From Cellulomonas terrae (GTDB lineage: Bacteria; Actinomycetota; Actinomycetes; Actinomycetales; Cellulomonadaceae), in assembly GCF_007990265.1 (NCBI RefSeq), contig NZ_BJWH01000015.1:1-64000 (forward strand): a DNA stretch of 64,000 nucleotides, given 5' to 3'. The position numbers and the translations under genes were made by a program. Shown here in pieces: positions 1-64,000 of the stretch. Within the stretch, counting starts at the first letter, position 1. Each line of letters starts with the position of its first letter. Under the pieces are notes generated by a model. That model was not told the origin of the DNA and did not search any database. It was given only the letters and a program-made list of their open reading frames with translations.

Positions 1-30
1 CGGTGGAGACCGGGCGCACCCGCGCCGGCG

Positions 31-963
31 TCAGATCGCGTCCAGGGGCGCCCATCCCGTGACGGCGAACGAGCCGCCGGACCGCTCGACCGTGAAACCC
101 CCGTGCCCGCCGAAGTGCGCGGGGAAGAGCAGCAGGCGCCTGTCGGCGGCCTCGGCGAAGAGCCGGTCCCGGGTGAGGTGCGCCGTGACGACGTCCTCGT
201 CGAAGCAGCTCGACGTGTGCACGTCGCGTACTTGTGCGGGGCTGTGCAGGGTGTCGCCGACGAAGAGGACCTCCTCGCCACCGGACACGAGCCGCAGGAC
301 CGACGCGCCGGGGGTGTGCCCCGGGGCTGCCTCGAGGGTCAGCGCATCGTCGATGCGGTGGCTGCCCGTCCACGCCGTGACCTGTCCGGCGGCGAGCACG
401 GGCGCGATGCTGTCGGCCCACACGGCGTGCGCCCCCGGGCCCATGATCGTGGCGTTGCCGTTCGCGGGGTCCCAGAAGGCCAGGTCCAGCGCCGGCATCA
501 GGTACTCGGCGTTCGGGAAGGTCGGCACCCACGCGCCGTCGACCAGGCACGTGTTCCAGCCGACGTGGTCGGCGTGCAGGTGCGTGTTGACGACGACGTC
601 GACGTCCTCGGGGGTGACCCCGACGGCGGCGAGGCGGTCCAGGAAGTCCGTCTGCAGGTGCGACCAGCCGGGCACGTCGGGCCGGTCCTTGTCGTTGCCG
701 ATCGCGGCGTCGACCAGGATCGTCCGGCTGCCGCTGCGCAGGACCCAGGTCTGCATGGCGACCCGTGCCGTGCTGGTCAGTGCGGTGTCGCCGTCGGGCT
801 CCAGGAAGTGCGGGCGCAGGGTCTCGTCGGTCCACGCGGACGCGTCGGTGCCGGGGAAGAACTGGTCCGGGGTCATGCCGATGCTGCCGACGCTCTCGAC
901 GGCCCGCGTGACGGTCACGCTGCCGAAGGTCAGGGAGTGGGTGGTCGCGATGGTGGTGGTCAT
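31..963 (-). CDS. MBL-fold metallo-hydrolase
   Basis: A 310-residue metallo-beta-lactamase-fold hydrolase. The metal-binding signature THLHADH is followed by GHTPGA, a GDT motif (FVGDTLHS) and a C-terminal PAHFGGHGG, the expected order for a cytosolic two-metal MBL hydrolase of the lactonase or arylsulfatase-like kind. The ATG at 963 gives a normal N-terminus (MTTTIATTHSLTFG); an upstream extension in frame is low-complexity Arg/Pro sequence and unlikely. It is divergent from the MmyB-type regulator at 1065 across a 101-bp gap with a perfect palindrome, so it is probably that regulator's target. The substrate cannot be deduced. Confidence 0.85.
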   Translation of the reverse strand: MTTTIATTHSLTFGSVTVTRAVESVGSIGMTPDQFFPGTDASAWTDETLRPHFLEPDGDTALTSTARVAMQTWVLRSGSRTILVDAAIGNDKDRPDVPGWSHLQTDFLDRLAAVGVTPEDVDVVVNTHLHADHVGWNTCLVDGAWVPTFPNAEYLMPALDLAFWDPANGNATIMGPGAHAVWADSIAPVLAAGQVTAWTGSHRIDDALTLEAAPGHTPGASVLRLVSGGEEVLFVGDTLHSPAQVRDVHTSSCFDEDVVTAHLTRDRLFAEAADRRLLLFPAHFGGHGGFTVERSGGSFAVTGWAPLDAI

Positions 964-1012
964 GGGACGAGCGTCGACGCCGCGCGGGCAGGCAGGGAGC
1001 CCCGGTCCTGCG

Positions 1013-1029
1013 TACCCCTGGCAGGGGTA
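1013..1029. promoter_or_regulatory. 17-bp perfect palindrome between divergent genes
   Basis: TACCCCTG-G-CAGGGGTA is a perfect odd-length palindrome in the short gap (964-1064) between the metallo-hydrolase and the MmyB-type regulator. It lies 35 bp before the regulator start and about 50 bp before the hydrolase start. The natural reading is the operator of the adjacent helix-turn-helix protein controlling both genes; that assignment is inference. Confidence 0.6.
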
Positions 1030-1064
1030 GGCGTGACGGCGTCGTCGCGCGCGAGGATGGCCGG

Positions 1065-1952
1065 ATGACGCCACCGGAGAGCGGACCGCTCGGCGAGTTC
1101 CTGCAGGCCAGCCGTGCCCGGATCTCGCCCGCGGAGGCGGGGGTGACCCTGTACGGCGACCGCCGACGCGTGCCCGGCCTCCGCCGCGAGGAGCTGGCGA
1201 TGCTCGCCGGCGTCAGCTCGTCGTACTACACGCGCCTGGAGCAGGGGCAGTCGCGGCACGCGTCCCCGCAGGTCCTCGACGCGCTCGCGACCGCGCTGCG
1301 CCTGGACGACGCCGAACGGGCGCACCTGCACCGGCTGGCGGCCTCCGGTGGTCGCCGGCGCCCTGCACGCAAGCCGCCCGTCGAGCGGGCGGACCCCGCG
1401 CTGCTGGAGCTCCTCGCGGCGCTCGGCGACGTCCCCGCGCTCGTGCTGGGGCGCCGCAGCGACGTGCTGGCCTGGAACCCCGTCGGCCACGCGCTCCTCG
1501 CCTCGCACCTGCCCGCTGTCGGGAGCCGCCCGAACATGGCGACGCTGGTGTTCCTCGACCCGGAGACCCGCGACCTCTACGCCGACTGGCGCGCGAAGGC
1601 CGGCGCCGTCGTCGGGAACCTGCGGCTGGTCGCGGGAGCCCACCCCGACGACGCCGCGCTCGCCCTGCTGGTCGGGTCCCTCACGGTCGCGAGCCCCGAG
1701 TTCGCGTCGCTGTGGGCCGACCACCGGGTCCGGCCCTGCGCGACGGCGCAGTACGAGCTGCGGCACCCGCTGGTGGGGCGGCTCGTCGTGACCCAGCAGA
1801 CGCTCCGGTCGGTGGAGCACCCGGACCAGACGCTGGTCACGCACACGACGCCCGCAGGGTCGACGTCGGCGGAGGGACTGACGCTGCTGACGCAGCTGGT
1901 GCTGGGAGCGGGTGACGAGAATCGAACTCGCGCTATCAGCTTGGGAAGCTGA
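1065..1952 (+). CDS. XRE-family regulator with MmyB-like ligand domain
   Basis: A 295-residue transcriptional regulator. Residues about 10-75 form an XRE helix-turn-helix (RREELAMLAGVSSSYYTRLEQG), and residues about 100-270 match the MmyB-type ligand-binding domain (LAWNPVGHALL, LYADWRAKAGAVVGNLR). Family members commonly repress a divergent redox or hydrolase gene; here the divergent neighbour is the MBL hydrolase. The ATG at 1065 is preceded by GAGG with 8-nt spacing. The last ~15 codons (DENRTRAISLGS) run antisense through the tRNA-Gly gene, so the C-terminal tail is dictated by tRNA sequence. Confidence 0.88.
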   Translation: MTPPESGPLGEFLQASRARISPAEAGVTLYGDRRRVPGLRREELAMLAGVSSSYYTRLEQGQSRHASPQVLDALATALRLDDAERAHLHRLAASGGRRRPARKPPVERADPALLELLAALGDVPALVLGRRSDVLAWNPVGHALLASHLPAVGSRPNMATLVFLDPETRDLYADWRAKAGAVVGNLRLVAGAHPDDAALALLVGSLTVASPEFASLWADHRVRPCATAQYELRHPLVGRLVVTQQTLRSVEHPDQTLVTHTTPAGSTSAEGLTLLTQLVLGAGDENRTRAISLGS

Positions 1953-1977
1953 AGTTCTGCCACTGAACTACACCCGC
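1907..1977 (-). tRNA. tRNA-Gly (CCC)
   Basis: The reverse strand folds as a cloverleaf. The acceptor stem GCGGGTG/CACCCGC closes the ends, the anticodon stem is TCAGC/GCTGA with loop TTCCCAA giving anticodon CCC, and the T arm is GCGAG-TTCGATT-CTCGT. The discriminator is T and CCA is not encoded (the following bases are CCC). The 3' half overlaps the last 46 nt of the convergent MmyB-type gene. Confidence 0.93.
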
Positions 1978-2035
1978 GTGGACCGACGGACCGGTCCGGA
2001 GAGAGAGCATACCCGGATGGCTCGGACGAGCGAAG

Positions 2036-3019
2036 TCAGGTCCGCACGGTCAGCGTGAACGCCCCGCAGCGCTCCTCGCCGGGCTCGAGGACGAACACGC
2101 CCGTGCCCGGCACTCCGGCGTCGTGGAGCGCGAAGCCGTCGTTGACGTTGGTCACGGGCTCGACCGCGAAGTAGGGCCGCTTGCGGGGCGCGTACAGGAC
2201 GAGGTGGGCGTACACGGGGTCGACGTGGAGGTCGACGTTCACGCCGAGGTCCTGGTAGCTGATCCGCACCGGTGCGCCGGGCTCCCACGCGGTGAGCACG
2301 TCGTCGATGAAGGACGAGGTCAGCGGACGGGCCACGCGGAAGTCGGCGCGCTGCGGGACGGTGCCTGCCGGGCCCGACGGCAGGGCGTTGACCAGCGCGT
2401 AGCCCTTCTGCGCAGGGACCTCGAGCACCGGCTGGCCCGGGGTCGGGGGCGCCGACGTGCCGATCGGCGACAGCGTGCGCTGCAGGTACGGGTGGTGCCC
2501 GAAGCCGGCCGGGAAGGGTTCGAGGTCGACGTTGCGCACCGACGTGCCGACGGTGAGCTTGTGGCCGCTGAGCGCATAGGTGATCTGCGCGCGGAACCGC
2601 CAGGGGAAGTTCACGCCGACGAGCCCGGTGGTGTCGAGCTCGAGGACCACGCGGGTCTCGGTCTGGTCCGTGACCGTCCAGGCGGAGTGCCGCGCGGCGC
2701 CGTGGATGGCCGTGCCGTCCGCGCCGTTGCGCTGCAGCTGCCAGGTGCGGCCACGGAACGGCAGCACCCCGTCCCGGATCCGGTTGGACCACGGGACCAT
2801 CGGGAAGCTGGAGCACTTCTCCGCCTCGCCCGTCGCCGTCGGCCGGGTCGGGCGCAGCAGGTCGCGCCAGACCCCGTCCGACGTGCGGATGCGACCCCCC
2901 GCGAGCGCCGCACCCGTCGCGGGCAGCACGTCGAGCTCCCACCGGTCGTTGCGGAGCGTGACGATGCGCGTGTCGACGTCGAGCGGCGTAAGCGCTTCGA
3001 CTTCCTGGAGTGCGGTCAT
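2036..3019 (-). CDS. Aldose 1-epimerase (mutarotase) family
   Basis: A 327-residue galactose-mutarotase-like beta-sandwich protein. It carries the family pattern FPMVPWSNRIRDG (substrate-binding Asn-Arg), HGAARHSAW (first His), FGHHPYLQ (second His) and FAVEPVTNVNDGF (catalytic Glu region). It interconverts alpha and beta anomers of aldohexoses. It lies 29 bp downstream of cellobiose phosphorylase on the same strand, so the two are probably co-transcribed. A mutarotase here would equilibrate the glucose released from cellobiose; that link is inferred from context. Confidence 0.9.
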   Translation of the reverse strand: MTALQEVEALTPLDVDTRIVTLRNDRWELDVLPATGAALAGGRIRTSDGVWRDLLRPTRPTATGEAEKCSSFPMVPWSNRIRDGVLPFRGRTWQLQRNGADGTAIHGAARHSAWTVTDQTETRVVLELDTTGLVGVNFPWRFRAQITYALSGHKLTVGTSVRNVDLEPFPAGFGHHPYLQRTLSPIGTSAPPTPGQPVLEVPAQKGYALVNALPSGPAGTVPQRADFRVARPLTSSFIDDVLTAWEPGAPVRISYQDLGVNVDLHVDPVYAHLVLYAPRKRPYFAVEPVTNVNDGFALHDAGVPGTGVFVLEPGEERCGAFTLTVRT

Positions 3020-3048
3020 CAGAGCATCCCGTCAGTACCCCTGCGGGG

Positions 3049-5511
3049 TCAGACGGTGACCTCGACGCGGACGACCGAGCCCTCGGCGGCGTACGGGACG
3101 AGGTTGCCCTCGACCGGGGTGCCGTCGACGACCAGGCGCCCACGGGCGCCCTCGGTGCCGGAGTTGGTCACGTGGATCTCGTACGTGGCACCGCGGGCGA
3201 CGCGCGTGACGGTGAACGACGGGACGTCCGGGCCGATCTGCGGGTCGACGACGAGGCCGTCGTAGTCGGGCCGCACACCGAGCAGGTACTGGGAGACCGC
3301 GACGAAGTTCCACGCGGCGGTCCCGGTGAGCCAGGAGTTCTTGGCCTCGCCCGCGCGCGACGCCTCCTTGCCCGCGATCATCTGCGCGTACACGTACGGC
3401 TCGAGCTTGTGCACGTCGGAGATGTCCTCGCGGTACGCCGGCGTGATCCGCTTGTAGTAGTCGAACGCCTTGGCGCCGCGGCCGACCACGGTCTCGCCGA
3501 TGATCACCCACGGGTTGTTGTGGCAGAAGATGCCACCGTTCTCCTTGTACCCGGGCGGGTACGTCGAGACCTCGCCGAGCTCGATCTGGTACGTCGTGTA
3601 CGCGGGGTACTGCAGCACCAGGCCGTGCGGGGTGCCCAGCATCTCGCCGACCGAGTCGAGCGCCTTGATGGCCGGGCTCTCGGCGGACGTGCCGTCGACA
3701 CCGATGCCCGCCATGACCGCGAAGCCCTGCGGCTCGATCCAGATCTTGCCCTCGGGCTTGGCGTCCGTGCCGATCGGGTTGCCGTAGTAGTCGTACGCGC
3801 GCAGGAACCAGTCGCCGTCCCAGCCGTGGTCGAGCACCGCGGCGCGGACCTCGTCGACGACCTTGCGGGCCTGCGACGCGACCTCGGTCAGCCCGCGACG
3901 CGACGCCAGCTCGGCGAACTCGGCGCCGTAGAGGACGAACTGCGCGGCGATGAACACCGACTCCGCGACCCCGCCGGCCTGGTTCTCGGTGGTCTGGAAC
4001 GACTCGCCGGGGGTGGTGGAGAAGCAGTTGAGGTTCAGGCAGTCGTTCCAGTCGGCGCGGCCGATGAGCGGCAGGCCGTGCGGGCCACGGTTGTCCACCG
4101 TGAACTGGAACGAGCGGACCAGGTGCTCGAACAGCGGGACCTCGGAGCCGGGCTCGTTGTCGAACGGCACCGGCTCGTCGAGGATCGCGACGTCGCCGGT
4201 CTCCTTGATGTACGCGGCCACGCCGGCGATGAGCCACAGCGGGTCGTCGTTGAAGCCGGAGCCGATGTCGTTGTTCCCCCGCTTCGTCAGCGGCTGGTAC
4301 TGGTGGTACGCCGAGCCGTCCTCGAACTGCGTGGACGCGATGTCGATGATGCGCTCGCGGGCACGCTCGGGGATGAGGTGCACGAAGCCCAGCAGGTCCT
4401 GGTTGGAGTCGCGGAAGCCCATCCCGCGGCCGATGCCGGTCTCGAAGAACGACGCCGAGCGCGACATGTTGAACGTGACCATGCACTGGTACTGGTTCCA
4501 GATGTTGACCATCCGGTCGAGCTTCTCGTCGTCGGACTTCACCGAGTACGTCGACAGCAGGCCCGTCCAGTGCGCACGGAGCGTCTCGAACGCGGCGTCC
4601 GTCTGCTCCGTGGTCGCGAACCGGCCCAGCAGCGCGTGCGCGCGCTCCTTGTTGATCACCTGGTGGGCGTCGTCGGCCCACTTCTCCTCGTCGGGGTTCT
4701 CGACGTAGCCGAGCACGTAGGTCAGCGCGCGGGACTCGCCCGGTGCCAGCGTGAGGTTCACCGAGTGCGAGCCGATGGGGTACCACCCGGACGCCACCGA
4801 GCCCGCGGACTCACCGCTGCGGGGGACCGTCGCCTCGCCCAGGCCGTTGTAGGCGCCGACGAACGTGTCGCGGTCGGTGTCGAAGCCGTCGGCGCGCGTG
4901 TTCACGCCGTAGACGGCGTAGTGGTCGCGGCGCTCGCGGTACTCGGTCTTGTGGAACACGGCCGACCCGTAGGGGCCGTCCTGCTCGACCTCGACCTCGC
5001 CGATCGACAGGTTGCGCTGGTAGTTGGTCTGGTCGTCCTGCGCGTTCCACAGGCAGAACTCGACGAACGAGAAGAGCGTGATCGTCTTCTGCGCGTCCGA
5101 GGTGTTGGTGACCGTGACCTTCTGGATCTCGGCGGTCTCGCCGATGGGCACGAAGAACAGGGTCTCGACGGAGATCCCGCGGCGCTCACCCGTGATGCGC
5201 GTGTAGCCGAGGCCGTGCCGCGTCTCGAAGTGGTCCAGGTCCGCCTTGACCGGCAGCCACGACGGGGTCCACACGTCGCCGCCGTCGTTGACGTAGAAGT
5301 ACCGGCCGCCGGCGTCCGCGGGGATGTTGTTGTACCGGTAACGCGTGAGGCGGCGCATCTTGGCGTCGCGGTAGAACGAGTAGCCGCCGGACTGGTGCGA
5401 GATGAGCGAGAAGAACTGCTCGGACCCCAGGTAGTTGATCCACGGATAGGGCGTGTGAGGCGTCTCGATGACGTACTCGCGTGCCTCGTCGTCAAACTGG
5501 CCGTACCGCAT
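3049..5511 (-). CDS. cbp: Cellobiose phosphorylase (GH94)
   Basis: An 820-residue cytoplasmic enzyme that phosphorolyses cellobiose to alpha-glucose 1-phosphate and glucose. The N-terminus ([20 protein letters not shown]) and the whole length fit the characterised Cellulomonas cellobiose phosphorylases. Counting from this ATG, the motif [10 protein letters not shown] puts an Asp at residue 490, the general acid of the family, and [12 protein letters not shown] lies in the phosphate-binding region. The N-terminal beta-sandwich is followed by an (alpha/alpha)6 barrel and a small C-terminal beta domain. The start has GAGGGG 10 nt upstream. A CebR-like operator lies about 107 bp upstream and the mutarotase gene follows, so induction by cellobiose is expected. 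Confidence 0.97.
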
Positions 5512-5617
5512 GGACTTGCCCCTCGAGTGCTCGGCAGTGGCGCCCGCGGCTCGTCGACACCCGCTGCAGTGCGGGACGCGTCGTCGCCGGCGCTGTTCGG
5601 TGTGCGATGTGCATGTG

Positions 5618-5631
5618 CGAGAGCGCTCCCA
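5618..5631. promoter_or_regulatory. CebR-like operator upstream of cbp
   Basis: Read on the minus strand this is TGGGAGCGCTCTCG, 12 of 14 matches to the actinobacterial CebR palindrome TGGGAGCGCTCCCA that controls cellobiose and cellulose genes. A possible -10 (TATGCT, minus strand, 5654-5649) lies just upstream, which would put the operator in the early transcribed region of cbp. The rest of the 295-bp gap to the RTX gene (5512-5806) shows a small inverted repeat CTCTCG/CGAGAG at 5637-5650 and nothing else I recognise. Confidence 0.75.
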
Positions 5632-5806
5632 CGCAACTCTCGGACGAGAGCATAGCCGCCCGCGTCCCATGGCGGAACGGACGAAGCGATTCCTGCCGCG
5701 GGACGGTTCGTGCCCGCCCGAAGGTGCAGGTCCGGCATCGCCGAAACTTTTCGCACGCCGGGCAGCCCCTACGGTGCTCACCATCTGACACGTGGGGAGC
5801 TCGACG

Positions 5807-7201
5807 ATGAGACGCACCCGGCTCGGCCTGACCCTGGCGACGGCCCTCGCCGCCGTCCTCCTGCTCGCGGCCCCGGCCTCGGCGGGCGACGTCCAGCGCG
5901 AGGAGTTCACCCGGACGCTCGGCCCCGGGTGGGAGGTCCTCGGGTTCAGCGGCGACCCCGTCGCGACGACGCGCGGCGGCACGATCACCATCGGCGAGGA
6001 GACCCTCGTCATGCTGCGCGAGTACGCCGCACCGTCGGAGTGGACCGGCTCCGCCGGTCGGCTGACCGGCTGGGACGTCGACTTCCGCATGCGGCTCGGC
6101 GCCGACTCCACCCGGGCGTGCCTCGACGAGCAGACCGGCAGCCCGCCCGCGACGCTGCTCTGGGTGGGCGACACCATGGACCTCGTCCACATCGGGTTCG
6201 GCCCCGGCGAGCTGTGCCTGGTCTACCCGTACGAGGACCGCGAGGTCGTCCCGCTCGACACCCACCGGTGGCACCGGTACCACCTCGAAGCCCGCGGGCA
6301 GCACCTGCTGCTCACCGTGGACGGCCGCACCGTCCTCGACCGGACGCTCACCGGACGGGGCGCCGGCACGGTCGCGCTGGGCTTCGAGACCCACCAGGGC
6401 AGCTCGAGCTGGGACTACGTCCGCTACGACACGTCGCCCGGGCACCGGTGCACGATCCGCGGCACCGACGGTCCGGACGTCCTGCGGGGCACCGCGGGCG
6501 CCGACGTGATCTGCGCCGGCGCGGGTGACGACCGGGTCTCGGGACTCGGTGGCGACGACCTGCTCGTCGGCGGCGAGGGCGACGACACGCTGCTCGGGGG
6601 CAGCGGGCACGACCTGCTCCAGGGCGGCTGGGGCGCGGACGTGCTCGACGGCGGCGCGGACAGCGGCAGGTCCGAGGGCGGTCAGGGGAACGACCGGTTC
6701 GTCATGGGGGCGGCGCCCGACGGGGCGCACCAGCTCGTCGGCGGGCCCGGGCGCGACGTCGTGGACTACGGCGCGCGCACCGGGCCGGTCGCGGTGACGC
6801 TCGACGGGATCGGAGGCGACGGGGAGCCCGGCGAGGGCGACGCCGTGGGGGTGCCGGCGCCGTGGAGCAGCTCGCCCGACATCGAGGACGTGCTCGGCGG
6901 GCACGGCGACGACGTGCTGACCGGCGCCTGGTGGGCCGAGACGCTCGTGGGGGGACCGGGCGCCGACCTGCTGCGGGGCGGCGGGGGTCGCGACGACCTG
7001 CGCGGGACCGACGGTGTCCAGGGCAACGACCGCCTCGACGGCGGCGACGGCCAGGACGCGTGCAGCGCCGACCCGCTGGACGCCCTGACCTCGTGCAACG
7101 AGACGAGCACGTGGCCGCCGATGCCGACCCCGTCGCCGACCCCGTCAGGGGCGTCGCTACGGCTCCCGACGGTGGCGCCCGCGGTCCCCGGCGAGCGGTA
7201 G
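5807..7201 (+). CDS. Secreted RTX-type calcium-binding repeat protein
   Basis: A 464-residue exported protein. Residues 1-27 are a signal peptide (RR, hydrophobic core, AAPASAG). Residues about 28-210 look like a beta-sandwich of the LamG/concanavalin or 3-keto-disaccharide-hydrolase kind ([28 protein letters not shown]). From about residue 220 onward there are glycine/aspartate nonapeptides ([30 protein letters not shown] and others) that form Ca2+-binding beta-rolls, split in two blocks by a linker near residue 330. A Pro/Thr tail follows. The ATG at 5807 follows GGGGAG at 7-nt spacing. A carbohydrate-binding role is possible given the neighbouring cbp; no catalytic site is evident. Confidence 0.85.
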
Positions 7202-7228
7202 CCCGTCGCGTCAGCGGGTGGCGACGGG
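7202..7228. terminator. Candidate bidirectional terminator hairpin
   Basis: CCCGTCGC (7202-7209) pairs with GCGACGGG (7221-7228) around an 11-nt loop, exactly where the convergent RTX gene and the small membrane protein gene end. There is no T-tract, as is common in this GC-rich genome. Confidence 0.4.
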
Positions 7229-7591
7229 GCGCGCGCGGCGGGGGTCCAGACCCGTCGCGACGGTCAGGCCGACGACGAGGTGCAGGGCGACCAGGGTGCC
7301 GACGGCAGCCGGTGACGTCCCGCCGAGCGGGCCGAGCAGCGAGACCGCCAGCACGACCCCGCAGGTCAGCCACCAGGCGACCGGCGTGCGGCGGCGGAGC
7401 AGGGTGCGCACGCCCCAGGCGACCAGGGTCACCGCGAGGGTCGCGACGACCACCGACGCGGCTCCGACCGTCTGCGCGGGGGTGCCGGCCTCGAGGGCGA
7501 CACCGGCGACCGGGACGGCGAGCACCCAGACCGCGAGCGCGAGGGCGGTGGCGGTGACGGCGACGAGCCAGACGGGGACGGGACGAGACAT
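7211..7591 (-). CDS. Small four-helix membrane protein (DUF6069-like)
   Basis: A 126-residue integral membrane protein with four predicted transmembrane helices (residues about 8-30, 43-60, 70-88, 97-115) separated by short loops and an RRR cluster after helix 2. Length, helix number and the polar GxSPAAVGTLVALHLVVG segment resemble DUF6069 proteins of actinobacteria, whose function is unknown. The ATG follows AGGAG. It is convergent with the RTX gene and divergent from the sensor kinase. Confidence 0.7.
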   Translation of the reverse strand: MSRPVPVWLVAVTATALALAVWVLAVPVAGVALEAGTPAQTVGAASVVVATLAVTLVAWGVRTLLRRRTPVAWWLTCGVVLAVSLLGPLGGTSPAAVGTLVALHLVVGLTVATGLDPRRARPVATR

Positions 7592-7725
7592 GAGCTTCTC
7601 CTGACGTTCGAGGTGGACGTCCCGACCCTGGTCGCGGTCGGGGGCCGCCGTCGTCGGCCGGAGGTTCGTCGCACCCCCTGCTTTGGTCGGTGGTGGCCTC
7701 GGGAGCGCGTTCCTACGCTCGCGGC

Positions 7726-8829
7726 ATGAGCCGACCCCGTGACGTCCCGTCGCTGCCCGTCCTGCTCGGGCTGCTGGTCGGGATGGTCGTGCTCACCACG
7801 CTCGCCGCCTGGGCCGCGCGGGTGGACGGCGTGCCGCTGGGTGTCGACCTCGCACTCGGTGCCCTGGCCGTCTCGGTCCTCCCGTTCCTGCGCAGCCGTC
7901 CCCTGCTCGGGGGCCTGGTCCTCGGCGTGCTCGCCGCGCTCAGCCCGGCGGCGACACCCGCGGCGACCGCCGGGACCTACGTCGTGGCGCGTCGGGAGCA
8001 GCTGGGTGTCGCGATCCCCGTGGCGTGCGCGAGCGTGGTCGGGCACGCGCTCCAGGCGCTGTGGCGGTCGGTCGGGCTGCCGCTCGGGTGGTGGCTGCTG
8101 TGCGACGTCGCGGTGCACGCGGCCCTGCTGGGCTGGGGCGCGTACGGCCGGACCCGGGACGCCCTGGTCGCGCAGTGGCGGGAGCGGGCGCACGCCGCGG
8201 AACGGGACCAGGGGCGCAAGGTCGCGGAGGCGCGGTCGGCGGAGCGGACCCGGATCGCCCGCGAGATGCACGACACGCTCGCGCACCGGCTGACCCTGCT
8301 GGCCACCACGGCGGGCGCGCTGGAGTACCGGACGGACCTGACGCCGGAGCAGGTCGCGGCGGCGGCGGGCGTGGTGCGGACCAGCGCGGGCGAGGCGCTC
8401 GAGGAGCTGCGGACCGTGATCGGGGTGCTGCGTGAGCGTCCCGACGAGCTGCGCCCGCCACCGGGCCTCGCCGACCTCCCGGCGCTGGTCGAGCAGGAGC
8501 GCGCGGCCGGAGCCACCGTCCGGCTGGACGCGCCGGAGCGGGACCTGCCGACGGCTCTCTCGCTCGCGGTCTACCGGACCTGCCAGGAGGGACTGACCAA
8601 CGCGCGACGGCACGCACCGGGGGCGCCCGTCGACGTGCGGGTACGGGTCGAGGACGGGCTGCGGGTGCAGGTGGTGAACGGGACCGGCGCGCAGGGGCTC
8701 GGGCCGGGGACGGGGACCGGGCTGGTCGGGCTGACGGAACGGGTCGAGCTGCTGGGCGGGACGCTGCGCGCGGGGCCCGACCCCTCCGGCGGCTTCACGC
8801 TCGACGCCTGGATACCGTGGCAGCCGTGA
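7726..8829 (+). CDS. NarL-type sensor histidine kinase
   Basis: A 367-residue membrane histidine kinase. The first ~140 residues hold four to five hydrophobic helices and no large extracellular domain. Then comes a HisKA_3 dimerisation domain with the phospho-acceptor His182 in RIAREMHDTLAHRL, and a C-terminal HATPase_c domain (YRTCQEGLTNARRHA, GTGLVGLTERVELLGG). The ATG at 7726 has no Shine-Dalgarno, but TACGCT ends 6 nt upstream, suggesting a leaderless message. It overlaps the response regulator by 4 nt and forms a two-component system with it. The stimulus is not identifiable. Confidence 0.92.
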   Translation: MSRPRDVPSLPVLLGLLVGMVVLTTLAAWAARVDGVPLGVDLALGALAVSVLPFLRSRPLLGGLVLGVLAALSPAATPAATAGTYVVARREQLGVAIPVACASVVGHALQALWRSVGLPLGWWLLCDVAVHAALLGWGAYGRTRDALVAQWRERAHAAERDQGRKVAEARSAERTRIAREMHDTLAHRLTLLATTAGALEYRTDLTPEQVAAAAGVVRTSAGEALEELRTVIGVLRERPDELRPPPGLADLPALVEQERAAGATVRLDAPERDLPTALSLAVYRTCQEGLTNARRHAPGAPVDVRVRVEDGLRVQVVNGTGAQGLGPGTGTGLVGLTERVELLGGTLRAGPDPSGGFTLDAWIPWQP

Positions 8830-9467
8830 GCGTCCGGGTGGTCATCGTCGACGACGACGCCCTCGTGCGCTCCGGGCTGTCCCTCCTGCTGGACGGCGCG
8901 CACGGGATCCGCGTCGTCGCGCTGGTGTCCGACGGCTCCGGGGTTCCCGCCGCCCTCGACGCGCACCCCGCGGACGTCGTCCTGATGGACCTGCGCATGC
9001 CGGGCACCGACGGCATCGCGGCGACCCGTGCGGTCCGCGCACGACGCGACCCGCCGGCCGTGGTCGTGCTCACCACGTTCGACACGGCCGACGAGGTCGA
9101 GGCCGCCCTGCACGCCGGCGCGAGCGGGTACCTCCTGAAGGACACCGAGCCGCAGCGGATCGTCGAGGCCGTCCTGGCCGCGGCGGCGGGGGAGCCGGTG
9201 CTGTCGCCGCGCGTGGCTCGTCGGCTCATGGACGCGACGGCCCGCGCGGGCGGGTCCCGTGCTGCGGCGCGGGCGACGCTGGACCTGCTCACCGACCGGG
9301 AGCGGGACGTCGTCGCCGCGATCGGCCGCGGCGCCAGCAATGCCGACATCGGCCGGGACCTGTACCTGTCCCTGGCCACGGTGAAGGCCCACGTGTCCAG
9401 CATCCTGCTCAAGCTGGGCCTGGAGAACCGGACCCAGGTGGCGCTCCTCTTCCGGGACCTGCAGTGA
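8826..9467 (+). CDS. LuxR/NarL-family response regulator
   Basis: A 213-residue response regulator. The receiver domain (1-120) has the acidic cluster VDDD near the start, the phospho-acceptor Asp55 in [10 protein letters not shown], and a conserved Lys in GYLLKDTEP. The C-terminal LuxR helix-turn-helix ([22 protein letters not shown]) binds DNA. The GTG at 8826 overlaps the kinase stop as GTGA, which I prefer over a GTG nine bases upstream. It is the partner of the kinase at 7726. Confidence 0.92.
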
Positions 9468-9510
9468 ACACCTGCCCTGGGCTGACCGACATCCGGACTA
9501 CCGTGGCCCC

Positions 9511-10086
9511 GTGCTGCTCTCCGACCGTGACATCAGGGCCGAGCTCGAGTCGGGCCGCGTGGCCCTCGACCCCTACGAGCCCGCCATGCTCCAGCCGTCG
9601 AGCATCGACGTGCGGCTCGACCGGTACTTCCGGCTGTTCGACAACCACAAGTACCCGTTCATCGACCCGGCCGCGGACCAGCCCGACCTGACGCGGCTCG
9701 TCGAGGTCGCCCCAGGGGAGTCGTTCGTCCTGCACCCCGGCGAGTTCGTCCTCGGGTCCACGTACGAGGCCGTCACGCTGCCCGACGACATCGCCGCGCG
9801 GCTGGAGGGCAAGTCGTCGCTGGGGCGGCTCGGGCTGCTCACGCACTCGACGGCCGGCTTCATCGACCCCGGGTTCTCCGGGCACGTGACCCTGGAGCTG
9901 TCCAACGTCGCGACGCTGCCCATCCTGCTGTGGCCCGGCATGAAGATCGGCCAGATGTGCTTCTTCCGGCTGTCGTCGGCGTCCGAGCACCCCTACGGCT
10001 CCTCCGAGTACGGCTCGCGGTACCAGGGGCAGCGCGGGCCGACGGCGTCGCGCTCCTTCCAGAACTTCCACCGGACGGACGTCTGA
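9511..10086 (+). CDS. dcd: dCTP deaminase
   Basis: A 191-residue trimeric nucleotide enzyme of pyrimidine metabolism that deaminates dCTP. The start [22 protein letters not shown], the substrate-binding motif [33 protein letters not shown] and the C-terminal [14 protein letters not shown] are typical of Dcd. Some actinobacterial Dcd proteins, including the mycobacterial one, also hydrolyse dUTP to dUMP; this is possible here but not provable by eye. The GTG start at 9511 has no Shine-Dalgarno, but TACCGT lies 6 nt upstream, so translation is probably leaderless. Confidence 0.96.
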
Positions 10087-10090
10087 GGCG

Positions 10091-11233
10091 ATGGCGAAGC
10101 TCACCCGCCTCCCCGCCGACGACCCCGGTCTGCGTGACCGCCACATCCTCGCGCTCCCCGCGGACGTCGCGGCCGACGAGGTCGAGGTGCTCGCCGTCAG
10201 CCGGTTCGCCAACGCCCGCTGGGAGGAGGCGCCGCAGGACACGCTGCAGCCGCGCGGGATCATCGGGCCGATGACCGCCGCGCTCGGTATCCGCTCCGTC
10301 GGCTCCGCGACCATCCCGACCCGCACGCTCCGGCTCGCGCGCCTCTCGACGCTGAACGGGCCGTTCCGCATGGAGACGGTCGACGCCGTCAGCCTCGGGC
10401 TGCCGACGACGTCCACCCTCGCGTACGTGCTGGTCTGCCCACGGGAACGCGGCGAGAAGCCGTACCCGGGCGGTGACCGCGACGGGCTCAAGCGCGCGTT
10501 CCCCGACGGCATGCCGATCCGCGAGGAGGAGCGCGTCCTGCAGTGGATGGTCGCCGCCGCGCGCCGCCTCGGCGGCTCCGTGCGCACCGGCGAGAACGGC
10601 ACGGTCCTCACCCCCGACGTCGACAGCGCCATCGACCTCACCGTCCTGTCCGACTCCTGGCTCGAACCGGCCGAGGCGCTCGCCGTGGTCCAGCAGGTGC
10701 TGCCCCGCGCCCGGCTCAGCGAGGCGACCAGCACGTGGACCGGTCCCGCGCCGGGCGTCGGCCGGGACGCCACCGGGCGGCCGGGCTGGGTGGCCGAGGC
10801 CGGCGGCCGGGGGCTGTCCGCCGCGCTGGAGCGCCACGGGGTCGCCGACGAGGCCGAGCGCCGCCGGCTGATGGACGAGGCGTCCGCGTTCGACGAGCTC
10901 ATGCTCGCGGTGCCCCCGGTCCCCGAGGCGTACGGCGTGCTCGTCGACCTCGGGCACGACGGGATGCTGTCCGTCGAGGCGGGCGTCGAGACCACCCTGC
11001 CGCCCCTGATGCGCGACCTGCCGTGGACCCAGGGCGGCGTCGTCGCCTACCGCGTGCACTGGGAGCCGCCGTTCATCGAGGAGCTCGAGGCCGAGCGGCC
11101 GTCGTTCGAGCACCGCGTCGCCCGGTCCCGCGCCGCGCCGCTGGTGCAGGCCGTCGCGCGCGTGGTGCACGCCGCGATCGGAGGCGAGATCGCCGACGAG
11201 GCGGACTTTCTGGTGGACCCCGAGGACGTCTGA
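10091..11233 (+). CDS. Conserved actinobacterial protein of unknown function
   Basis: A 380-residue soluble protein that I do not recognise. It lacks a signal peptide and membrane segments. Visible features are an alpha/beta N-terminal half with RFANARWEEAPQDTLQPRG and GGDRDGLKRAFPDGMPIREEERVLQWM, a central segment SAIDLTVLSDSWLEPAEAL, and a C-terminal part ending in acidic residues. No catalytic motif stands out. It begins 4 nt after the dcd stop and is probably co-transcribed with dcd. Codon use looks native. Confidence 0.75.
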   Translation: MAKLTRLPADDPGLRDRHILALPADVAADEVEVLAVSRFANARWEEAPQDTLQPRGIIGPMTAALGIRSVGSATIPTRTLRLARLSTLNGPFRMETVDAVSLGLPTTSTLAYVLVCPRERGEKPYPGGDRDGLKRAFPDGMPIREEERVLQWMVAAARRLGGSVRTGENGTVLTPDVDSAIDLTVLSDSWLEPAEALAVVQQVLPRARLSEATSTWTGPAPGVGRDATGRPGWVAEAGGRGLSAALERHGVADEAERRRLMDEASAFDELMLAVPPVPEAYGVLVDLGHDGMLSVEAGVETTLPPLMRDLPWTQGGVVAYRVHWEPPFIEELEAERPSFEHRVARSRAAPLVQAVARVVHAAIGGEIADEADFLVDPEDV

Positions 11234-11331
11234 TCGCACTAGGCCAGACAGGTGATCCCCCCGCGCGCGGTTGCCGCGGCGAACAGGCCTTCCTACGTTC
11301 GAGGGACGCGCAGGGCCTTGGGGGCTTGACG

Positions 11332-12465
11332 ATGACGTCGCTGAAGCAGGAGACCGCCGGAGCGGGGACGTGGCTCCTCCGCGGCCTGCTCGCGCTCGCG
11401 GCCCTCGTGCTCGTCGTCCTCGTCCAAGCCGTTCTCGCGGCTCCGCCCGCGCGTGCCGATGACTCGCCGCCGCCCGCGGACGCGGTCACCGGACTGCTGA
11501 CGCCCGTGGTGTCCAGCGCGGTCGCGCCGGTGGAGCCCGTGGTGTCCGGGGTGCTCGCGCCCGCGGAGCCGATCGTGTCCGGGGTGCTCGCGCCGGTGGT
11601 GTCCGCGGTGCTCGCGCCCGTGACGCCGGTGGTCTCCGGAGTCGTGGAGCCCGTCGTGCCGGTGGTCTCGGCGGTGGTGGCGCCCGTGACGCCGGTCGTG
11701 TCCGCGGCCGCTGCGCCCGTCGCGTCCGTCGTGTCGGCGGTGGCTGCACCCGTCGCGCCGGTCGTCGACACCGTGGTCGCGCCCGTCGCTCCCGTGGTCG
11801 AGGGGGTCGTCGCGCCCGTGGCTCCCGTGGTCGCGCCCGTCGTGGACCTGGCGTCCCCGGTGCTCGACAGTGCGGCCCCGGTCGTCTCGGCCGTCGCGCC
11901 GGTGGCCTCCGCGGTCGCGCCCGTCGTCGACGCGCTGGAGCCCGTCGTCGACGCGCTGGAGCCCGTCGTCGCGCCGCTCGGCGGCGTGCTCGCCCCGGTG
12001 ACGGGCGCGCTGGGGCCGGTCGTCGGCGTGCTGCGGCGGGTCGTCGGGGTGCTCTCGCCGGTCGTCGGCGAGCCTGTCCCGGGAATCCTCCTGCCCGTCT
12101 CTCGCACGGTCGCCCCGGTCCGGGACGTCACGGACACGGTCGCGCCCCCGTCCACCAGCGGCCTCGAGCCTGACCTCGTCACTGCCGTCGTGCGCCGTGC
12201 TCCGCAGGCGAGCGTGCCCGCAGCCGACGACGCTCCCGCGGTCCCCTCGCCGACCCACCCCGCACCGACCGATCCGGCGCCGCGTGTTCCCGCCGTCCCG
12301 GTCCCCGCAGGGTCCGCCGCGAACGGTGGCCGCACGGTCGTGGATGCAGCCGTCGTCGGCGTCCCCGCCCACGCCACGGCCCCCGTCGGTCGCTGCCTGC
12401 TCGGCGGGGTCCTCGTGACGTCCTGCGCCCCGCCCGCCGCGGAGGTCCCCAGCTCGCCTGCCTGA
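11332..12465 (+). CDS. Secreted Val/Ala/Pro-repeat protein
   Basis: A 377-residue protein of extreme composition. Residues about 14-43 form a signal peptide ending ARADD. Residues about 55-240 are an imperfect 11-residue repeat of the form PVVSxVVAPVx, at least eight consecutive copies, grading into APVVDALEP and GVLxPVxG variants. The last ~130 residues are Pro/Thr/Ala-rich with two Cys near the C-terminus. I see no LPXTG or LAXTG signal. Such sequence would be extended or beta-rich, as in a cell-surface stalk or coat protein. It is co-oriented with the chaplin-like gene 76 bp downstream. The ATG at 11332 is chosen because it opens the signal peptide; there is no clear Shine-Dalgarno. Confidence 0.7.
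   Translation: MTSLKQETAGAGTWLLRGLLALAALVLVVLVQAVLAAPPARADDSPPPADAVTGLLTPVVSSAVAPVEPVVSGVLAPAEPIVSGVLAPVVSAVLAPVTPVVSGVVEPVVPVVSAVVAPVTPVVSAAAAPVASVVSAVAAPVAPVVDTVVAPVAPVVEGVVAPVAPVVAPVVDLASPVLDSAAPVVSAVAPVASAVAPVVDALEPVVDALEPVVAPLGGVLAPVTGALGPVVGVLRRVVGVLSPVVGEPVPGILLPVSRTVAPVRDVTDTVAPPSTSGLEPDLVTAVVRRAPQASVPAADDAPAVPSPTHPAPTDPAPRVPAVPVPAGSAANGGRTVVDAAVVGVPAHATAPVGRCLLGGVLVTSCAPPAAEVPSSPA
11521..12090 (+). repeat. Imperfect 33-bp coding repeats
   Basis: The DNA underlying the PVVSxVVAPVx repeat is a degenerate tandem array of about 33 bp per unit. It includes an exact 21-bp duplication (11920-11940 and 11941-11961, each encoding PVVDALE). Such a tract is prone to slippage, so copy number may vary between strains. 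Confidence 0.7.
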
Positions 12466-12541
12466 CCGGAGACCGGTCGCACCCGTGCGACACGCGTCCA
12501 CGGCCCGTCCGGGCCACCCGATCAGCAGGAGGAGCTTCGCC

Positions 12542-13567
12542 ATGCACACCTACGTCCGGCGAGCGCTGCAGACAGCACTCGTGACAGGCGGCCTCGTCGC
12601 CGCCGGGGCCTCGATGGCCCACGCAGAAGAACCCGCTCACGACCAAGCCCTGGTGACCGTCGACCTCCTGGTCGGCGGCACTGACGGCATCCTCGACCTG
12701 GCTCCGGACCGGGTCGTGCACGCACCCGTCCACGTCCCGGTCGACGTGTCGGGGGTTGCGCTCGCGGTCGGCGGGGACAGCCTCGTCCGGTCTGCGCCCG
12801 CAACCGGTCCGGCACCGGCGCCTTCGGAGGGCGGCGCGCTCGTCGAGGCGCCGATCACCGTCCCGGTCACCGTGTCCGGGGTGGCCGTCGGCATCCTCGG
12901 TGATGCAGCCGTGGTCGGGGGCGATGGTGCCTCCGGCGGGACGTCGGCTCCCACGACCTCCGACGACACGATCGTGGCGGCTCCGGTGACGGTGCCGGTG
13001 GACGTGTCCGGTGTGGCTGTGGGGGTGCTTGGCGACGCGATCGTCACCGGCTCGTCCGGTCCGGCGAGTGGCTCGCCGGGGGGTGCGGTGCCGGGTGGTC
13101 CCGACGGTGCGCTCGTCGCGGTGCCGGTGACCGCTCCGATCACCGTCGCGGACGTTGCCGTCGGCGGCGTCGGTGAGGCGGCCGTGACACCGGCGAGGTC
13201 GGTGCCGGGCACGGCGCCCGGGACCACGCCGGGCACGACGCCTGGCACCTCGCCGGGTGCACCGGTGGGTCGGGGATCGGGAACGTCGGCGGGGATCAGC
13301 GCCGTCGGTGCAGGTGCCGCGGGGGCCTCGATGGTCGCGGCCGGCGGGGCCGTGCTGGGCGCCGGTGCGACGACGGCGGCGGGCGGTGCGGTGCTCGCGG
13401 ACACGGGCTGGACGCCGTGGATCGCGTTCGCCGGGCTGTTCCTGGTCGCGCTGGGCGTGACGCTGCGGCGGACGGCGACGACCCGTCGCTCGACGAGGAG
13501 CCCGTTCACGCACCCGGCGCTCCTGGACCGGGTGCCGACGCAGCGAGGGGAGACACCGGCCCGGTGA
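12542..13567 (+). CDS. Chaplin-like LAXTG wall-anchored protein
   Basis: A 341-residue exported protein. A signal peptide (1-28, ending SMAHAEE) is followed by four repeats at residues about 59-83, 101-125, 145-169 and 191-215, each of the form APVxVPVxVSGVAVGVLGDA. These resemble the hydrophobic chaplin domain of Streptomyces but lack its two Cys. A Pro/Gly/Thr linker (GTTPGTTPGT) leads to LADTG (285-289), a membrane helix and Arg residues: a class E sortase (LAXTG) sorting signal, as in long chaplins. An unusual ~30-residue tail follows the Arg cluster. The ATG at 12542 follows AGGAGGAG. Covalent display on the wall and a role in surface hydrophobicity are inferred. Confidence 0.78.
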   Translation: MHTYVRRALQTALVTGGLVAAGASMAHAEEPAHDQALVTVDLLVGGTDGILDLAPDRVVHAPVHVPVDVSGVALAVGGDSLVRSAPATGPAPAPSEGGALVEAPITVPVTVSGVAVGILGDAAVVGGDGASGGTSAPTTSDDTIVAAPVTVPVDVSGVAVGVLGDAIVTGSSGPASGSPGGAVPGGPDGALVAVPVTAPITVADVAVGGVGEAAVTPARSVPGTAPGTTPGTTPGTSPGAPVGRGSGTSAGISAVGAGAAGASMVAAGGAVLGAGATTAAGGAVLADTGWTPWIAFAGLFLVALGVTLRRTATTRRSTRSPFTHPALLDRVPTQRGETPAR

Positions 13568-13651
13568 GGACGCCGCCGCCGGGTCCGTGGGGAGGTCGCG
13601 GGGGATCGCTCCGCGGGCCCGGGCGGCGGTGACCGGACTAGGGTCGCCTGC

Positions 13652-14119
13652 GTGACAGCGGCAACCCGGACGAGCGCCGGCCTTCTGGTCTTCCGCCGGA
13701 CCGCCGGGCTCGAGGTGCTGCTCGGGCACATGGGCGGCCCGTTCTGGGCGCGCAAGGACGCGGGTGCGTGGACGATCCCGAAGGGCGAGCCGTCGCCCGG
13801 CGAGGACCCGTACGCCACCGCGCTGCGGGAGTTCGCGGAGGAGATCGGGATGCCGGCGCCGTCGTCGGACCCGATCCCGCTCGGCGCCGTGCGGCAGAGC
13901 GGCGGCAAGGTCGTCACCGCGTGGGCGCTGGAGGGGGACCTCGACGCGTCCGCGATCGCGAGCAACCTGGTCGAGATCGCCTGGCCGCCGCGGTCGGGGC
14001 GGACGTTGCTGGTGCCGGAGCTCGACCGGGCGGGGTGGTTCGCGCCCGACGAGGCGCGCAGGCTCGTCGTGACCGCGCAGGCGGCCTTCGTGGACCGACT
14101 TGAGGAAGCGCTCGCCTGA
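13652..14119 (+). CDS. Nudix hydrolase
   Basis: A 155-residue NUDIX protein. The Nudix box is complete: a Gly in KGEPSPGEDPYATA followed by LREFAEEIGM, supplying the metal-binding Glu residues of REFAEE. The surrounding lines (LLVFRRTAGLEVLLGHMGGPFW, WTIPKGE) match a small NUDIX subfamily often annotated as a general NTP pyrophosphohydrolase. The GTG start at 13652 has no Shine-Dalgarno; TAGGGT lies 7 nt upstream, suggesting a leaderless transcript. It is convergent with the MBL gene at 14135. The substrate is unknown. Confidence 0.9.
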   Translation: MTAATRTSAGLLVFRRTAGLEVLLGHMGGPFWARKDAGAWTIPKGEPSPGEDPYATALREFAEEIGMPAPSSDPIPLGAVRQSGGKVVTAWALEGDLDASAIASNLVEIAWPPRSGRTLLVPELDRAGWFAPDEARRLVVTAQAAFVDRLEEALA

Positions 14120-14134
14120 TCGGTCGGGGACCCC

Positions 14135-14950
14135 TCAGGTCAGATGGTCGAAGTCGCCGTTCACCCAGCCGATGTGACGCTCGGCGGAGCGGCGGACGAT
14201 CTCCTTCGCGTCGGTCGCGATGACGTTGGCGAAGTTGCCGTAGAGCCGGTCGAACTCCAGGCGGTCGACGTGGTCGGCGACGCGGCGGGCGACCGCGCCG
14301 GACAGCGGCAGATGGTTCGGGTAGCTGCGCATGAACGCGACCGACCGTCGGTCCGGGTTGGCGAAGATCGTGTCGCCGCTCAGCAGCACGCCCTGGCCCG
14401 CCGCGCCCGCCGTCCAGTGCGCGATCGCGCTCCCGGGGAAGTGGCCGCCCGGCTGGGACAGGGTCACGCCCGGGAGGACCTCCAGCTCGCCGGACCACGT
14501 CTGGACCACCGGGTCGGGGCGGTTGAGCCAGTGCGCGTCGGCCTCCGCGACGAGGACCGGCGGGTCACCCAGCGCGCGGCTCCACTCCACCTGGACGCCG
14601 AACATGTGCGGGTGGCTCGCGGCGATGGCCCGGACCGGTCCGAGCGCGAGGACCCGCTCGACCACCGCGTCGTCGAAGAACCCGATCGGGTCCCACAGCA
14701 GGCTGCCCTCCGACGTGACCAGGAGCTTCGACTGCTGGCCGATCCCCGCGCCCGGGGAGCTGGTGATCGCGAACAGGTCGAGCTCCAGCTCCTCGATCTG
14801 CGCGCGGTAGCCCTCGGCGCGGAGCTCCTCCAGGGTGGTCCAGCGCTGGCCCGACGCGGGCACCCACTGGCGCTCATCGGCGCAGATCGCGCAGACGTCG
14901 GACGGCTCGGCACTCTCCACGGCGCACGTGGCGCAGATCCAGAAGGTCAT
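14135..14950 (-). CDS. Zinc-ribbon plus MBL-fold-like protein
   Basis: A 271-residue protein. Residues 6-23 contain two CxxC pairs (C6, C9, C20, C23), a rubredoxin- or zinc-ribbon-like knuckle. The rest follows the metallo-beta-lactamase fold (SLLWDPIGFFDD, GGHFPGSAIAHW, LLSGDTIF), but the usual HxHxDH is replaced by ASHPHMFG. The binuclear site is therefore reduced or altered, and hydrolase activity is uncertain. The ATG at 14950 is chosen because it places the Cys knuckle directly at the N-terminus. It is followed upstream by the DinB gene on the same strand, 5 nt apart, probably one transcript. Confidence 0.8.
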   Translation of the reverse strand: MTFWICATCAVESAEPSDVCAICADERQWVPASGQRWTTLEELRAEGYRAQIEELELDLFAITSSPGAGIGQQSKLLVTSEGSLLWDPIGFFDDAVVERVLALGPVRAIAASHPHMFGVQVEWSRALGDPPVLVAEADAHWLNRPDPVVQTWSGELEVLPGVTLSQPGGHFPGSAIAHWTAGAAGQGVLLSGDTIFANPDRRSVAFMRSYPNHLPLSGAVARRVADHVDRLEFDRLYGNFANVIATDAKEIVRRSAERHIGWVNGDFDHLT

Positions 14951-14955
14951 GCCCG

Positions 14956-15570
14956 TCACGCTAGCCGGAGGTGCAGGTCCCGGAGGAGGGCGATCTCGGC
15001 ACCGTGGTGCACGACCTCCTGGTTGACCCACCAGACGATGTCGAGGAACACGTCCTCCGCGTCGGAGCCGTCGGGGTAGGTGCTGTACCCGACGGTGTCG
15101 AGGGCGGCGTCGTCGGCACGCAGGAGCGTCGCGCGCCAGGCGGCGGTCGCGGCCGCCAGCCCCGCGATCGCGCCCGTCGCGGTGGGCTGCGGCTCGTCGG
15201 AGTCGTCGGTCAGGGAGTGGGTCCCGTCCGTGTGGTCCGCGCGACCGGCCAGGATCGTCGTCAGGTGGTTGATGCGCCACGCGATCGTCGTGACGGGCGG
15301 CGGCCACGGGTGCGGGCGGCCGCCGTCGCGACCCCACTCGCCCGCGCCGACGAGGACCGTCGCACCGACCCCCGGTCCGTCTGCGTGGCGACGGACCGAC
15401 CAGCTCCCCGGCACCGGCTCCCACAGCAGCTCAGCGTCGGTCAGCGGCGGGACCTCGACCTGTTCCCCGTCGCCGCTGTCCATCGTCGGACCGGTGAGGC
15501 GGTGCAGGAGGCGCTCGCACGCGAAGTCGTACTCGGCGAGCAGCGGGGCGAGGCGGGCGGGGACGGGCAT
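14956..15570 (-). CDS. DinB-family protein
   Basis: A 204-residue four-helix-bundle protein of the DinB/mycothiol-transferase superfamily. Metal-ligand candidates are the His in WRINHLTTILAGR and the HH pair in WWVNQEVVHHGAEIALLRDL, matching the family's three-His site. Related actinobacterial proteins use mycothiol in thiol transfer or isomerisation, but many are uncharacterised. It lies just upstream of the zinc-ribbon/MBL gene and is co-directional with it. Confidence 0.85.
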   Translation of the reverse strand: MPVPARLAPLLAEYDFACERLLHRLTGPTMDSGDGEQVEVPPLTDAELLWEPVPGSWSVRRHADGPGVGATVLVGAGEWGRDGGRPHPWPPPVTTIAWRINHLTTILAGRADHTDGTHSLTDDSDEPQPTATGAIAGLAAATAAWRATLLRADDAALDTVGYSTYPDGSDAEDVFLDIVWWVNQEVVHHGAEIALLRDLHLRLA

Positions 15571-15611
15571 CCCCCGACAGTCGTCCTGGGCGGCGCCGCC
15601 CGCAACAGGAT

Positions 15612-16217
15612 TCAGGACAGGCCGAGCGCCGCCAGCGTCTCCGGGGCGAGGGAGACCGGGTTGTCCGGGTGGGCGACCGCGCGGCCGTCGACGACCGTGT
15701 AGAAGCCCTGGTCGATGTTGACCGGGGTCGGCGGCCAGTCGCCCTCCAGGTCCGCGAGGTCGTCGAGCAGGATCACGTACTCACCGCCGACCTCCACGTC
15801 GGCCCGGTCCTCGGCGCCGCCGCTCGTGTACGCGATCTCGATCGTGGTCCCCGGCTCGACCGGCCCCTTCGCCGACGCCGTGACGTCGACCGTCGCGACC
15901 GTGCGCGGGTACCCCTCCGAGTCGTCGCGCGCGGTCGATGTGAACGTGCCACGGACGATGAGGTCGGCGACGCCCTCCAGCTCCGCCGTAGTGGCGTAGT
16001 AGGGGTAGTCGGCGCTGCCTCCGGACTGCGGCTCGGACAGGAGCGGGGCGACGAGCACCACGGCCACGACGGCCGCCGCGACGGCCCCGGCGATGGCGAC
16101 GACCCGCCGCACCGTGCGGGAGCGGGTGGCGAGCGGCACGGCGCGCGCCGCGCTCGGCACCACTGCGTCCAGCTCGGCGCGGCCCCGCAACCTCACGCCG
16201 GCTTCACCACGCACCAC
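15612..16217 (-). CDS. Single-pass membrane protein, unknown function
   Basis: A 201-residue protein with a cytoplasmic basic segment, one transmembrane helix (about residues 38-60) and an exported domain of about 140 residues rich in beta-strand patterns (LIVRGTFTSTARDD, VATVDVTASAKG, GGEYVILLDD). I do not recognise the family. The GTG at 16217 overlaps the VOC gene by 25 nt; a later GTG (for example around DAVVPSAARAV) could be the true start. It may be co-transcribed with the VOC and ABC genes upstream. Confidence 0.6.
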   Translation of the reverse strand: MVRGEAGVRLRGRAELDAVVPSAARAVPLATRSRTVRRVVAIAGAVAAAVVAVVLVAPLLSEPQSGGSADYPYYATTAELEGVADLIVRGTFTSTARDDSEGYPRTVATVDVTASAKGPVEPGTTIEIAYTSGGAEDRADVEVGGEYVILLDDLADLEGDWPPTPVNIDQGFYTVVDGRAVAHPDNPVSLAPETLAALGLS

Positions 16218-16540
16218 TCGTTGCCCTCGGGGTCGAGGAGCACCTGGAACGAGCCGGCGGTGTCGACATGGATCTCGCCGACCCGCGTCGCGCCCAGCGC
16301 CTCCGCCTGGACGGTGGCCTGCGCGATGTCGTCGACCTCGACGTCGAGGTGCACGCGGTTCTTCGCCACCTTGCCCTCGGGCACCCGCTGGAACGCCACG
16401 CGCGTCCAGCCGGGCGGGTCGACGTAGTGCCAGCCGTCGTTGCGGCCCACCGGGGTACCGCCGAGGACGTCGGCCCAGAAGCGCACGAGGACCGCCGGTT
16501 CGGCACAGTCGAAGACGACCTCGTCGATGCGTCCGATCAT
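16193..16540 (-). CDS. VOC-family (glyoxalase-like) protein
   Basis: A 115-residue vicinal-oxygen-chelate protein of the Glyoxalase_6 type, with two beta-alpha-beta-beta-beta modules: FDCAEPAVLVRFWADVLGG, then VHLDVEVDDI...VLLDPEGNEWCVV. Candidate metal ligands are the His in HLDVEV and the Glu in DPEGNEW. It starts inside the stop of the ABC exporter gene (4-nt overlap), so it is translationally coupled to it. Such small proteins often act in resistance or detoxification; the substrate is not predictable. Confidence 0.85.
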   Translation of the reverse strand: MIGRIDEVVFDCAEPAVLVRFWADVLGGTPVGRNDGWHYVDPPGWTRVAFQRVPEGKVAKNRVHLDVEVDDIAQATVQAEALGATRVGEIHVDTAGSFQVLLDPEGNEWCVVKPA

Positions 16541-18429
16541 GCGGCGACGGTAGCGCTGCTGCTCTCGAACTGCGTCCGGTACAGCTCCGCGTACACGCCG
16601 CCGCGGTCCAGCAGCTGGGCGTGCGTGCCCTGGTCGACGACGCGGCCGTGGTCGAGGACGACGATCGAGTCGGCCTGGCGCACGGTCGACAGACGGTGGG
16701 CGATGACGATGCTCGTGCGCCCGGTCAGGGCCTCGTCGAGCGCCGCCTGGACAGCGGCCTCGGACCCGGAGTCGAGGTGCGCGGTGGCCTCGTCGAGGAT
16801 CACGACGTCAGGCGCCTTGAGCAGCATCCGGGCGATCGCGAGGCGCTGCCGCTCGCCGCCGGACAGCCGGTAGCCGCGGTCGCCGACCACGGTGTGGATC
16901 CCGTCGGGCAGGGTCGCGACGAGGTCGGCGATGTGCGCCTGCACCAGCGCGCGCTCGATGTCGGCGTCCGTGGCTTCCGGGCGGGCGTAGCGCAGGTTCT
17001 CCGCGATCGTGTCGTGGAAGAGGTGGGCCTCCTGGCTGACCACGCCGACGGTCGCGCGCAGCGAGGCGTGCGTGACGTCCCGCAGGTCGGTGCCGGCGAT
17101 CCGGACGGAACCCTGCGTCGGGTCGTACATGCGCGTGACCAGCTGCGAGATCGTCGTCTTGCCGGCGCCCGAGTGGCCGACGAGCGCGACCATGTGGCCC
17201 GCGGGGACGGTGAACGACACCTCGCGCAGCGTGTCGTCGACGGGCTCGGTGCTCAGCGTGGCGACGGACTCCAGGGACGCCAGCGAGACCTCGTCGGCCC
17301 CCGGGTACCGGAAGCTCACGGCGTCGAGCTGGACCGTCGCGCCGTGCTTCGCCTTCTCCTGGCCGAGGTCGATCGCGTCCGGCTTCTCCGCGACCGTCGG
17401 CTCCAGGTCCAGCACCTCGAGCACGCGCTCGAAGCTGACCAGCGCGGTCATCACGTCGACCTGCACGTTGGACATCGCGGTGAGCGGACCGTACAGGCGG
17501 CCGAGGTAGGCCGTGAGCGCGACAACGACACCGACGGTGAGCTGGCCGCGGATCGCCATGACGCCGCCGAGGCCGTAGACGATGGCGACGGCGACGCTGG
17601 CCAACGTCGTCAGACCGACGCGAAACCACGTGGAGTACAGGGCGCGCTTGACGCCGATGTCCCGGACGCGGTCCACCTGCTCGGCATAGCCCGTCGACTC
17701 GCGCTGCGGGTCGCCGAAGATCTTGACCAGGTGCGCGCCCGCGACGTTGAACCGCTCGTTCATGATCTGCGCGGCGTCGGCGTTCAGGGCGTAGCTCTCG
17801 CGGGTGATCGCGGCGATCTTCTTGCCGAACCAGCGGGCCGGGAAGATGAACGCCGGCAGCAGGACCAGGCTCAGCAGGGTCAGCTGCCACGACATGCTGA
17901 GCATCGCCGCGAGCACGAACACGATGGTCAGCGAGTTGCTCACCACGTTCTGCAGGGTCGACGTGAACGCCTGCTGCGCGCCGAGCACGTCACCGTTCAG
18001 CCGCTGCACCAGCGCGCCGGTCTTGGCCCGGCTGAAGAACGCGAGCGGCATGCGCTGCACGTGGTCGAAGACCTCCGTGCGCAGGTCCCTGATCAGGCCC
18101 TCGCCCACCTGGGAGGACACCCAGCGGTCGGCGACGGACAGGCCTGCGGAGACGATCGCGAGGACAGCGACGATCGCCGCGACCGTCACGACGACGCGGG
18201 TGTCGCCCGCGGTGATGCCGTCGTCGATGAGCGTCTTGAACAGCAGGGGGGTGACCGCGCCGGCCGCGGCCTCGACGGCGATGAGCGCGACGAAGACCGC
18301 GAGCCTGCCTCGGTAGGGGCGCGCGAACCGCAGGATCCGCTTCAGGGTGTCGCGCGTGAGCTTGTGGTCCGCCACCGTGCGGTCCTTGGCGAAGCTGCGC
18401 ATGTTGGGGCTGCCGGAAGTCATCGACAC
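16537..18429 (-). CDS. ABC exporter, fused permease-ATPase
   Basis: A ~630-residue type IV ABC exporter half-transporter. Residues about 30-310 form six transmembrane helices. The ATPase domain has Walker A GHSGAGKTT, signature LSGGERQR, Walker B VVILDEAT and the H-loop IAHRLST. A roughly 15-residue insert precedes the first ATPase strand. An AAGGAGG at 18438-18444 lies 8 nt before the GTG at 18429, the start I prefer; an ATG at 18423 is the alternative. It is divergent from a MarR regulator at 18547, so it is likely a drug or metabolite exporter under MarR control. Confidence 0.9.
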   Translation of the reverse strand: MSMTSGSPNMRSFAKDRTVADHKLTRDTLKRILRFARPYRGRLAVFVALIAVEAAAGAVTPLLFKTLIDDGITAGDTRVVVTVAAIVAVLAIVSAGLSVADRWVSSQVGEGLIRDLRTEVFDHVQRMPLAFFSRAKTGALVQRLNGDVLGAQQAFTSTLQNVVSNSLTIVFVLAAMLSMSWQLTLLSLVLLPAFIFPARWFGKKIAAITRESYALNADAAQIMNERFNVAGAHLVKIFGDPQRESTGYAEQVDRVRDIGVKRALYSTWFRVGLTTLASVAVAIVYGLGGVMAIRGQLTVGVVVALTAYLGRLYGPLTAMSNVQVDVMTALVSFERVLEVLDLEPTVAEKPDAIDLGQEKAKHGATVQLDAVSFRYPGADEVSLASLESVATLSTEPVDDTLREVSFTVPAGHMVALVGHSGAGKTTISQLVTRMYDPTQGSVRIAGTDLRDVTHASLRATVGVVSQEAHLFHDTIAENLRYARPEATDADIERALVQAHIADLVATLPDGIHTVVGDRGYRLSGGERQRLAIARMLLKAPDVVILDEATAHLDSGSEAAVQAALDEALTGRTSIVIAHRLSTVRQADSIVVLDHGRVVDQGTHAQLLDRGGVYAELYRTQFESSSATVAA

Positions 18430-18490
18430 GGGCGCCACCTCCTTGGTCCTGGTGCGTCCCGGCTCCCGGGGCGCTCGGCCTCGTGAGCCG

Positions 18491-18546
18491 ATGCTGAGGT
18501 TAACTCACTATGTGCCTAGATCACAAGTTGCGGTAGTCTCGCGGCC
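18491..18546. promoter_or_regulatory. AT-rich divergent promoter region (marR / ABC exporter)
   Basis: The gap between the exporter and marR is conspicuously AT-richer than its surroundings. TAGTCT (18534-18539) ends 7 nt before the marR GTG and is a good -10 for a leaderless marR mRNA. A weak dyad TGTG-N7-CACA lies at 18511-18525. MarR-family proteins usually bind such divergent gaps; the exact site is not certain. Confidence 0.5.
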
Positions 18547-18990
18547 GTGACCTCCTCCGACGGCTCCGGAGAGCTGCTCGAGCTCCTGTACGGCGTGCTC
18601 CGCGGCGTCCGTCGCGACGCCGCCGCCCGGCTCGAGCTGCAAGGCACCACGCCCGGGCAGCTCCGACTGCTGCGGACGCTCGAGCGGTGCGACGGGCCGC
18701 GTCGGCTCGGCGAGCTGGCTGCGGCGCTCGACGTCGCGCCGCGGTCCGTCACCTCCAAGGTGGACCTCGCCGAGGAGGACGGGCTGGTCCGGCGGCTGCC
18801 CGACCCGAGCGACCGGCGCGCGACGCTGCTCGAGCTCACGCCCGCCGGGCACGCGCTGCTCGCGGCCATCTCCGCGCAGCGGCACGAGGGGGCGGCCGAG
18901 CGGCTGGGGCGGCTGTCCGCCGACGAGCAGGCGGAGCTGCTGCGGTTGCTGCGGATCGTGGGGGACGGGCCGGCGACAGCCGACGGCTGA
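18547..18990 (+). CDS. MarR-family transcriptional regulator
   Basis: A 147-residue winged-helix regulator. The recognition helix and wing are visible in RRLGELAAALDVAPRSVTSKVD and EEDGLVRRLPDPSDRRATLLELTPAG, the DxR-containing MarR wing. The N- and C-terminal helices provide the dimer interface. It starts at a GTG with a -10 7 nt upstream and no Shine-Dalgarno, so it is probably leaderless. It is divergent from the ABC exporter, which it most likely represses together with itself. Confidence 0.9.
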   Translation: MTSSDGSGELLELLYGVLRGVRRDAAARLELQGTTPGQLRLLRTLERCDGPRRLGELAAALDVAPRSVTSKVDLAEEDGLVRRLPDPSDRRATLLELTPAGHALLAAISAQRHEGAAERLGRLSADEQAELLRLLRIVGDGPATADG

Positions 18991-19173
18991 CGGGCGACGC
19001 GTCGGCCGGGTTGCTGCGCGGATGGCTCGTGAGCGGGTCGTTCGTTCGACCTGATCTGCGGTCCTCTCTGTCCACAGATTGCGGCCTGTGGGCGGCTCGA
19101 CGATCTCTCCTGTGGATATGTTTGTGCAGGTCAGAGGTTGTTTTCCGACGTGGGACCTGGCAGAATCGTACGT

Positions 19174-20730
19174 ATGTTCGATACTCCGACCATGACGCGT
19201 GACGCCGTGTCCCGCCTCGCGCGGCTGCGGCAGTCCGCCGCGCAGCTGGCTGACCAGGTCGCGGCGTGCGGAGAGTGGTCCGGTCGGGAACGGGCGGAGG
19301 CGCTGTCGTCGCTCGACCTCCTCGTCGCGGCCCTCACTCGCGTCCGCGCGGACCTGCTCGTGGCGGAACGGAACGCAGGGACGTCACAGCGGCCTGGTGA
19401 TCGGTCGTTCGAGGCGGCGCGTGCGCGGATCTCCCGGACCGGTGCCGCCGAAGCCACGCGCGAGGTCCGGCAGGCTGACGCGCTCGTGTCGATGCCGACC
19501 GTCGCGGCCGCGGTCGGCGACGGCCGTGTGCCGCTCGGCCACCTCGACACGCTCGCTCGGGTCGCCGCAACAGCCGCCCCGGAGGTCGCACAGCTGTTCC
19601 GGTCGGCCGAGATGCAGGCGACGGTCGTGCAGCTGGCGGTGGCGCAGTCCGCGCCTGACTTCGCCCGGTCGCTCGCGCAGCTCGCCGCGTCGCGTGACCC
19701 GCAGGCGCTCGAAGACACGCACGAGGCCGTCCGGCGTGAGCGGTCGCTCGTGCTCTCGCACCGGGCGCGTGGGACGTACCTCAAGGGGTTCCTCGACCGG
19801 GTGGCCGGCGAGGCGCTGCAGGTCGCGCTGGACTCCACCGGGCAGGTACCGGACGGGACGAGGTCGCCCGAGCAGGCGCGGGCCGATGCGCTCGTCGCGC
19901 TGGCCCGGCGCGCGTGCGCGGGTATGGCCGGAGGGGAAGGGTCAGCGCGCAGACGTGTGGCGGCGGGGTCTGACGTGCCGGCAGCCGGAGCCGAGCGCGA
20001 GGTCAGGGGTCGGGCCGAGGGTGTGGACGGGGCCAAGGGCGAGACCGGGAAGGGTCTTGGCGCGAGCAGCAGGCCTCACGTGTCGCTGATCGTGCCGGTC
20101 GAGACGTTCGCTGCTCTGCGGAACCACCACCGGGACCGGGAGGCTGCGCGCTCGGGCGACGACTGGGTCGTGGAGGACGCGGGTCAGCCGGTGCCCGATG
20201 CGGCAGACCAGTGGTCGACGATGGCCCCCGTCCCGCCCGCGACGTTGGAGGACGGCACTCCTGTCGCCATGTCTGAGCTGGCCCAGGCCCTGTGCGACTG
20301 CGAGATCACGCGCATCGTCATGAGCGCCGAGGGGGTTCCGGTGGATCTCGGCCGCACCCGGCGGACGTACAGCGGGGTGCATCGGCGGGCGGTCGTCGCG
20401 CGGGACCGGCAGTGCGCGTGGAACGGCTGCCACGCCTCGGCGCGGTGGTCCCAGGTGCACCACATCCGGTGGTGGGACCGGGACCGCGGGTCGACGTCGA
20501 TAGAGAACGGCGTCCTGCTGTGCGACTACCACCATCACGAGGTCCACAGGCTGGACCTGACGATCGAGCGTCACGCCAAGCCGCCTGGGCACCTGCAGCG
20601 ACGGCGTGCATCCGATCGACTGCCCGAGGAGGAGCCTCCGTTCGCACCGATGCGCTACACGTTCCGTCGACGGCGTGACGGTCGGACCGTCAGCGCTCCG
20701 GAGCGGAACCCGTCGGCCGCCAGCCCGTAG
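19174..20730 (+). CDS. DUF222/HNH endonuclease-domain protein
   Basis: A 518-residue protein of the actinobacterial DUF222 (13E12-repeat) family. The long helical DUF222 region covers residues about 20-330, with a low-complexity Gly/Ala/Glu insert near 255-300. A C-terminal HNH nuclease domain (about 415-470) shows CAWNGCHASARWSQVHHIRWW and LLCDYHHHEVHR, containing the paired Cys, the catalytic HH and the final His. Family members occur in many copies per actinobacterial genome and are suspected of mobility or DNA-processing roles, but function is unproven. The ATG at 19174 opens MFDTPTMTRD. The stop codon lies within a 30-bp tandem repeat. Confidence 0.88.
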   Translation: MFDTPTMTRDAVSRLARLRQSAAQLADQVAACGEWSGRERAEALSSLDLLVAALTRVRADLLVAERNAGTSQRPGDRSFEAARARISRTGAAEATREVRQADALVSMPTVAAAVGDGRVPLGHLDTLARVAATAAPEVAQLFRSAEMQATVVQLAVAQSAPDFARSLAQLAASRDPQALEDTHEAVRRERSLVLSHRARGTYLKGFLDRVAGEALQVALDSTGQVPDGTRSPEQARADALVALARRACAGMAGGEGSARRRVAAGSDVPAAGAEREVRGRAEGVDGAKGETGKGLGASSRPHVSLIVPVETFAALRNHHRDREAARSGDDWVVEDAGQPVPDAADQWSTMAPVPPATLEDGTPVAMSELAQALCDCEITRIVMSAEGVPVDLGRTRRTYSGVHRRAVVARDRQCAWNGCHASARWSQVHHIRWWDRDRGSTSIENGVLLCDYHHHEVHRLDLTIERHAKPPGHLQRRRASDRLPEEEPPFAPMRYTFRRRRDGRTVSAPERNPSAASP

Positions 20731-20784
20731 CGGGACTTCCGTCACGGCCGTCGGCCGTAGCGGGACTTCTGGCACGGCCGTCGC
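20725..20784. repeat. 30-bp direct tandem repeat at the end of the HNH gene
   Basis: Two adjacent 30-bp units (20725-20754 and 20755-20784) share CCGTAGCGGGACTTC, then CACGGCCGTCG, and differ at three positions. The first unit contains the stop codon of the HNH gene. The second copy abuts the gap before the ThrE-type gene. Confidence 0.75.
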
Positions 20785-20807
20785 CGGCGGGTTCAGGCCA
20801 TCATGGG

Positions 20808-22076
20808 GTGGTGCCCACCGTGCCGGATGACGACGAGCTCGAGCTGATCCGTCGATCCGGTGTCGTGCTGCGGGTCGGGCGGCTGAGCCTGTCGGCGGGG
20901 ACCGGCTCGTACCGGGTCAAGGCGTCGATGGCCCGGATCGCGCATGCGCTGGGCATCGACCGGCACGAAGCGCACGTCACGCTCACCGAGATCACCACGA
21001 CGTCGCACAGCGGGCCCAGCTTCCGCACCGAGGTGACCGAGGTCCGCACGATCGGGGTGAACGTCGACCGGCTCACCGAGCTGGAGCGCCTGGCCGGACG
21101 GGTGGATGCTGCGGGCCGGCTGACGCCCGAGGAGGTCACCGCGGAGCTGGACCGCATCGCGGACAAGCCACCGCTGTACCCGGTGCTCCTCAACGCGTTG
21201 TGGGCGGCGATCGCGTGCGCGGCATTCTCGTTCCTGAACAGCGGCGGAATCATCGAGATCGTCGGTGTCGTCGTCGGCGCGTTCCTCGGCCAGGCGCTGC
21301 GCCGCACCCTCCTCCACCGCGGGTTCAACCAGTTCGGCGTCACGATGCTGAGCGCCACGGTGGCGTGCCTGGGCTACCTCGGCTTCGTGTGGCTGCTCCA
21401 GGCCGCCGGTGTCGGAGGGGTCGGTCACGAGGCCGGGTACGTGTCTGCCGTGCTGTTCCTGGTGCCCGGGTTCCCGCTGGTCACCGGGTTCCTCGACCTG
21501 GCCAAGCTGGACTTCTCGGCGGGGATCGCCCGCCTGGTGCACGCGCTGATGATCCTGACGTCGGCGGCGCTCGCGCTGTGGGCCGTGTCTCTGGTCGTCG
21601 GGCTCACTCCCGACCCGCCCGTCGCCCCGGCCCTCGACCCGGGCGTCCTGCTCGCCCTGCGCTTCGTCGCCAGCTTCGTCGGCGTGCTCGGCTTCGCGCT
21701 GATGTTCAACAGCCCGTGGCGCATCGCGCTCGCGGCGGCGAGCGTCGGCATGGTGGCGAACGTGCTGCGCATCCAGCTGGTCGAGGGAACCGTGCCGCCG
21801 CAGGCGGCCGCGGCGGTCGCGGCCCTGGTCGTGGGGCTGCTCGCCGCCGTCATCACCCCGCGCCTCGACGTGCCGCGGATCACGGTCTACGTCCCGGCGG
21901 TGACGATCATGGTGCCGGGCGTGCTGGCGTACCGGGCGGTGTTCCAGATGTCCAACGGCAACACGGTGGAGGCGCTCGCGTTCGGGGTCGAGGCCGCCCT
22001 CGTCGTCGCCGCGCTCGCCATCGGGCTGGCGATCGCCCGGATGCTCACCGACCGCACGTGGGCGTACGAACGCTGA
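20808..22076 (+). CDS. Threonine/serine exporter-family protein (ThrE-like)
   Basis: A 422-residue membrane protein. The N-terminal soluble domain (about 1-120; LGIDRHEAHVTLTEITTTS) and the following ten or so transmembrane helices match the ThrE/DUF1212 arrangement, including NALWAAIACAAFSFLNSGG and VPGFPLVTGFLDLAKLDFSAG at the conserved helix 3-5 region. ThrE exports threonine and serine by proton-motive force in Corynebacterium. The start is one of two adjacent GTG codons (20808/20811). The gene ends 7 nt from the convergent ABC exporter gene. Confidence 0.85.
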   Translation: MVPTVPDDDELELIRRSGVVLRVGRLSLSAGTGSYRVKASMARIAHALGIDRHEAHVTLTEITTTSHSGPSFRTEVTEVRTIGVNVDRLTELERLAGRVDAAGRLTPEEVTAELDRIADKPPLYPVLLNALWAAIACAAFSFLNSGGIIEIVGVVVGAFLGQALRRTLLHRGFNQFGVTMLSATVACLGYLGFVWLLQAAGVGGVGHEAGYVSAVLFLVPGFPLVTGFLDLAKLDFSAGIARLVHALMILTSAALALWAVSLVVGLTPDPPVAPALDPGVLLALRFVASFVGVLGFALMFNSPWRIALAAASVGMVANVLRIQLVEGTVPPQAAAAVAALVVGLLAAVITPRLDVPRITVYVPAVTIMVPGVLAYRAVFQMSNGNTVEALAFGVEAALVVAALAIGLAIARMLTDRTWAYER

Positions 22077-22083
22077 GCCGGCG

Positions 22084-23865
22084 TCAGACCTGCTGGGCGC
22101 GCTGGAGCCGGGCGTACCGGCCGTCGGCGGCGAGCAGGTCGTCGTGGGTGCCGACCTCGACCACGCGGGCGTCGTCGAGGACGACGATCCGGTCGGCGGA
22201 ACGGATGGTCGACAGTCGGTGCGCGACGACGAGCGTGGTCCGGCCCTTCATGAGCCGGGCCAGCGCTTCCTTGACCGCCGCCTCGGACTCGGGGTCGAGG
22301 GCCGAGGTCGCCTCGTCGAGCAGCAGGATGCGCGGGTCGCGGACGAGGGCGCGGGCGATGGCGATGCGCTGCCGCTGGCCGCCGGACAGGCGCGCGCCGC
22401 GCTCGCCGACGACGGTGTCCCAGCCGTCGGGGAGGGCGTCGACGATCTCGGCGGCGTTCGCGTCGACGAGGGCCTGGCGGACGCGTTCGTCGGACACCTT
22501 CGGCAGGCCGTAGGCGACGTTGTCGCGGATAGACCCCTCGAACAGGACGGACTCCTGGGGGACGACGGACACGTGCGTGCGGACGGAGCGCAGGTCGAGC
22601 AGGGCGGTGTCGACGCCGTCGAGCAGGAGCCGGCCGCCGGTGGGTCGCAGGAAGCCGAGCGCCAAATTGAGCACGGTCGACTTGCCGGAGCCGGACGGGC
22701 CGACGAACGCGACGGTCTGGCCGGCCTCGATGGTCAGGTCGATGCCGTCGAGGGCGTCGCTGTCGGCGTCGGGGTACCGGAAGTGCACGTTCTCGAGGGT
22801 CAGCCGGCCGTCGACGTGGTCGACGCGGCGCTTGCCGGCGTTCTCCTCGAGGTCGGGCTCCTGCATGACCTCGGCGATGGACCGGACCGACTCGAGACCC
22901 TTCGCGCCGATGGGCAGGAGCATGAGCAGGCCGGTGACCGACCCGGTGATGAGGGCGAAGTAGGAGCTGAGCAGGACGACCTGACCGGCGGTGATCGCGA
23001 TGAGACCCGTGATCGACACCCAGGCGGCCAGTACCAGGCAGAGGACGCCGAGCAGCTGCAGGCTCACCCAGCTGAGCGACGCGAACCGGCCGTTGAGGAC
23101 GTCGAGCCGGTACCCGGCGGACCGGACGCCCTCCGCGCCGGCGGCGACGCGTTCCTCCGCGGTGGCCTCCAGCCCGTGCGCGCGGGTGATCGGCATGAGC
23201 GTCGCCATCTCGCCGACGCGCGCGGAGAAGTGCTCGACCTCGCGACGGAACGACTCGTTGCGCTCGCGTGAGCGGCGGGCCAGGACGAACCGCAGCAGGA
23301 CGGCGAGCGGGATGGTCAGCGCGTAGACGGGCAGGAACTCGGGGACGGCCAGCGCGGTCATGACGATCGCGCCGAGCATCACCATGGTCGCGGACAGGAG
23401 GGGGTGGGCGATCTGCTGGAGCATCACCTCGACGTTCTCGACGTCGCGCACCACCTTGGTCTGCACGATCGACGCGCTGACGCGGGAGTGGAAGCCGATG
23501 GACAGGCTCTGCAGCCGGGAGGTGAGCCCGTTGCGCAGGTCGGCGCCGATCTCGCGGACGGCGCCCATGAAGAGCTTGGTCCACTGGACGTGGTTCGGGT
23601 AGTTCTGCACGAGCGCGGCGACGGCGATCGCGGCCCAGAGCCACAGCTCGCTGGTCGGGCCGCCGGCGACGACGACGTCGATGACCTTGCCGGTGATCAC
23701 GGGCATGAGCCAGAGGGGGACGTCCTTCAGCGTGAAGAACGCGACGGCCGTGAGCACGCGCCTGCGGTGGGCTCCGAGGAGGCGCACCACCGACCGGACC
23801 GGGTGGGCGCCGTCGATGTCGATCACGGCGAGGTAGGGCTGCTGGCCAGAAGTCACGCGCTCCAT
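22084..23865 (-). CDS. ABC exporter, fused permease-ATPase
   Basis: A 593-residue ABC exporter half-transporter: six transmembrane helices (about residues 30-320), then an ATPase domain with Walker A GPSGSGKST, signature LSGGQRQR, Walker B ILLLDEATS and H-loop VAHRLST. The ATG at 23865 gives MERVTSGQQPYLAVID; an upstream in-frame extension is Arg/Pro-rich and unlikely. It is divergent from the siderophore operon, sharing a 313-bp gap that carries the iron boxes, which makes siderophore export a reasonable but unproven role. Confidence 0.88.
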   Translation of the reverse strand: MERVTSGQQPYLAVIDIDGAHPVRSVVRLLGAHRRRVLTAVAFFTLKDVPLWLMPVITGKVIDVVVAGGPTSELWLWAAIAVAALVQNYPNHVQWTKLFMGAVREIGADLRNGLTSRLQSLSIGFHSRVSASIVQTKVVRDVENVEVMLQQIAHPLLSATMVMLGAIVMTALAVPEFLPVYALTIPLAVLLRFVLARRSRERNESFRREVEHFSARVGEMATLMPITRAHGLEATAEERVAAGAEGVRSAGYRLDVLNGRFASLSWVSLQLLGVLCLVLAAWVSITGLIAITAGQVVLLSSYFALITGSVTGLLMLLPIGAKGLESVRSIAEVMQEPDLEENAGKRRVDHVDGRLTLENVHFRYPDADSDALDGIDLTIEAGQTVAFVGPSGSGKSTVLNLALGFLRPTGGRLLLDGVDTALLDLRSVRTHVSVVPQESVLFEGSIRDNVAYGLPKVSDERVRQALVDANAAEIVDALPDGWDTVVGERGARLSGGQRQRIAIARALVRDPRILLLDEATSALDPESEAAVKEALARLMKGRTTLVVAHRLSTIRSADRIVVLDDARVVEVGTHDDLLAADGRYARLQRAQQV

Positions 23866-24096
23866 CGTGACATCCGAGCCCGCCTCGGGGACAGCGCCTT
23901 CCCGGTCGAGAACGTATCGATTCGATGAAGGGCGGCGGGAAGCGGTGCGCGGACGACCAGCGCGTCCACCGGGCGCGGCGGGACGGATCGCAGGCGACGA
24001 CGCTCCGGCTCCCACCCGGACGAACGCACGAGCGCGGTCGTCGCCCGCGCGAGACGCGCTCGATCGTCACGGCTGTCGCCGTACGCGGACCGTCGG

Positions 24097-24151
24097 TTGA
24101 CGGATGTCCGGATTCCGCTACGTTAGGCGATGCTTACTTAGGATCACCTAA
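24097..24151 (+). promoter_or_regulatory. Promoter with overlapping DtxR/IdeR-type iron boxes
   Basis: TTGACG (24097-24102) and TACGTT (24119-24124) form a promoter with a 16-bp spacer. Two overlapping 19-bp sites lie at 24123-24141 and 24133-24151, each matching about 13 of 19 positions of the DtxR/IdeR consensus TTAGGTTAGGCTAACCTAA; the second has strong half-sites TTAGG and ACCTAA. Iron-bound repressor here would block the des operon. The remainder of the 313-bp gap (23866-24178) shows nothing else I recognise. Confidence 0.82.
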
Positions 24152-24178
24152 GCCACCCGCCGATAAGGGGCTCTCCGC

Positions 24179-25651
24179 GTGCACCAGCTGCTCTCCGCCA
24201 CGTCCGCCGACCGCTACGTGGAGGCGATGCGCGAGACCGTCGACCGGCTCGCCGGCCGGTTGCGCGACACCGCGCAACCGTTCTCGGGCGCCAGCGTGGG
24301 CCAGCTCCAGGAGGTGGTCGACGCGGTCGACCTCGACGGCGAGGGTGTGGGCACCCGGTCGGCGCTGCGGGAGGCCGACGACCTCGTCGGCGAGCACGCG
24401 GTCTGGTTCCACCACCCGGCCTACGCGGCCCACCTCAACTGCCCGGTCGCGGTGCCCGCCGTCGTCGCCGAGGCGATCGTCGCGGCGGTCAACCCGTCCC
24501 TCGACACGTACGACCAGTCGACGATCGGCACGCTCATGGAGCGCAAGCTGGTCGACTGGACGTGCGGACGGATCGGGTTCGCCGCCGGTGACGGGGTGTT
24601 CACGTCGGGTGGCACGCAGTCGAACCTGCAGGCGCTGCTGCTGGCCCGGGAGGCGGCGATCGCGACCCGGGTGGCCGCGGGGGACAGCCGCGCCGACGTC
24701 GTGCGCCGGCTCGTCGTCGTCGCGACCGCCTCCAGCCACTTCAGCGTGCAGAAGTCCGCCCGGCTGCTCGGGCTCGGCGACGACGCCGTCCTGCTCGTGC
24801 GCACCGACGCCCGCGGCCGGATGGACCCGGCCGCGCTCGCGGGGGCGCTGGACACGCTCGCGGCGATCGACCGGGTGGCCATGTGCGTCGTCGCGACCGC
24901 CGGCACCACCGACCGCGGTTGCCTCGACCCGTTGGCCCTGGTCGCGGACGAGTGCGACCGCGCGGGCGTGTGGCTGCACGTCGACGCGGCCTACGGCTGC
25001 GGGCTGCTGGTCTCGCCGACCCGGCGGCACCTGCTCGACGGCATCGAGCGCGCCCGGTCGGTCACGGTCGACTTCCACAAGAGCTTCTTCCAGCCGGTGT
25101 CGTCCAGCGCGGTGCTCGTGTCGCGGCCGGAGGACCTGGGGCACGTCACGTGGCACGCGGACTACCTCAACCCCGCGGACGCCGAGGAGCCCAACCAGGT
25201 GGACAAGTCGCTGCAGACGACCCGCCGGTTCGACGCGCTCAAGCTGTGGACCACGTTGCGCGCGCTGGGCGCCGACGGCATCGGGGAGATGTTCGACGCG
25301 GTCCTCGACCTGGCCGCGCAGGTGCACGACGAGATCGACCGCGACGTGGACCTCGAGCTGGTCGGCCGCACGGAGCTCAGCACCGTCCTGTTCCGGTACC
25401 AGCCGGTCGACGTCACCGACGCCCAGGCCGACCGCCTGGTCCCGCTGGTGCGGCGCGTGCTGTTCGAGTCGGGGCGTGCCGCCGTCGCCAAGACCGTGGT
25501 GGACGGGCGGCCGTGCCTCAAGCTCACGCTCCTCAACCCGGAGACGACGCTCGACGACGTGCGCGCGGTGCTCGACCTGGTCCGCGGCGCGGGTGCCGCG
25601 CTGATCGAGGGCGACGACCTGGTGGCGTCGGCTGAGGTGGCTGCCCGATGA
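24179..25651 (+). CDS. desA: PLP-dependent lysine decarboxylase (DesA-like)
   Basis: A 490-residue group II pyridoxal-phosphate decarboxylase. The PLP lysine is Lys301 in TVDFHKSFFQP; the cofactor region shows TSGGTQSNLQALLLARE and HVDAAYGCG. In desferrioxamine-type pathways this enzyme converts L-lysine to cadaverine. The GTG at 24179 has AAGGGG 8 nt upstream. It is the first gene of a seven-gene run in which every junction is a 4-nt overlap, and it sits directly behind the iron boxes. Related enzymes act on ornithine or DABA, so the exact amine is inferred from the operon. Confidence 0.92.
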   Translation: MHQLLSATSADRYVEAMRETVDRLAGRLRDTAQPFSGASVGQLQEVVDAVDLDGEGVGTRSALREADDLVGEHAVWFHHPAYAAHLNCPVAVPAVVAEAIVAAVNPSLDTYDQSTIGTLMERKLVDWTCGRIGFAAGDGVFTSGGTQSNLQALLLAREAAIATRVAAGDSRADVVRRLVVVATASSHFSVQKSARLLGLGDDAVLLVRTDARGRMDPAALAGALDTLAAIDRVAMCVVATAGTTDRGCLDPLALVADECDRAGVWLHVDAAYGCGLLVSPTRRHLLDGIERARSVTVDFHKSFFQPVSSSAVLVSRPEDLGHVTWHADYLNPADAEEPNQVDKSLQTTRRFDALKLWTTLRALGADGIGEMFDAVLDLAAQVHDEIDRDVDLELVGRTELSTVLFRYQPVDVTDAQADRLVPLVRRVLFESGRAAVAKTVVDGRPCLKLTLLNPETTLDDVRAVLDLVRGAGAALIEGDDLVASAEVAAR

Positions 25652-26901
25652 GGGTCCACGACGTCGTCGGCATCGGCATCGGCCCGTTCAACCTCGGGCT
25701 CGCCGCCCTGAGCGCCCCGCTGGACGACCTCGACACGGTGTTCCTCGACGCCGCCGACGAGTTCCGCTGGCACCCCGGCATGATGATCGAGGGCGCCACG
25801 ATCCAGGTCCCGTTCCTCGCGGACCTCGTCTCGATGGCCGACCCGACCTCGCCGTACTCGTTCCTCAACCACCTCAAGGCGACGGGGCGGCTCTACCCGT
25901 TCTACATCCGCGAGAGCTTCTACCCGCTGCGCGCGGAGTACGACGCGTACTGCCGGTGGGTCGCCGCGCAGCTGCCGTCGCTGCGGTGGGGGCGTCGGGT
26001 GGTCGGGCTGGAGCAGGAGGGCGACCACTACGTCGTCACGACCGACCGGGGGGAGACGTACCGCGGCCGGCACGTGGTGCTCGGCGTTGGGACGCAGCCC
26101 GTGCAGCCGGAGACGGTCCGCGGACCCGTGGTGCACAGCGCGGACTACCTGACGCACCGGGACGCCCTCCGCGCCGCCGGGTCGGTGACGGTCGTCGGCA
26201 GCGGGCAGTCGGCGGCCGAGATCTACCGCGACCTGCTGGGCACCACCGACCGGCTGGACTGGGTCACGCGGTCGCCGCGGTTCTTCCCGATGGAGTACAC
26301 GAAGCTGACCCTGGAGCTGACCTCGCCGGAGTACACGGACCACTTCCACGCGCTCCCGGCGGACGTGCGCAGACGGCTCGGGCGCGAGCAGAGGTCGCTG
26401 TACAAGGGCATCAGCGGGGACCTGGTCGACGACATCTACGACACGCTCTACCGCCTGAGCGTCGACGGCCCCGTGCCGACGACGCTGCTCACGGACACCG
26501 AGGTGCTGGGCGCGGCCTGGGACGGGGCCGAGTTCACGCTGACCCTGCGGCACGCCCAGCTGGACGAGGTCTACGAGCGCCGGACGGACGCGCTGGTGCT
26601 GGCCACCGGCTATGCCGCCCAGGTGCCGGACTTCGTGCTCGGCGTCCGGCACCTGCTCGACTGGGACGACACCGGGCGGTTCGCCGTCGCGCGGGACTAC
26701 TCGGTCGACGGAGGTCGCGGCCGCGTGTTCGTGCAGAACGCCGAGGAGCACACCCACGGGCTGACGGCTCCCGACCTCGGCTTCGGGGCGTGGCGGAACT
26801 CGTCGATCCTCGCGTCGATCACCGGCCGAGAGGTCTATCCGGTCGAGCGCCGGATCGCGTTCCAGGAATTCGGCGTCCCGGCGGGGGTGCCCGTCCGATG
26901 A
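25648..26901 (+). CDS. desB: Lysine/cadaverine N-hydroxylase (DesB-like)
   Basis: A 417-residue FAD- and NADPH-dependent N-monooxygenase of the IucD/PvdA/SidA family. The FAD site is GIGIGPFNLGLAAL, the NADPH site is VVGSGQSAAEIYRDLL, and the C-terminal ATGYAAQVPDF is the family ATG motif. It hydroxylates cadaverine to N-hydroxycadaverine, the hydroxamate precursor. It starts by ATGA overlap with desA. Confidence 0.93.
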   Translation: MRVHDVVGIGIGPFNLGLAALSAPLDDLDTVFLDAADEFRWHPGMMIEGATIQVPFLADLVSMADPTSPYSFLNHLKATGRLYPFYIRESFYPLRAEYDAYCRWVAAQLPSLRWGRRVVGLEQEGDHYVVTTDRGETYRGRHVVLGVGTQPVQPETVRGPVVHSADYLTHRDALRAAGSVTVVGSGQSAAEIYRDLLGTTDRLDWVTRSPRFFPMEYTKLTLELTSPEYTDHFHALPADVRRRLGREQRSLYKGISGDLVDDIYDTLYRLSVDGPVPTTLLTDTEVLGAAWDGAEFTLTLRHAQLDEVYERRTDALVLATGYAAQVPDFVLGVRHLLDWDDTGRFAVARDYSVDGGRGRVFVQNAEEHTHGLTAPDLGFGAWRNSSILASITGREVYPVERRIAFQEFGVPAGVPVR

Positions 26902-27488
26902 CGATCACGATCCTCCCGCTCGACCGGCACCGGTACGCACCCCTCGTGCACGCCTGGTTCATCCATCCCGCGTCCGCGTTCTGGCAGCTGGGCGGCCTGT
27001 CGCTCGACGACGTCCGCGCGTACCTCGCCGCCGTCGCAGCCGACCCCCGGCAGGACGGGTGGCTCGGGTTGGTCGACGACGAGCCGACGTTCCTCGTCGA
27101 GACCTACGACCCGACCGCCGTGCTGCTCGACGGGGTCCCCGAGGTGCGGACCGGTGACCTGGGCATGCACCTGCTGGTGTCCCCGCCGGCTGGGCGCCCG
27201 GTGCACGGCCTGACGTCCGCCGTCATGGCCGCGACCGTCGCCTTCTGCTTCGACGAGCTGGGCGCCGCGCGGGTGGTCGTCGAGCCCGACGTGCGCAACG
27301 TGCGGGTCGCGGCGAAGAACGCCGAGGTGGGGTTCCAGGTGCTGCGGGAGCTCGACCTGCCCGGCAAGCGGGCCTCGCTCGCCGTGTGTACCCGGGAGGC
27401 CTTCGAGGTCAGCGGCGCACGAGCGCGAGCACAGGTCGCGTCGCGCCCGTCGACACCTGTCCCGACGACGACGGGGAGCCGACGATGA
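26898..27488 (+). CDS. desC: Acyl-CoA N-acyltransferase (DesC-like)
   Basis: A 196-residue GNAT-fold protein of the siderophore acetyltransferase type (IucB/RhbD). Typical motifs are WFIHPASAFWQLGGLS, DLGMHLLVSPP and VVEPDVRNVRVAAKNAEVGF, the acyl-CoA-binding region. It acylates N-hydroxycadaverine with succinyl- or acetyl-CoA. Its start and stop both overlap neighbours as ATGA. The C-terminal ~25 residues are Arg/Ser/Thr-rich and non-conserved in appearance. Confidence 0.9.
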   Translation: MTITILPLDRHRYAPLVHAWFIHPASAFWQLGGLSLDDVRAYLAAVAADPRQDGWLGLVDDEPTFLVETYDPTAVLLDGVPEVRTGDLGMHLLVSPPAGRPVHGLTSAVMAATVAFCFDELGAARVVVEPDVRNVRVAAKNAEVGFQVLRELDLPGKRASLAVCTREAFEVSGARARAQVASRPSTPVPTTTGSRR

Positions 27489-29239
27489 CCGAGCTGCTGA
27501 CCCGACCGGCCCTCGCGCCGCACCTCAACCCGACCGCGATGGCCGTCGCGCACCGCCACCTCGTCACCAAGGCGCTCGCGGAGTTCGCGCACGAGCGCCT
27601 GCTCGCGCCGGTCGCCGACGACGCGGGGTTCCGCGTGACGCTCGGCGACGTCGACTACCGGTTCGGGGCCCGCCGGCTGGCGCTCGAGCACTGGGCGATC
27701 GACGCGGCCTCGCTCACGCGGACGGTCGACGGCGTGCCGGCCGACCTCGACGCCCTCGCGCTGGTCCTCGAGCTGCAGCCGTTGCTGCAGATCCCCGACG
27801 CGCTGCTCGCGGTGTACCTGGAGGAGCTGTCGTCCACGCTGGCGAGCGCGGCGTTCAAGGTCCACCACGGCGGCCCGTCGGCGGCCGACCTCCTGCACGC
27901 CGACCTGCCGACGGTCGAGCGCGCGATGACGGAGGGCCACCCGTCGTTCGTCGCGAACAACGGCCGGATCGGCTTCGGCGTCGACGAGCATGCCGCGTAC
28001 GCGCCCGAGGCCGGTGCCCCGATCCGTCCGCTGTGGCTCGGCGTGCGCAAGGCGTCGAGCCACCTGGCGCTCGGGTCGGGTCTCGACGAGGACGCGTTCT
28101 ACCTGGACGAGCTGGGTCCGCGGACGCTGGACCGGTTCGAGGCGGTGCTGCTCTCCGAGGGCGAGGACCCCGCCGACTACCGCTACCTGCCCGTGCACCC
28201 GTGGCAGTGGGAGCACCGGGTGGCCGTGACGTTCGCGCCCGACGTCGCCCGTCGTGACCTGGTGCCGCTGGGCACCGCGGACGACGACTACGTCGCGCAG
28301 CAGTCGATCCGGACGCTGTTCAACACCTCGCGGCCCGACCGGCACTACGTCAAGGTGGCGCTGGCCATCCAGAACATGGGGTTCCTGCGCGGCCTGTCGC
28401 CGGCCTACATGCGGGCGGCCCCGGCCATCAACGACTGGGTGTTCGACCTGGTCAGCGAGGACCCGACACTGGCCGCGTGCGGCTTCCAGGTGCTCCGAGA
28501 GCGGGTGTCCGTCGGCTACACCGGGGACGTCTACCACCGGACGCCGGCACCCAGCGCGCACCGCAAGATGCTCGCGGCCCTGTGGCGGGAGAGCCCGGTC
28601 CCGCTGGTCGGGCCGACCGAGCGCCTGGCGACGATGGCCGCCCTGCTGCACCGGGACGCCGACGGCGACGCGTTCGTCACGGCCTGCGTGCGGGCGTCGG
28701 GACTCACCGCCGAGGACTGGGTGCGCCGGTACCTGCGCGCCTACCTGCGCCCGCTGGTGCACTGCCTGCTCGTGCACGAGCTCGCGTTCATGCCGCACGG
28801 CGAGAACCTCATCCTCGTGCTCGACGGGCACGCGGTGTCGCGGGTGCTCATGAAGGACATCGGTGAGGAGGTCGCGGTGCTCGGTGACCGCCCGCTGCCG
28901 GACAGCGTCGCGCGCATCCGCCAGGTGGTCGCCCCCGACGAGCAGGCGCTGGCCGTCTTCACCGACATGTTCGACGGGGTGTTCCGGCACCTCGCGGCGA
29001 TCCTCGACACGGACGGCGTGCTGCCGGAGGCGTCGTTCTGGGCGCTCGTGCGCGAGTGCGTCGACGAGCACGCGGCCGACCACCCGGACCTCCAGACCGC
29101 CGTCGACCTCCGCGCCGCGCGGTTCGCGCACTCCTGCCCCAACCGCCTGCAGCTGCGCAACACCCTGCAGATGGTGGACCTGACCGACCAGTCGTCCTCG
29201 CTGATCTACGCGGGCACGCTCGCCAACCCGATCGCATGA
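27485..29239 (+). CDS. desD: NIS siderophore synthetase (DesD-like)
   Basis: A 584-residue IucA/IucC-family ATP-dependent synthetase that oligomerises and macrocyclises N-hydroxy-N-succinyl-cadaverine units. Family motifs present are the ATP-binding GHPSFVANNGRIGFG, HPWQWEH, KVALAIQNMGFLRGLSP, and HGENLILVLDG in the C-terminal fingers/thumb region. The ATG at 27485 overlaps the desC stop. Its presence identifies the pathway as NRPS-independent. Confidence 0.95.
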   Translation: MTELLTRPALAPHLNPTAMAVAHRHLVTKALAEFAHERLLAPVADDAGFRVTLGDVDYRFGARRLALEHWAIDAASLTRTVDGVPADLDALALVLELQPLLQIPDALLAVYLEELSSTLASAAFKVHHGGPSAADLLHADLPTVERAMTEGHPSFVANNGRIGFGVDEHAAYAPEAGAPIRPLWLGVRKASSHLALGSGLDEDAFYLDELGPRTLDRFEAVLLSEGEDPADYRYLPVHPWQWEHRVAVTFAPDVARRDLVPLGTADDDYVAQQSIRTLFNTSRPDRHYVKVALAIQNMGFLRGLSPAYMRAAPAINDWVFDLVSEDPTLAACGFQVLRERVSVGYTGDVYHRTPAPSAHRKMLAALWRESPVPLVGPTERLATMAALLHRDADGDAFVTACVRASGLTAEDWVRRYLRAYLRPLVHCLLVHELAFMPHGENLILVLDGHAVSRVLMKDIGEEVAVLGDRPLPDSVARIRQVVAPDEQALAVFTDMFDGVFRHLAAILDTDGVLPEASFWALVRECVDEHAADHPDLQTAVDLRAARFAHSCPNRLQLRNTLQMVDLTDQSSSLIYAGTLANPIA

Positions 29240-31290
29240 CCGTCTTCCGCGACGCCCTCGGCGTGCCACACGTCCGGGCGAGGGACGCCCTCGCGCTGGC
29301 CCGCGAGCAGGGCCGGGTCACGGCACGGGACCGCGGCCTGCAGATCGAGGTCGACCGGTGGCGGGCCGAGGGGCACCTGGCCGAGCGGGTCGGGGCGGAC
29401 GGGGTCGAGTGGGACCGGTTCGCGCGGCGCGCCCGGCTGGCGGACACCGCGCAGCGTGCGTACGACAGGCTCGGCGACGAGGACCGCGCCTTCGTCGACG
29501 CCTACGTCGCGGGGGTGAACGCGGGGCTGGACCGGGACGTGCTCGACCCGTCGGCACCCCACGAGCCGTGGCGCGCCTGGGTGCCGCTCGGGATCATGCT
29601 CGTCAACCACGCGCTGTTCTCGATGTTCCCCCGGCTGCTGTGGAACGAGCACGTCCGGTTGACGCTCGGCGATGACGGGATCGACCTGTTCGACTCGGCC
29701 GAGACCGCGTCGTCGGGCTCGAACGCGTGGGCGCTGCACGGGTCGCGCACCACGTCCGGCCTGCCGCTGCTCGCGGGTGACCCGCACCGGGTGATCGAGC
29801 TGCCCGGGGTGTACCAGCAGGTCAGGCTCGCGTGCGACGAGTTCGACGTGCTCGGGCTCGCGTTCCCCGGGGTGCCGGGCGTGCAGCACTTCGGGCACAC
29901 CGGGTCGGCGGCGTGGGGCATCACCAACGCCATCGCGCACCACGTCGAGGTGTTCCGGGAGCGGCTCTCGCCGGACGGGCGCTCGGCGCTCGGACCCGAC
30001 GGGTGGGCACCCGTGACCCGGCACGTCGAGACGATCCGGGTGCGCGGCGGCGGCGACGTCGACGTCGAGGTGGTCGAGACCGAGCGCGGACCGCTGGTCC
30101 TCGACGGGTTCAGCGTCCGGTTCCCCGCGCGCGTCGCGTCCGACGTCGGGTTCTCCTGCCTGCTGCCGCTGCTGCGGTCACGGTCGGCCGCGGACGTGGT
30201 CGACGCCCTGCGGGGGTGGGTCGACCCGGTGAACCGGGTGCTCACCGCCGACGCGGACGGGACCGTGCTGAGCCTCGACGCGGGCCTCGTCGTGACCCGC
30301 CCTGCCCAGGACCGCCGGCTGCCGCACGACGCCTGGTCGGAGGCCGCTCGGCCGGCACCGTGGCACCGCCTGGCGGACCCGACGCGCGTCACGGACGTGG
30401 CGGTCGACGCCAACGAGCGGCCCGCGGACGCCGGCCGGGACCTCGGCCGCGCCTACGTGGCGCCGTACCGGGCACGACGGATCCGGGAGCTGCTCGACAC
30501 CGGCGGCACGTTCGGGCCGGCGGACCAGGCGGCGATCCACGGCGACACCGTGCTCGGCACCGCTGAGGAGCTCCTGGGCTGGGTGCGTCGGGCCGACGCG
30601 CTGTCCCCCGGAGCCGCGGCGCTGCGCGACCGGCTGCTCGCGTGGGACCGGCACATGGCCGCCGACAGCACCGATGCGGGGGCGTTCGCCGCGTGGCGGA
30701 CCGAGGTCGCGACGCTGCTCACCGCGCACCCGGCCCTCGCACCCCTGCACGCCCCGCACGGCCGCGGCGTCCTGCTCGACCCGTGGCTGGGGGTGGGACC
30801 GCGGGTGGCCGACGCGCTGCCGCGGCTTCTCGGCGCCGCGGGGTTCGGGATCGAGGGCATCGCCGTCACGCGCGAGGCGCTCGAGCGGGTCGCGTCGGCC
30901 GGTGGCTCGACGGGCGGCGCTGACCCGTCGGGCTACGAACGCGCAGCACCCGCGGACCAGACCTGGGGCGACCGCCACCGTCTCCAGCCCGTCCCCACCC
31001 TGCTCGGCTTCCCCGGACCGGCCGTCGACGCCGTCCCGCTGTCCGGCGACACCGACTGCGTCCGCTGCACCGCGAGCGTCCCCGGCGTGAGCGACCGGTC
31101 GTGGCGCGGGTCCGTCGCGCGGTGGGTCTGGGACCTCGGCGACCGCCGCCGCAGTCGCTGGGGCGTGCCGTTCGGGGCGTCCGGCGACCCGACGAGCGTG
31201 CACGCGATCGACCAGCTGCCGACGTGGGTGGCTGCCGAGACCGTCGAGGTCGTCACCGACTGGGACCTGCTCGTGGAGGAGACGCCGTGA
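29236..31290 (+). CDS. desG: Penicillin-acylase-family Ntn hydrolase (DesG-like)
   Basis: A 684-residue penicillin amidase-family protein. The expected autocleavage site is visible at SSGSNAW, making Ser162 the N-terminal nucleophile of the beta chain; GHTGSAAWGITN is the following family motif and EVEVVETERGP precedes the next strand. There is no signal peptide, so it acts in the cytoplasm. From memory, a penicillin-amidase gene (desG) beside desABCD is linked to arylated desferrioxamines in some Streptomyces; the same position here suggests acyl removal or exchange. The symbol is by analogy. ATGA overlap with desD. Confidence 0.85.
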   Translation: MTVFRDALGVPHVRARDALALAREQGRVTARDRGLQIEVDRWRAEGHLAERVGADGVEWDRFARRARLADTAQRAYDRLGDEDRAFVDAYVAGVNAGLDRDVLDPSAPHEPWRAWVPLGIMLVNHALFSMFPRLLWNEHVRLTLGDDGIDLFDSAETASSGSNAWALHGSRTTSGLPLLAGDPHRVIELPGVYQQVRLACDEFDVLGLAFPGVPGVQHFGHTGSAAWGITNAIAHHVEVFRERLSPDGRSALGPDGWAPVTRHVETIRVRGGGDVDVEVVETERGPLVLDGFSVRFPARVASDVGFSCLLPLLRSRSAADVVDALRGWVDPVNRVLTADADGTVLSLDAGLVVTRPAQDRRLPHDAWSEAARPAPWHRLADPTRVTDVAVDANERPADAGRDLGRAYVAPYRARRIRELLDTGGTFGPADQAAIHGDTVLGTAEELLGWVRRADALSPGAAALRDRLLAWDRHMAADSTDAGAFAAWRTEVATLLTAHPALAPLHAPHGRGVLLDPWLGVGPRVADALPRLLGAAGFGIEGIAVTREALERVASAGGSTGGADPSGYERAAPADQTWGDRHRLQPVPTLLGFPGPAVDAVPLSGDTDCVRCTASVPGVSDRSWRGSVARWVWDLGDRRRSRWGVPFGASGDPTSVHAIDQLPTWVAAETVEVVTDWDLLVEETP

Positions 31291-31865
31291 CGGTGGGCCT
31301 GGCCGCCGGCGCACGCGGCGCGGTGGTGCACGAGCGGGTGGTCGACGGCCTCGGCCGGGCGACGGTCTCCGTCCTCGACCCCGAGGGTGACCTCGACACG
31401 ATCCACGCCTGGGTGACCGCCCCCGGCACGGAGTTCTGGGGTCTCGGGGGGCTGAGCCGCGAGGAGCTGCGCGACACGTACGCGTTCGTCGACAGCCTGC
31501 CGACGCACCACGCCTACCTGGTCCGCGTCGACGGCGGGCCTGTCGCGCTCCTGCAGGTGTACGACCCGGCGGACGACCCGCTGGGCGAGTGCTACGACGT
31601 GGAGCCGGGCGACGTCGGCATCCACCTGCTCGTCGGCGCGCGCGTCCGTCCGGGGACCTCGGGCCGGCTGTTCGGCGCGATCGTCGCGTTCGTGCGCGAC
31701 CTGCCGGGCGCCCGGCGGGTCGTCGCCGAGCCCGACGTCCGCAACGATCGCGCCCTGGCCCGCATGGTCCGTACCGGCTTCGTCGCCGGCCCCGTCATCG
31801 AGCTGCCGCACAAGCGCGCGCAGCTCGCGTTCCTCCCCCTCTCGCCCACCCTGGAGACCTCATGA
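31287..31865 (+). CDS. desH: Second siderophore acyltransferase (DesH-like)
   Basis: A 192-residue GNAT protein clearly paralogous to the desC product: TEFWGLGGLSREELRDTYAF, DVGIHLLVGARV and VVAEPDVRNDRALARM correspond to the same motifs. Two acyltransferases in one operon suggest two different acyl donors, for example succinyl-CoA and an aryl- or acetyl-CoA. The GTG at 31287 overlaps the desG stop as GTGA. The symbol follows the desG-desH pair reported in aryl-desferrioxamine clusters; treat it as provisional. Confidence 0.82.
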   Translation: MTVGLAAGARGAVVHERVVDGLGRATVSVLDPEGDLDTIHAWVTAPGTEFWGLGGLSREELRDTYAFVDSLPTHHAYLVRVDGGPVALLQVYDPADDPLGECYDVEPGDVGIHLLVGARVRPGTSGRLFGAIVAFVRDLPGARRVVAEPDVRNDRALARMVRTGFVAGPVIELPHKRAQLAFLPLSPTLETS

Positions 31866-32638
31866 GCAGCATCACCGTGACCCACGCCCCCAGCGGACTC
31901 GTGCACGCGAACGTCGCCCGCTCGGAGCGCGTCACCCCGCACATGGTTCGCGTGACCCTCACCGGCGAGGACCTGCGGCGGTTCGACCACCGCGGGTTCG
32001 ACCAGTGGTTCCGGCTCGCCGTCCCGGTCGACGACCACGCGCGCTTCGACAACCTCCCCGACAAGTTCGACACCCGCTCCTACCTGCGCTACCTCGTGCT
32101 GCCCAAGTCGACCCGGCCGGTGATCCGCAACTACACGGTGCGGGCGTTCCGGCCCGACGAGCTCGAGCTCGACATCGACTTCGTCTGCCACGGGTCCGTC
32201 GGCGTCGCCGGCCCGTGGGCGGAGTCCGTCGAGCCCGGCACCGAGGTCGCGTTCATCGACCAGGGCTGCGGCTGGGCGCCCGTCCCGGCGGACTGGTCGC
32301 TGCTGGTCGCCGACGAGTCGGGTCTGCCCGCGGTCCTGGGGATCCTGCGGGACATGCCGCGCGACGCCGTCGGGCACGCGATCGTCGAGCTCATCGACGC
32401 CGCGGACGCACAGGACGTCGACGCCCCCGCGGGCATGACGCTGCACTGGGTCTCCCGTGCCGAGGGCGGCACCGCCCTGGACCGGCTCCGGTCGCTGGAC
32501 TGGCCGACGGGCACCCCGTACGCGTTCGCGGTCGGCGAGTCGAAGATCGCCACGGGCGCCCGCCGGTACCTGGTCGGCGAGCGCGGCGTCCCCAAGGGCA
32601 ACGTCACGTTCTGCGGCTACTGGAAGGCCGGCAAGTAG
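31862..32638 (+). CDS. desF: Siderophore-interacting ferric reductase (ViuB-like, DesF)
   Basis: A 258-residue siderophore-interacting protein. The FAD-binding barrel contains RNYTVRAFRPDELELDIDF and HGSVGVAGPWAESVEPG, and the NAD(P)H domain ends with FAVGESKIATGARRYLVGE and FCGYWKAGK, all standard for the ViuB/YqjH family. It reduces Fe(III) in imported siderophore to release iron in the cytoplasm. It is the last gene of the operon, with ATGA overlap, convergent with the PPOX gene 63 bp away. Confidence 0.93.
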   Translation: MSSITVTHAPSGLVHANVARSERVTPHMVRVTLTGEDLRRFDHRGFDQWFRLAVPVDDHARFDNLPDKFDTRSYLRYLVLPKSTRPVIRNYTVRAFRPDELELDIDFVCHGSVGVAGPWAESVEPGTEVAFIDQGCGWAPVPADWSLLVADESGLPAVLGILRDMPRDAVGHAIVELIDAADAQDVDAPAGMTLHWVSRAEGGTALDRLRSLDWPTGTPYAFAVGESKIATGARRYLVGERGVPKGNVTFCGYWKAGK

Positions 32639-32701
32639 GACGCTCGCGTGAGGACTTGGTTGCGTTGAGCGGAACGAAGTCTGCACGCGGGTGCGGATGC
32701 G

Positions 32702-33157
32702 TCACGACGCCGGTGTGAGCCACCTGCCGTCGCGCATCACCCAGCGACCGGACAGCTCGTCCTCCTCGCGCCAGACCTGGATCGTGCGCGGTGCGAGCCG
32801 GAAGTACGGGTAGGCGGTCGACAGGGTCCGCGGGTCGAAGCCGGCCTTGGCGGCGAACGCGTCGCCGAGGCCGTCGGATATCACCGGGAGCGTCTGGACC
32901 GTCCCCTGGACGAGCACGACGTCCCGGGTCAGGCCGATCCCGACCTGCACCGACGGGTTGGTGGCCAGGTTGCGGGCGGTCGGGCTGGTGGCCGACGTCG
33001 AGAACAGCAGCGCGTCGTCGTGCCACAGGAACGACAGCGGCGTCAGCCGAGGTGCGCCGGTGTCGGTGTCGGTCGTCGCGACCCACGCGTCGACGTCGTG
33101 CCCGAGCCGGTACAGCGCGTCCTGGCGGCGCTGCTCGGTGCTGCGCGGGCCGATCAC
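32702..33157 (-). CDS. PPOX-class flavin/F420-binding protein
   Basis: A 151-residue split-barrel protein of the pyridoxamine-phosphate-oxidase superfamily, of the type annotated as PPOX-class F420-dependent enzyme. Cofactor-contact patterns are [37 protein letters not shown] and VVLVQGTVQ. The GTG at 33157 overlaps the stop of the Fe-S reductase gene (GTGA), so it is translationally coupled to that gene. The true cofactor and substrate cannot be assigned from sequence. Confidence 0.85.
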
Positions 33158-35226
33158 TCGCGGACCCGGTCGAGCAGGAGCAGGGCGATGTCGGTGACCT
33201 CGGGCACCCCGACGGTCTGCGACGCGGCGACCCCGTCGGACAGCATCACGGTGCAGAACGGGCAGGCGGTCGCGACGACACCGGCACCCGTCGCGATGGC
33301 CTCCTCGGCGCGTGCGGTGCCGATGCGGGTGCCGATCGACTCCTCCATCCACACCCGCGCACCGCCGCCGCCGCAGCAGAACGACTGCTCGCGGTTGCGG
33401 GGCATCTCGGTGACCTCGACGCCGGTGATGGCGCCGAGCAGGTCCCGCGGCGGGGAGTAGACCTGGTTGTGCCGACCCAGGTAGCAGGGGTCGTGGTAGG
33501 TCACGGTGCGTTCGTCGGTCGACGGCAGCAGCGTCAGCCGGCCGTCCCCGACGAGGGTGTTGAGCAGCTCGGTGTGGTGCACGACCTCGTACCGGCCGCC
33601 CAGCTGCGGGTACTCGCGGGAGATGGTGTTGAAGCAGTGCGCGCAGGTCACGACGATCCGCTGCGCGCCGACCTCGTTGAGCACCTCGACGTTGGCGGCG
33701 GCGAGCATCTGGAACAGCAGCTCGTTGCCGGCCCGCCGGGCGGGGTCGCCGGTGCAGGTCTCGCCGTCGCCCAGCACCGCGAAGCTGACGCCGGCGGTGT
33801 GCAGCAGCTCCGCCACGGCCTTCGTCGTGCGGATCGCGCGGTCCTCGTAGGCGCCCGCGCAGCCGACCCAGAACAGGTACTCGACCTCGGCCGCCGACTC
33901 CACGTCGACGCCCACCACGGGCACCTCGAAGTCCAGGCCCTTCGCCCAGGCCAGCCGGTTGCGCGCCGGCAGCCCCCACGGGTTGCCCTGCCGCTCCAGC
34001 TTGGTGAACGTGCCGCCGAGCTCCTTGGGGAACGCCGACTCCATCAGCACCTGGTACCGGCGCATGTCGACGATCGCGTCGACGTGCTCGATGTCCACCG
34101 GGCACTGCTGCACGCACGCACCGCAGCTGGTGCAGGCCCACAGGGCGTCGGGGTCGATGATGCCGCCGCCGAGCAGGTCGATCCCTTCGTGCGACCCGGC
34201 CTGCAGGTACGGGGCGGTCGCCGCGGCGTGGTCGCGCAGCGCCAGCGTGACCAGCTTCGGGGACAGCGGCTTGCCCGTCGCCCACGCGGGGCACTGGTCC
34301 TGGCAGCGGCCGCACTCGGTGCACGTGGAGAAGTCGAGCAGGCCCTTCCACGTGAAGTCCTCGATGGCGCCGACCCCGAGACGGGCGTCGTCGGGAAGGT
34401 CCTCCAGCGCCGCGAGGTCGACGGGCTGCCCTCCCAGGGTCATCGGCTGCAACGGGCCGAGCGCCACCCCGCCGCGCGGGTCCCGGCGCGCGTACACGTT
34501 GACGACCGCGAGGAACCGGTGCCACGCGACGCCCATCGTGGGCTGCAGCCCGACGACGACGAACCAGGACATCGACACGACGATCTTCACGGTCGCGACG
34601 ACGACGACCGCGTTCTCCAGCGTCGCCGGCGCCACCCCCACCCATGACGCCCCGAACCAGGCGGTCAGCGGGAAGTGCCACGCGTCGCCGGCGTACAGGG
34701 CGTACTCCAGGCCGCGCAGCAGGAGGACGCACAGCACGACCGCGAGCACCGTGGCCTCGACGAAGAACGCCTGTCCATGGTTCGACCCGAAGAACCGCGA
34801 GCCGCGGTCGCGGGAGCCGAGCCGGATCCGCAGGGTGATCAGCGCCAGGATGCCGACCAGCGACAGCCACGCGATCGCCTCGATCGCCCACTCCAGCGGC
34901 GCCAGGTGCCCGATCAGCGGGAGCGCGAACGCCGGGTCGACCACCTGCCCGTACCCCGTGACCAGGGTGAGGAACAGGAGCGCGAACGAGACCATCACGA
35001 CCCAGTGCGCGACCTTGACCACCGGCCGGTGCTGGAACCGCCCGTGCCCGAGCACCTCGCGGGTCAGCGTCGCCAGCCGGGGCCCCACGGGCGTCCACCG
35101 CCCACCGGTCGCCCGTCCCACCCGCACGGTCCGCACGATCTCGCGCGCACCGCGGGCGAAGACCGCGACCCCGACCACGGTCGCGACGACGACGATCACC
35201 AGGCACACCACCTGCAGCGCATCCAC
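33154..35226 (-). CDS. Membrane Fe-S reductase, HdrD/GlpC-like
   Basis: A 690-residue respiratory-type protein. An N-terminal NarI-like region of about six transmembrane helices (1-250) with several His residues could bind haem. Two 4Fe-4S motifs follow ([12 protein letters not shown] and [12 protein letters not shown]), then two CCG domains (VGCAGAYED...TCAHCFN, and CYLGRHNQ...[12 protein letters not shown]...CPFCTVM) as in heterodisulfide reductase and GlpC. Similar proteins are common in actinobacteria; the electron donor is unknown. The GTG at 35226 has no Shine-Dalgarno, but TACCGT lies 6 nt upstream on the minus strand, suggesting leaderless translation. Confidence 0.88.
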
Positions 35227-35487
35227 GCCGCCACGGTAGTGGTGCCGGGGCGCTCCACCCGCCGAACTCGCGGCGCATTCCCGCTGCCGACGTGATGTGC
35301 CCGACGCCCCTCGCCCGGCTCCGTGGGAAGAGGTGTGGGAATTCGGTTGGTACAGTCTTGACCAATTCTTCAGTGCATCGCGGGGGCGCTCCTGGTCGCT
35401 CCCGACGCGTGCCTGCACCTGTGCCTGACATCCAGAACCTGACGACCCCGACCGACCGACCACCCGCCCTACAGGACGGAGCCGGAC
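35227..35487. promoter_or_regulatory. Divergent promoter gap before the Mrp operon
   Basis: This 261-bp gap separates the Fe-S reductase from mrpA. An imperfect 19-bp dyad with arms TTGGT (35347-35351) and ACCAA (35361-35365) spans a possible -10 (TACAGT, 35351-35356). If transcription starts there, mrpA has a ~120-nt leader (35370-35487) in which I see no recognised riboswitch. Confidence 0.4.
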
Positions 35488-38400
35488 GTGCTTCTGCTGC
35501 TCGCCGTTCACCTGGCTGCAGCCGTCGTCGCGCCCGTGCTGGTCCGCTGGATGGGCCGCAAGGCGTTCTGGGTCCTGGCCCTCGCACCGGCCGCCGCGGC
35601 TGCCTGGGCCCTGAGCTGGACGTCACGGGTACAGGCCGGGGACGGGCCGGTCGAGAGCGTCGAGTGGATCCCCGTGCTCGGGCTCGACCTCACGTTCCGC
35701 CTGGACACGCTGTCGTGGCTGATGACGCTGATCGTCGGCGGTGTCGGTGCGCTCGTGCTCATCTACTGCTCGGCGTACTTCAAGACGAGCGCGGCGGGGC
35801 TGGGCCGGTTCGGTGGCGTGTTCGTCGCGTTCAGCGGCGCGATGCTCGGCCTGGTCACCGCCGACGACCTGCTGCTGCTGTTCACGTTCTGGGAGCTGAC
35901 GACGGTCACGTCGTACCTGCTCATCGGTCACTACGCCGAGCGCAAGGCGAGCCGTCGGGCGGCCATGCAGGCCATCGTCATCACGACGGCGGGCGGGCTG
36001 GCGATGCTCGTGGGGCTGGTGCTGCTGGGCGAGGCGGCGGGCACCTACCTGCTGTCCGAGGTGATCGCGAACCCGCCCCAGGGCAGCACCGCGGTCACCG
36101 TGGCGATCGTCTGCCTGCTCGCCGGTGCGGTGACGAAGTCGGCCCTCATCCCGTTCCACTTCTGGCTGCCGGCGGCGATGGCCGCGCCGACGCCCGTGAG
36201 CGCCTACCTGCACGCCGCGGCGATGGTGAAGGCCGGTGTCTACCTGGTCGCCCGGTTCGCGCCGGCGTACTCGACGGACCCGACGTGGGTCTGGATCATC
36301 GTGGTGCTCGGCTGCGGCACGATGCTGCTGGGCGGCTACCGGGCCCTGCGGCAGCACGACCTCAAGCTCATCCTCGCGTTCGGCACGGTCAGCCAGCTCG
36401 GCCTGATCGTGCTGCTGGTGGGACTGGGCACCCGGGCCACCGCGCTCGCCGGGCTCGCGATGCTGGGTGCGCACGCGATGTTCAAGGCGGCCCTGTTCCT
36501 CGTCGTCGGCGTCGTCGACGCGGCCACCGGGACGCGTGACCTGCGGCGACTGTCGGGCGTCGGGCGGGAGCTCAAGCTGACCGCGCTGGCGGGCGCGCTC
36601 GCGACGGCGTCGATGATCGGCCTGCCCCCGTTCGCGGGGTACGTGGCCAAGGAGGCGGGGCTCGAGGCGCTCGGGCACCTGGACGACACGACGGCCGGGC
36701 TGATCGTGCTGGTCGCGGTGTCGGTCGGCTCGGTGCTCACCGTCGCCTACGGCCTGCGGCTGTGGTGGGGGGCGTTCTCGACGAAGCCCGCCGTCGTCCC
36801 CGAGGCCGTGAGCGACTCGACGGAACCGGGGACGTCGATCCACGAGGCCGCGCACGAGAAGGCCGAGCCGGCCCCGATCACGCACCCGTCGCTGCTGCTG
36901 GTCTGGCCGGCGATGATCCTCGCCGTCCTCGGCCTGGCCGTCGCGCTCCTGCCGCAGCTCGGCGAGCACCTGCTGGCGCCGTACGCGGACACCTACCCCG
37001 AGGGCGAGCCCGGGCACCTGGTCCTGTGGGCCGGGTTCACGCCGACGTTCGTCCTGACGCTCGCGATCCTCCTGGCCGGGGCGCTGCTGTTCGTGATCCG
37101 CGACCGCGTCGAGCGGTGGCAGACGGCGGCGTACCACGGGCCCGAGGCGGACCGCGTGTACCGGCGGTTCATGCGGCGGCTCGACGACGTGGCAGCCGAC
37201 GTCACCGCGGTCACCCAGCGCGGTTCGCTGCCGCTGTACCTCGGCCTGATCCTCGTCGTGTTCGTCGTGTCGGTCGGGGGGACGGCGCTGGCCAGCACGG
37301 TGTTCCCGTCGGAGGTCCGGTGGTGGGACACCCCCGCGCAGCTCGTGTTCGCGGCGGGCACGATCGCCTCCGCGCTGCTGGTCACGCGAGCCCGTCGCCG
37401 GCTCAAGGCCGTCATCCTGCTGGGCATCGGCGGCTACTCGGTGGCCGGGCTGTTCCTGCTGCACGGCGCCCCGGACCTGGCCCTCACGCAGGTGCTGGTG
37501 GAGACCGTGACGCTCGTCGTCTTCGTGCTGGTCCTGCGCCGGCTGCCCCCGTACTTCTCCGACCGTCCCCTCGCCGCGAGCCGCTGGGTGCGCCTCGCGC
37601 TCGGGCTCGCGGTCGGGCTGACCGTGGCCGGGATCGCGCTCGTCGCGCCGGGGGCGCGCATCCACCTGCCGGTCTCGAAGGACTTCGCCGAGGAGGCGTA
37701 CAGCTTCGGCGGCGGCAAGAACATCGTGAACGTGACCCTCGTCGACATCCGCGCGTGGGACACCATGGGCGAGATCTCCGTGCTGCTGGTGGCGGCGACG
37801 GGCGTCGCGTCGCTCGTCTTCCTCTCGCGCCGTGGCGGTGCGATCTACCGTGCCGACGAGGCCCGCACGGAGCGCTCGGTCTGGGGCGGGACGGCGGACC
37901 CGATGGCCGCGCTCCGGCGTCCGGGCGGCGACCGCGCGCAGGTCGACGCGGGCGGGATGGTGGCCGACCGTGACGAGTCCGCCGTGCCGTCCAGCGCGTC
38001 GCGTGGCCGCGAGTGGCTGCAGGCCGGCCGGACCCTGGCACCGCAGCGGCGGTCGGTGATCTTCGAGGTCGTCGTCCGCCTGCTGTTCCACACGATGATC
38101 GTCTACTCGGTCTACCTGCTGTTCAGCGGGCACAACGCCCCCGGCGGCGGGTTCGCCGCGGGCCTCGTGACGGGCATCGCGCTCATCGTGCGGTACCTCG
38201 CGGGCGGTCGATACGAGCTCGGTGAGGCGGCTCCCGTGCAGCCCGGTCTGCTGCTCGGTCTCGGGCTGTTCCTGTCCGCCGGCGTCGGCCTGCTCGCGCT
38301 GCTGGCCGGGGGCGAGGTGCTGCAGTCCTGGATCATCGACATCCACGTGCCCGTCATCGGGGACATCCACCTCGTGACGTCGCTCTTCTTCGACCTCGGG

Positions 38401-38589
38401 GTCTACCTCGTGGTCGTCGGCCTGGTGCTCGACATCCTGCGCAGCCTCGGCGCGGAGATCGACCGTCGCGCCGAGACGGGCGAGGACCCCGTCGGGGGCG
38501 ACGCGGTGGGCGGCGACGCCGAGGGTGACGTGCCCGCGCAGGTCGGCGTCAACGCCAAGCCGGCCGGCTGGGACGGGAGCGTGCCGTGA
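35488..38589 (+). CDS. mrpA: Na+/H+ antiporter subunit A, fused A+B (MrpA)
   Basis: A 1033-residue membrane protein. Residues 1-~770 are MrpA: an NADH dehydrogenase subunit 5/proton-channel domain with [18 protein letters not shown] and the long C-terminal MnhA part. After a soluble linker (about 775-850), residues ~850-985 form a complete MnhB domain ([18 protein letters not shown]). No separate mrpB exists, so the fusion supplies it. Mrp complexes exchange monovalent cations for protons in pH and sodium homeostasis. The GTG at 35488 opens a six-gene operon with every junction overlapping by 4 nt. Confidence 0.94.
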
Positions 38590-39080
38590 TCGACATGAGC
38601 CCGAACATCGTCCTCGTCGTCACCATCGGCGTGCTCTTCGCCGCGGGCGTCTACCTGCTGCTCGAGCGCAGCCTGTCGCGCGTGCTCATCGGCGTCATCC
38701 TCATCGGCAACGGCGCGAACCTGCTGTTCCTGGTGGCGGGCGGCGCGGCCGGGCGGCCCCCGATCGTCGGGAACGAGCCGGAGGGGCGCATGAGCGACCC
38801 CCTGCCGCAGGCGATGGTGCTGACCGCGATCGTCATCACGCTCGGCATGACCGCGTTCCTGCTGGCCATGGCCTACCGGTCGTGGCAGCTCCACCGGCAC
38901 GACGAGGTGCAGGACGACGTCGAGGACCGCCGCATCGCGCGCCTCGCGGCGGTCGACGAGCGCGCGTTCGCCGACCTGGACACGGAGGTCGCCGCCGAGA
39001 CGCTCGACGAGGAAGCGGCGGAAGCACGCGACGAGACCGACGAGGGTGCGCCCGCGACGGTCCGGGAGGTGCACCCGTGA
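38586..39080 (+). CDS. mrpC: Na+/H+ antiporter subunit C (MrpC)
   Basis: A 164-residue protein of the NuoK/MnhC fold with three transmembrane helices: SRVLIGVILIGNGANLLFL contains the conserved mid-membrane Asn, and QAMVLTAIVITLGMTAFLLAM is helix 3. An acidic cytoplasmic tail of about 55 residues (EVAAETLDEEAAEARDE) is longer than in Bacillus MrpC. The GTG at 38586 overlaps the mrpA stop. Confidence 0.92.
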   Translation: MIDMSPNIVLVVTIGVLFAAGVYLLLERSLSRVLIGVILIGNGANLLFLVAGGAAGRPPIVGNEPEGRMSDPLPQAMVLTAIVITLGMTAFLLAMAYRSWQLHRHDEVQDDVEDRRIARLAAVDERAFADLDTEVAAETLDEEAAEARDETDEGAPATVREVHP

Positions 39081-40621
39081 ACGACTACACCTGGCTCGTC
39101 CCGCTCCCGGTCGTCATCCCGCTCTCCGCCGCGGGCCTGGCGCTGGCGCTGTACCGCCGGCCGAACGTGCAGCGGTTCGTCACGGTGGTGGCGCTCGCGC
39201 TCGTGCTCGTCGCCAGCGTGGCCCTGCTCGTGCTCGCCGACGAGGGGCCGCTCGTCGTCGACGTCGGGGGCTGGGCGGCGCCGGTCGGCATCGACCTGGT
39301 GGCGGACCGGCTGTCCGCGCTCATGCTCACGATCTCCAGCGCCGTCACCCTCTGCGTCCTGCTGTACTCGCTGGCGCAGGGCAACGAGGACGACGAGGAG
39401 TCCGCGCCGGTCTCGATCTACCACCCGACGTACCTGGTGCTGACGGCGGGCGTCGCCAACGCGTTCCTGTCCGGCGACCTGTTCAACCTGTACGTCGGCT
39501 TCGAGATCCTGCTCGCCGCCAGCTACGTGCTCATCACGCTCGGCGGCACCGGAGAGCGGATCCGCGCGGGGACCATCTACATCGTCGTCGCGCTGCTGTC
39601 GTCGGTGCTGTTCCTCGTGGCGATCGCGATGATCTACGCCGCCACGGGCACGGTGAACCTGGCGCAGCTCGCGATCCGGCTGCCCGAGATCGACCCCGGC
39701 GTGAGCCTCGTCCTGCAGGTGCTGCTCCTGCTCGCGTTCTCCATCAAGGCGGCCGTCTTCCCGCTGTCCGCGTGGCTCCCGGACTCCTACCCGACGGCCC
39801 CCGCACCCGTGACCGCGGTCTTCGCGGGCCTGCTCACCAAGGTCGGCGTGTACGCGATCATCCGCACGCAGACGCTGCTGTTCCCGGACGGCCGGCTGGA
39901 CGACGCCCTCATGTGGGCGGCGCTGGCGACGATGGTGATCGGGATCCTCGGCGCGGTCGCGCAGGACGACATCAAACGACTGCTCTCGTTCACGCTGGTC
40001 AGCCACATCGGCTTCATGGTGTTCGGGATCGCGATGGCCACCGACCTGGGCTACACCGCCGCCATCTACTACGTCGCCCACCACATCACCGTGCAGACGG
40101 CGCTGTTCCTGGTGGTGGGCCTGGTCGAGCGCGCGGGCGGTTCCACGTCCCTGACCAAGCTCGGCGGCCTGGCCAAGCTGACCCCGGTGCTCGCGGTCCT
40201 CTTCTTCATCCCCGCGATGAACCTGGGCGGCATCCCTCCGCTGTCCGGGTTCCTGGGCAAGATCGGGCTCATCGAGGCCGGTGTCCAGCTGGGCACCCCG
40301 CTCGCGTACGTCCTGGTCGTCGGCAGCGTCGTGACCTCCCTCCTCACGCTCTACGCGCTGGTCAAGGCGTGGAACAAGGCGTTCTGGCAGACGCCCGAGG
40401 AGCCGCGTCCGCCGGTGCGCCTGCCGTTCGGGATGGTCGCGCCGACCGCGGCGCTCATCGTCGTCGGCCTGCTGCTCACGGTCGCGGCCGGCCCCCTGTA
40501 CGCCTACACCGAGCGCGCTGCCGTCTCCCTGACCGAGCGCACCCCGTACGTCGAGGCCGTGCTGCCCGACGGCGAGCGCGGGCAGGGCGTGTCCGACGAC
40601 GTCGCGGAGGACCAGCCATGA
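39077..40621 (+). CDS. mrpD: Na+/H+ antiporter subunit D (MrpD)
   Basis: A 514-residue NuoN/NuoM-like proton-channel subunit with about 14 transmembrane helices. Conserved elements are FNLYVGFEILLAASYVLITL (key membrane Glu), FSIKAAVFPLSAWLPDSYPT (Lys and substrate half-channel), AQDDIKRLLSFTLVSHIGF and PLSGFLGKIGLIEAG. The GTG at 39077 overlaps mrpC. Confidence 0.95.
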   Translation: MNDYTWLVPLPVVIPLSAAGLALALYRRPNVQRFVTVVALALVLVASVALLVLADEGPLVVDVGGWAAPVGIDLVADRLSALMLTISSAVTLCVLLYSLAQGNEDDEESAPVSIYHPTYLVLTAGVANAFLSGDLFNLYVGFEILLAASYVLITLGGTGERIRAGTIYIVVALLSSVLFLVAIAMIYAATGTVNLAQLAIRLPEIDPGVSLVLQVLLLLAFSIKAAVFPLSAWLPDSYPTAPAPVTAVFAGLLTKVGVYAIIRTQTLLFPDGRLDDALMWAALATMVIGILGAVAQDDIKRLLSFTLVSHIGFMVFGIAMATDLGYTAAIYYVAHHITVQTALFLVVGLVERAGGSTSLTKLGGLAKLTPVLAVLFFIPAMNLGGIPPLSGFLGKIGLIEAGVQLGTPLAYVLVVGSVVTSLLTLYALVKAWNKAFWQTPEEPRPPVRLPFGMVAPTAALIVVGLLLTVAAGPLYAYTERAAVSLTERTPYVEAVLPDGERGQGVSDDVAEDQP

Positions 40622-41169
40622 GCCTGCACCCGCGCCGGCACCGGTGGCGCACCCAGTGGGCGACGGTCGTCTGGCTCACCGTCGTGTGGGTGTTCCTCTG
40701 GGGGGACCTGTCCGTCGGCAACGTGCTGGCGGGGCTGCTGATCGCGCTCGCCGTGACCACCGGGCTGCGGATGGCCCCCATCGACTTCCACGGGCGGTTC
40801 CGTCCGCTCGGCTTCCTGCGCCTGGTCGGCCGGTTCGCGGTCGACCTGGTGAAGGCGTCGTTCGAGGTCAGCCTCATCGCGCTCCGGCCGCGGTACGTGC
40901 CGCGCGGCGCGGTGATCGGCGTGCAGCTGCGCAGCCACTCCGACCTGTACCTGACCCTGACCGCGGAGCTCTCGTCCCTGGTCCCGGGCTCGCTCGTCGT
41001 CGAGGCGCACCGGCTCACCGGGATGCTCTACCTGCACGTGCTCGACGTGCGGCAGACCGGCGGGATCGAGGCCGCGCGGCAGGCGGTGCTGGACCAGGAG
41101 GAGCGCGTGCTGCGGGCGTTCGCGTCCGACGAGGAGCTGGCCGCGGCCGGCCTGGGGGTGCGCGCATGA
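40618..41169 (+). CDS. mrpE: Na+/H+ antiporter subunit E (MrpE)
   Basis: A 183-residue MnhE-family protein: two N-terminal transmembrane helices (VVWLTVVWVFLWGDLSVGNV) and a soluble domain with the family motifs LVKASFEVSLIAL and LTAELSSLVPGSLVVE. It is needed for complex assembly. ATGA overlap with mrpD. Confidence 0.93.
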   Translation: MSLHPRRHRWRTQWATVVWLTVVWVFLWGDLSVGNVLAGLLIALAVTTGLRMAPIDFHGRFRPLGFLRLVGRFAVDLVKASFEVSLIALRPRYVPRGAVIGVQLRSHSDLYLTLTAELSSLVPGSLVVEAHRLTGMLYLHVLDVRQTGGIEAARQAVLDQEERVLRAFASDEELAAAGLGVRA

Positions 41170-41579
41170 TCGCCGTCGTCTGGGTCTGCGGGATCCTCGT
41201 CACGGTCGGGGCGGTCCTCGCCGTCGTCCGGGCGGAGAAGGGTCCGTCGATGCTCGACCGGACCGTCGCCCTCGACATCGTCGTGACGGCGATGATCGTG
41301 GCGGTCGCCCTGTACGGCGCGGTCGAGCGCCGCACGGACGTCGTCCCGGTCCTCGTGGTGCTGTCGTTGGTCGGGTTCGTCGGCTCGGTGACCGTCGCGC
41401 GGTTCGCGGCGGTGGAGCCCGAGGGCGAGGGCCGCGTGCGCACCCGCGAGGAGATCGCCGCGGCGGAGGCCGAACGCATGGCCGCCGAGGACGAGGCCGA
41501 GGGCTCACGCCGGACCGGTCGACGCGAGGGCGAGGACGAGCACCACGGCGGCGGCGCGGAGGGGGAGGTCCGAGGATGA
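41166..41579 (+). CDS. mrpF: Na+/H+ antiporter subunit F (MrpF)
   Basis: A 137-residue MnhF-family protein with three transmembrane helices (RAEKGPSMLDRTVALDIVV is the conserved stretch containing the membrane Asp). A charged Glu/Arg/His-rich tail of about 50 residues (EDEHHGGGAEGEVRG) extends beyond the usual ~90-residue length. ATGA overlap on both sides. Confidence 0.92.
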   Translation: MIAVVWVCGILVTVGAVLAVVRAEKGPSMLDRTVALDIVVTAMIVAVALYGAVERRTDVVPVLVVLSLVGFVGSVTVARFAAVEPEGEGRVRTREEIAAAEAERMAAEDEAEGSRRTGRREGEDEHHGGGAEGEVRG

Positions 41580-41977
41580 CCCAGGACCAGTGGACGACCG
41601 TCGCCGACGTGGCGTCGGCGGTGTGCCTGCTCGGCGGGGCGTTCCTCGCGTTCGCGGCCGGCGTCGGCGCGCTGCGGTTCCCCGACCTGCTGGCGCGCAT
41701 GCACGCGGGCACCAAGCCGCAGGTCCTCGGCCTCGCGCTGGTGCTCATCGGCCTGGCGCTGCGACTGCGGTCCGGCGGTGCCGTGTGGGCGCTGGTGCTC
41801 GTGGCCGTGTTCCAGATGCTCACCGCGCCCGTCGCCGCGCACATGGTCGGCCGCGCGGGCTACCGCACGGGCAAGGTCCGCAGCGACCTGCTGGTGGTCG
41901 ACGAGCTGACCAGCGACCAGGCGCGCGCGCAGGTGCGGGACCAGGGTCGCCCCGACGACGACGACCCCCGAGACTGA
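41576..41977 (+). CDS. mrpG: Na+/H+ antiporter subunit G (MrpG)
   Basis: A 133-residue MnhG-family protein: three helices with the signature GALRFPDLLARMHAGTKPQVLGL, followed by a hydrophilic acidic tail. It closes the six-gene Mrp operon. Confidence 0.93.
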   Translation: MTQDQWTTVADVASAVCLLGGAFLAFAAGVGALRFPDLLARMHAGTKPQVLGLALVLIGLALRLRSGGAVWALVLVAVFQMLTAPVAAHMVGRAGYRTGKVRSDLLVVDELTSDQARAQVRDQGRPDDDDPRD

Positions 41978-41994
41978 GCCCCAGGAGGAGTGCG

Positions 41995-43443
41995 ATGACG
42001 CGACCGGACGTGGTGGTCGTCGGCTCGGGCCCGAACGGGCTCGCCGCCGCCGTCACCCTCGCGCGCGCGGGCCTGCGGGTGACGGTCCTGGAGTCGCAGT
42101 CGACCGTCGGCGGCGGTGCGCGGACCCTGGAGCTCGGCCTCGCCGACGGGGTCACGCACGACATCTGCTCCGCGGTGCACCCGATGGCCTGGGCGTCGCC
42201 CTTCTTCCAGCAGTTCGACCTGGCGGCGCGCGGGGTCGAGCTCCTGGTGCCCGAGGTGTCCTACGCGCACCCGCTCCCCGACGGCAGGGCCGGGATCGCC
42301 TACCGGGACCTGGACCGGACGGTCGAGAGGCTCGGCGTCGACGGTGCGGTGTGGCGGTCGCTCGTCGGCGGCGACCCGGCCTCCGTGGTCCGCCTGGGGC
42401 TGTTCGACAAGCGGTCGGTCCCGCTGGTCGACCCCCGCGAGGCCGTCCGGTTCGGGCTCGGGGTCCTCGAGCAGGGGACGCGCGCGTGGGACCGCCGGTT
42501 CGTCGACGTCGTCGCCCCCGCGCTGCTGACCGGCATCGCGGCGCACGCGATCTCGCCGCTGCCGTCGATCGCCGCGGCGGGCACGTCGCTCCTCCTGGGC
42601 ACCCTCGCGCACGCCGACGGGGGCTGGCCCATCCCGCGCGGCGGGTCCGGGGCGATCACCGCCGCGCTCGTCGCCGACCTCGAGGCGCACGGCGGAACGG
42701 TCCGCACCGACCACCGCGTCCGCCGGCAGGCCGACCTGCCGATCGCGCACTGCTACGTGTTCGACACGACCCCCCGCACCCTGGTCGAGGTGCTGGGCCA
42801 CCGCCTGCCCCCGCGGTCGCGCGACGCGCTCGCGGCGTTCGAGTACGGGGACGCGGCCGCCAAGGTCGACTTCGTGCTCGACGGTCCGGTGCCGTGGGCG
42901 GTGCCCGAGGTGGGGCTGGCCGGCACGGTCCATGTCGGGGGGACGCGCACCGAGATGGCCCGGGCCGAGAACGCGGTCGCGCGGGGCGAGCACGCCGAGC
43001 GGCCGGTCGTCCTGGTCAGCGACCCGACCGTCGTCGACGGGACCCGTGAGGTGCAGGGCCGACGGCCCCTGTGGACGTACACGCACGTCCCGGCCGGGTC
43101 CGACGTGGACGTGACCGAGACCGTGACCCGGCACATCGAGCGGTACGCCCCGGGGTTCCGGGACGTCGTCGTCGCGTCCCGGTGCACGCCGGCGGCGCAC
43201 CTGAGCGACCACAACGAGAACTACGTGGACGGGGACATCTCCGCGGGCCGCGCCAGCATCCGCCAGCTGTTCGCGCGGCCGACCGCCCGGTTCGACCCGT
43301 ACTTCTCGGGCCGGGCCGGGATCTACCTGTGCTCGGCGTCGACGCCCCCCGGCCCGGGCGTGCACGGGCTCGGCGGCTGGTACGCGGCGAGGCGGGTGCT
43401 GCGCGAGTTCGGGATCATGGCGCCACCGAGCCTGGCACCGTAG
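41995..43443 (+). CDS. FAD-dependent oxidoreductase, phytoene-desaturase-like
   Basis: A 482-residue flavoprotein of the phytoene desaturase/PYROXD2-like group. The N-terminal dinucleotide fold is VVVGSGPNGLAAAVTLARAG followed by the acidic strand end VLESQSTVGGGART; the C-terminal FAD segment is STPPGPGVHGLGGWYAARRVL. There are no carotenoid genes nearby, so the substrate is unknown. The ATG at 41995 follows AGGAGGAG and lies 17 bp after mrpG, so it may be transcribed with the Mrp operon. Confidence 0.88.
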   Translation: MTRPDVVVVGSGPNGLAAAVTLARAGLRVTVLESQSTVGGGARTLELGLADGVTHDICSAVHPMAWASPFFQQFDLAARGVELLVPEVSYAHPLPDGRAGIAYRDLDRTVERLGVDGAVWRSLVGGDPASVVRLGLFDKRSVPLVDPREAVRFGLGVLEQGTRAWDRRFVDVVAPALLTGIAAHAISPLPSIAAAGTSLLLGTLAHADGGWPIPRGGSGAITAALVADLEAHGGTVRTDHRVRRQADLPIAHCYVFDTTPRTLVEVLGHRLPPRSRDALAAFEYGDAAAKVDFVLDGPVPWAVPEVGLAGTVHVGGTRTEMARAENAVARGEHAERPVVLVSDPTVVDGTREVQGRRPLWTYTHVPAGSDVDVTETVTRHIERYAPGFRDVVVASRCTPAAHLSDHNENYVDGDISAGRASIRQLFARPTARFDPYFSGRAGIYLCSASTPPGPGVHGLGGWYAARRVLREFGIMAPPSLAP

Positions 43444-43449
43444 GGCGGC

Positions 43450-43471
43450 GCCGCACCGTCGCGGGTGCGGC
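43450..43471. terminator. Bidirectional terminator hairpin
   Basis: GCCGCACC (43450-43457) pairs with GGTGCGGC (43464-43471) around a 6-nt loop, between the convergent flavoprotein and DUF4235 genes. There is no U-tract. Confidence 0.55.
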
Positions 43472-43494
43472 ACGCTCGACGCGACCCGCGTCGG

Positions 43495-43752
43495 TCAGAG
43501 CTTCGCGGTGAACCGCGCCGTCCCTCGGGTGGCCAGGACGCGCGAGATCGCGACGAGCGCGCCGGTCAGGGCTGCGGCGGCGACGATCTCCGCGAGGGGC
43601 GCGTCGCCCTGGTCGTCGGCGGCGGGCGGCGCGTGCCCGGTCTTCGCCTCCCAGGCCCGGGACAGGATCTTCTGCACGATGACGGCGGCGCCGAGCGCGA
43701 CGCCCGCGCCGATGAGCTTGGCGACGACCGACTGGGTCTGCTTCTCGTCCAC
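43495..43752 (-). CDS. DUF4235 membrane protein
   Basis: An 85-residue protein with two hydrophobic helices (KLIGAGVALGAAVIVQKILSRAW and EIVAAAALTGALVAISRVLATRG) separated by an acidic loop, the layout of actinobacterial DUF4235 proteins of unknown function. It is divergent from the thiamine riboswitch operon. Confidence 0.8.
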   Translation of the reverse strand: MDEKQTQSVVAKLIGAGVALGAAVIVQKILSRAWEAKTGHAPPAADDQGDAPLAEIVAAAALTGALVAISRVLATRGTARFTAKL

Positions 43753-43849
43753 GAGCTGAGCCTCCGAGGTGGGGTGACGGGTCTGGTGACGACCGTAGCC
43801 CGGCGCACGCGAGTGCGCCGCTCAGCAGCGGCGTAAGATCACCGGCGAA

Positions 43850-43946
43850 CGACAGGGGAGCGTCGGACCGCAGGGTCTGGACGCTGAGAGTGCGGACCAC
43901 CGCAGACCCTCGAACCTGATCCGGTTGATACCGGCGTAGGGAGTCG
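43850..43946 (+). promoter_or_regulatory. TPP riboswitch (THI element)
   Basis: The conserved THI sequence blocks are present in order: CAGGGGAGC, ACGCTGAGAGTGCGG, then CCGCAGACCCTCGAACCTGATCC in two overlapping parts, and GATACCGGCGTAGGGAG. The closing helix P1 is CGAC (43850-43853) with GTCG (43943-43946). A -10 element TAAGAT (43834-43839) lies just upstream. It senses thiamine pyrophosphate and controls thiBPQ. Confidence 0.95.
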
Positions 43947-43995
43947 GGCTTCTCAGTCCCTCCCACGTGGTCGCTGCGACCGCGTGTGAGGATCC

Positions 43996-44016
43996 CCTCC
44001 TTTCCGACCAAGGAGG
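43996..44016 (+). promoter_or_regulatory. Shine-Dalgarno-sequestering hairpin of thiB
   Basis: CCTCCTT (43996-44002) is perfectly complementary to AAGGAGG (44010-44016), the thiB ribosome-binding site, with a 7-nt loop. This is the expected expression platform of a translational TPP riboswitch: ligand binding would favour the hairpin and hide the binding site. Confidence 0.75.
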
Positions 44017-44026
44017 AGCATCACCC

Positions 44027-45049
44027 ATGGCGAGGATCCACTCGCTTCTCGCAGTCGCCGGCGTCGTCGTCCTGGCAGGCTGCTCGGCCATCGGCTCCGG
44101 CGACCCCGCGCCCAGCGCGTCGGCCGGCACCGTCACGCTCGTCACGCACGACTCGTTCGCGCTGTCGGACGGCCTCCTCGACGCGTTCGAGGAGGAGTCC
44201 GGTCTCACGGTCGAGCTCGTCCAGCCGGGCGACGGCGGCGCGCTGGTGAACCAGCTCGTGCTCACCAAGGACGCCCCGCTGGGCGACCTGGTGTTCGGCA
44301 TCGACAACGCGTTCGCCTCCCGGGCGGTCGACGAGGGGGTCGTCGCGCCGACCGAGGCGCAGGACGCCTTCGAGGGCGCGCTGGTCCCGGTCGACTACGG
44401 CGACGTCTGCATCAACGTCGACCACGCCTGGTTCACCGCGCAGGGCCTCGCGGAGCCGGTCACGCTCGAGGACCTCACCGAGCCGGAGTACAAGGACCTG
44501 CTCGTCGTCCCCAACGCGGTGACGTCGTCGCCGGGCCTGTCGTTCCTGCTGGCGACCGTCGGCGCGTTCGGCGAGGACGGCTGGGTCGACTACTGGACCG
44601 CCCTCAAGGCGAACGGCGTGAAGGTGGCCGACGGCTGGTCCGACGCGTACTTCACGGACTTCTCCGGCGGCGGCGGTGGCGGACCGCGCCCGATCGTCCT
44701 GTCCTACGCCTCGTCGCCCCCGTCCACGGTGCCCGAGGGTGGCACCGAGCCGACGACCGGTGCCCTGCTGGACACCTGCTTCCGGCAGACGGAGTACGCG
44801 GGCGTGCTGGAGGGCGCGGCCAACCCCGACGGTGCACGGCAGCTGCTCGACTTCCTGCTGTCCGACACGGTCCAGGACGACATCCCGGTGTCCATGTACA
44901 TGTACCCGGTGAGCGAGACGGCCACCCTCCCGGAGGAGTGGACCGCCTTCGCACCCCTGGCCGACGAGCCGTTCGAGGTGGCGCCGGACGACATCAGCAA
45001 GAACCGTGAGGCGTGGCTGGCCCTGTGGTCGGAGACGGTGATCGGCTGA
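44027..45049 (+). CDS. thiB: Thiamine ABC transporter substrate-binding lipoprotein
   Basis: A 340-residue extracellular solute-binding lipoprotein. The lipobox is LAGC with the modified Cys at about residue 20. The mature part follows ThiB: VTLVTHDSFALSDGLLDAFEEESG, DLVFGIDNAFASRAVD, PVDYGDVCINVD, SSPGLSFLLATV and SMYMYPV. It binds thiamine or its phosphates outside the cell and delivers them to ThiPQ. The start follows AAGGAGG at 10-nt spacing and lies 80 bp behind the TPP riboswitch. Confidence 0.94.
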   Translation: MARIHSLLAVAGVVVLAGCSAIGSGDPAPSASAGTVTLVTHDSFALSDGLLDAFEEESGLTVELVQPGDGGALVNQLVLTKDAPLGDLVFGIDNAFASRAVDEGVVAPTEAQDAFEGALVPVDYGDVCINVDHAWFTAQGLAEPVTLEDLTEPEYKDLLVVPNAVTSSPGLSFLLATVGAFGEDGWVDYWTALKANGVKVADGWSDAYFTDFSGGGGGGPRPIVLSYASSPPSTVPEGGTEPTTGALLDTCFRQTEYAGVLEGAANPDGARQLLDFLLSDTVQDDIPVSMYMYPVSETATLPEEWTAFAPLADEPFEVAPDDISKNREAWLALWSETVIG

Positions 45050-45051
45050 CC

Positions 45052-46794
45052 ATGGCCGTCGACGCGCCGACCCGACCCGACCCGGTGCTCGCCACCGCGT
45101 CGGGTCGGGGCCGTGTCGTCGCGTTCTGGTCCGTCGCGGTCGCCGTGCCGCTGCTGTTCCTCGGGATCTTCTTCGCGTGGCCCGTGACGGTGATGATCGC
45201 CCAGGGGTTCGTCGTCGACGGGCAGCTGGACCTCGGCGGGTTCGCCGACGTGTTCTCCCGGCCCCGCACGTGGCGGATCATCGGGCTCACGCTGGCGCAG
45301 GCGACGCTGGGGACCGCGCTGAGCGTGCTGCTCGGGGTGCCCGGGGCGTACGTGCTGTACCGGCACACGTTCCGCGGACGGTCCTTCCTGCGCGCGTTCG
45401 TCACGGTGCCGTTCGTCCTGCCGACCGTCGTGGTCGGCGTCGCGTTCCGCTCGCTGCTCGTCGACGGCGGACCGCTCGGCTTCCTGCACCTGGACGGCAC
45501 CTTCGCGGCGATCGTCGCGGCGCTCGTCTTCTTCAACTACGCGGTCGTCGTGCGCGCCGTCGGGGGTCTGTGGGAGCGGCTCGACCCGCGGGCCGAGCAG
45601 GCGGCGCGCGCGCTCGGGGCGTCGCCATGGACGGCCTTCCGGACCGTGACGCTCCCCGCGCTGACGCCCGCGATCGCGTCGGCCGCGTCGCTCGCGTTCC
45701 TGTTCTGCGCCACCGCCTTCGGGACGGTCCTCGTGCTCGGCGGCCTGCAGTTCGGCACGATCGAGACCGAGATCTGGATCCAGACGACCCAGTTCCTCGA
45801 CCTGCGGGCGGCCGCCGTCCTGTCGGTCGTGCAGCTGGTGGTCGTCGCGGGGACGCTCGTCGTCGCGGGCCGTGCCCGGTCGCGCCGGGAGCGGGCGCTC
45901 GGGCTCACCCTGCCGTCCGCGTCCGTCCGCCCGCTGCGGCTGCGCCGGCCCGCGGGCATGCCGCCCGGCGACGGGCACGGGCTCACCCTCGTCGCGACGG
46001 CGGTGACCGCTCTCGTCGTCCTCCTGCTGGCCCTGCCCCTGGTCAACCTGGTCGTCCGGTCGCTGCGCACCGGCGACGGCTGGGGTCTCGACCACTACAG
46101 CGCGCTCGGCACCACCGGCGGGTCGCTCACCGTCACGGTCTGGCAGGCCACCCTGAACTCGCTGCGGGTCGCCCTGGACGCCACGGTGATCGCGCTCGTC
46201 GTCGGCGGGCTCGTCGCGCTCGTCGTGTCCCGACGACCGCGGCGCGCCGTCGGCCGCCGAGCCGTCGCGGGTCTCGACGCCCTCTTCATGCTCCCGCTCG
46301 GGGTGTCCGCCGTGACCGTCGGGTTCGGGTTCCTGCTGTCCATGCACCACCCGTTCGGGCTGCCCGTCGACCTGCGGACCAACCCGCTGCTCCTGCCGGT
46401 GGCGCAGGCGGTCGTCGCCGTGCCGCTCGTCGTCCGGGTGGTGCTGCCGGTGCTGCGCGCGATCGACCCGCGGCTGCGGGAGGCCGCCGCGACGCTCGGC
46501 GCCACGCCCGGTCGCGTGCTGCGGACCGTGGACCTGTCGATCGCCGCCCGGTCCCTGGGCCTGGCGGTCGGGTTCGCCTTCGCGGCGTCGCTGGGGGAGT
46601 TCGGCGCCACGTCGTTCCTCGCCCGCCCCGACCGGCCGACGCTGCCCGTCGTGATCTTCCGGCTCATCGGCCGCCCCGGTCCCGAGTCCTACGGCATGGC
46701 GCTCGCCGCGTCGGTCGTCCTCGCGGTGCTCACCGCGGGGATCGTCGCGGCCTGCGAACGACTGCGCGCCCCCGGCGCCGGAGGTGAGTGGTGA
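45052..46794 (+). CDS. thiP: Thiamine ABC transporter permease
   Basis: A 580-residue permease with about 12 transmembrane helices and two binding-protein-dependent transport domains in tandem. The EAA-loop motifs are EQAARALGASPWTAFRTVTLPAL in the first half and LREAAATLGATPGRVLRTVDL in the second, giving an internal two-fold repeat as in ThiP. The ATG at 45052 lies 2 nt after the thiB stop. Confidence 0.93.
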   Translation: MAVDAPTRPDPVLATASGRGRVVAFWSVAVAVPLLFLGIFFAWPVTVMIAQGFVVDGQLDLGGFADVFSRPRTWRIIGLTLAQATLGTALSVLLGVPGAYVLYRHTFRGRSFLRAFVTVPFVLPTVVVGVAFRSLLVDGGPLGFLHLDGTFAAIVAALVFFNYAVVVRAVGGLWERLDPRAEQAARALGASPWTAFRTVTLPALTPAIASAASLAFLFCATAFGTVLVLGGLQFGTIETEIWIQTTQFLDLRAAAVLSVVQLVVVAGTLVVAGRARSRRERALGLTLPSASVRPLRLRRPAGMPPGDGHGLTLVATAVTALVVLLLALPLVNLVVRSLRTGDGWGLDHYSALGTTGGSLTVTVWQATLNSLRVALDATVIALVVGGLVALVVSRRPRRAVGRRAVAGLDALFMLPLGVSAVTVGFGFLLSMHHPFGLPVDLRTNPLLLPVAQAVVAVPLVVRVVLPVLRAIDPRLREAAATLGATPGRVLRTVDLSIAARSLGLAVGFAFAASLGEFGATSFLARPDRPTLPVVIFRLIGRPGPESYGMALAASVVLAVLTAGIVAACERLRAPGAGGEW

Positions 46795-47822
46795 ACGAGC
46801 GTCAGGATGTCGCCGGGTCGCGACGCGGCGGGCTGACCGTCGCCGACCTCGTCGTCCGCTATCCCGGGGCCACCGCGCCCGCGGTCGACGGCGTCTCCCT
46901 CGACGTCGCGCCGGGTTCGGTCGTGGCGCTGCTCGGCCCGTCCGGGTGCGGCAAGTCGTCACTGCTGCGCGCCGTCGCGGGCCTCGAACCGCTCGCCGCC
47001 GGCTCGGTCTGCTGGGACGGGACCTCCGTGGCCGACGTGCCCGTGCACCGGCGCGGGTTCGGGCTGATGTTCCAGGACGGGCAGCTCTTCGCGCACCGCA
47101 CCGTCGGCGGGAACGTCGCCTACGGCCTCCCGGCCCGCTCCGGGACACGCGGGCGCGTCGCGGAGCTGCTCGAGCTCGTCGGGCTGGCCGGCTACGAGGA
47201 CCGCGGCATCGCCACCCTGTCCGGCGGCGAGCGCCAGCGCGTGGCCCTCGCCCGCGCGCTCGCCCCCGCCCCCCGGCTCCTGCTGCTCGACGAGCCCCTG
47301 TCGGCCCTCGACCGCGCCCTGCGGGAACGGCTCGCCGTCGACCTGCGCGCCGCGCTCGTCGCCACCGGCACCACCGCCGTCTTCGTCACCCACGACCAGG
47401 ACGAGGCGTTCGCCGTCGCCGACCGGGTCGCCGTCATGTCCGCCGGCCGGCTCCTCCAGGTCGACGCGCCCGCCGAGCTCTGGGTCCGGCCCGCCACCCG
47501 CGAGGTCGCGTCGTTCCTCGGCTACGAGGCCTTCGTGCCGCTGGACAGCCCCGCCGCGGCACCCCTGCGCGACGCCCTCGGCGTCCCGCCGTCCGGGGCG
47601 ACCCTCGCGCTCGCGGAGGGCGCGTTCGTCGTCGGGCGCAGCGGCGTCGCCAAGGGCGTGGTGCGCGGGGTCTCGTCGCGACGCGGACGGTCCGAGGTCC
47701 GCGTCGACGTCGACGGGATCGGCGTGGTCACCGCGCTCGGGCCCGTCGGCGGCCGGTGGTCGGCGGGGGACGTCGTGGAGCTCGGCGTGGAGCCGGACGC
47801 GCTCGCGGTCCTCGACGCCTGA
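46791..47822 (+). CDS. thiQ: Thiamine ABC transporter ATPase
   Basis: A 343-residue ATPase: Walker A GPSGCGKSS, signature LSGGERQR, Walker B LLLLDEPLS, H-loop FVTHDQDEA. It is about 110 residues longer than E. coli ThiQ; the extra C-terminal part (240-343) resembles a TOBE-like domain of MalK/PotA-type ATPases and may have a regulatory role. The GTG at 46791 overlaps the thiP stop as GTGA. Confidence 0.92.
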   Translation: MNERQDVAGSRRGGLTVADLVVRYPGATAPAVDGVSLDVAPGSVVALLGPSGCGKSSLLRAVAGLEPLAAGSVCWDGTSVADVPVHRRGFGLMFQDGQLFAHRTVGGNVAYGLPARSGTRGRVAELLELVGLAGYEDRGIATLSGGERQRVALARALAPAPRLLLLDEPLSALDRALRERLAVDLRAALVATGTTAVFVTHDQDEAFAVADRVAVMSAGRLLQVDAPAELWVRPATREVASFLGYEAFVPLDSPAAAPLRDALGVPPSGATLALAEGAFVVGRSGVAKGVVRGVSSRRGRSEVRVDVDGIGVVTALGPVGGRWSAGDVVELGVEPDALAVLDA

Positions 47823-47932
47823 CGTGCCCGACGAGACGCCTGACGCCTGATCGCGGTCGGGGCCGGAGCGGACTACGGTCGGAAGCATCCGGTCGAGTGG
47901 GCGAGCAGGTTTCGAGCACCGAGGTGATGGCG

Positions 47933-48703
47933 ATGACGCTGGAGCTCCGTGAGGTCGTGTCGGTCGACATCCCCGTGCCGCTGTCGAAGGTGTGGGCCTA
48001 CCTGCGCGACCCGGCGCTGGTGCGCCGCTGGTACGGGTGGGACCACGACAGCCTCGACGCCCAGGTCCGCGCCTTCGTCGACACGGCCGTCGAGAAGCAG
48101 GACGTCGTCGGCGACGCGAGCATCCACACGCTGAGCTGGCCCCACCACGACCGGCTGACGCTACGGTCCGCCGCGCACGAGCCCCACCGCACGCGGCTCA
48201 CGGTCACCCGGCGCAGCCACGAGGGCATGGCCACGTTCGACGGTGTGCGCGACGAGGCCGACGAGGCCTGGATCGCCAACGCCCACCAGCTGCAGTTCGC
48301 GCTCACGGTGCACCCCGACCAGGAGCGGCGGACCCTGACGATGTTCGGGCTGCCGTCCGGCGACCGCTCCGACCGCCTGCTCGACCGCGCCGGTCTCGTC
48401 GGCATCCGCGGGGTACCGATCGGCGGGCACGTGCAGGCGCGCCGGCCCGACGGCACGCTGCTCGGCGGCACGCTCGTCTACGAGACGCCCCTGCAGCTCG
48501 GCCTGCGCCTGCACGGCATCTCCGAGATGTTCCTCGTCCTCGAGGAGACCCCCGCCGCGCACACGCCCCCGCACGGCACCGTCGACGCGATCCTGTCCAC
48601 CTACGGGCTCGACGACGAGACGTTCGAGCAGATCCGCGAGCGGTGGTCGCGCTGGTGGGCGATGGCGGTCCCGCGCGGGTCGTCGCGCGTCAGCTCAGCT
48701 TGA
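47933..48703 (+). CDS. SRPBCC-fold (START/AHSA1-like) protein
   Basis: A 256-residue protein that opens like a polyketide cyclase/AHSA1 helix-grip domain (VVSVDIPVPLSKVWAYLRDPALVRRWYGWD) and has further beta-strand segments to about residue 230. There is no signal peptide. The ATG at 47933 has GAGG at 8-nt spacing; an ATG at 47927 is the alternative. Its 3' end overlaps the convergent GNAT gene by 14 nt. The ligand or role is unknown. Confidence 0.75.
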   Translation: MTLELREVVSVDIPVPLSKVWAYLRDPALVRRWYGWDHDSLDAQVRAFVDTAVEKQDVVGDASIHTLSWPHHDRLTLRSAAHEPHRTRLTVTRRSHEGMATFDGVRDEADEAWIANAHQLQFALTVHPDQERRTLTMFGLPSGDRSDRLLDRAGLVGIRGVPIGGHVQARRPDGTLLGGTLVYETPLQLGLRLHGISEMFLVLEETPAAHTPPHGTVDAILSTYGLDDETFEQIRERWSRWWAMAVPRGSSRVSSA

Positions 48704-49793
48704 GCTGCCACTCCCCGGAGCCGCCCGCCGGGCGGAACCCCAGCGCCACGTTGATGGAGAGCATGTAGGAGTTCTCCTCGGCGTTCCACGTGCCGACGCG
48801 CCGCACCTTCGGTCGCTCCGCCGCGAGGCGCTGCAGGTTCGCCGTCTTGACCAGCATCCCCAGGCGCTTGCCGCGGTGCTCCTTGATCACGAGGGTGTCG
48901 TCCTGGTGCACGAACTCGTCCGAGTTGGGGATCGTCATGAACCCCGTGAACGCGGCGAGCGTGTGCGTGGGGATGTGCTCCGCGGCGAGCATCAGGAGCT
49001 CGAGCCCGCGCTCCGCGTACTGCTTCTCCGTGATGCGGATCCGCTCGGCGTCCCAGACGTCCTCCTCGAGGTCGAGACCACCGAGGGGCGCGTCCGTGCT
49101 CATGCGCGTGTTGAGCACCGCGTACTCGTCGACCCACTCCTCCGGCACGTGGCTCTGCCAGGTCACGATGCGGTACTCGGGACCGGCGTGCGCCTCGGCG
49201 TCCGCGCGCTGGCGTGCGACGGCGTCGGCGTCGAACGGCAGGTGGAACACCGAGTAGCGCTCGACCTGCTCCAGCGCGAAGCCCCGCTTCAGCAGGAAGC
49301 GCGAGCCCTCGGCATCGGCCTCCACACGGCCGACACCGGTCGTCGCCGCGAGCGTGCCGGGACCTTCCGGGGGCTCGGCCCGCTGGTCGGTGGCGGCCGT
49401 GACGGTGGTCCGGCCGTCGTCGCGGACCAGGGCGAGGCACGCGTCGTAGAGCGACGCCCCGACGCCCCGCCGGCGGTGCCCCGGCCGCACGCCGACCTCG
49501 ACCTGCGCCGTGTGGGTGTTGTCCTGCAACGGCAGGTTCACCATCGCGTAGCCGAGCACGCGGTCCGGGTCGGGGGTGTCGTGCGCGTCGTCGGCGAGCG
49601 CGACCAGGCGCGGCTTGCGGATGTAGTGCTGGTCGCGCATCGACCCCAGGATCTCGGTGGCGGTCCGCTCGAAGTCGCGGTTGCCCCACGCGTCGAGCAG
49701 CACGTCGTTCATCGCCGCCGTGTAGCCGTGCAGGAGCCACGCCCCGTCGGGCGTGTCCGTCACCGGCACCTCACGGATCGACCACGTCGTCAT
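48690..49793 (-). CDS. Tandem GNAT acetyltransferase (mycothiol-synthase-like)
   Basis: A ~367-residue protein with two GNAT folds. The first contains VEVGVRPGHRRRGVGASLYDACL, a complete acetyl-CoA pyrophosphate loop. The second contains LVIKEHRGKRLGMLVKTANL followed by NAEENSYMLSINVALGFRP. The double-GNAT layout is that of mycothiol synthase, but it lacks clear MshD-specific sequence and is more likely an unassigned paralogue. The ATG at 49793 opens MTTWSIREVPV; a GTG 9 nt upstream is possible. Confidence 0.85.
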   Translation of the reverse strand: MTTWSIREVPVTDTPDGAWLLHGYTAAMNDVLLDAWGNRDFERTATEILGSMRDQHYIRKPRLVALADDAHDTPDPDRVLGYAMVNLPLQDNTHTAQVEVGVRPGHRRRGVGASLYDACLALVRDDGRTTVTAATDQRAEPPEGPGTLAATTGVGRVEADAEGSRFLLKRGFALEQVERYSVFHLPFDADAVARQRADAEAHAGPEYRIVTWQSHVPEEWVDEYAVLNTRMSTDAPLGGLDLEEDVWDAERIRITEKQYAERGLELLMLAAEHIPTHTLAAFTGFMTIPNSDEFVHQDDTLVIKEHRGKRLGMLVKTANLQRLAAERPKVRRVGTWNAEENSYMLSINVALGFRPAGGSGEWQLKLS

Positions 49794-49887
49794 GACGTCC
49801 ACGATCCGCCTGTCCCTGCGCGGTGGCGAGCCCTTTTTGCCGAACCTCTCCAGCGGGCCGGTCCCCGTGCGTCGCTACTCTCGCGGG

Positions 49888-50520
49888 ATGGTGTGGTTGG
49901 AGATCGTCGGTTGGGCCGGCTCGCTGCTGGTCATCGTCTCGCTCACGCAGGCGCGGGTGCTGCGCTTCCGCTGGCTGAACCTCGTCGGGGCCGTGATCGC
50001 CACGGCGTACAACGCGATCGTCGGGATCTGGCCGTTCGCCGTGATGAACGGGGTCATCGCGGTCATCGACGTCTACTGGCTGTTCCGCCTGCACCGCGAG
50101 CGGCACGACGCGGAGGCCTACGGCGTCCTCGAGGTCCCCGCCGACGACTCCGTGCTGCGTCACCTGCTCGACACCCACGCCCCCGACATCGCCCGGTTCC
50201 ACCCCGCGTTCGTCGCTGCCGATCCCGCCCCGTCCGCCGCGTTCGTCGTCGTGCGTGGCGACGAGCTCGTCGGCGCGGTCGTCGTGCGGTCCGCCGGGGA
50301 CGGGGTCGGCCGGGTCGACCTGGACTACGTGACGCCGCGGTACCGGGACTTCACGCCCGGCGAGTTCGTGTACCGGGACAGCGGGGTGTTCGCCGCGCAC
50401 GGGTTCCGTCGGCTCGTCGTCGGTGGGTCGTCCGCCCCCGAGTCCAGCGCGTACCTGGAGCGGGTGGGGTTCCACCCGACCTCCGACGGCTGGGAGCGCG
50501 AGGTCCCCGCGGCGGCGTGA
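49888..50520 (+). CDS. YgjV-like membrane domain fused to GNAT-like domain
   Basis: A 210-residue protein. Residues 1-75 hold three transmembrane helices with GWAGSLLVIVSLTQARVLRFRWLN and AYNAIVGIWPFAVMNGV, resembling the YgjV/SemiSWEET-like small membrane family. Residues about 85-210 form a soluble domain with a C-terminal GNAT-like pattern (SSAPESSAYLERVGFHPT). TACTCT ends 6 nt before the ATG and there is no Shine-Dalgarno, so it is probably leaderless. The role is unknown. Confidence 0.75.
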   Translation: MVWLEIVGWAGSLLVIVSLTQARVLRFRWLNLVGAVIATAYNAIVGIWPFAVMNGVIAVIDVYWLFRLHRERHDAEAYGVLEVPADDSVLRHLLDTHAPDIARFHPAFVAADPAPSAAFVVVRGDELVGAVVVRSAGDGVGRVDLDYVTPRYRDFTPGEFVYRDSGVFAAHGFRRLVVGGSSAPESSAYLERVGFHPTSDGWEREVPAAA

Positions 50521-50543
50521 CGACCCGTCGGCGAGGCGGGTCG
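50521..50543 (+). terminator. Hairpin directly after the YgjV-GNAT stop
   Basis: CGACCCG (50521-50527) pairs with CGGGTCG (50537-50543) with a 9-nt loop, beginning at the base after the stop codon and upstream of the mntH promoter. Confidence 0.5.
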
Positions 50544-50569
50544 CAGGTCGCATCTGACCGCGGTTCGTC

Positions 50570-50616
50570 TCGACACGTTCCACGGCTCCGCTAGCATGAG
50601 TTCGGACAGCCGAACT
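50570..50616 (+). promoter_or_regulatory. mntH promoter with 18-bp palindromic operator
   Basis: TCGACA (50570-50575) and TAGCAT (50592-50597) form a promoter with a 16-bp spacer. Starting 1 nt after the -10, AGTTCGG-ACAG-CCGAACT (50599-50616) is a perfect inverted repeat covering the expected start site, ideally placed for repression, for instance by an MntR/DtxR-type manganese sensor. The regulator assignment is inference. Confidence 0.7.
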
Positions 50617-50633
50617 TTCTCCTGAGGGTAGCC

Positions 50634-51884
50634 ATGACAAGCAGCGCCACGGACGACACCGTCCAGGTCACCACCCCGCGCCGTCCTCGTCGCGCCCCCC
50701 TGCTGCTCGGTCCCGCGTTCGTCGCGGCCATCGCCTACGTCGACCCGGGCAACGTCGCCGCGAACCTCACCGCGGGCGCCCGGTACGGCTACCTGCTGCT
50801 GTGGGTGCTCGTCGCGGCGAACGCGATGGCCGTCCTCGTCCAGTACCAGTCCGCGAAGCTCGGCCTCGTCACCGGCGACTCGCTGCCCGGCGTGCTCGGC
50901 CAGCGGATGCGGCGCGCCCCGCGGCTGGCGTTCTGGATGCAGGCCGAGGTGGTCGCGGCGGCGACGGACATCGCGGAGGTCGTCGGCGGCGCCATCGCCC
51001 TCTACCTGCTCTTCGGTGTCCCGCTGCCGCTCGGCGGGCTGATCGTCGGCGTCGTGTCCCTGCTCCTGCTGGCCACCCAGAACCGGTACGGGCAGCGCCG
51101 GTTCGAGCACGTCATCATCGCCCTGCTCGCCGTCATCACCGTCGGGTTCCTCGCCGGGCTGGTCGTGTCGCCGCCCGACGCCCGCGGTGTCCTGTCCGGC
51201 CTCGTCCCGCGCTTCGACGGCACCGACTCGGTCCTGCTCGCCGCGTCGATGCTGGGCGCGACCGTCATGCCCCACGCGATCTACGTGCACTCGGCCCTCG
51301 CCCGGGACCGGCACGGCCGGCCGACCGGTGCGACGCTGCGGGAGATCCTGCGGTCGACCCGCTGGGACGTCGGGATCGCGCTGGCCGTCGCGGGCGCCGT
51401 GAACATCGGCCTCCTGCTGCTCGCCGCGTCGGGCCTGCGCGGCGTCCCCGGCACCGACTCGATCCCCGGCGCCTACGACGCCATCGCCGACGCGCTCGGC
51501 CTCGGCATCGCGATCGCGTTCGCCATCGGCCTGCTCGCGTCGGGCCTGGCGTCCACCTCCGTCGGTGCCTACGCGGGCGCGACGATCATGGAGGGGCTGA
51601 TCCACAAGCGGATCCCCCTGCTGGTCCGCCGCGTCGTCACCCTGATCCCGGCGATCGTCCTGCTGGCGGTCGGCGCCGACGCGACCTGGACGCTCGTCCT
51701 CTCGCAGGTGGTGCTCAGCTTCGGTATCCCGTTCGCGGTGATCCCGCTGGTCGCCCTGACCCGCAACCGCGCGGTCATGGGCACCCACCGCAACGGCCCC
51801 TGGCTGCACGCGACCCTGCTCCTGGTGGTGAGCCTGGTGGTGGCGCTGAACGTGACCCTCCTGGTCCTCCTGCTCCTGGGCTGA
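50634..51884 (+). CDS. mntH: Nramp-family divalent metal transporter
   Basis: A 416-residue transporter with about 11 transmembrane helices. Both metal-binding motifs of Nramp are intact: DPGN in AYVDPGNVAANLTAGARYGY (helix 1) and MPHAIYVHSAL (helix 6). It imports Mn2+ (and other divalent cations) with protons. The ATG follows GAGGG at 5-nt spacing behind the palindromic operator. It is convergent with the sigma-factor gene. Confidence 0.94.
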   Translation: MTSSATDDTVQVTTPRRPRRAPLLLGPAFVAAIAYVDPGNVAANLTAGARYGYLLLWVLVAANAMAVLVQYQSAKLGLVTGDSLPGVLGQRMRRAPRLAFWMQAEVVAAATDIAEVVGGAIALYLLFGVPLPLGGLIVGVVSLLLLATQNRYGQRRFEHVIIALLAVITVGFLAGLVVSPPDARGVLSGLVPRFDGTDSVLLAASMLGATVMPHAIYVHSALARDRHGRPTGATLREILRSTRWDVGIALAVAGAVNIGLLLLAASGLRGVPGTDSIPGAYDAIADALGLGIAIAFAIGLLASGLASTSVGAYAGATIMEGLIHKRIPLLVRRVVTLIPAIVLLAVGADATWTLVLSQVVLSFGIPFAVIPLVALTRNRAVMGTHRNGPWLHATLLLVVSLVVALNVTLLVLLLLG

Positions 51885-51894
51885 CCCGCCGCGG

Positions 51895-51932
51895 CGCCCA
51901 CGAGGACGGAGAAGTGCCGCGCTCGTCGGGCG
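51895..51932. terminator. Bidirectional terminator carrying a GCGACGAGCGCGGCA-type repeat
   Basis: CGCCCACGAG (51895-51904) pairs with CTCGTCGGGCG (51922-51932) with one bulge, between convergent mntH and the sigma-factor gene. Within it lies GAAGTGCCGCGCTCGTCG (51911-51928), identical to a sequence at 61327-61344. Confidence 0.55.
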
Positions 51933-51938
51933 ATGGGC

Positions 51939-53213
51939 TCAGGCTTCCAGGTCCGCCAGGCGCGACTCCAGGTGGGTGCGTTCCGTCGGGTTGGTCACCA
52001 AGGACAGGGCCGCGCGGTACGCCGCCGCCGCCGCGGTCGGGTGGCCGGCGCGTCGGAGGAGCTCGGCGCGGACGGCGGGGACCCGGTGGTGGCGGGGGAG
52101 GGCGTCGTCGAGGCCGTCGAGCAGCTGCAGGCCGGCGTCCGGACCGTCCGCCTCGGCCACCGCGACCGAGCGGGCCAGCCGGACGACGGGTGAGCCCGTG
52201 AGCGCCTCGAGCTGCGCGTAGAGGTCGGCGATGACGGACCAGCGCGTGTCCGCCGCCGTCGGAGCCGTGGCGTGCTCGGCCGCGATGAGCGCCTGCAACC
52301 GGTACTCCGTCGCGAGGCGCGACTGGTGGCCGGCCGGGTCGGCGGTCGACCGCGAAGCGTCCGCGAGCGAGCTCAGCAGCGCCACGCCCTCCGTGATCTC
52401 GTCGCGGTGCCAGCGGGTGCGGTCCTGGTCCGGGAGCAGGACCAGCGCACCTGACTCGTCCAGCCGGGTGTCGCGGCGAGAGTGCTGCAGGAGCAGGAGG
52501 GCGAGCAAGGATCGGACGACGGCGCGGTCCGGGAGGAGCGAGTCGAGCACGCGCAGCAGGCGGATGGCCTCGTCGCCGAGGTCCACGCGCAGCGGCTCGG
52601 CGCCGACCCCCGGGTGGTAGCCGGAGGTGAAGGCGAGGTAGACGACGGTCGCGACGACGTCGAGGCGCTCGTCCAACCGTTCCGCGGCGGGCGTCGCGAA
52701 GGGAATGCCGGAGGAGGCGAGCCGCTTCTTGGCGCGGGTCAGGCGGGCGGCCATCGTCGACTCCTGCACGAGCAGGAGCCGGCCGATCTCGGTCGTGGTG
52801 AGCCCGACGACGAACCGCAGGGTCAGGGCGACCCGGTCGTCGGGTGCGATCGCGGGGTGGCAGCAGGCGAAGATCAGGCGGAGGCGCTCGTCGGCCACGT
52901 GGGCGCCGGGGTCGACGACGGCCGCGGCGGCGGCGCGCATCTCGTCGTCGACCACCATCAACGGTTCCTTCCGTCGGGCGACCGCCTCGGAGCGGAGACG
53001 GTCGAGGACTCGGCGGCGCGCGGCCGTGAGGAGCCAGGCGCCGGTGTTCGTCGGGACGCCGTCGACGGGCCAGTGCCGCGCGGCCGACTCGAAGGCGTCG
53101 GAGACGGCGTCCTCGGCGAGGTCGGGGCGCGCGAACTGGCCGATCAGCAGGCCGATCAGGCGTGACCAGTGGGCGCGCCAGGCGTCGGCGAGGGCGTCGT
53201 CGGAGGGGGTCAC
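51939..53213 (-). CDS. ECF42-type RNA polymerase sigma factor
   Basis: A 424-residue extracytoplasmic-function sigma factor. Sigma region 2 covers residues about 10-75 (LIGLLIGQFARPDLAEDAVSD) and region 4 about 115-170 (LTLRFVVGLTTTEIGRLLLVQESTMAARLTRAKKRLA), followed by a ~240-residue helical, TPR-like C-terminal extension (DUF6596) with YLAFTSGYHPG. This layout and linked DGPF/YCII genes define the ECF42 group, in which the extension rather than an anti-sigma factor is thought to control activity. The GTG at 53213 is the only good start. Five DGPF genes lie upstream within 5.4 kb. Confidence 0.92.
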   Translation of the reverse strand: MTPSDDALADAWRAHWSRLIGLLIGQFARPDLAEDAVSDAFESAARHWPVDGVPTNTGAWLLTAARRRVLDRLRSEAVARRKEPLMVVDDEMRAAAAAVVDPGAHVADERLRLIFACCHPAIAPDDRVALTLRFVVGLTTTEIGRLLLVQESTMAARLTRAKKRLASSGIPFATPAAERLDERLDVVATVVYLAFTSGYHPGVGAEPLRVDLGDEAIRLLRVLDSLLPDRAVVRSLLALLLLQHSRRDTRLDESGALVLLPDQDRTRWHRDEITEGVALLSSLADASRSTADPAGHQSRLATEYRLQALIAAEHATAPTAADTRWSVIADLYAQLEALTGSPVVRLARSVAVAEADGPDAGLQLLDGLDDALPRHHRVPAVRAELLRRAGHPTAAAAAYRAALSLVTNPTERTHLESRLADLEA

Positions 53214-53334
53214 CGTGCGGGCCGCTCCCCGGACGTGGCGGCCCCCCGGGCGCGGTGCTGTGCCGACGTCGCCATGTCCACGAACGTAACGGAAGCACGC
53301 GTGCCGCAGGCGTGCGTCGGCAGGTCGGAGGTCG

Positions 53335-53562
53335 TCACGCCAGGGGTCGCACCTCGAACGTGCCGACCGCGGGCAGCCCGTCGAGCACGGCGTCGAGGTC
53401 CGGCTCGTCGAGCAGCTGGATGCCGGTCAGCGCCGACGCGGGACCGTCGAACGGGCCGTCCCGCAGGGCACGGTCCTGCACCGACGTCGCGGTGTCCACG
53501 GAGCCCAGGGTCAGACCGCCGGGCAGGTTGGCGGACCCGAACGCCAGGACGAGGAACCTCAC
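53335..53562 (-). CDS. Shortened DGPF/YCII-family protein
   Basis: A 75-residue protein that keeps the start (MRFLVLAFG), the DGPF signature and the end (EPDLDAVLDGLPAVGTFEVRPL) of a YCII-family protein. It lacks the usual ~40 residues in between and the LGGFY part, so it looks like an internally shortened member. It overlaps the upstream YCII gene by 4 nt (ATGA) and probably shares its transcript. It may be degenerate. Confidence 0.65.
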   Translation of the reverse strand: MRFLVLAFGSANLPGGLTLGSVDTATSVQDRALRDGPFDGPASALTGIQLLDEPDLDAVLDGLPAVGTFEVRPLA

Positions 53563-53957
53563 GACGCGGTCAGCGCGTCGTCGCCGTCCACGGGGAGACC
53601 GTCGACGAACCGCACGGTGCGGCGGATCTCGACGGACTCACCGTTGAGCACGAGCGCGGACGCCGCCTCTGTCAGCGCCTCCAGCGAGGTGCGGGCGACC
53701 AGGTAGAACCCGGCCACCTGCTCCGCGGTCTCGGCGTAGGGGCCATCGGTGACGACGACGCCGGCGCGGCCGTCGGACCGCAGCGACCGCGCCCGCGCGG
53801 CGACGCCGAGCGCGCGGGTGGTGACGATCTCCCACCCCTGGTCGGCACAGTGCTGCTGGAACCCGCTGTGGGCGGCGTAGGCGCGCTCGCGCTCCTCGGC
53901 GGTCAGCGCGGCGTCACGGGCGTCGTCGCGGTAGAGCACGACGGTGAACTCGGCCAT
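53559..53957 (-). CDS. DGPF/YCII-family protein
   Basis: A 132-residue YCII-domain protein: MAEFTVVLYRDD start, then GVVVTDGPYAETAEQVAGFYLVARTS, the DGPF signature with a conserved aromatic GFY. Proteins of this family form ferredoxin-like dimers; in ECF42 loci their role is unknown. The ATG follows AGGAGCTGAG. Confidence 0.88.
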   Translation of the reverse strand: MAEFTVVLYRDDARDAALTAEERERAYAAHSGFQQHCADQGWEIVTTRALGVAARARSLRSDGRAGVVVTDGPYAETAEQVAGFYLVARTSLEALTEAASALVLNGESVEIRRTVRFVDGLPVDGDDALTAS

Positions 53958-54034
53958 CTCAGCTCCTGCTGGTCGGAGGACGCCTGGTGCGTCCCGCTGC
54001 CCCGATGACGCGCGAGTGCGGCGGTGATCGACAG

Positions 54035-54958
54035 TCAGCCCGCGTACGCGTGGAGCACCCGGGCGAAGATGCCCGGGTCGGGCTCCTGCGCGAGGTGCTC
54101 CGCCGCGGAGTGGACGTGCCCGGCGCGCCAGATGCCGTTGTCGTCGCGCCGCTTGACGAAGGGTCGTCCGACGAAGGGGTCGGTCCCGGGCTCGCCCGGT
54201 CGCAGGATCCATCGACCGGGTGCCTGCTGCAGGAGGACGGCACCGAGGTAGCTGGCGTACCGGGCCACCACCTCGGCTCCCTCGGGTGAGCGGACATCGA
54301 GGTCCGCCGCCGTCAGGTCGACCTGCGCGAGCTGCTCGAGGGCGGTCAGCGACTCCGGGCTCAGGTCCAGGTGGGTGCCGTCCGCGCCGGCGTGCGCCCG
54401 CAGGGCCGCGATGCGGTCGTCCACCTGCGCGGCCCACGCGTCGCGCTCGGGGGTGTCGCCCGGGTCGTCGTCGGGTGCGGTGTAGCCGGGGATGGGGAGG
54501 CGCTTCGGTGCCCAGTCGGGCCCTTCGACGTCCCGGCGTCGCTGCACCTCGCGGAGCTGACCGTCGTACAGCTTGCCCAGCTCCTGTCCGGTGCGGCGCT
54601 TGAGCAGCAGGCCCATCTGGTTGTACGGCGAGATCGGGAAGCCGTGGAGCGTGTCGGGACGGACCACGGGCTGACCGCGGAAGACGACGTCGGGCGTGTT
54701 GTCGAGGTGCCACCCGCCGCCGGCGACCCGCAGGATCGCCTCGCCGATGTACCGCATGGCGCCGTCGATCCAGTCCGAGTCGCCCTCGTTCTGGAACGAC
54801 TCCCGGTCGGGCCACCGCGTCAGCATGTAGTCCTCGAGCTCCTCCAGCGACTCGCGGGTGAAGCCCTTCGTCCAGGAGTTCGGCATGAGGAAGTCCTCGA
54901 ACCGCGCCAGGCGAGGATCCATGGCCTCCAGCCAGTCCTCGAACTGCTCGTCCTTCAC
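54035..54958 (-). CDS. Probable immunity protein of the adjacent toxin
   Basis: A 307-residue cytoplasmic acidic protein of no family I can name with confidence. The N-terminal half has a helical region followed by RYIGEAILRVAGGGWHLDNTP and FRGQPVVRPDTLHGFPISPYNQMG, a pattern (IGE, GGxW, ISPY) seen in uncharacterised actinobacterial proteins beside toxins. The GTG at 54958 has GGGAGG at 5-6 nt spacing. It lies 41 nt downstream of the toxin on the same strand, as immunity genes do. The immunity role is inferred from position. Confidence 0.65.
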   Translation of the reverse strand: MKDEQFEDWLEAMDPRLARFEDFLMPNSWTKGFTRESLEELEDYMLTRWPDRESFQNEGDSDWIDGAMRYIGEAILRVAGGGWHLDNTPDVVFRGQPVVRPDTLHGFPISPYNQMGLLLKRRTGQELGKLYDGQLREVQRRRDVEGPDWAPKRLPIPGYTAPDDDPGDTPERDAWAAQVDDRIAALRAHAGADGTHLDLSPESLTALEQLAQVDLTAADLDVRSPEGAEVVARYASYLGAVLLQQAPGRWILRPGEPGTDPFVGRPFVKRRDDNGIWRAGHVHSAAEHLAQEPDPGIFARVLHAYAG

Positions 54959-54999
54959 TACGACCTCCCGTCGACCGGCACCCGCGCGCCGTAGGGCAA

Positions 55000-56640
55000 C
55001 TATCTGACCACGGCTTCGCTGTGGACGACCCTCCACTCGATGCCCGCCTCGTCGAGCTTGCGGATGGTCGCGGCGGACGGCTGGCTGCCGAAGACGTACC
55101 GGATCGTCCAGTTGGCGTTGACGAGGGTCTGGTCCTTCGCCAGCTGCGCCGGGTCGATGGTGTTCCCCGACTTGATCTCGACGCCGATCTGGTCCTCGAT
55201 GTTGACGACGTCGTAGTTGCGGTCGACGCCGCTGGCGTCCTTGACCGACGTGTTGCGCGTCCACTCGTCGGGCGAGTACTCGTCGAGCTCGTAGACCGCG
55301 TTCTCGAACGCGTCGCCGCGCGGCTTGTTGCCCTGGTTGCGGATGTACTGGTCCCGCCACTGCTCCCACGTCAGCCGGTTGGAGCCGTTCGTCTGGTACA
55401 GCTGCCAGCGCGCGAGCATGTGCTCCTCGCTGCCGGCCGGGTAGTCCGTGTGCGGTCCCAGACCGTCCAGGTCCGCCCTGGTCGGCTCGGCCCTGGTGCG
55501 GAAGGCCTCGGCGGGGTTGCTGTACTCGAACACCACGGGGTCGTCGGCGGTCCCGCTGCCGCGCCAGGTGCGGTTGTCCTGCGGCTTCTTCTTGAGCAGG
55601 TCCTCGAGCCACGAACGCCAGGACGCGGGGAGGTGCTTGAAGGTCTTCTGCAGGATCTTGCCGACGATGCCGACGCCGATCAGGGAGGTGATGGCCAGGG
55701 CGAGCTCGAGGGTGCCTTGCTTGACCAGGTCCTGGCCGTCGATCTTGCCCTCGCCCCAGTCGGCGACCACGTCCAGGAAGTCCCCGACCGAGACCAGGGT
55801 GAACCCGACGCCGAGGATCTTCAGCCCGAACGCGGCCCCCGCCGCCGCACCGGCCGCGCCGCCGGGTACGGCCCCGACGCCGAACCCGAACACGGCCCCG
55901 ATCGCGGCCCCGCCCATCGCGCCGATGATGGCCAGGGCGACGGTCAGGATCAGGCCGACCACGACCAGGATCCAGCCGATGACCCGGCACGCGGAGGCCA
56001 GGAACCGGAACAGCCCGACGTGCTCACCGATCCAGTCGCGCAGCCCGGCGAGGTTCTGATCGATCCAGCCGCCCAGGTCGGCGGTGGTCGACTCCCACCA
56101 GTCGGAGATCGCCGCGCCGGCGTCGGTGACCGACTCCCACGCGTCCGACGCGGTGGACGCGACCCAGTCGGTGCCCTCGTCGACGGCGTCGGTGACGTCG
56201 TCCCACCGGTCGGAGAACCAGCCGCCGATGCCCTGGGACTTCTCGGTGTCGGCCTGGTCGGCCTCCTGGTCCTCGGCCGGTTCGGGTCCCCAGGTCAGGA
56301 CCGTGCCCCCGGTGGCCAACGCCGTCTGGGTGTAGGCGGGGACCTGGGTGAGCGGGTCGGGGTCGTCGTCGACCACCGGGATCACCGGGCCGAGGGTGCC
56401 GCCGTAGCGCAGGTCGGCCAGGGTGCGGGCGCGGGTCAGGTGGGTGTCGACCACCGGCAGGACCGTCGTGTTGAGCCGGTCGGCGATGCCCAGGGCCTCG
56501 TCGAACCCGGTCGTGGAGACCCCGAGTGCCGAGGCCCGGGACCGCAACGGACCCAGCCCCTCCAACGCGTCCCGGGTCGCGACCAGGTCCGCCCGCACCC
56601 CCGCCACACCCTCAGCGCTGATCTCCACGATCCGCGTCAC
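55000..56640 (-). CDS. Polymorphic toxin with C-terminal PD-(D/E)XK nuclease domain
   Basis: A 546-residue protein built like an actinobacterial polymorphic toxin. Residues 1-~110 form a helical WXG/LXG-like N-terminus (VAGVRADLVATRDALEGLG). An acidic Trp-rich linker (135-210) leads to hydrophobic glycine-zipper segments at about 217-280. The C-terminal ~100 residues contain E446, D477 (RNYDVVN) and E488-x-K490 (IGVEIKSGN), the D-xn-ExK core of restriction-endonuclease-like nucleases. It is probably exported, perhaps by a type VII system (no genes for one lie in the window). The GTG start follows GAGGGGG. It is the first gene of a pair with the probable immunity gene. Confidence 0.75.
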   Translation of the reverse strand: MTRIVEISAEGVAGVRADLVATRDALEGLGPLRSRASALGVSTTGFDEALGIADRLNTTVLPVVDTHLTRARTLADLRYGGTLGPVIPVVDDDPDPLTQVPAYTQTALATGGTVLTWGPEPAEDQEADQADTEKSQGIGGWFSDRWDDVTDAVDEGTDWVASTASDAWESVTDAGAAISDWWESTTADLGGWIDQNLAGLRDWIGEHVGLFRFLASACRVIGWILVVVGLILTVALAIIGAMGGAAIGAVFGFGVGAVPGGAAGAAAGAAFGLKILGVGFTLVSVGDFLDVVADWGEGKIDGQDLVKQGTLELALAITSLIGVGIVGKILQKTFKHLPASWRSWLEDLLKKKPQDNRTWRGSGTADDPVVFEYSNPAEAFRTRAEPTRADLDGLGPHTDYPAGSEEHMLARWQLYQTNGSNRLTWEQWRDQYIRNQGNKPRGDAFENAVYELDEYSPDEWTRNTSVKDASGVDRNYDVVNIEDQIGVEIKSGNTIDPAQLAKDQTLVNANWTIRYVFGSQPSAATIRKLDEAGIEWRVVHSEAVVR

Positions 56641-56740
56641 GCAGCCCCCTCACGCGTCGACGGACGAGGCCACGTCCGCGGCGACGAACGTAGCGGACGC
56701 GCCGGGACCGTGAACAGCACCGACAGCCGTGGGGGGCGGC

Positions 56741-57091
56741 TCACATCTGCGCGATCTCCCGGACCTCGATCGTGTACTCCGGCAGCAGCATCGCGTGCTG
56801 CAGCACGGCCTCGCGGCTGGGAGCGGTGACCAGGTAGAAGCCCCCGAGCTGTTCGACCGTCTCCGCGAACGGCCCCTCGGTGATCTCCGCGTCGTCGCCC
56901 GAGCGCCGCAGCGTCACGGCCGTGGCCACGGGCTGGAGCGCCTCGCTGGCCAGGAACGTCACGCCGAAGTCGGCCGCCCGGTCGTCGTAGTCGCCGTGCT
57001 GCCGGTAGTACTCGGCCTTGGTCGCCTCGTCGGCGTTGTCCCAGTCGCCCTCCGTGGCGTACATGAGGACGACGAACGTCTGCGCGCTCAT
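56741..57091 (-). CDS. DGPF/YCII-family protein
   Basis: A 116-residue YCII protein: MSAQTFVVLMYATEGDW start, the EITEGPFAETVEQLGGFYLV signature, and TIEVREI at the end. It overlaps the next YCII gene upstream by 4 nt (ATGA), forming a two-gene operon of paralogues. Confidence 0.9.
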   Translation of the reverse strand: MSAQTFVVLMYATEGDWDNADEATKAEYYRQHGDYDDRAADFGVTFLASEALQPVATAVTLRRSGDDAEITEGPFAETVEQLGGFYLVTAPSREAVLQHAMLLPEYTIEVREIAQM

Positions 57092-57453
57092 GCGTCGTGC
57101 ACGATGACCGGGCGCAGCTCGATGCCGCCGCCGTCGGTCAACAGGTGCTCCCCGGCGAGCCGGGCGAGGCCCTGGACGTCGTCGGTCTCGATCACGTAGT
57201 AGCCGCCGACGTGCTCGGCCAGCTCGACGTACGGACCCTCGGTGATCGTGAGGTCCCCTCCGTCGGGGCGCTGGACCGTGACGGCGTTCTTGGAGAATCC
57301 CAGCTCCTCGCCGCCGACGATGCGGTAGCCGCGAGCCTCGCACGCCTCCGAGAACGCCCCGTGCTCGCCCATCGCGCGCTCCTGGACCTCCGGGGTCGCG
57401 TTCTCCCAGACGGACTCGTCGCCCCAGAGCAAGAGTGTCCACCGGTCTGTCAT
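57088..57453 (-). CDS. DGPF/YCII-family protein
   Basis: A 121-residue YCII protein with LTITEGPYVELAEHVGGYYVIETDDVQGL and GIELRPVIV. It is first in the pair with the 56741 gene. It is divergent from the ArsR regulator whose promoter starts 75 bp away. Confidence 0.9.
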   Translation of the reverse strand: MTDRWTLLLWGDESVWENATPEVQERAMGEHGAFSEACEARGYRIVGGEELGFSKNAVTVQRPDGGDLTITEGPYVELAEHVGGYYVIETDDVQGLARLAGEHLLTDGGGIELRPVIVHDA

Positions 57454-57527
57454 GACGTCATCTCCCTCATGTGCTCACTGTGCCTGTCGGGGTGATGACG
57501 CGCGAGGGTTCCCCGAATCGACAGCCC

Positions 57528-57557
57528 TTGACAGGCAAGTACTGGCTTGCCTATACA
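57528..57557 (+). promoter_or_regulatory. arsR promoter with operator in the spacer
   Basis: TTGACA (57528-57533) and TATACA (57552-57557) form a near-consensus promoter with an 18-bp spacer. The spacer is almost filled by a perfect inverted repeat AGGCAAG-TACTGG-CTTGCCT (57533-57552), so a bound dimer would exclude RNA polymerase. The GTG of the ArsR gene starts 6 nt after the -10, implying a leaderless mRNA. Confidence 0.85.
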
Positions 57558-57563
57558 GGTCGG

Positions 57564-57854
57564 GTGGCAGCCGACGTCTACAAGGCACTCGCCGACGCCA
57601 CGCGTCGCGCGATCCTCGACGAGCTCCAGGACCGTGACGGGCAGTCGCTGTTCGAGCTGTGCACCCGGTTGACCATGAGGCACGGGCTCGGCTCGACCCG
57701 GCAGGCCGTCTCGCAGCACCTCGAGGTGCTCGAGGAGGCCGGGCTCGTGACCGTCCGCCGCGAGGGCCGCTACAAGTTCCACCACCTCGACACCGGGCCG
57801 CTGCGGCAGATCGCCACGCGCTGGCCCGTCCCCGACGAAGGAGAGTCCCCATGA
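57564..57854 (+). CDS. ArsR-family transcriptional regulator
   Basis: A 96-residue winged-helix repressor: VYKALADATRRAILDELQDRDGQSLFELC, recognition helix STRQAVSQHLEVLEEAGL, and wing VTVRREGRYKFHHLDTGPL. There are no metal-binding Cys of the ArsR/SmtB type, so it is of the non-metal subgroup often paired with VOC or AHSA1 genes. The GTG at 57564 is chosen because it sits 6 nt after the -10. It is translationally coupled (ATGA) to the VOC gene. Confidence 0.9.
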   Translation: MAADVYKALADATRRAILDELQDRDGQSLFELCTRLTMRHGLGSTRQAVSQHLEVLEEAGLVTVRREGRYKFHHLDTGPLRQIATRWPVPDEGESP

Positions 57855-58249
57855 TCCGCATCACCGTGACCAGCGTGTTCGTCGACGACCAGAGCGCGGC
57901 GCTCGACTTCTACACCCGCCTCCTGGGGTTCGAGGTGAAGAACGACATCCCGCTCGGCGGCGACGACCGCTGGCTCACGGTCGTCTCGCCGGCCGCCCCG
58001 GACGGCGTCGAGCTGCTCCTGGAGCCCAGCGGGCACCCGGCGGTCGGTCCGTACAAGGCCGCGCTGGTCGAGGACGGCATCCCGGCCGCGTCCTTCGGGG
58101 TCGACGACCTCCAGGCGGAGTTCGACCGGCTGACCGCCGCTGGCGTGCGGTTCGTGCAGCCGCCGACGGACATGGGGCCGGTCGTCGTCGCGACCCTGGA
58201 CGACACCTGCGGGAACCTCATCCAGCTCGCGCAGACGACCTCCGCCTAG
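57851..58249 (+). CDS. VOC-family (glyoxalase-like) protein
   Basis: A 132-residue vicinal-oxygen-chelate protein: SVFVDDQSAALDFYTRLLGFEVK, VELLLEPSGHPAVGPYK and DDTCGNLIQLAQ. It forms an operon with the ArsR regulator, a common pairing in actinobacteria, which suggests the regulator controls it. It shares the palindromic stop CTAG with the convergent YCII gene. Confidence 0.9.
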   Translation: MIRITVTSVFVDDQSAALDFYTRLLGFEVKNDIPLGGDDRWLTVVSPAAPDGVELLLEPSGHPAVGPYKAALVEDGIPAASFGVDDLQAEFDRLTAAGVRFVQPPTDMGPVVVATLDDTCGNLIQLAQTTSA

Positions 58250-58611
58250 AGGCCGTCCGGGGGTGCGATCGACTCGCGGATCTCGGCCACCTCGCCGGTC
58301 CCGCGGATGAGCTCGCCGACGAGCACGGCCAGCCCGTCGACGTCGTCGGTCGCGATCCGGTAGAAGCCGGCGAGGACCTCGGTCGGCTCTGCGAACGGCC
58401 CGTCGGTCACCGACGTGCGACCGTCCCGCAGACGCACCACCCGGGAGACGGAGTGGTGGAGCTCGGCGCTGTCGCGGATGACGTGCCCGCCGTCGGAGCA
58501 CGCGCGGGCGAACGCCTCGTGCACCCGGTGACCGGGGATGCGGTCCGGAACGTCGTCGCCGTGCCAGACGGTCTGGTCGCCGTACAGCGCGACGATGTAC
58601 TCGGTGGTCAT
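58246..58611 (-). CDS. DGPF/YCII-family protein
   Basis: A 121-residue YCII protein: MTTEYIVALYGDQTVWHGDD start, then SVTDGPFAEPTEVLAGFYRIATDDVDGL. The ATG follows GAGAGGA. It is the fifth YCII gene in the locus. Confidence 0.9.
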   Translation of the reverse strand: MTTEYIVALYGDQTVWHGDDVPDRIPGHRVHEAFARACSDGGHVIRDSAELHHSVSRVVRLRDGRTSVTDGPFAEPTEVLAGFYRIATDDVDGLAVLVGELIRGTGEVAEIRESIAPPDGL

Positions 58612-58700
58612 GGTCGTCCTCTCGTCGTCGTCGGTCGTGCCCATGACGCACGCCGCGCGCACCGATCGACAGAGTCGCACGACAGTGTTTGGTTGGTCCG

Positions 58701-59408
58701 ATGACAACTGCGGTGGTGACGGGCGGCGGGACGGGGATCGGAGCCGCGGTGGCGCGCAGGCTGCTGGCCGACGGGCACGACGTGGTGATCGTCGGGCGGC
58801 GTCGGGAGGTGCTCGAGGAGGCCGCCGCCGGGGTGATGCGGGTCGAGGTCGCGGACCTGCGCGAGCCGGCCGAGGTGGCCGCTCTGGCGGAGCGGCTCGG
58901 TGCCGTGGACGTCCTCGTGCTCAACGCGGGCGGGTCGCTCGAACCGCGCGACGGGAGCCTCGCGGCGAAGGCGGACCTGTGGGTCGACGAGTTCCGGCTG
59001 AACGTGCTGACCACGGTGCTGCTCGGCGAGGCGCTGCTGCCCGCGATGCCGCGACCGGGCGGTCGGATCATCGCGATGAGCTCCGTGGCCGCCCTGCGCG
59101 GTGCGGGCTCGTACGGCGCAGCGAAGGCGGCGATCAACTCGTGGGTCACGGGCCTCGCGGCGCAGGTGGCGGCCGACGGGATCGCGGTCAACGCGGTCGC
59201 GCCCGGGTTCGTGCCTGACACGGAGTTCTGGGCGGGCCGGCTCGCCGACGCCGAGTACGCACGCCGGCTGGCACGCGTGCCCATGGGCCGGCCGGGGACG
59301 CCTGAGGAGGTCGCCGCGGCCGTCTCCTACCTGGCCTCGCCCGAGGGTGGCTGGACCACGGGACAGGTGCTCGGGGTGCACGGCGGTGCGGTGCTCGCGC
59401 GGCTCTGA
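58701..59408 (+). CDS. SDR-family oxidoreductase
   Basis: A 235-residue short-chain dehydrogenase: cofactor motif TGGGTGIGAAVARRLL, structural NAGG, catalytic Ser (IIAMSSVAAL), Tyr-x3-Lys (SYGAAKAA) and PG motif (VAPGFVPD). The Arg pair in IVGRRREVL suggests NADP(H). The substrate is unknown. The ATG at 58701 is preferred over an in-frame start 12 nt upstream. Confidence 0.92.
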   Translation: MTTAVVTGGGTGIGAAVARRLLADGHDVVIVGRRREVLEEAAAGVMRVEVADLREPAEVAALAERLGAVDVLVLNAGGSLEPRDGSLAAKADLWVDEFRLNVLTTVLLGEALLPAMPRPGGRIIAMSSVAALRGAGSYGAAKAAINSWVTGLAAQVAADGIAVNAVAPGFVPDTEFWAGRLADAEYARRLARVPMGRPGTPEEVAAAVSYLASPEGGWTTGQVLGVHGGAVLARL

Positions 59409-59416
59409 GGACGATG

Positions 59417-59458
59417 TATCGCTAGGGGTTGTCAAAGATAGATCAGCGATATATCTTT
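59417..59458 (+). promoter_or_regulatory. padR promoter with nested inverted repeats
   Basis: TTGTCA (59429-59434) and TATCTT (59452-59457) make a promoter with a 17-bp spacer. Two inverted repeats overlap it: AAAGATA (59434-59440) with TATCTTT (59452-59458), and TATCGCT (59417-59423) with AGCGATA (59445-59451). The stretch is strikingly AT-rich for this genome. It is the likely autoregulatory site of the PadR protein. Confidence 0.78.
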
Positions 59459-59523
59459 ACGTCATCCGGTCGAGATCGCACGACCTCCCGGACGCCGCGA
59501 CCCACATCGTCAGGAGACACCTC

Positions 59524-60258
59524 ATGCGACACCCCCACCACCCCTTCCGCAGCACCACCCCCGACCCGACCGCCGAGCGCGGCCGCACCCGCCGCCGTCG
59601 CGGCGACTTCCCCGAGGCCCCCTACGAGGAGGGCTTCGACCCGCGCCGCGGCGGACCGCGCGGCGCGTTCCCGCACGAGCACCACGAGCACCGCGGACGC
59701 GGCCCCGGCTTCGGCCCGGGCTTCGGTCCCGGCTTCGGCGGACCTGGCTTCGGCGGCCCGGGCTTCGGCCCCGGCGGCCGCGGTCGCGGTCCCGGCCGGC
59801 GCGCCGGGCGCGGCGACATCCGCGCCGCGATCCTGCTGCTCCTCGCCGAGGAGCCCATGCACGGCTACCAGCTGATCCAGCAGATCGGCGAGCGGTCGGG
59901 CGGCACGTGGCGGCCCAGCCCCGGCGCCATCTACCCGGCGCTCAACCTCCTCGAGGACGAGGGCCTCATCGCCATCACCTCCGAGTCCGGCCGCAAGATG
60001 GCCACGCTCACCGAGGCGGGCGGCACCTACGTCACCCAGAACGCCGAGCAGCTCGGCAGCCCGTGGGAGGACGCCGCGAGCCGGCCCGCTTCCCCGGGTC
60101 GCGCGCTGCGCGGAGCCCTGGAGGCGCTCGGCGCGGCGGCTCACCAGGTCGCCCGCACGGGGACCGACGAGCAGGCGACCAAAGCCCTGGAGGTCCTCGA
60201 CCGTGCACGCCGGGACCTGTACCTGATCCTCGCGGGCGACGCGACGCCGCAGGACTGA
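59524..60258 (+). CDS. PadR-family regulator with Gly/Phe-rich N-terminus
   Basis: A 244-residue PadR-like regulator. The winged-helix domain covers residues about 95-170 (DIRAAILLLLAEEPMHGYQLIQ, PSPGAIYPALNLLEDEGLI). Unusually, about 95 residues precede it: a basic/acidic stretch, then a low-complexity (GFGPGFGPGFGGP) tract and an RGRGPGRRAGRG box. The C-terminal helical part (185-244) is the dimerisation region. The ATG follows AGGAGACACCTC. A strong terminator follows. Confidence 0.9.
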   Translation: MRHPHHPFRSTTPDPTAERGRTRRRRGDFPEAPYEEGFDPRRGGPRGAFPHEHHEHRGRGPGFGPGFGPGFGGPGFGGPGFGPGGRGRGPGRRAGRGDIRAAILLLLAEEPMHGYQLIQQIGERSGGTWRPSPGAIYPALNLLEDEGLIAITSESGRKMATLTEAGGTYVTQNAEQLGSPWEDAASRPASPGRALRGALEALGAAAHQVARTGTDEQATKALEVLDRARRDLYLILAGDATPQD

Positions 60259-60269
60259 CGCACCACCGA

Positions 60270-60305
60270 CGAGGCGCCCCGCAGCACCCGCTGCGGGGCG
60301 CCTCG
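60270..60305. terminator. Strong perfect hairpin terminator
   Basis: CGAGGCGCCCCGCAGC (60270-60285) pairs perfectly over 16 bp with 60290-60305, leaving the tetraloop ACCC, 11 bp after the padR stop. Confidence 0.85.
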
Positions 60306-60356
60306 GCGCGTGCGCGCTCCAGGACGGCCGCGATGCCGGTGGGAGAATCTCGACCC

Positions 60357-60554
60357 ATGGTCGACCCGACGCCACCACCCACCCCGCTGCCGCGCGGCAT
60401 CGGACGGGCCGCCACGGCGGCGCTCGCGCTGGAGGGGATCACGACGCTCGACGACGTCCGGGAGGTGGACCTCGACGGGCTCCTCCGGCTGCACGGCGTC
60501 GGACCGAAGGCGATCCAGGTCCTGCGCGAGGCGCTGGCCTCGACCCCGGGCTAG
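60357..60554 (+). CDS. Small helix-hairpin-helix protein
   Basis: A 65-residue protein containing two consecutive HhH-like elements: GIGRAATAALALEGITTLDDV and LLRLHGVGPKAIQVLREAL, as in the DNA-binding or RNA polymerase alpha-CTD-like HhH fold. It is probably a nucleic-acid binder of unknown role. Its stop shares CTAG with the convergent DUF2071 gene. Confidence 0.8.
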   Translation: MVDPTPPPTPLPRGIGRAATAALALEGITTLDDVREVDLDGLLRLHGVGPKAIQVLREALASTPG

Positions 60555-61267
60555 AGCGGCATCGCGAACCGCGCGTGCACGCCCGGGGAGTACAGGACCG
60601 AGTCCGGCGGGCGGGAGGCGACCCCGGGCAGCCCCCCGGCGGCGACGAGCTCGTCGTCGAGCGACACGAGGGTCGCCCGCCGCAGCGGCCACGGCTCGTG
60701 CTCGTTGGGCACGAACCGGGTCCGCCCTCGCAGGACGGTGTGCATGCCCCAGCGAGCGGTGAGGAAGTCGGCGAGCGGGTCTCCCTCGACGGCAGACCGT
60801 GACGGCCGGACGACGATCCGCGACGACGGCCGGTCACCGGTGAGCCGCGTCGAGCGGTAGTCGATCGCGTCGTCGGTGCGGCGGATCGACATCCGCGCCC
60901 ACTGGTACGGCACGTTCATGACGGTCCGTGCGCCGAGCACGGTGACCGCCCGCGACGCCTCGAGCGACCGGAACAGCACGCCGCGCCGGCCCTCGTCGTC
61001 GACCGTGTAGAGCCGGACGTTGATCTCGGGGAAGTTGCCGATGTACGGCAGCGCCGGTCCGGGGACCAGCGTGAACCGCTCCATCCGGAACGCGATGAGC
61101 CCGACCCACGAGGACCCGTCGAACTCGTCGGGCCGCGTCCCCGCGGGCAGCAGCGGCGCGACGGCGTCGGGCGCCACCCGCCAGTGCAGGAAGCTGGCCC
61201 GCACCCAGTCCTGCGACAGGATCACGCGCCCACGCAGCGGCGGCGCAACGCTCTGGATGGGATCCAC
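60551..61267 (-). CDS. DUF2071 (YqjF-like) protein
   Basis: A 238-residue protein of the DUF2071/YqjF family, related in fold to acetoacetate decarboxylase: LSQDWVRASFLHWRVAPDAVAPLLP, SWVGLIAFRME, FPEINVRLYT and GVLFRSLEASRAVTVLGAR are the conserved blocks. Its biochemical role is unknown. It starts at a GTG. The upstream gap carries GCGACGAGCGCGGCA repeats. Confidence 0.88.
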   Translation of the reverse strand: MDPIQSVAPPLRGRVILSQDWVRASFLHWRVAPDAVAPLLPAGTRPDEFDGSSWVGLIAFRMERFTLVPGPALPYIGNFPEINVRLYTVDDEGRRGVLFRSLEASRAVTVLGARTVMNVPYQWARMSIRRTDDAIDYRSTRLTGDRPSSRIVVRPSRSAVEGDPLADFLTARWGMHTVLRGRTRFVPNEHEPWPLRRATLVSLDDELVAAGGLPGVASRPPDSVLYSPGVHARFAMPL

Positions 61268-61288
61268 AGGCTCACCGTAGGCGGGACG

Positions 61289-61346
61289 GCGACGAGCGCG
61301 GCAGTTCGCGACGAGCGCGGCAGTCGGAAGTGCCGCGCTCGTCGCG
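61289..61346. repeat. GCGACGAGCGCGGCA repeat cluster forming a hairpin
   Basis: Two direct units GCGACGAGCGCGGCAGTT/C (61289-61307, 61308-61325) are followed by an inverted unit GAAGTGCCGCGCTCGTCG (61327-61344). The second and third pair as a perfect 16-bp stem (61307-61322 with 61331-61346, 8-nt loop). It lies 24 bp after the stop of the DUF4386-like gene, so it may terminate it. Confidence 0.7.
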
Positions 61347-61370
61347 AAGTATCGCGCTCGGGGGCGAGGG

Positions 61371-62096
61371 TCAGGCGGCGGCGAGGGATCGGTCTCGGGA
61401 GGGTGCGCGCAGCAGCACGACGCCCAGGACCAGCAGGGCCAGGTACCAGATCGAGTAGATGGAGGAGCCGATCGTGGTGAGCGGGTCGGACGCGAGCCAG
61501 CCGGCGGGGACCAGGGTGACGGCCCAGGCGATCGCGACGACGGCGAGCGTGCGGCGCAGCCAGGCCGGAGCGACGTCGGCGGCGCGCCACGCGAGGACCC
61601 CGAGGCCGACGGCCCAGACGCCCTGCAGCAGCCAGCCCAGGTTCTCGCCGAGCGCGCCGCCGGCGTAGGCGTTGACCAGCTCGTAGGTGGCGGCGGTGGC
61701 GGCGACGGTCTCCGGGGAGGCGGACGGGTCGAGGTAGCGGTCGGCCAGGCCCGGGACGACCAGCGGCCAGCGGATCCAGCCGAGGCTCTGGACCACGGGC
61801 GCGAGCACGCCGAACGCGGTGACGGTGAGGAGGGCGGCGTCGGTGCCGCGGCTGCGGGCGAGCAGCAGGTGCAGCGCGATGACCCCGGGGATGAGCACGA
61901 GGCTGCCGCCCAGTTGCATCAGGAACAGCGCCTGCACGGTCGAGGCGATCTCCGCGAAGGCGGGCAGCACCTCGGCGGCGGGTGCGTCGAGGACGTCGGG
62001 CCAGCCGAACGTGACGGACAGGCCGATGCTCGCGACGAGGGCGAGGGTGCCGGAGGCGATGAGGGAGAAGGCGGCGGTGCGGCGGTCGCTGACCAT
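61371..62096 (-). CDS. Multi-pass membrane protein (DUF4386-like)
   Basis: A 241-residue membrane protein with about six transmembrane helices (FSLIASGTLALVASIGLSVTFG, LFLMQLGGSLVLIPGVIALHLLLA, and others). The pattern resembles actinobacterial DUF4386 proteins of unknown function. The ATG follows AGGAG. It is divergent from a TetR regulator across three operator copies, so it is the probable target of that repressor. Confidence 0.8.
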   Translation of the reverse strand: MVSDRRTAAFSLIASGTLALVASIGLSVTFGWPDVLDAPAAEVLPAFAEIASTVQALFLMQLGGSLVLIPGVIALHLLLARSRGTDAALLTVTAFGVLAPVVQSLGWIRWPLVVPGLADRYLDPSASPETVAATAATYELVNAYAGGALGENLGWLLQGVWAVGLGVLAWRAADVAPAWLRRTLAVVAIAWAVTLVPAGWLASDPLTTIGSSIYSIWYLALLVLGVVLLRAPSRDRSLAAA

Positions 62097-62120
62097 GGCG
62101 GGCTCCTGGACGACGGAAAC

Positions 62121-62198
62121 GAGAACACTGTTCTCTCTTGTGTGAACAGTGTTCTCGCGACGCGGCGAGAAGTCAAGAACAGTGTTCTCGTTTATGCT
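62121..62198. promoter_or_regulatory. Three copies of an 11-bp palindromic operator
   Basis: GAACACTGTTC occurs at 62123-62133 (extended to a perfect 15-bp palindrome GAGAACACTGTTCTC), and GAACAGTGTTC at 62144-62154 and 62177-62187. Centres are 21 and 33 bp apart, about two and three helical turns. The third copy sits in the spacer before TATGCT (62193-62198), the -10 of the tetR gene, which starts 6 nt later. Confidence 0.85.
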
Positions 62199-62204
62199 GC
62201 GCGG

Positions 62205-62912
62205 ATGGCTGCCACCGTCCGCGAGCGTCGTCGTCAGGAGACGACCGACGCGATCCTGCGCTCCGCTCGCACGCACCTGGAGCAGGCCGGCGTCGAGGGG
62301 GTCACGCTGCGCGCCGTGGCCCGTGACCTCGACCTCGCGGTGTCCGCGCTCTACCGCTACGTGGACAGCCGCGACGACCTGCTCACCGAGCTGCTGGTCG
62401 AGGCGTTCACGGAGCACGCCGACGCGGTGGACGCGGCCGTCGACGAGGTGGGTCCCGACGACCTCCCCGGGGCCATCACCGCCGGGCTGCGCGCGTACCG
62501 GGCGTGGTCGCTCGCGCACCCCGCGCAGTTCGGTCTGGCGTTCGGCGCGCCCGTGCCCGGCTACCACGCGCCCGCGGAACGCACGGTCGCGGTCGCCGTC
62601 CGGCCCGGCAGCCGGATCATGGGCCTCTTCGCGACGGCGTACGAGCGCGGCCTGGTCGACGCGGACGTGCTGGCCGCCCGCGCGGCGACCCTCGACGACG
62701 GCACCGCCGCCGGGTTCGACGCCCTGGCCGCCCGGCAGTCCTACCCGCTGCCCGCACCCGCGATCGCGCTGGCCGTCGACGCGTTCGTGCGCGTCCACGG
62801 CTTCACGGTGATGGAGGTCTTCGGCCAGCTCCGCCCGCTGGTCAGTCCCGCGGACGCGTACTACGAGCAGCTGCTCCGGGAGGTCGTCACGACCCTCGGC
62901 CTGCCTCGCTGA
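62205..62912 (+). CDS. TetR-family transcriptional regulator
   Basis: A 235-residue TetR regulator. The N-terminal helix-turn-helix is RQETTDAILRSARTHLEQAG, GVTLRAVARDLDLAVSALYRYV and DSRDDLLTELL; the C-terminal domain is of the WHG type (ITAGLRAYRAWSLAHPAQFGLAFG). The ATG at 62205 lies 6 nt after the -10, so it is probably leaderless and autoregulated through the adjacent palindromes. Confidence 0.92.
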   Translation: MAATVRERRRQETTDAILRSARTHLEQAGVEGVTLRAVARDLDLAVSALYRYVDSRDDLLTELLVEAFTEHADAVDAAVDEVGPDDLPGAITAGLRAYRAWSLAHPAQFGLAFGAPVPGYHAPAERTVAVAVRPGSRIMGLFATAYERGLVDADVLAARAATLDDGTAAGFDALAARQSYPLPAPAIALAVDAFVRVHGFTVMEVFGQLRPLVSPADAYYEQLLREVVTTLGLPR

Positions 62913-62915
62913 CCG

Positions 62916-62991
62916 CGCGCGAGAACGGCAGTCTGCGACGCGGACGGCAGTTCAGACTGCCGCGCTCGTCGGAAGCTGCCGCTCTCGCGCG
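62916..62991. repeat. GGCAGT-type inverted repeat, likely bidirectional terminator
   Basis: An outer stem CGCGCGAGAACGGCAG (62916-62931) pairs with 62976-62991 with one mismatch. An inner stem CGGCAGT/ACTGCCG (62945-62951, 62956-62962) has loop TCAG. The core CTGCCGCGCTCGTCGG relates it to the copies at 51911 and 61327. It lies 4 bp after the tetR stop and faces the convergent dehydrogenase. Confidence 0.65.
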
Positions 62992-63012
62992 GTCCGCGTC
63001 GGGCCGCGTCGG

Positions 63013-64000
63013 TCAGCTCGCCGGGATCGTGGACGTGTCGATGACGAAGCGGTAGCGGACGTCGCTGTTCACCACGCGGTCGTAGGCCTTGTCGACGTCG
63101 TCGGCCGTGATCGTCTCGACCACCGAGCCGATCCCGTGCTCCGCGCAGAAGTCGAGCATCTCCTGGGTCTCGCGGATGCCGCCGATGTTGGACCCCGACA
63201 GGTTCCGACGGGCCCCGGTGAGCGAGAACACGCGGAACGACTGCTTGTTCTCGGGCAGCCCGACGAACACCAGCGACCCCTCGAACCGCAGCAGCGACAG
63301 GTACGCGTCGACGTCGATGTCCGCGCCGACGGTGCTGATGATGAGGTCGAACGACCGGCGCAGGTCCCGGAACGTCTGGCGGTCGCTCGTCGCGTAGTAG
63401 TGGTCGGCGCCCAGCGCGAGCCCGTCGGCCTGCTTGGACAGCGACTGGCTCAGCACGGTGACCTCGGCGCCGAGCGCGTGCGCGAGCTGGACGCCCATGT
63501 GCCCGAGCCCACCCATGCCGACGATGGCGACCTTCGTGCCCGGACCCGCACCCCAGTGCTTCAGGGGCGAGTAGAGCGTGATCCCGGCGCACAGCAGCGG
63601 TGCAGCGACGTCGAGCGAGATGCCCTCGGGGATGCGCAGCGCGTAGTTCTCGTCGACCACGATCTGCGTCGAGTAGCCGCCGTAGGTGGGCGACCCGTCG
63701 TACGACTTGCTGTTGTACGTGCCGACGTTCCCGCGCAGGCAGAACTGCTCCTCGCCGGCCAGGCACATCTCGCACTCGCGGCAGGAGTCGACGAAGCACC
63801 CGACGCCGGCACGGTCGCCGACGGCGTGCTTGGTGACGGCCGACCCGACGGCGGAGATGACACCGGCGATCTCGTGCCCGGGGACCATCGGGAAGATCGC
63901 CCTGCCCCACTCCTCGCGGGCCTGGTGGATGTCGGAGTGGCAGATGCCGGCGTACGCGATGTCGATGAGGACGTCGTGCGCGCCGAGCTCGCGGCGCTCG
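63013..64000 (-). CDS. Zinc-dependent alcohol dehydrogenase (5' end outside window)
   Basis: A partial medium-chain dehydrogenase of the cinnamyl-alcohol-dehydrogenase/YahK type; the reading frame stays open to the right edge, so roughly the first 30 codons are missing. Catalytic zinc ligands are in AGICHSDIH and GHEIAG, structural zinc is held by [15 protein letters not shown], and the cofactor fold is [19 protein letters not shown] followed by LSQSLSK, suggesting NADPH. It reduces aldehydes or oxidises primary alcohols. Confidence 0.93.

Follow-up and report, generated by a model that had tools for sequence, protein, structure and literature searches.

A chaplin-like wall protein of Cellulomonas terrae, its upstream companion and a candidate RNA element for translational coupling between them

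In Cellulomonas terrae, the gene of a chaplin-like protein with a wall-sorting motif is preceded by the gene of a companion protein, and a structured RNA element joins the two. We consider it likely that they form a two-gene surface module in which the fold between the genes couples their translation. Both genes, the anchor motif, a sortase gene, a covarying fold and the linkage of the genes can be read directly from the DNA. According to comparative analysis the RNA fold is well supported, and it probably allows the wall protein to be made only after the companion. The window, that is, the whole stretch of DNA analysed, comprises 64,000 nucleotides of contig NZ_BJWH01000015.1. The two genes and all parts of the RNA element lie on its plus strand.

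Results

The chaplin-like gene and its protein

The chaplin-like gene is located at 12542..13567 (ATG at 12542, end of the stop codon at 13567) and encodes 341 amino acids. Its Shine-Dalgarno sequence, AGGAGGAG, lies at 12527..12534. The protein starts with a putative signal peptide (residues 1–28, MHTYVRRALQTALVTGGLVAAGASMAHA; 12542..12625), which was recognized by eye, is a helix at residues 3–27 in the AlphaFold model and resembles the openings of related proteins. The signal peptide is followed by repeat 1 (residues 58–82, VVHAPVHVPVDVSGVALAVGGDSLV; 12713..12787), repeat 2 (residues 100–124; 12839..12913), repeat 3 (residues 144–168; 12971..13045) and repeat 4 (residues 191–215; 13112..13186), the most diverged, which scores only 1.8 bits against the canonical chaplin profile. 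The repeats are 25 amino acids each and are not in tandem, being separated by linkers of 17–22 residues. A Pro/Gly/Thr linker leads from repeat 4 to the sorting motif LADTG (residues 285–289; 13394..13408), behind which the AlphaFold model places a membrane helix (residues 292–317; 13415..13492) followed by basic residues. The mature protein contains no cysteines. A preliminary description of this DNA had listed the same reading frame, four cysteine-free repeats of about 25 residues, and a Pro/Thr linker with LADTG and a membrane helix, and our analysis confirmed each of these features.

The AlphaFold model of the whole protein is weak (mean pLDDT 58, pTM 0.43). It shows the same hairpin four times, each consisting of a 10-residue strand, a turn and a strand of 3–4 residues, and the linkers are disordered. 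The repeat strand is amphipathic: its beta-moment was equalled by 23–57 of 2000 shuffles for three repeats and by 155 of 2000 for the remaining one. The search for similar folds in the PDB gave 15 matches at E ≤ 10 and none at E ≤ 0.001, and the sequence search of the PDB with the full-length protein gave no match at E ≤ 1.

The preliminary description had read the C-terminus as a class E sortase signal and had proposed a search of the genome for this sortase and for other chaplins. The motif is indeed of the LAxTG type, and the sortase was found, but other chaplins were not. The genome contains three sortase genes: one of class E (NF033747, 237 bits against a cut-off of 160), one of class F above its cut-off and one class F-like below it. 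The features that together mark a class E substrate are all present, namely LAxTG, a membrane helix and a basic tail in the protein and a class E sortase encoded by the genome, so the protein would be attached to the wall at LADTG by this enzyme. Anchoring of long chaplins by class E sortase is described in PMC5148588. No second chaplin-like gene was found: the protein search of the genome gave one place at E ≤ 0.01, and the PF03777 search at E ≤ 1 gave two places, both inside the 12542–13567 gene and both under the cut-off. Further out, positions 10091–11233 encode a 380-amino-acid protein with no Pfam match, and positions 13652–14119 encode a protein that resembles NUDIX by eye. This gene order around the module is kept in the closest Cellulomonas relatives.

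Relationship of the repeats to chaplins

To compare the repeats with chaplins, we built an independent profile. Its 33 canonical chaplin domains come from loci that match PF03777 strongly, all in one genus, which we take to be Streptomyces. The best repeat scored 13.5 bits and the whole protein 24.5 bits, and none of 2000 shuffles attained either score in any of three kinds of shuffling. The top shuffle reached 12.0 bits, so that repeats 2 and 3 (10.9 and 10.6 bits) taken singly are below it. Three repeats were matched in near-identical register, at profile positions 9–29, 7–29 and 9–29 of 41 (13.5, 10.9 and 10.6 bits). The companion protein, serving as a natural low-complexity control, scored 4.1 bits over its whole length, compared to 24.5 for the chaplin-like protein.

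It is improbable that this likeness is only a convergence on alternating valine strands. That reading draws on the Pfam score, which is 14.8 bits (E 0.026), or 19.4 bits in the genome search, and does not reach the gathering cut-off of 21 bits. It also draws on the profile-profile comparison of the core of the four repeats, which gave 24.4 forward and 20.9 reversed; the reversed control is high because VPVxVPV is near-palindromic. However, when 72 Cellulomonas repeats were compared together with their flanks, the score was 33.0 against 20.4 reversed, and 200 column shuffles did not exceed 14.4. The similarity to chaplins was detected in this profile-profile comparison, which the preliminary description had named as a test of its reading. 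Full-length relatives also argue against convergence. Of the 22 proteins from the homologue search, which include the query itself, 15 have a PF03777 match at E ≤ 0.1, the best at 4.4e-22; P0005, P0010, P0013, P0020 and P0022 exceed the Pfam cut-off, while P0014 and P0018 gave no PF03777 match at E ≤ 0.1. Twelve of the 22 carry PF03777, and three are named chaplin proteins by a source. In addition, a profile of the 22 relatives retrieves the long chaplins of the genus that supplied the canonical domains.

Judged by profiles, the repeats are related to chaplins: homology is detectable at this level. The strict features are missing, since the protein has no GN motif where three per domain would be expected (PMC13251363), has no cysteine pair in any repeat and stays below the Pfam threshold. 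Therefore we call it chaplin-like and do not file it as a chaplin. The resemblance claimed in the preliminary description holds as profile kinship that beats shuffles, but not under the strict chaplin definition. Cysteine is present in 12 of the 107 repeats of the 22-protein set, sometimes beside cysteine-free repeats in the same protein, which suggests that, within a chaplin lineage, the disulphide has been lost. According to PMC3079736 and PMC13251363, the conserved cysteine pair is also absent from ChpE and from the second ChpB domain. PMC3079736 reports that the cysteine-free ChpE still forms amyloid, and that cysteines are dispensable for chaplin fibrils in vitro, while those of ChpH are required for aerial hyphae.

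Variation of the chaplin-like genes

The preliminary description had suggested that a wall-anchored four-repeat form in a bacterium not expected to make aerial hyphae could be a distinct surface-hydrophobicity system. The protein is no singular oddity: the protein search found relatives in 27 of 81 Cellulomonas genomes, and ChpE lacks cysteines too (PMC3079736). The profile of 22 relatives had a match in 68 of 347 genomes of the order, some of these matches covering the anchor or signal end only. Chaplin-like genes in a non-sporulating Arthrobacter were noted in 2013, according to PMC4255298.

The gene start was readable in 22 of the 27 Cellulomonas genomes, and two of these genes were incomplete before the anchor, which leaves 20 complete genes. 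All 20 end in LAxTG, and they encode 0, 3, 4, 5, 6, 7, 8 or 9 repeats. In L063 (G018, identical to C. humilata L004) and L064 (G370), the signal peptide and the LADTG anchor are in frame with no repeats between them; these copies, of 93 and 95 amino acids, keep the companion and the RNA element. Comparison of the signal and anchor parts of G018 and G370 gave 7 synonymous and 12 amino-acid-changing codon differences, with no clear sign of purifying selection on the anchor-only copies.

The companion gene

The companion gene and the RNA element were absent from the preliminary description. The companion gene, at 11332..12465, ends 76 nt before the chaplin-like gene and encodes a protein of 377 amino acids that is rich in V, P and A, contains 11-residue repeats and belongs to no known family. 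A signal peptide recognized by eye indicates that the companion may be secreted. Five companions, including that of the window, gave no Pfam or NCBIfam match at E ≤ 0.5. Homology of companions to FecR-domain proteins was set aside, since the matches were mostly low-complexity. The idea that companions in general have a membrane helix at the C-terminus was also dropped, because a membrane-like segment is present in only 19 of 65 companions. A literature search among open-licence papers found no report of such a companion or such an RNA.

To assess the linkage of the genes, we took the longest same-strand open reading frame ending within 260 bp before the gene, ignoring its tail. The sample was non-random: 75 loci among the best-ranked matches listed, of which G558, incomplete before the start, was dropped, leaving 74. 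The tail pattern [SRTAQF]P[ADG], which was defined after the tails had been inspected, ended the upstream frame at 64 of the 74 loci, that is, in 24 of 25 Cellulomonas loci, 30 of 31 loci elsewhere in the order and 10 of 18 loci of f100, a Streptosporangiaceae-like family. Within the order, a companion-type gene stood before 54 of the 56 chaplin-like genes examined. Of the ten misses, eight are f100 loci; the other two are G384, with the tail NSTA, and G516, whose start was probably assigned wrongly.

In the f100 loci L136–L145, the companion end is near-invariant, PPVVRTAADDPS[FI]SPD, and precedes multi-repeat chaplins, mostly with cysteines; the gap from companion to chaplin is 187–238 bp in nine of these ten loci. 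One f100 companion was searched against the databases and had 298 relatives. Of these, 120 were listed, and those with a name were hypothetical proteins, except one labelled 'DUF5666 domain-co'; they come from Microbispora, Planotetraspora, Streptosporangium, Nonomuraea and others. These four genera belong to the Streptosporangiaceae.

The RNA element at the junction

The RNA element extends over 12445..12544 and was delineated by a covariance model, covariation and single-sequence folds. According to the pair list, its long-range stem has a 5' arm at 12451..12465, which is formed by the final four codons and the stop codon of the companion, and a 3' arm at 12522..12536, which holds the Shine-Dalgarno sequence. 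Covariation and folding place two hairpins inside the stem, A at 12471..12498 and B at 12502..12515. Folding of the intergenic region alone gave weak z-scores (−0.9 to −2.4), because the 5' arm was left out, and this approach was rejected. The fold of the window's own sequence has a modest z-score of −1.9, and 2 of its 30 consensus pairs are non-standard. A cross-family MAFFT alignment was too poor for a consensus fold; therefore a model of one clade was built first and then extended with Infernal.

In the covariation analysis, 26 of 30 pairs vary on both sides, both with 27 elements (score 0.477 against 0.143 for shuffles, 0 of 500) and with 40 elements (0.442 against 0.142, 0 of 500), although the alignments (A7, A8) hold only model-found elements fitted to the model, which inflates these pair counts. 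Sliding the partners lowered the score to 0.03–0.09. Because the alignments were selected by and fitted to the model, single-sequence folds are the fairer check. Among 55 loci outside f100, at least 7 bases of the Shine-Dalgarno window were paired with the companion end in 52, and 49 combined this pairing with exactly two enclosed hairpins. Dinucleotide shuffles, the control for the stem, gave the pairing in 204 of 1100 cases and the pairing with two hairpins in 77 of 1100. When only the middle was shuffled and the tail and Shine-Dalgarno windows were kept fixed, 461 of 550 sequences still paired and 189 of 550 also enclosed two hairpins. Thus, the stem does not depend on the exact middle. The companion tail formed a better duplex with the Shine-Dalgarno window of its own locus than with those of all other families in only 23 of 55 loci. 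The pairing failed in G636, G639 and G519, where the start is probably misplaced; for G636 and G639, the second model later located the element at a different start.

Codon use also bears on the stem. In the final five codons of 65 companions, CCT makes up 48% of Pro codons, compared to 7% in the bodies of the genes, and TCT makes up 43% of Ser codons, compared to 6%. This enrichment points to selection at the RNA level within the coding sequence. In the f100 loci, the Shine-Dalgarno sequence is unpaired with the companion tail, and the mean duplex energy is −6.4 kcal/mol for own pairs against −15.3 kcal/mol for swapped ones. It follows that the coupling is not universal to the gene pair.

Searches for the RNA element

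The first covariance model, built from eight Cellulomonas sequences, found 27 elements at E ≤ 0.1 in 67 loci, namely the 8 training elements and 19 further ones. All were at the junction, and the top off-target match had E 0.21. With default filters and E ≤ 0.5, the second model found the junction in 38 of the 56 loci that are neither f100 nor canonical chaplin loci; it did not find the junction in any of the 14 f100 or 12 canonical chaplin loci. Among the loci that it misses are four on which it was trained (L061, L080, L102, L115). Nothing in Rfam matched the junction; within the stretches scanned, the best hits (E 7.2 and 0.31) lay elsewhere and below their gathering scores.

In the whole genomes of the order, the second model found 29 places in 28 of 347 genomes. 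Of these, 13 were new to the model and 15 are training elements; the remaining one duplicates a training element within its genome. All 29 lie between a companion-type tail and a gene that opens in the same manner. Chaplin-like repeats are encoded downstream at 23 of them (7 of the 13 new). At five further places, all new, the repeats are absent or marginal and the signal peptide is similar; the downstream genes of these loci (L168, L169, L171, L172 and L182) have TDG/SDG or other repeats, and the three that could be read to the end carry the anchors LATTG, LAATG and LPATG. The last place, also new, is L186 (G394), where the gene opening MRTNVRRAL is followed by no frame longer than 80 amino acids. 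At this locus the companion and the RNA element are present, and the short downstream frame may be broken. In a class-wide sample, the third model had a match in 11 of 394 genomes, all of the same order. These large-sample searches were strictly filtered and miss members: G310 and G051 were unmatched class-wide, yet fold.

Discussion

We suggest that the first gene yields a secreted V/P-rich companion and that the second yields a chaplin-like protein, which class E sortase would tie to the wall via LADTG. Displayed there, its four beta-hairpins, which would be short and amphipathic and have their valines on a single face, may assemble as beta structure and make the surface hydrophobic, and the companion would work together with these repeats. 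In the mRNA, the last codons and the stop codon of the first gene would be paired with the ribosome-binding site of the second around the two hairpins, so that the second gene would be shut when the first is untranslated. The initiation region of the second gene is paired with the coding end of the first, and the gap between them is beyond the range of reinitiation, as is characteristic of long-range coupling (UTNI), a mechanism described in PMC6728339. In the E. coli gene pairs tested, reinitiation was nearly lost at gaps of about 38 nt (PMC10666635). With a gap of 76 nt, measured against this limit for E. coli pairs, a mode other than reinitiation, acting over a long range, would be needed.

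Folds of this type can act on transcripts as well, by attenuation or stabilisation. The intergenic fold might then be a transcription attenuator or an element of processing or stability that sets the mRNA ratio, the pairing of the Shine-Dalgarno sequence being incidental. Two strong GC hairpins right behind the companion stop would fit this, but the terminator scan of 11000–13800 gave a single site, at 11190–11204, off the junction, and the covarying outer stem reaches beyond the hairpins to the companion codons and the Shine-Dalgarno sequence, which makes this explanation unlikely. We also find it quite unlikely that the tail SP[A/D/G] is kept mainly as a protein signal, for C-terminal recognition or as a protease site, with RNA pairing secondary. 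In favour of it, the tail is kept in 10 of 18 f100 loci, where the Shine-Dalgarno sequence does not pair with it, and a membrane-like segment lies ahead of it in the 19 companions mentioned above. However, it is just there that CCT and TCT, which are rare codons, show strong enrichment, which weakens the tail as a protein signal only, and the two sides of the stem change together. Protein and RNA causes of the conservation may coexist. As to the function of the wall protein, there is an appreciable chance, though short of even, that it acts mainly on solid substrates, for example plant fibres, as an adhesin or spacer, and not as a hydrophobic coat. The wall anchor, the variation of repeat number from 0 to 9 and the single chaplin-like gene found in the genome are in line with this, but the Pfam scan gave no substrate-binding domain, and the amphipathic hairpins suit surface activity equally well.

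Beyond the coupled surface module of C. terrae, a wider reading has, in our estimation, about an even chance of being correct. Cellulomonas and many of its relatives in the order would share a cassette composed of a secreted companion, an RNA switch made from the companion's last codons, and an exported, sortase-anchored protein with an exchangeable middle, which may consist of chaplin-like or other repeats or be missing altogether. The RNA would enforce companion-first, matched synthesis, and the companion would stand in the slot that a short chaplin occupies ahead of the long chaplin in Streptomyces-like genomes. If so, the chaplin-like surface proteins of this order rely on an unstudied partner, and a compact RNA fold encodes this dependence and explains much of the conserved C-terminus of the companion. 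This would be a clear example of RNA pairing that shapes a coding sequence. The fold would also provide a handle for surface operons with an unrecognisable payload, and the module a direct route to the role of chaplin-type proteins in bacteria not expected to make aerial hyphae.

The long chaplins ChpA–C of Streptomyces (PF03777) likewise have an export signal, repeats of the amphipathic VPVxVPVxV type and LAxTG at the C-terminus, and their genomes also encode a class E sortase. In contrast to them, the protein described here has no cysteines and no GN motif, has a shorter unit (profile positions 9–29 of 41) and four repeats rather than two, and no second chaplin-like gene was found in its genome. 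The neighbourhood differs as well: in the canonical loci, whose genus is presumably Streptomyces, a short chaplin and not the companion stands before the LAxTG-bearing long chaplin in 8 of 10 distinct loci. In L031, L033, L035, L036, L039, L042, L043 and L046, this short chaplin, with the end GLLNPAFGNTC..., lies 130–219 bp before the long one. CwpA and CwpB of Actinoplanes missouriensis are likewise hydrophobic wall proteins outside Streptomyces that depend on class E sortase, and a role like that of long chaplins has been proposed for them; the authors of PMC13251363 find that they have no chaplin domain, whereas chaplin-like repeats are recognisable here. Long-range coupling of the UTNI type resembles the junction in that the initiation region of the second gene is paired with part of the first across a gap. 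Unlike in that mechanism, the fold here is a defined one with two enclosed hairpins, the stop codon itself is paired, and the element recurs before one kind of gene across many genera.
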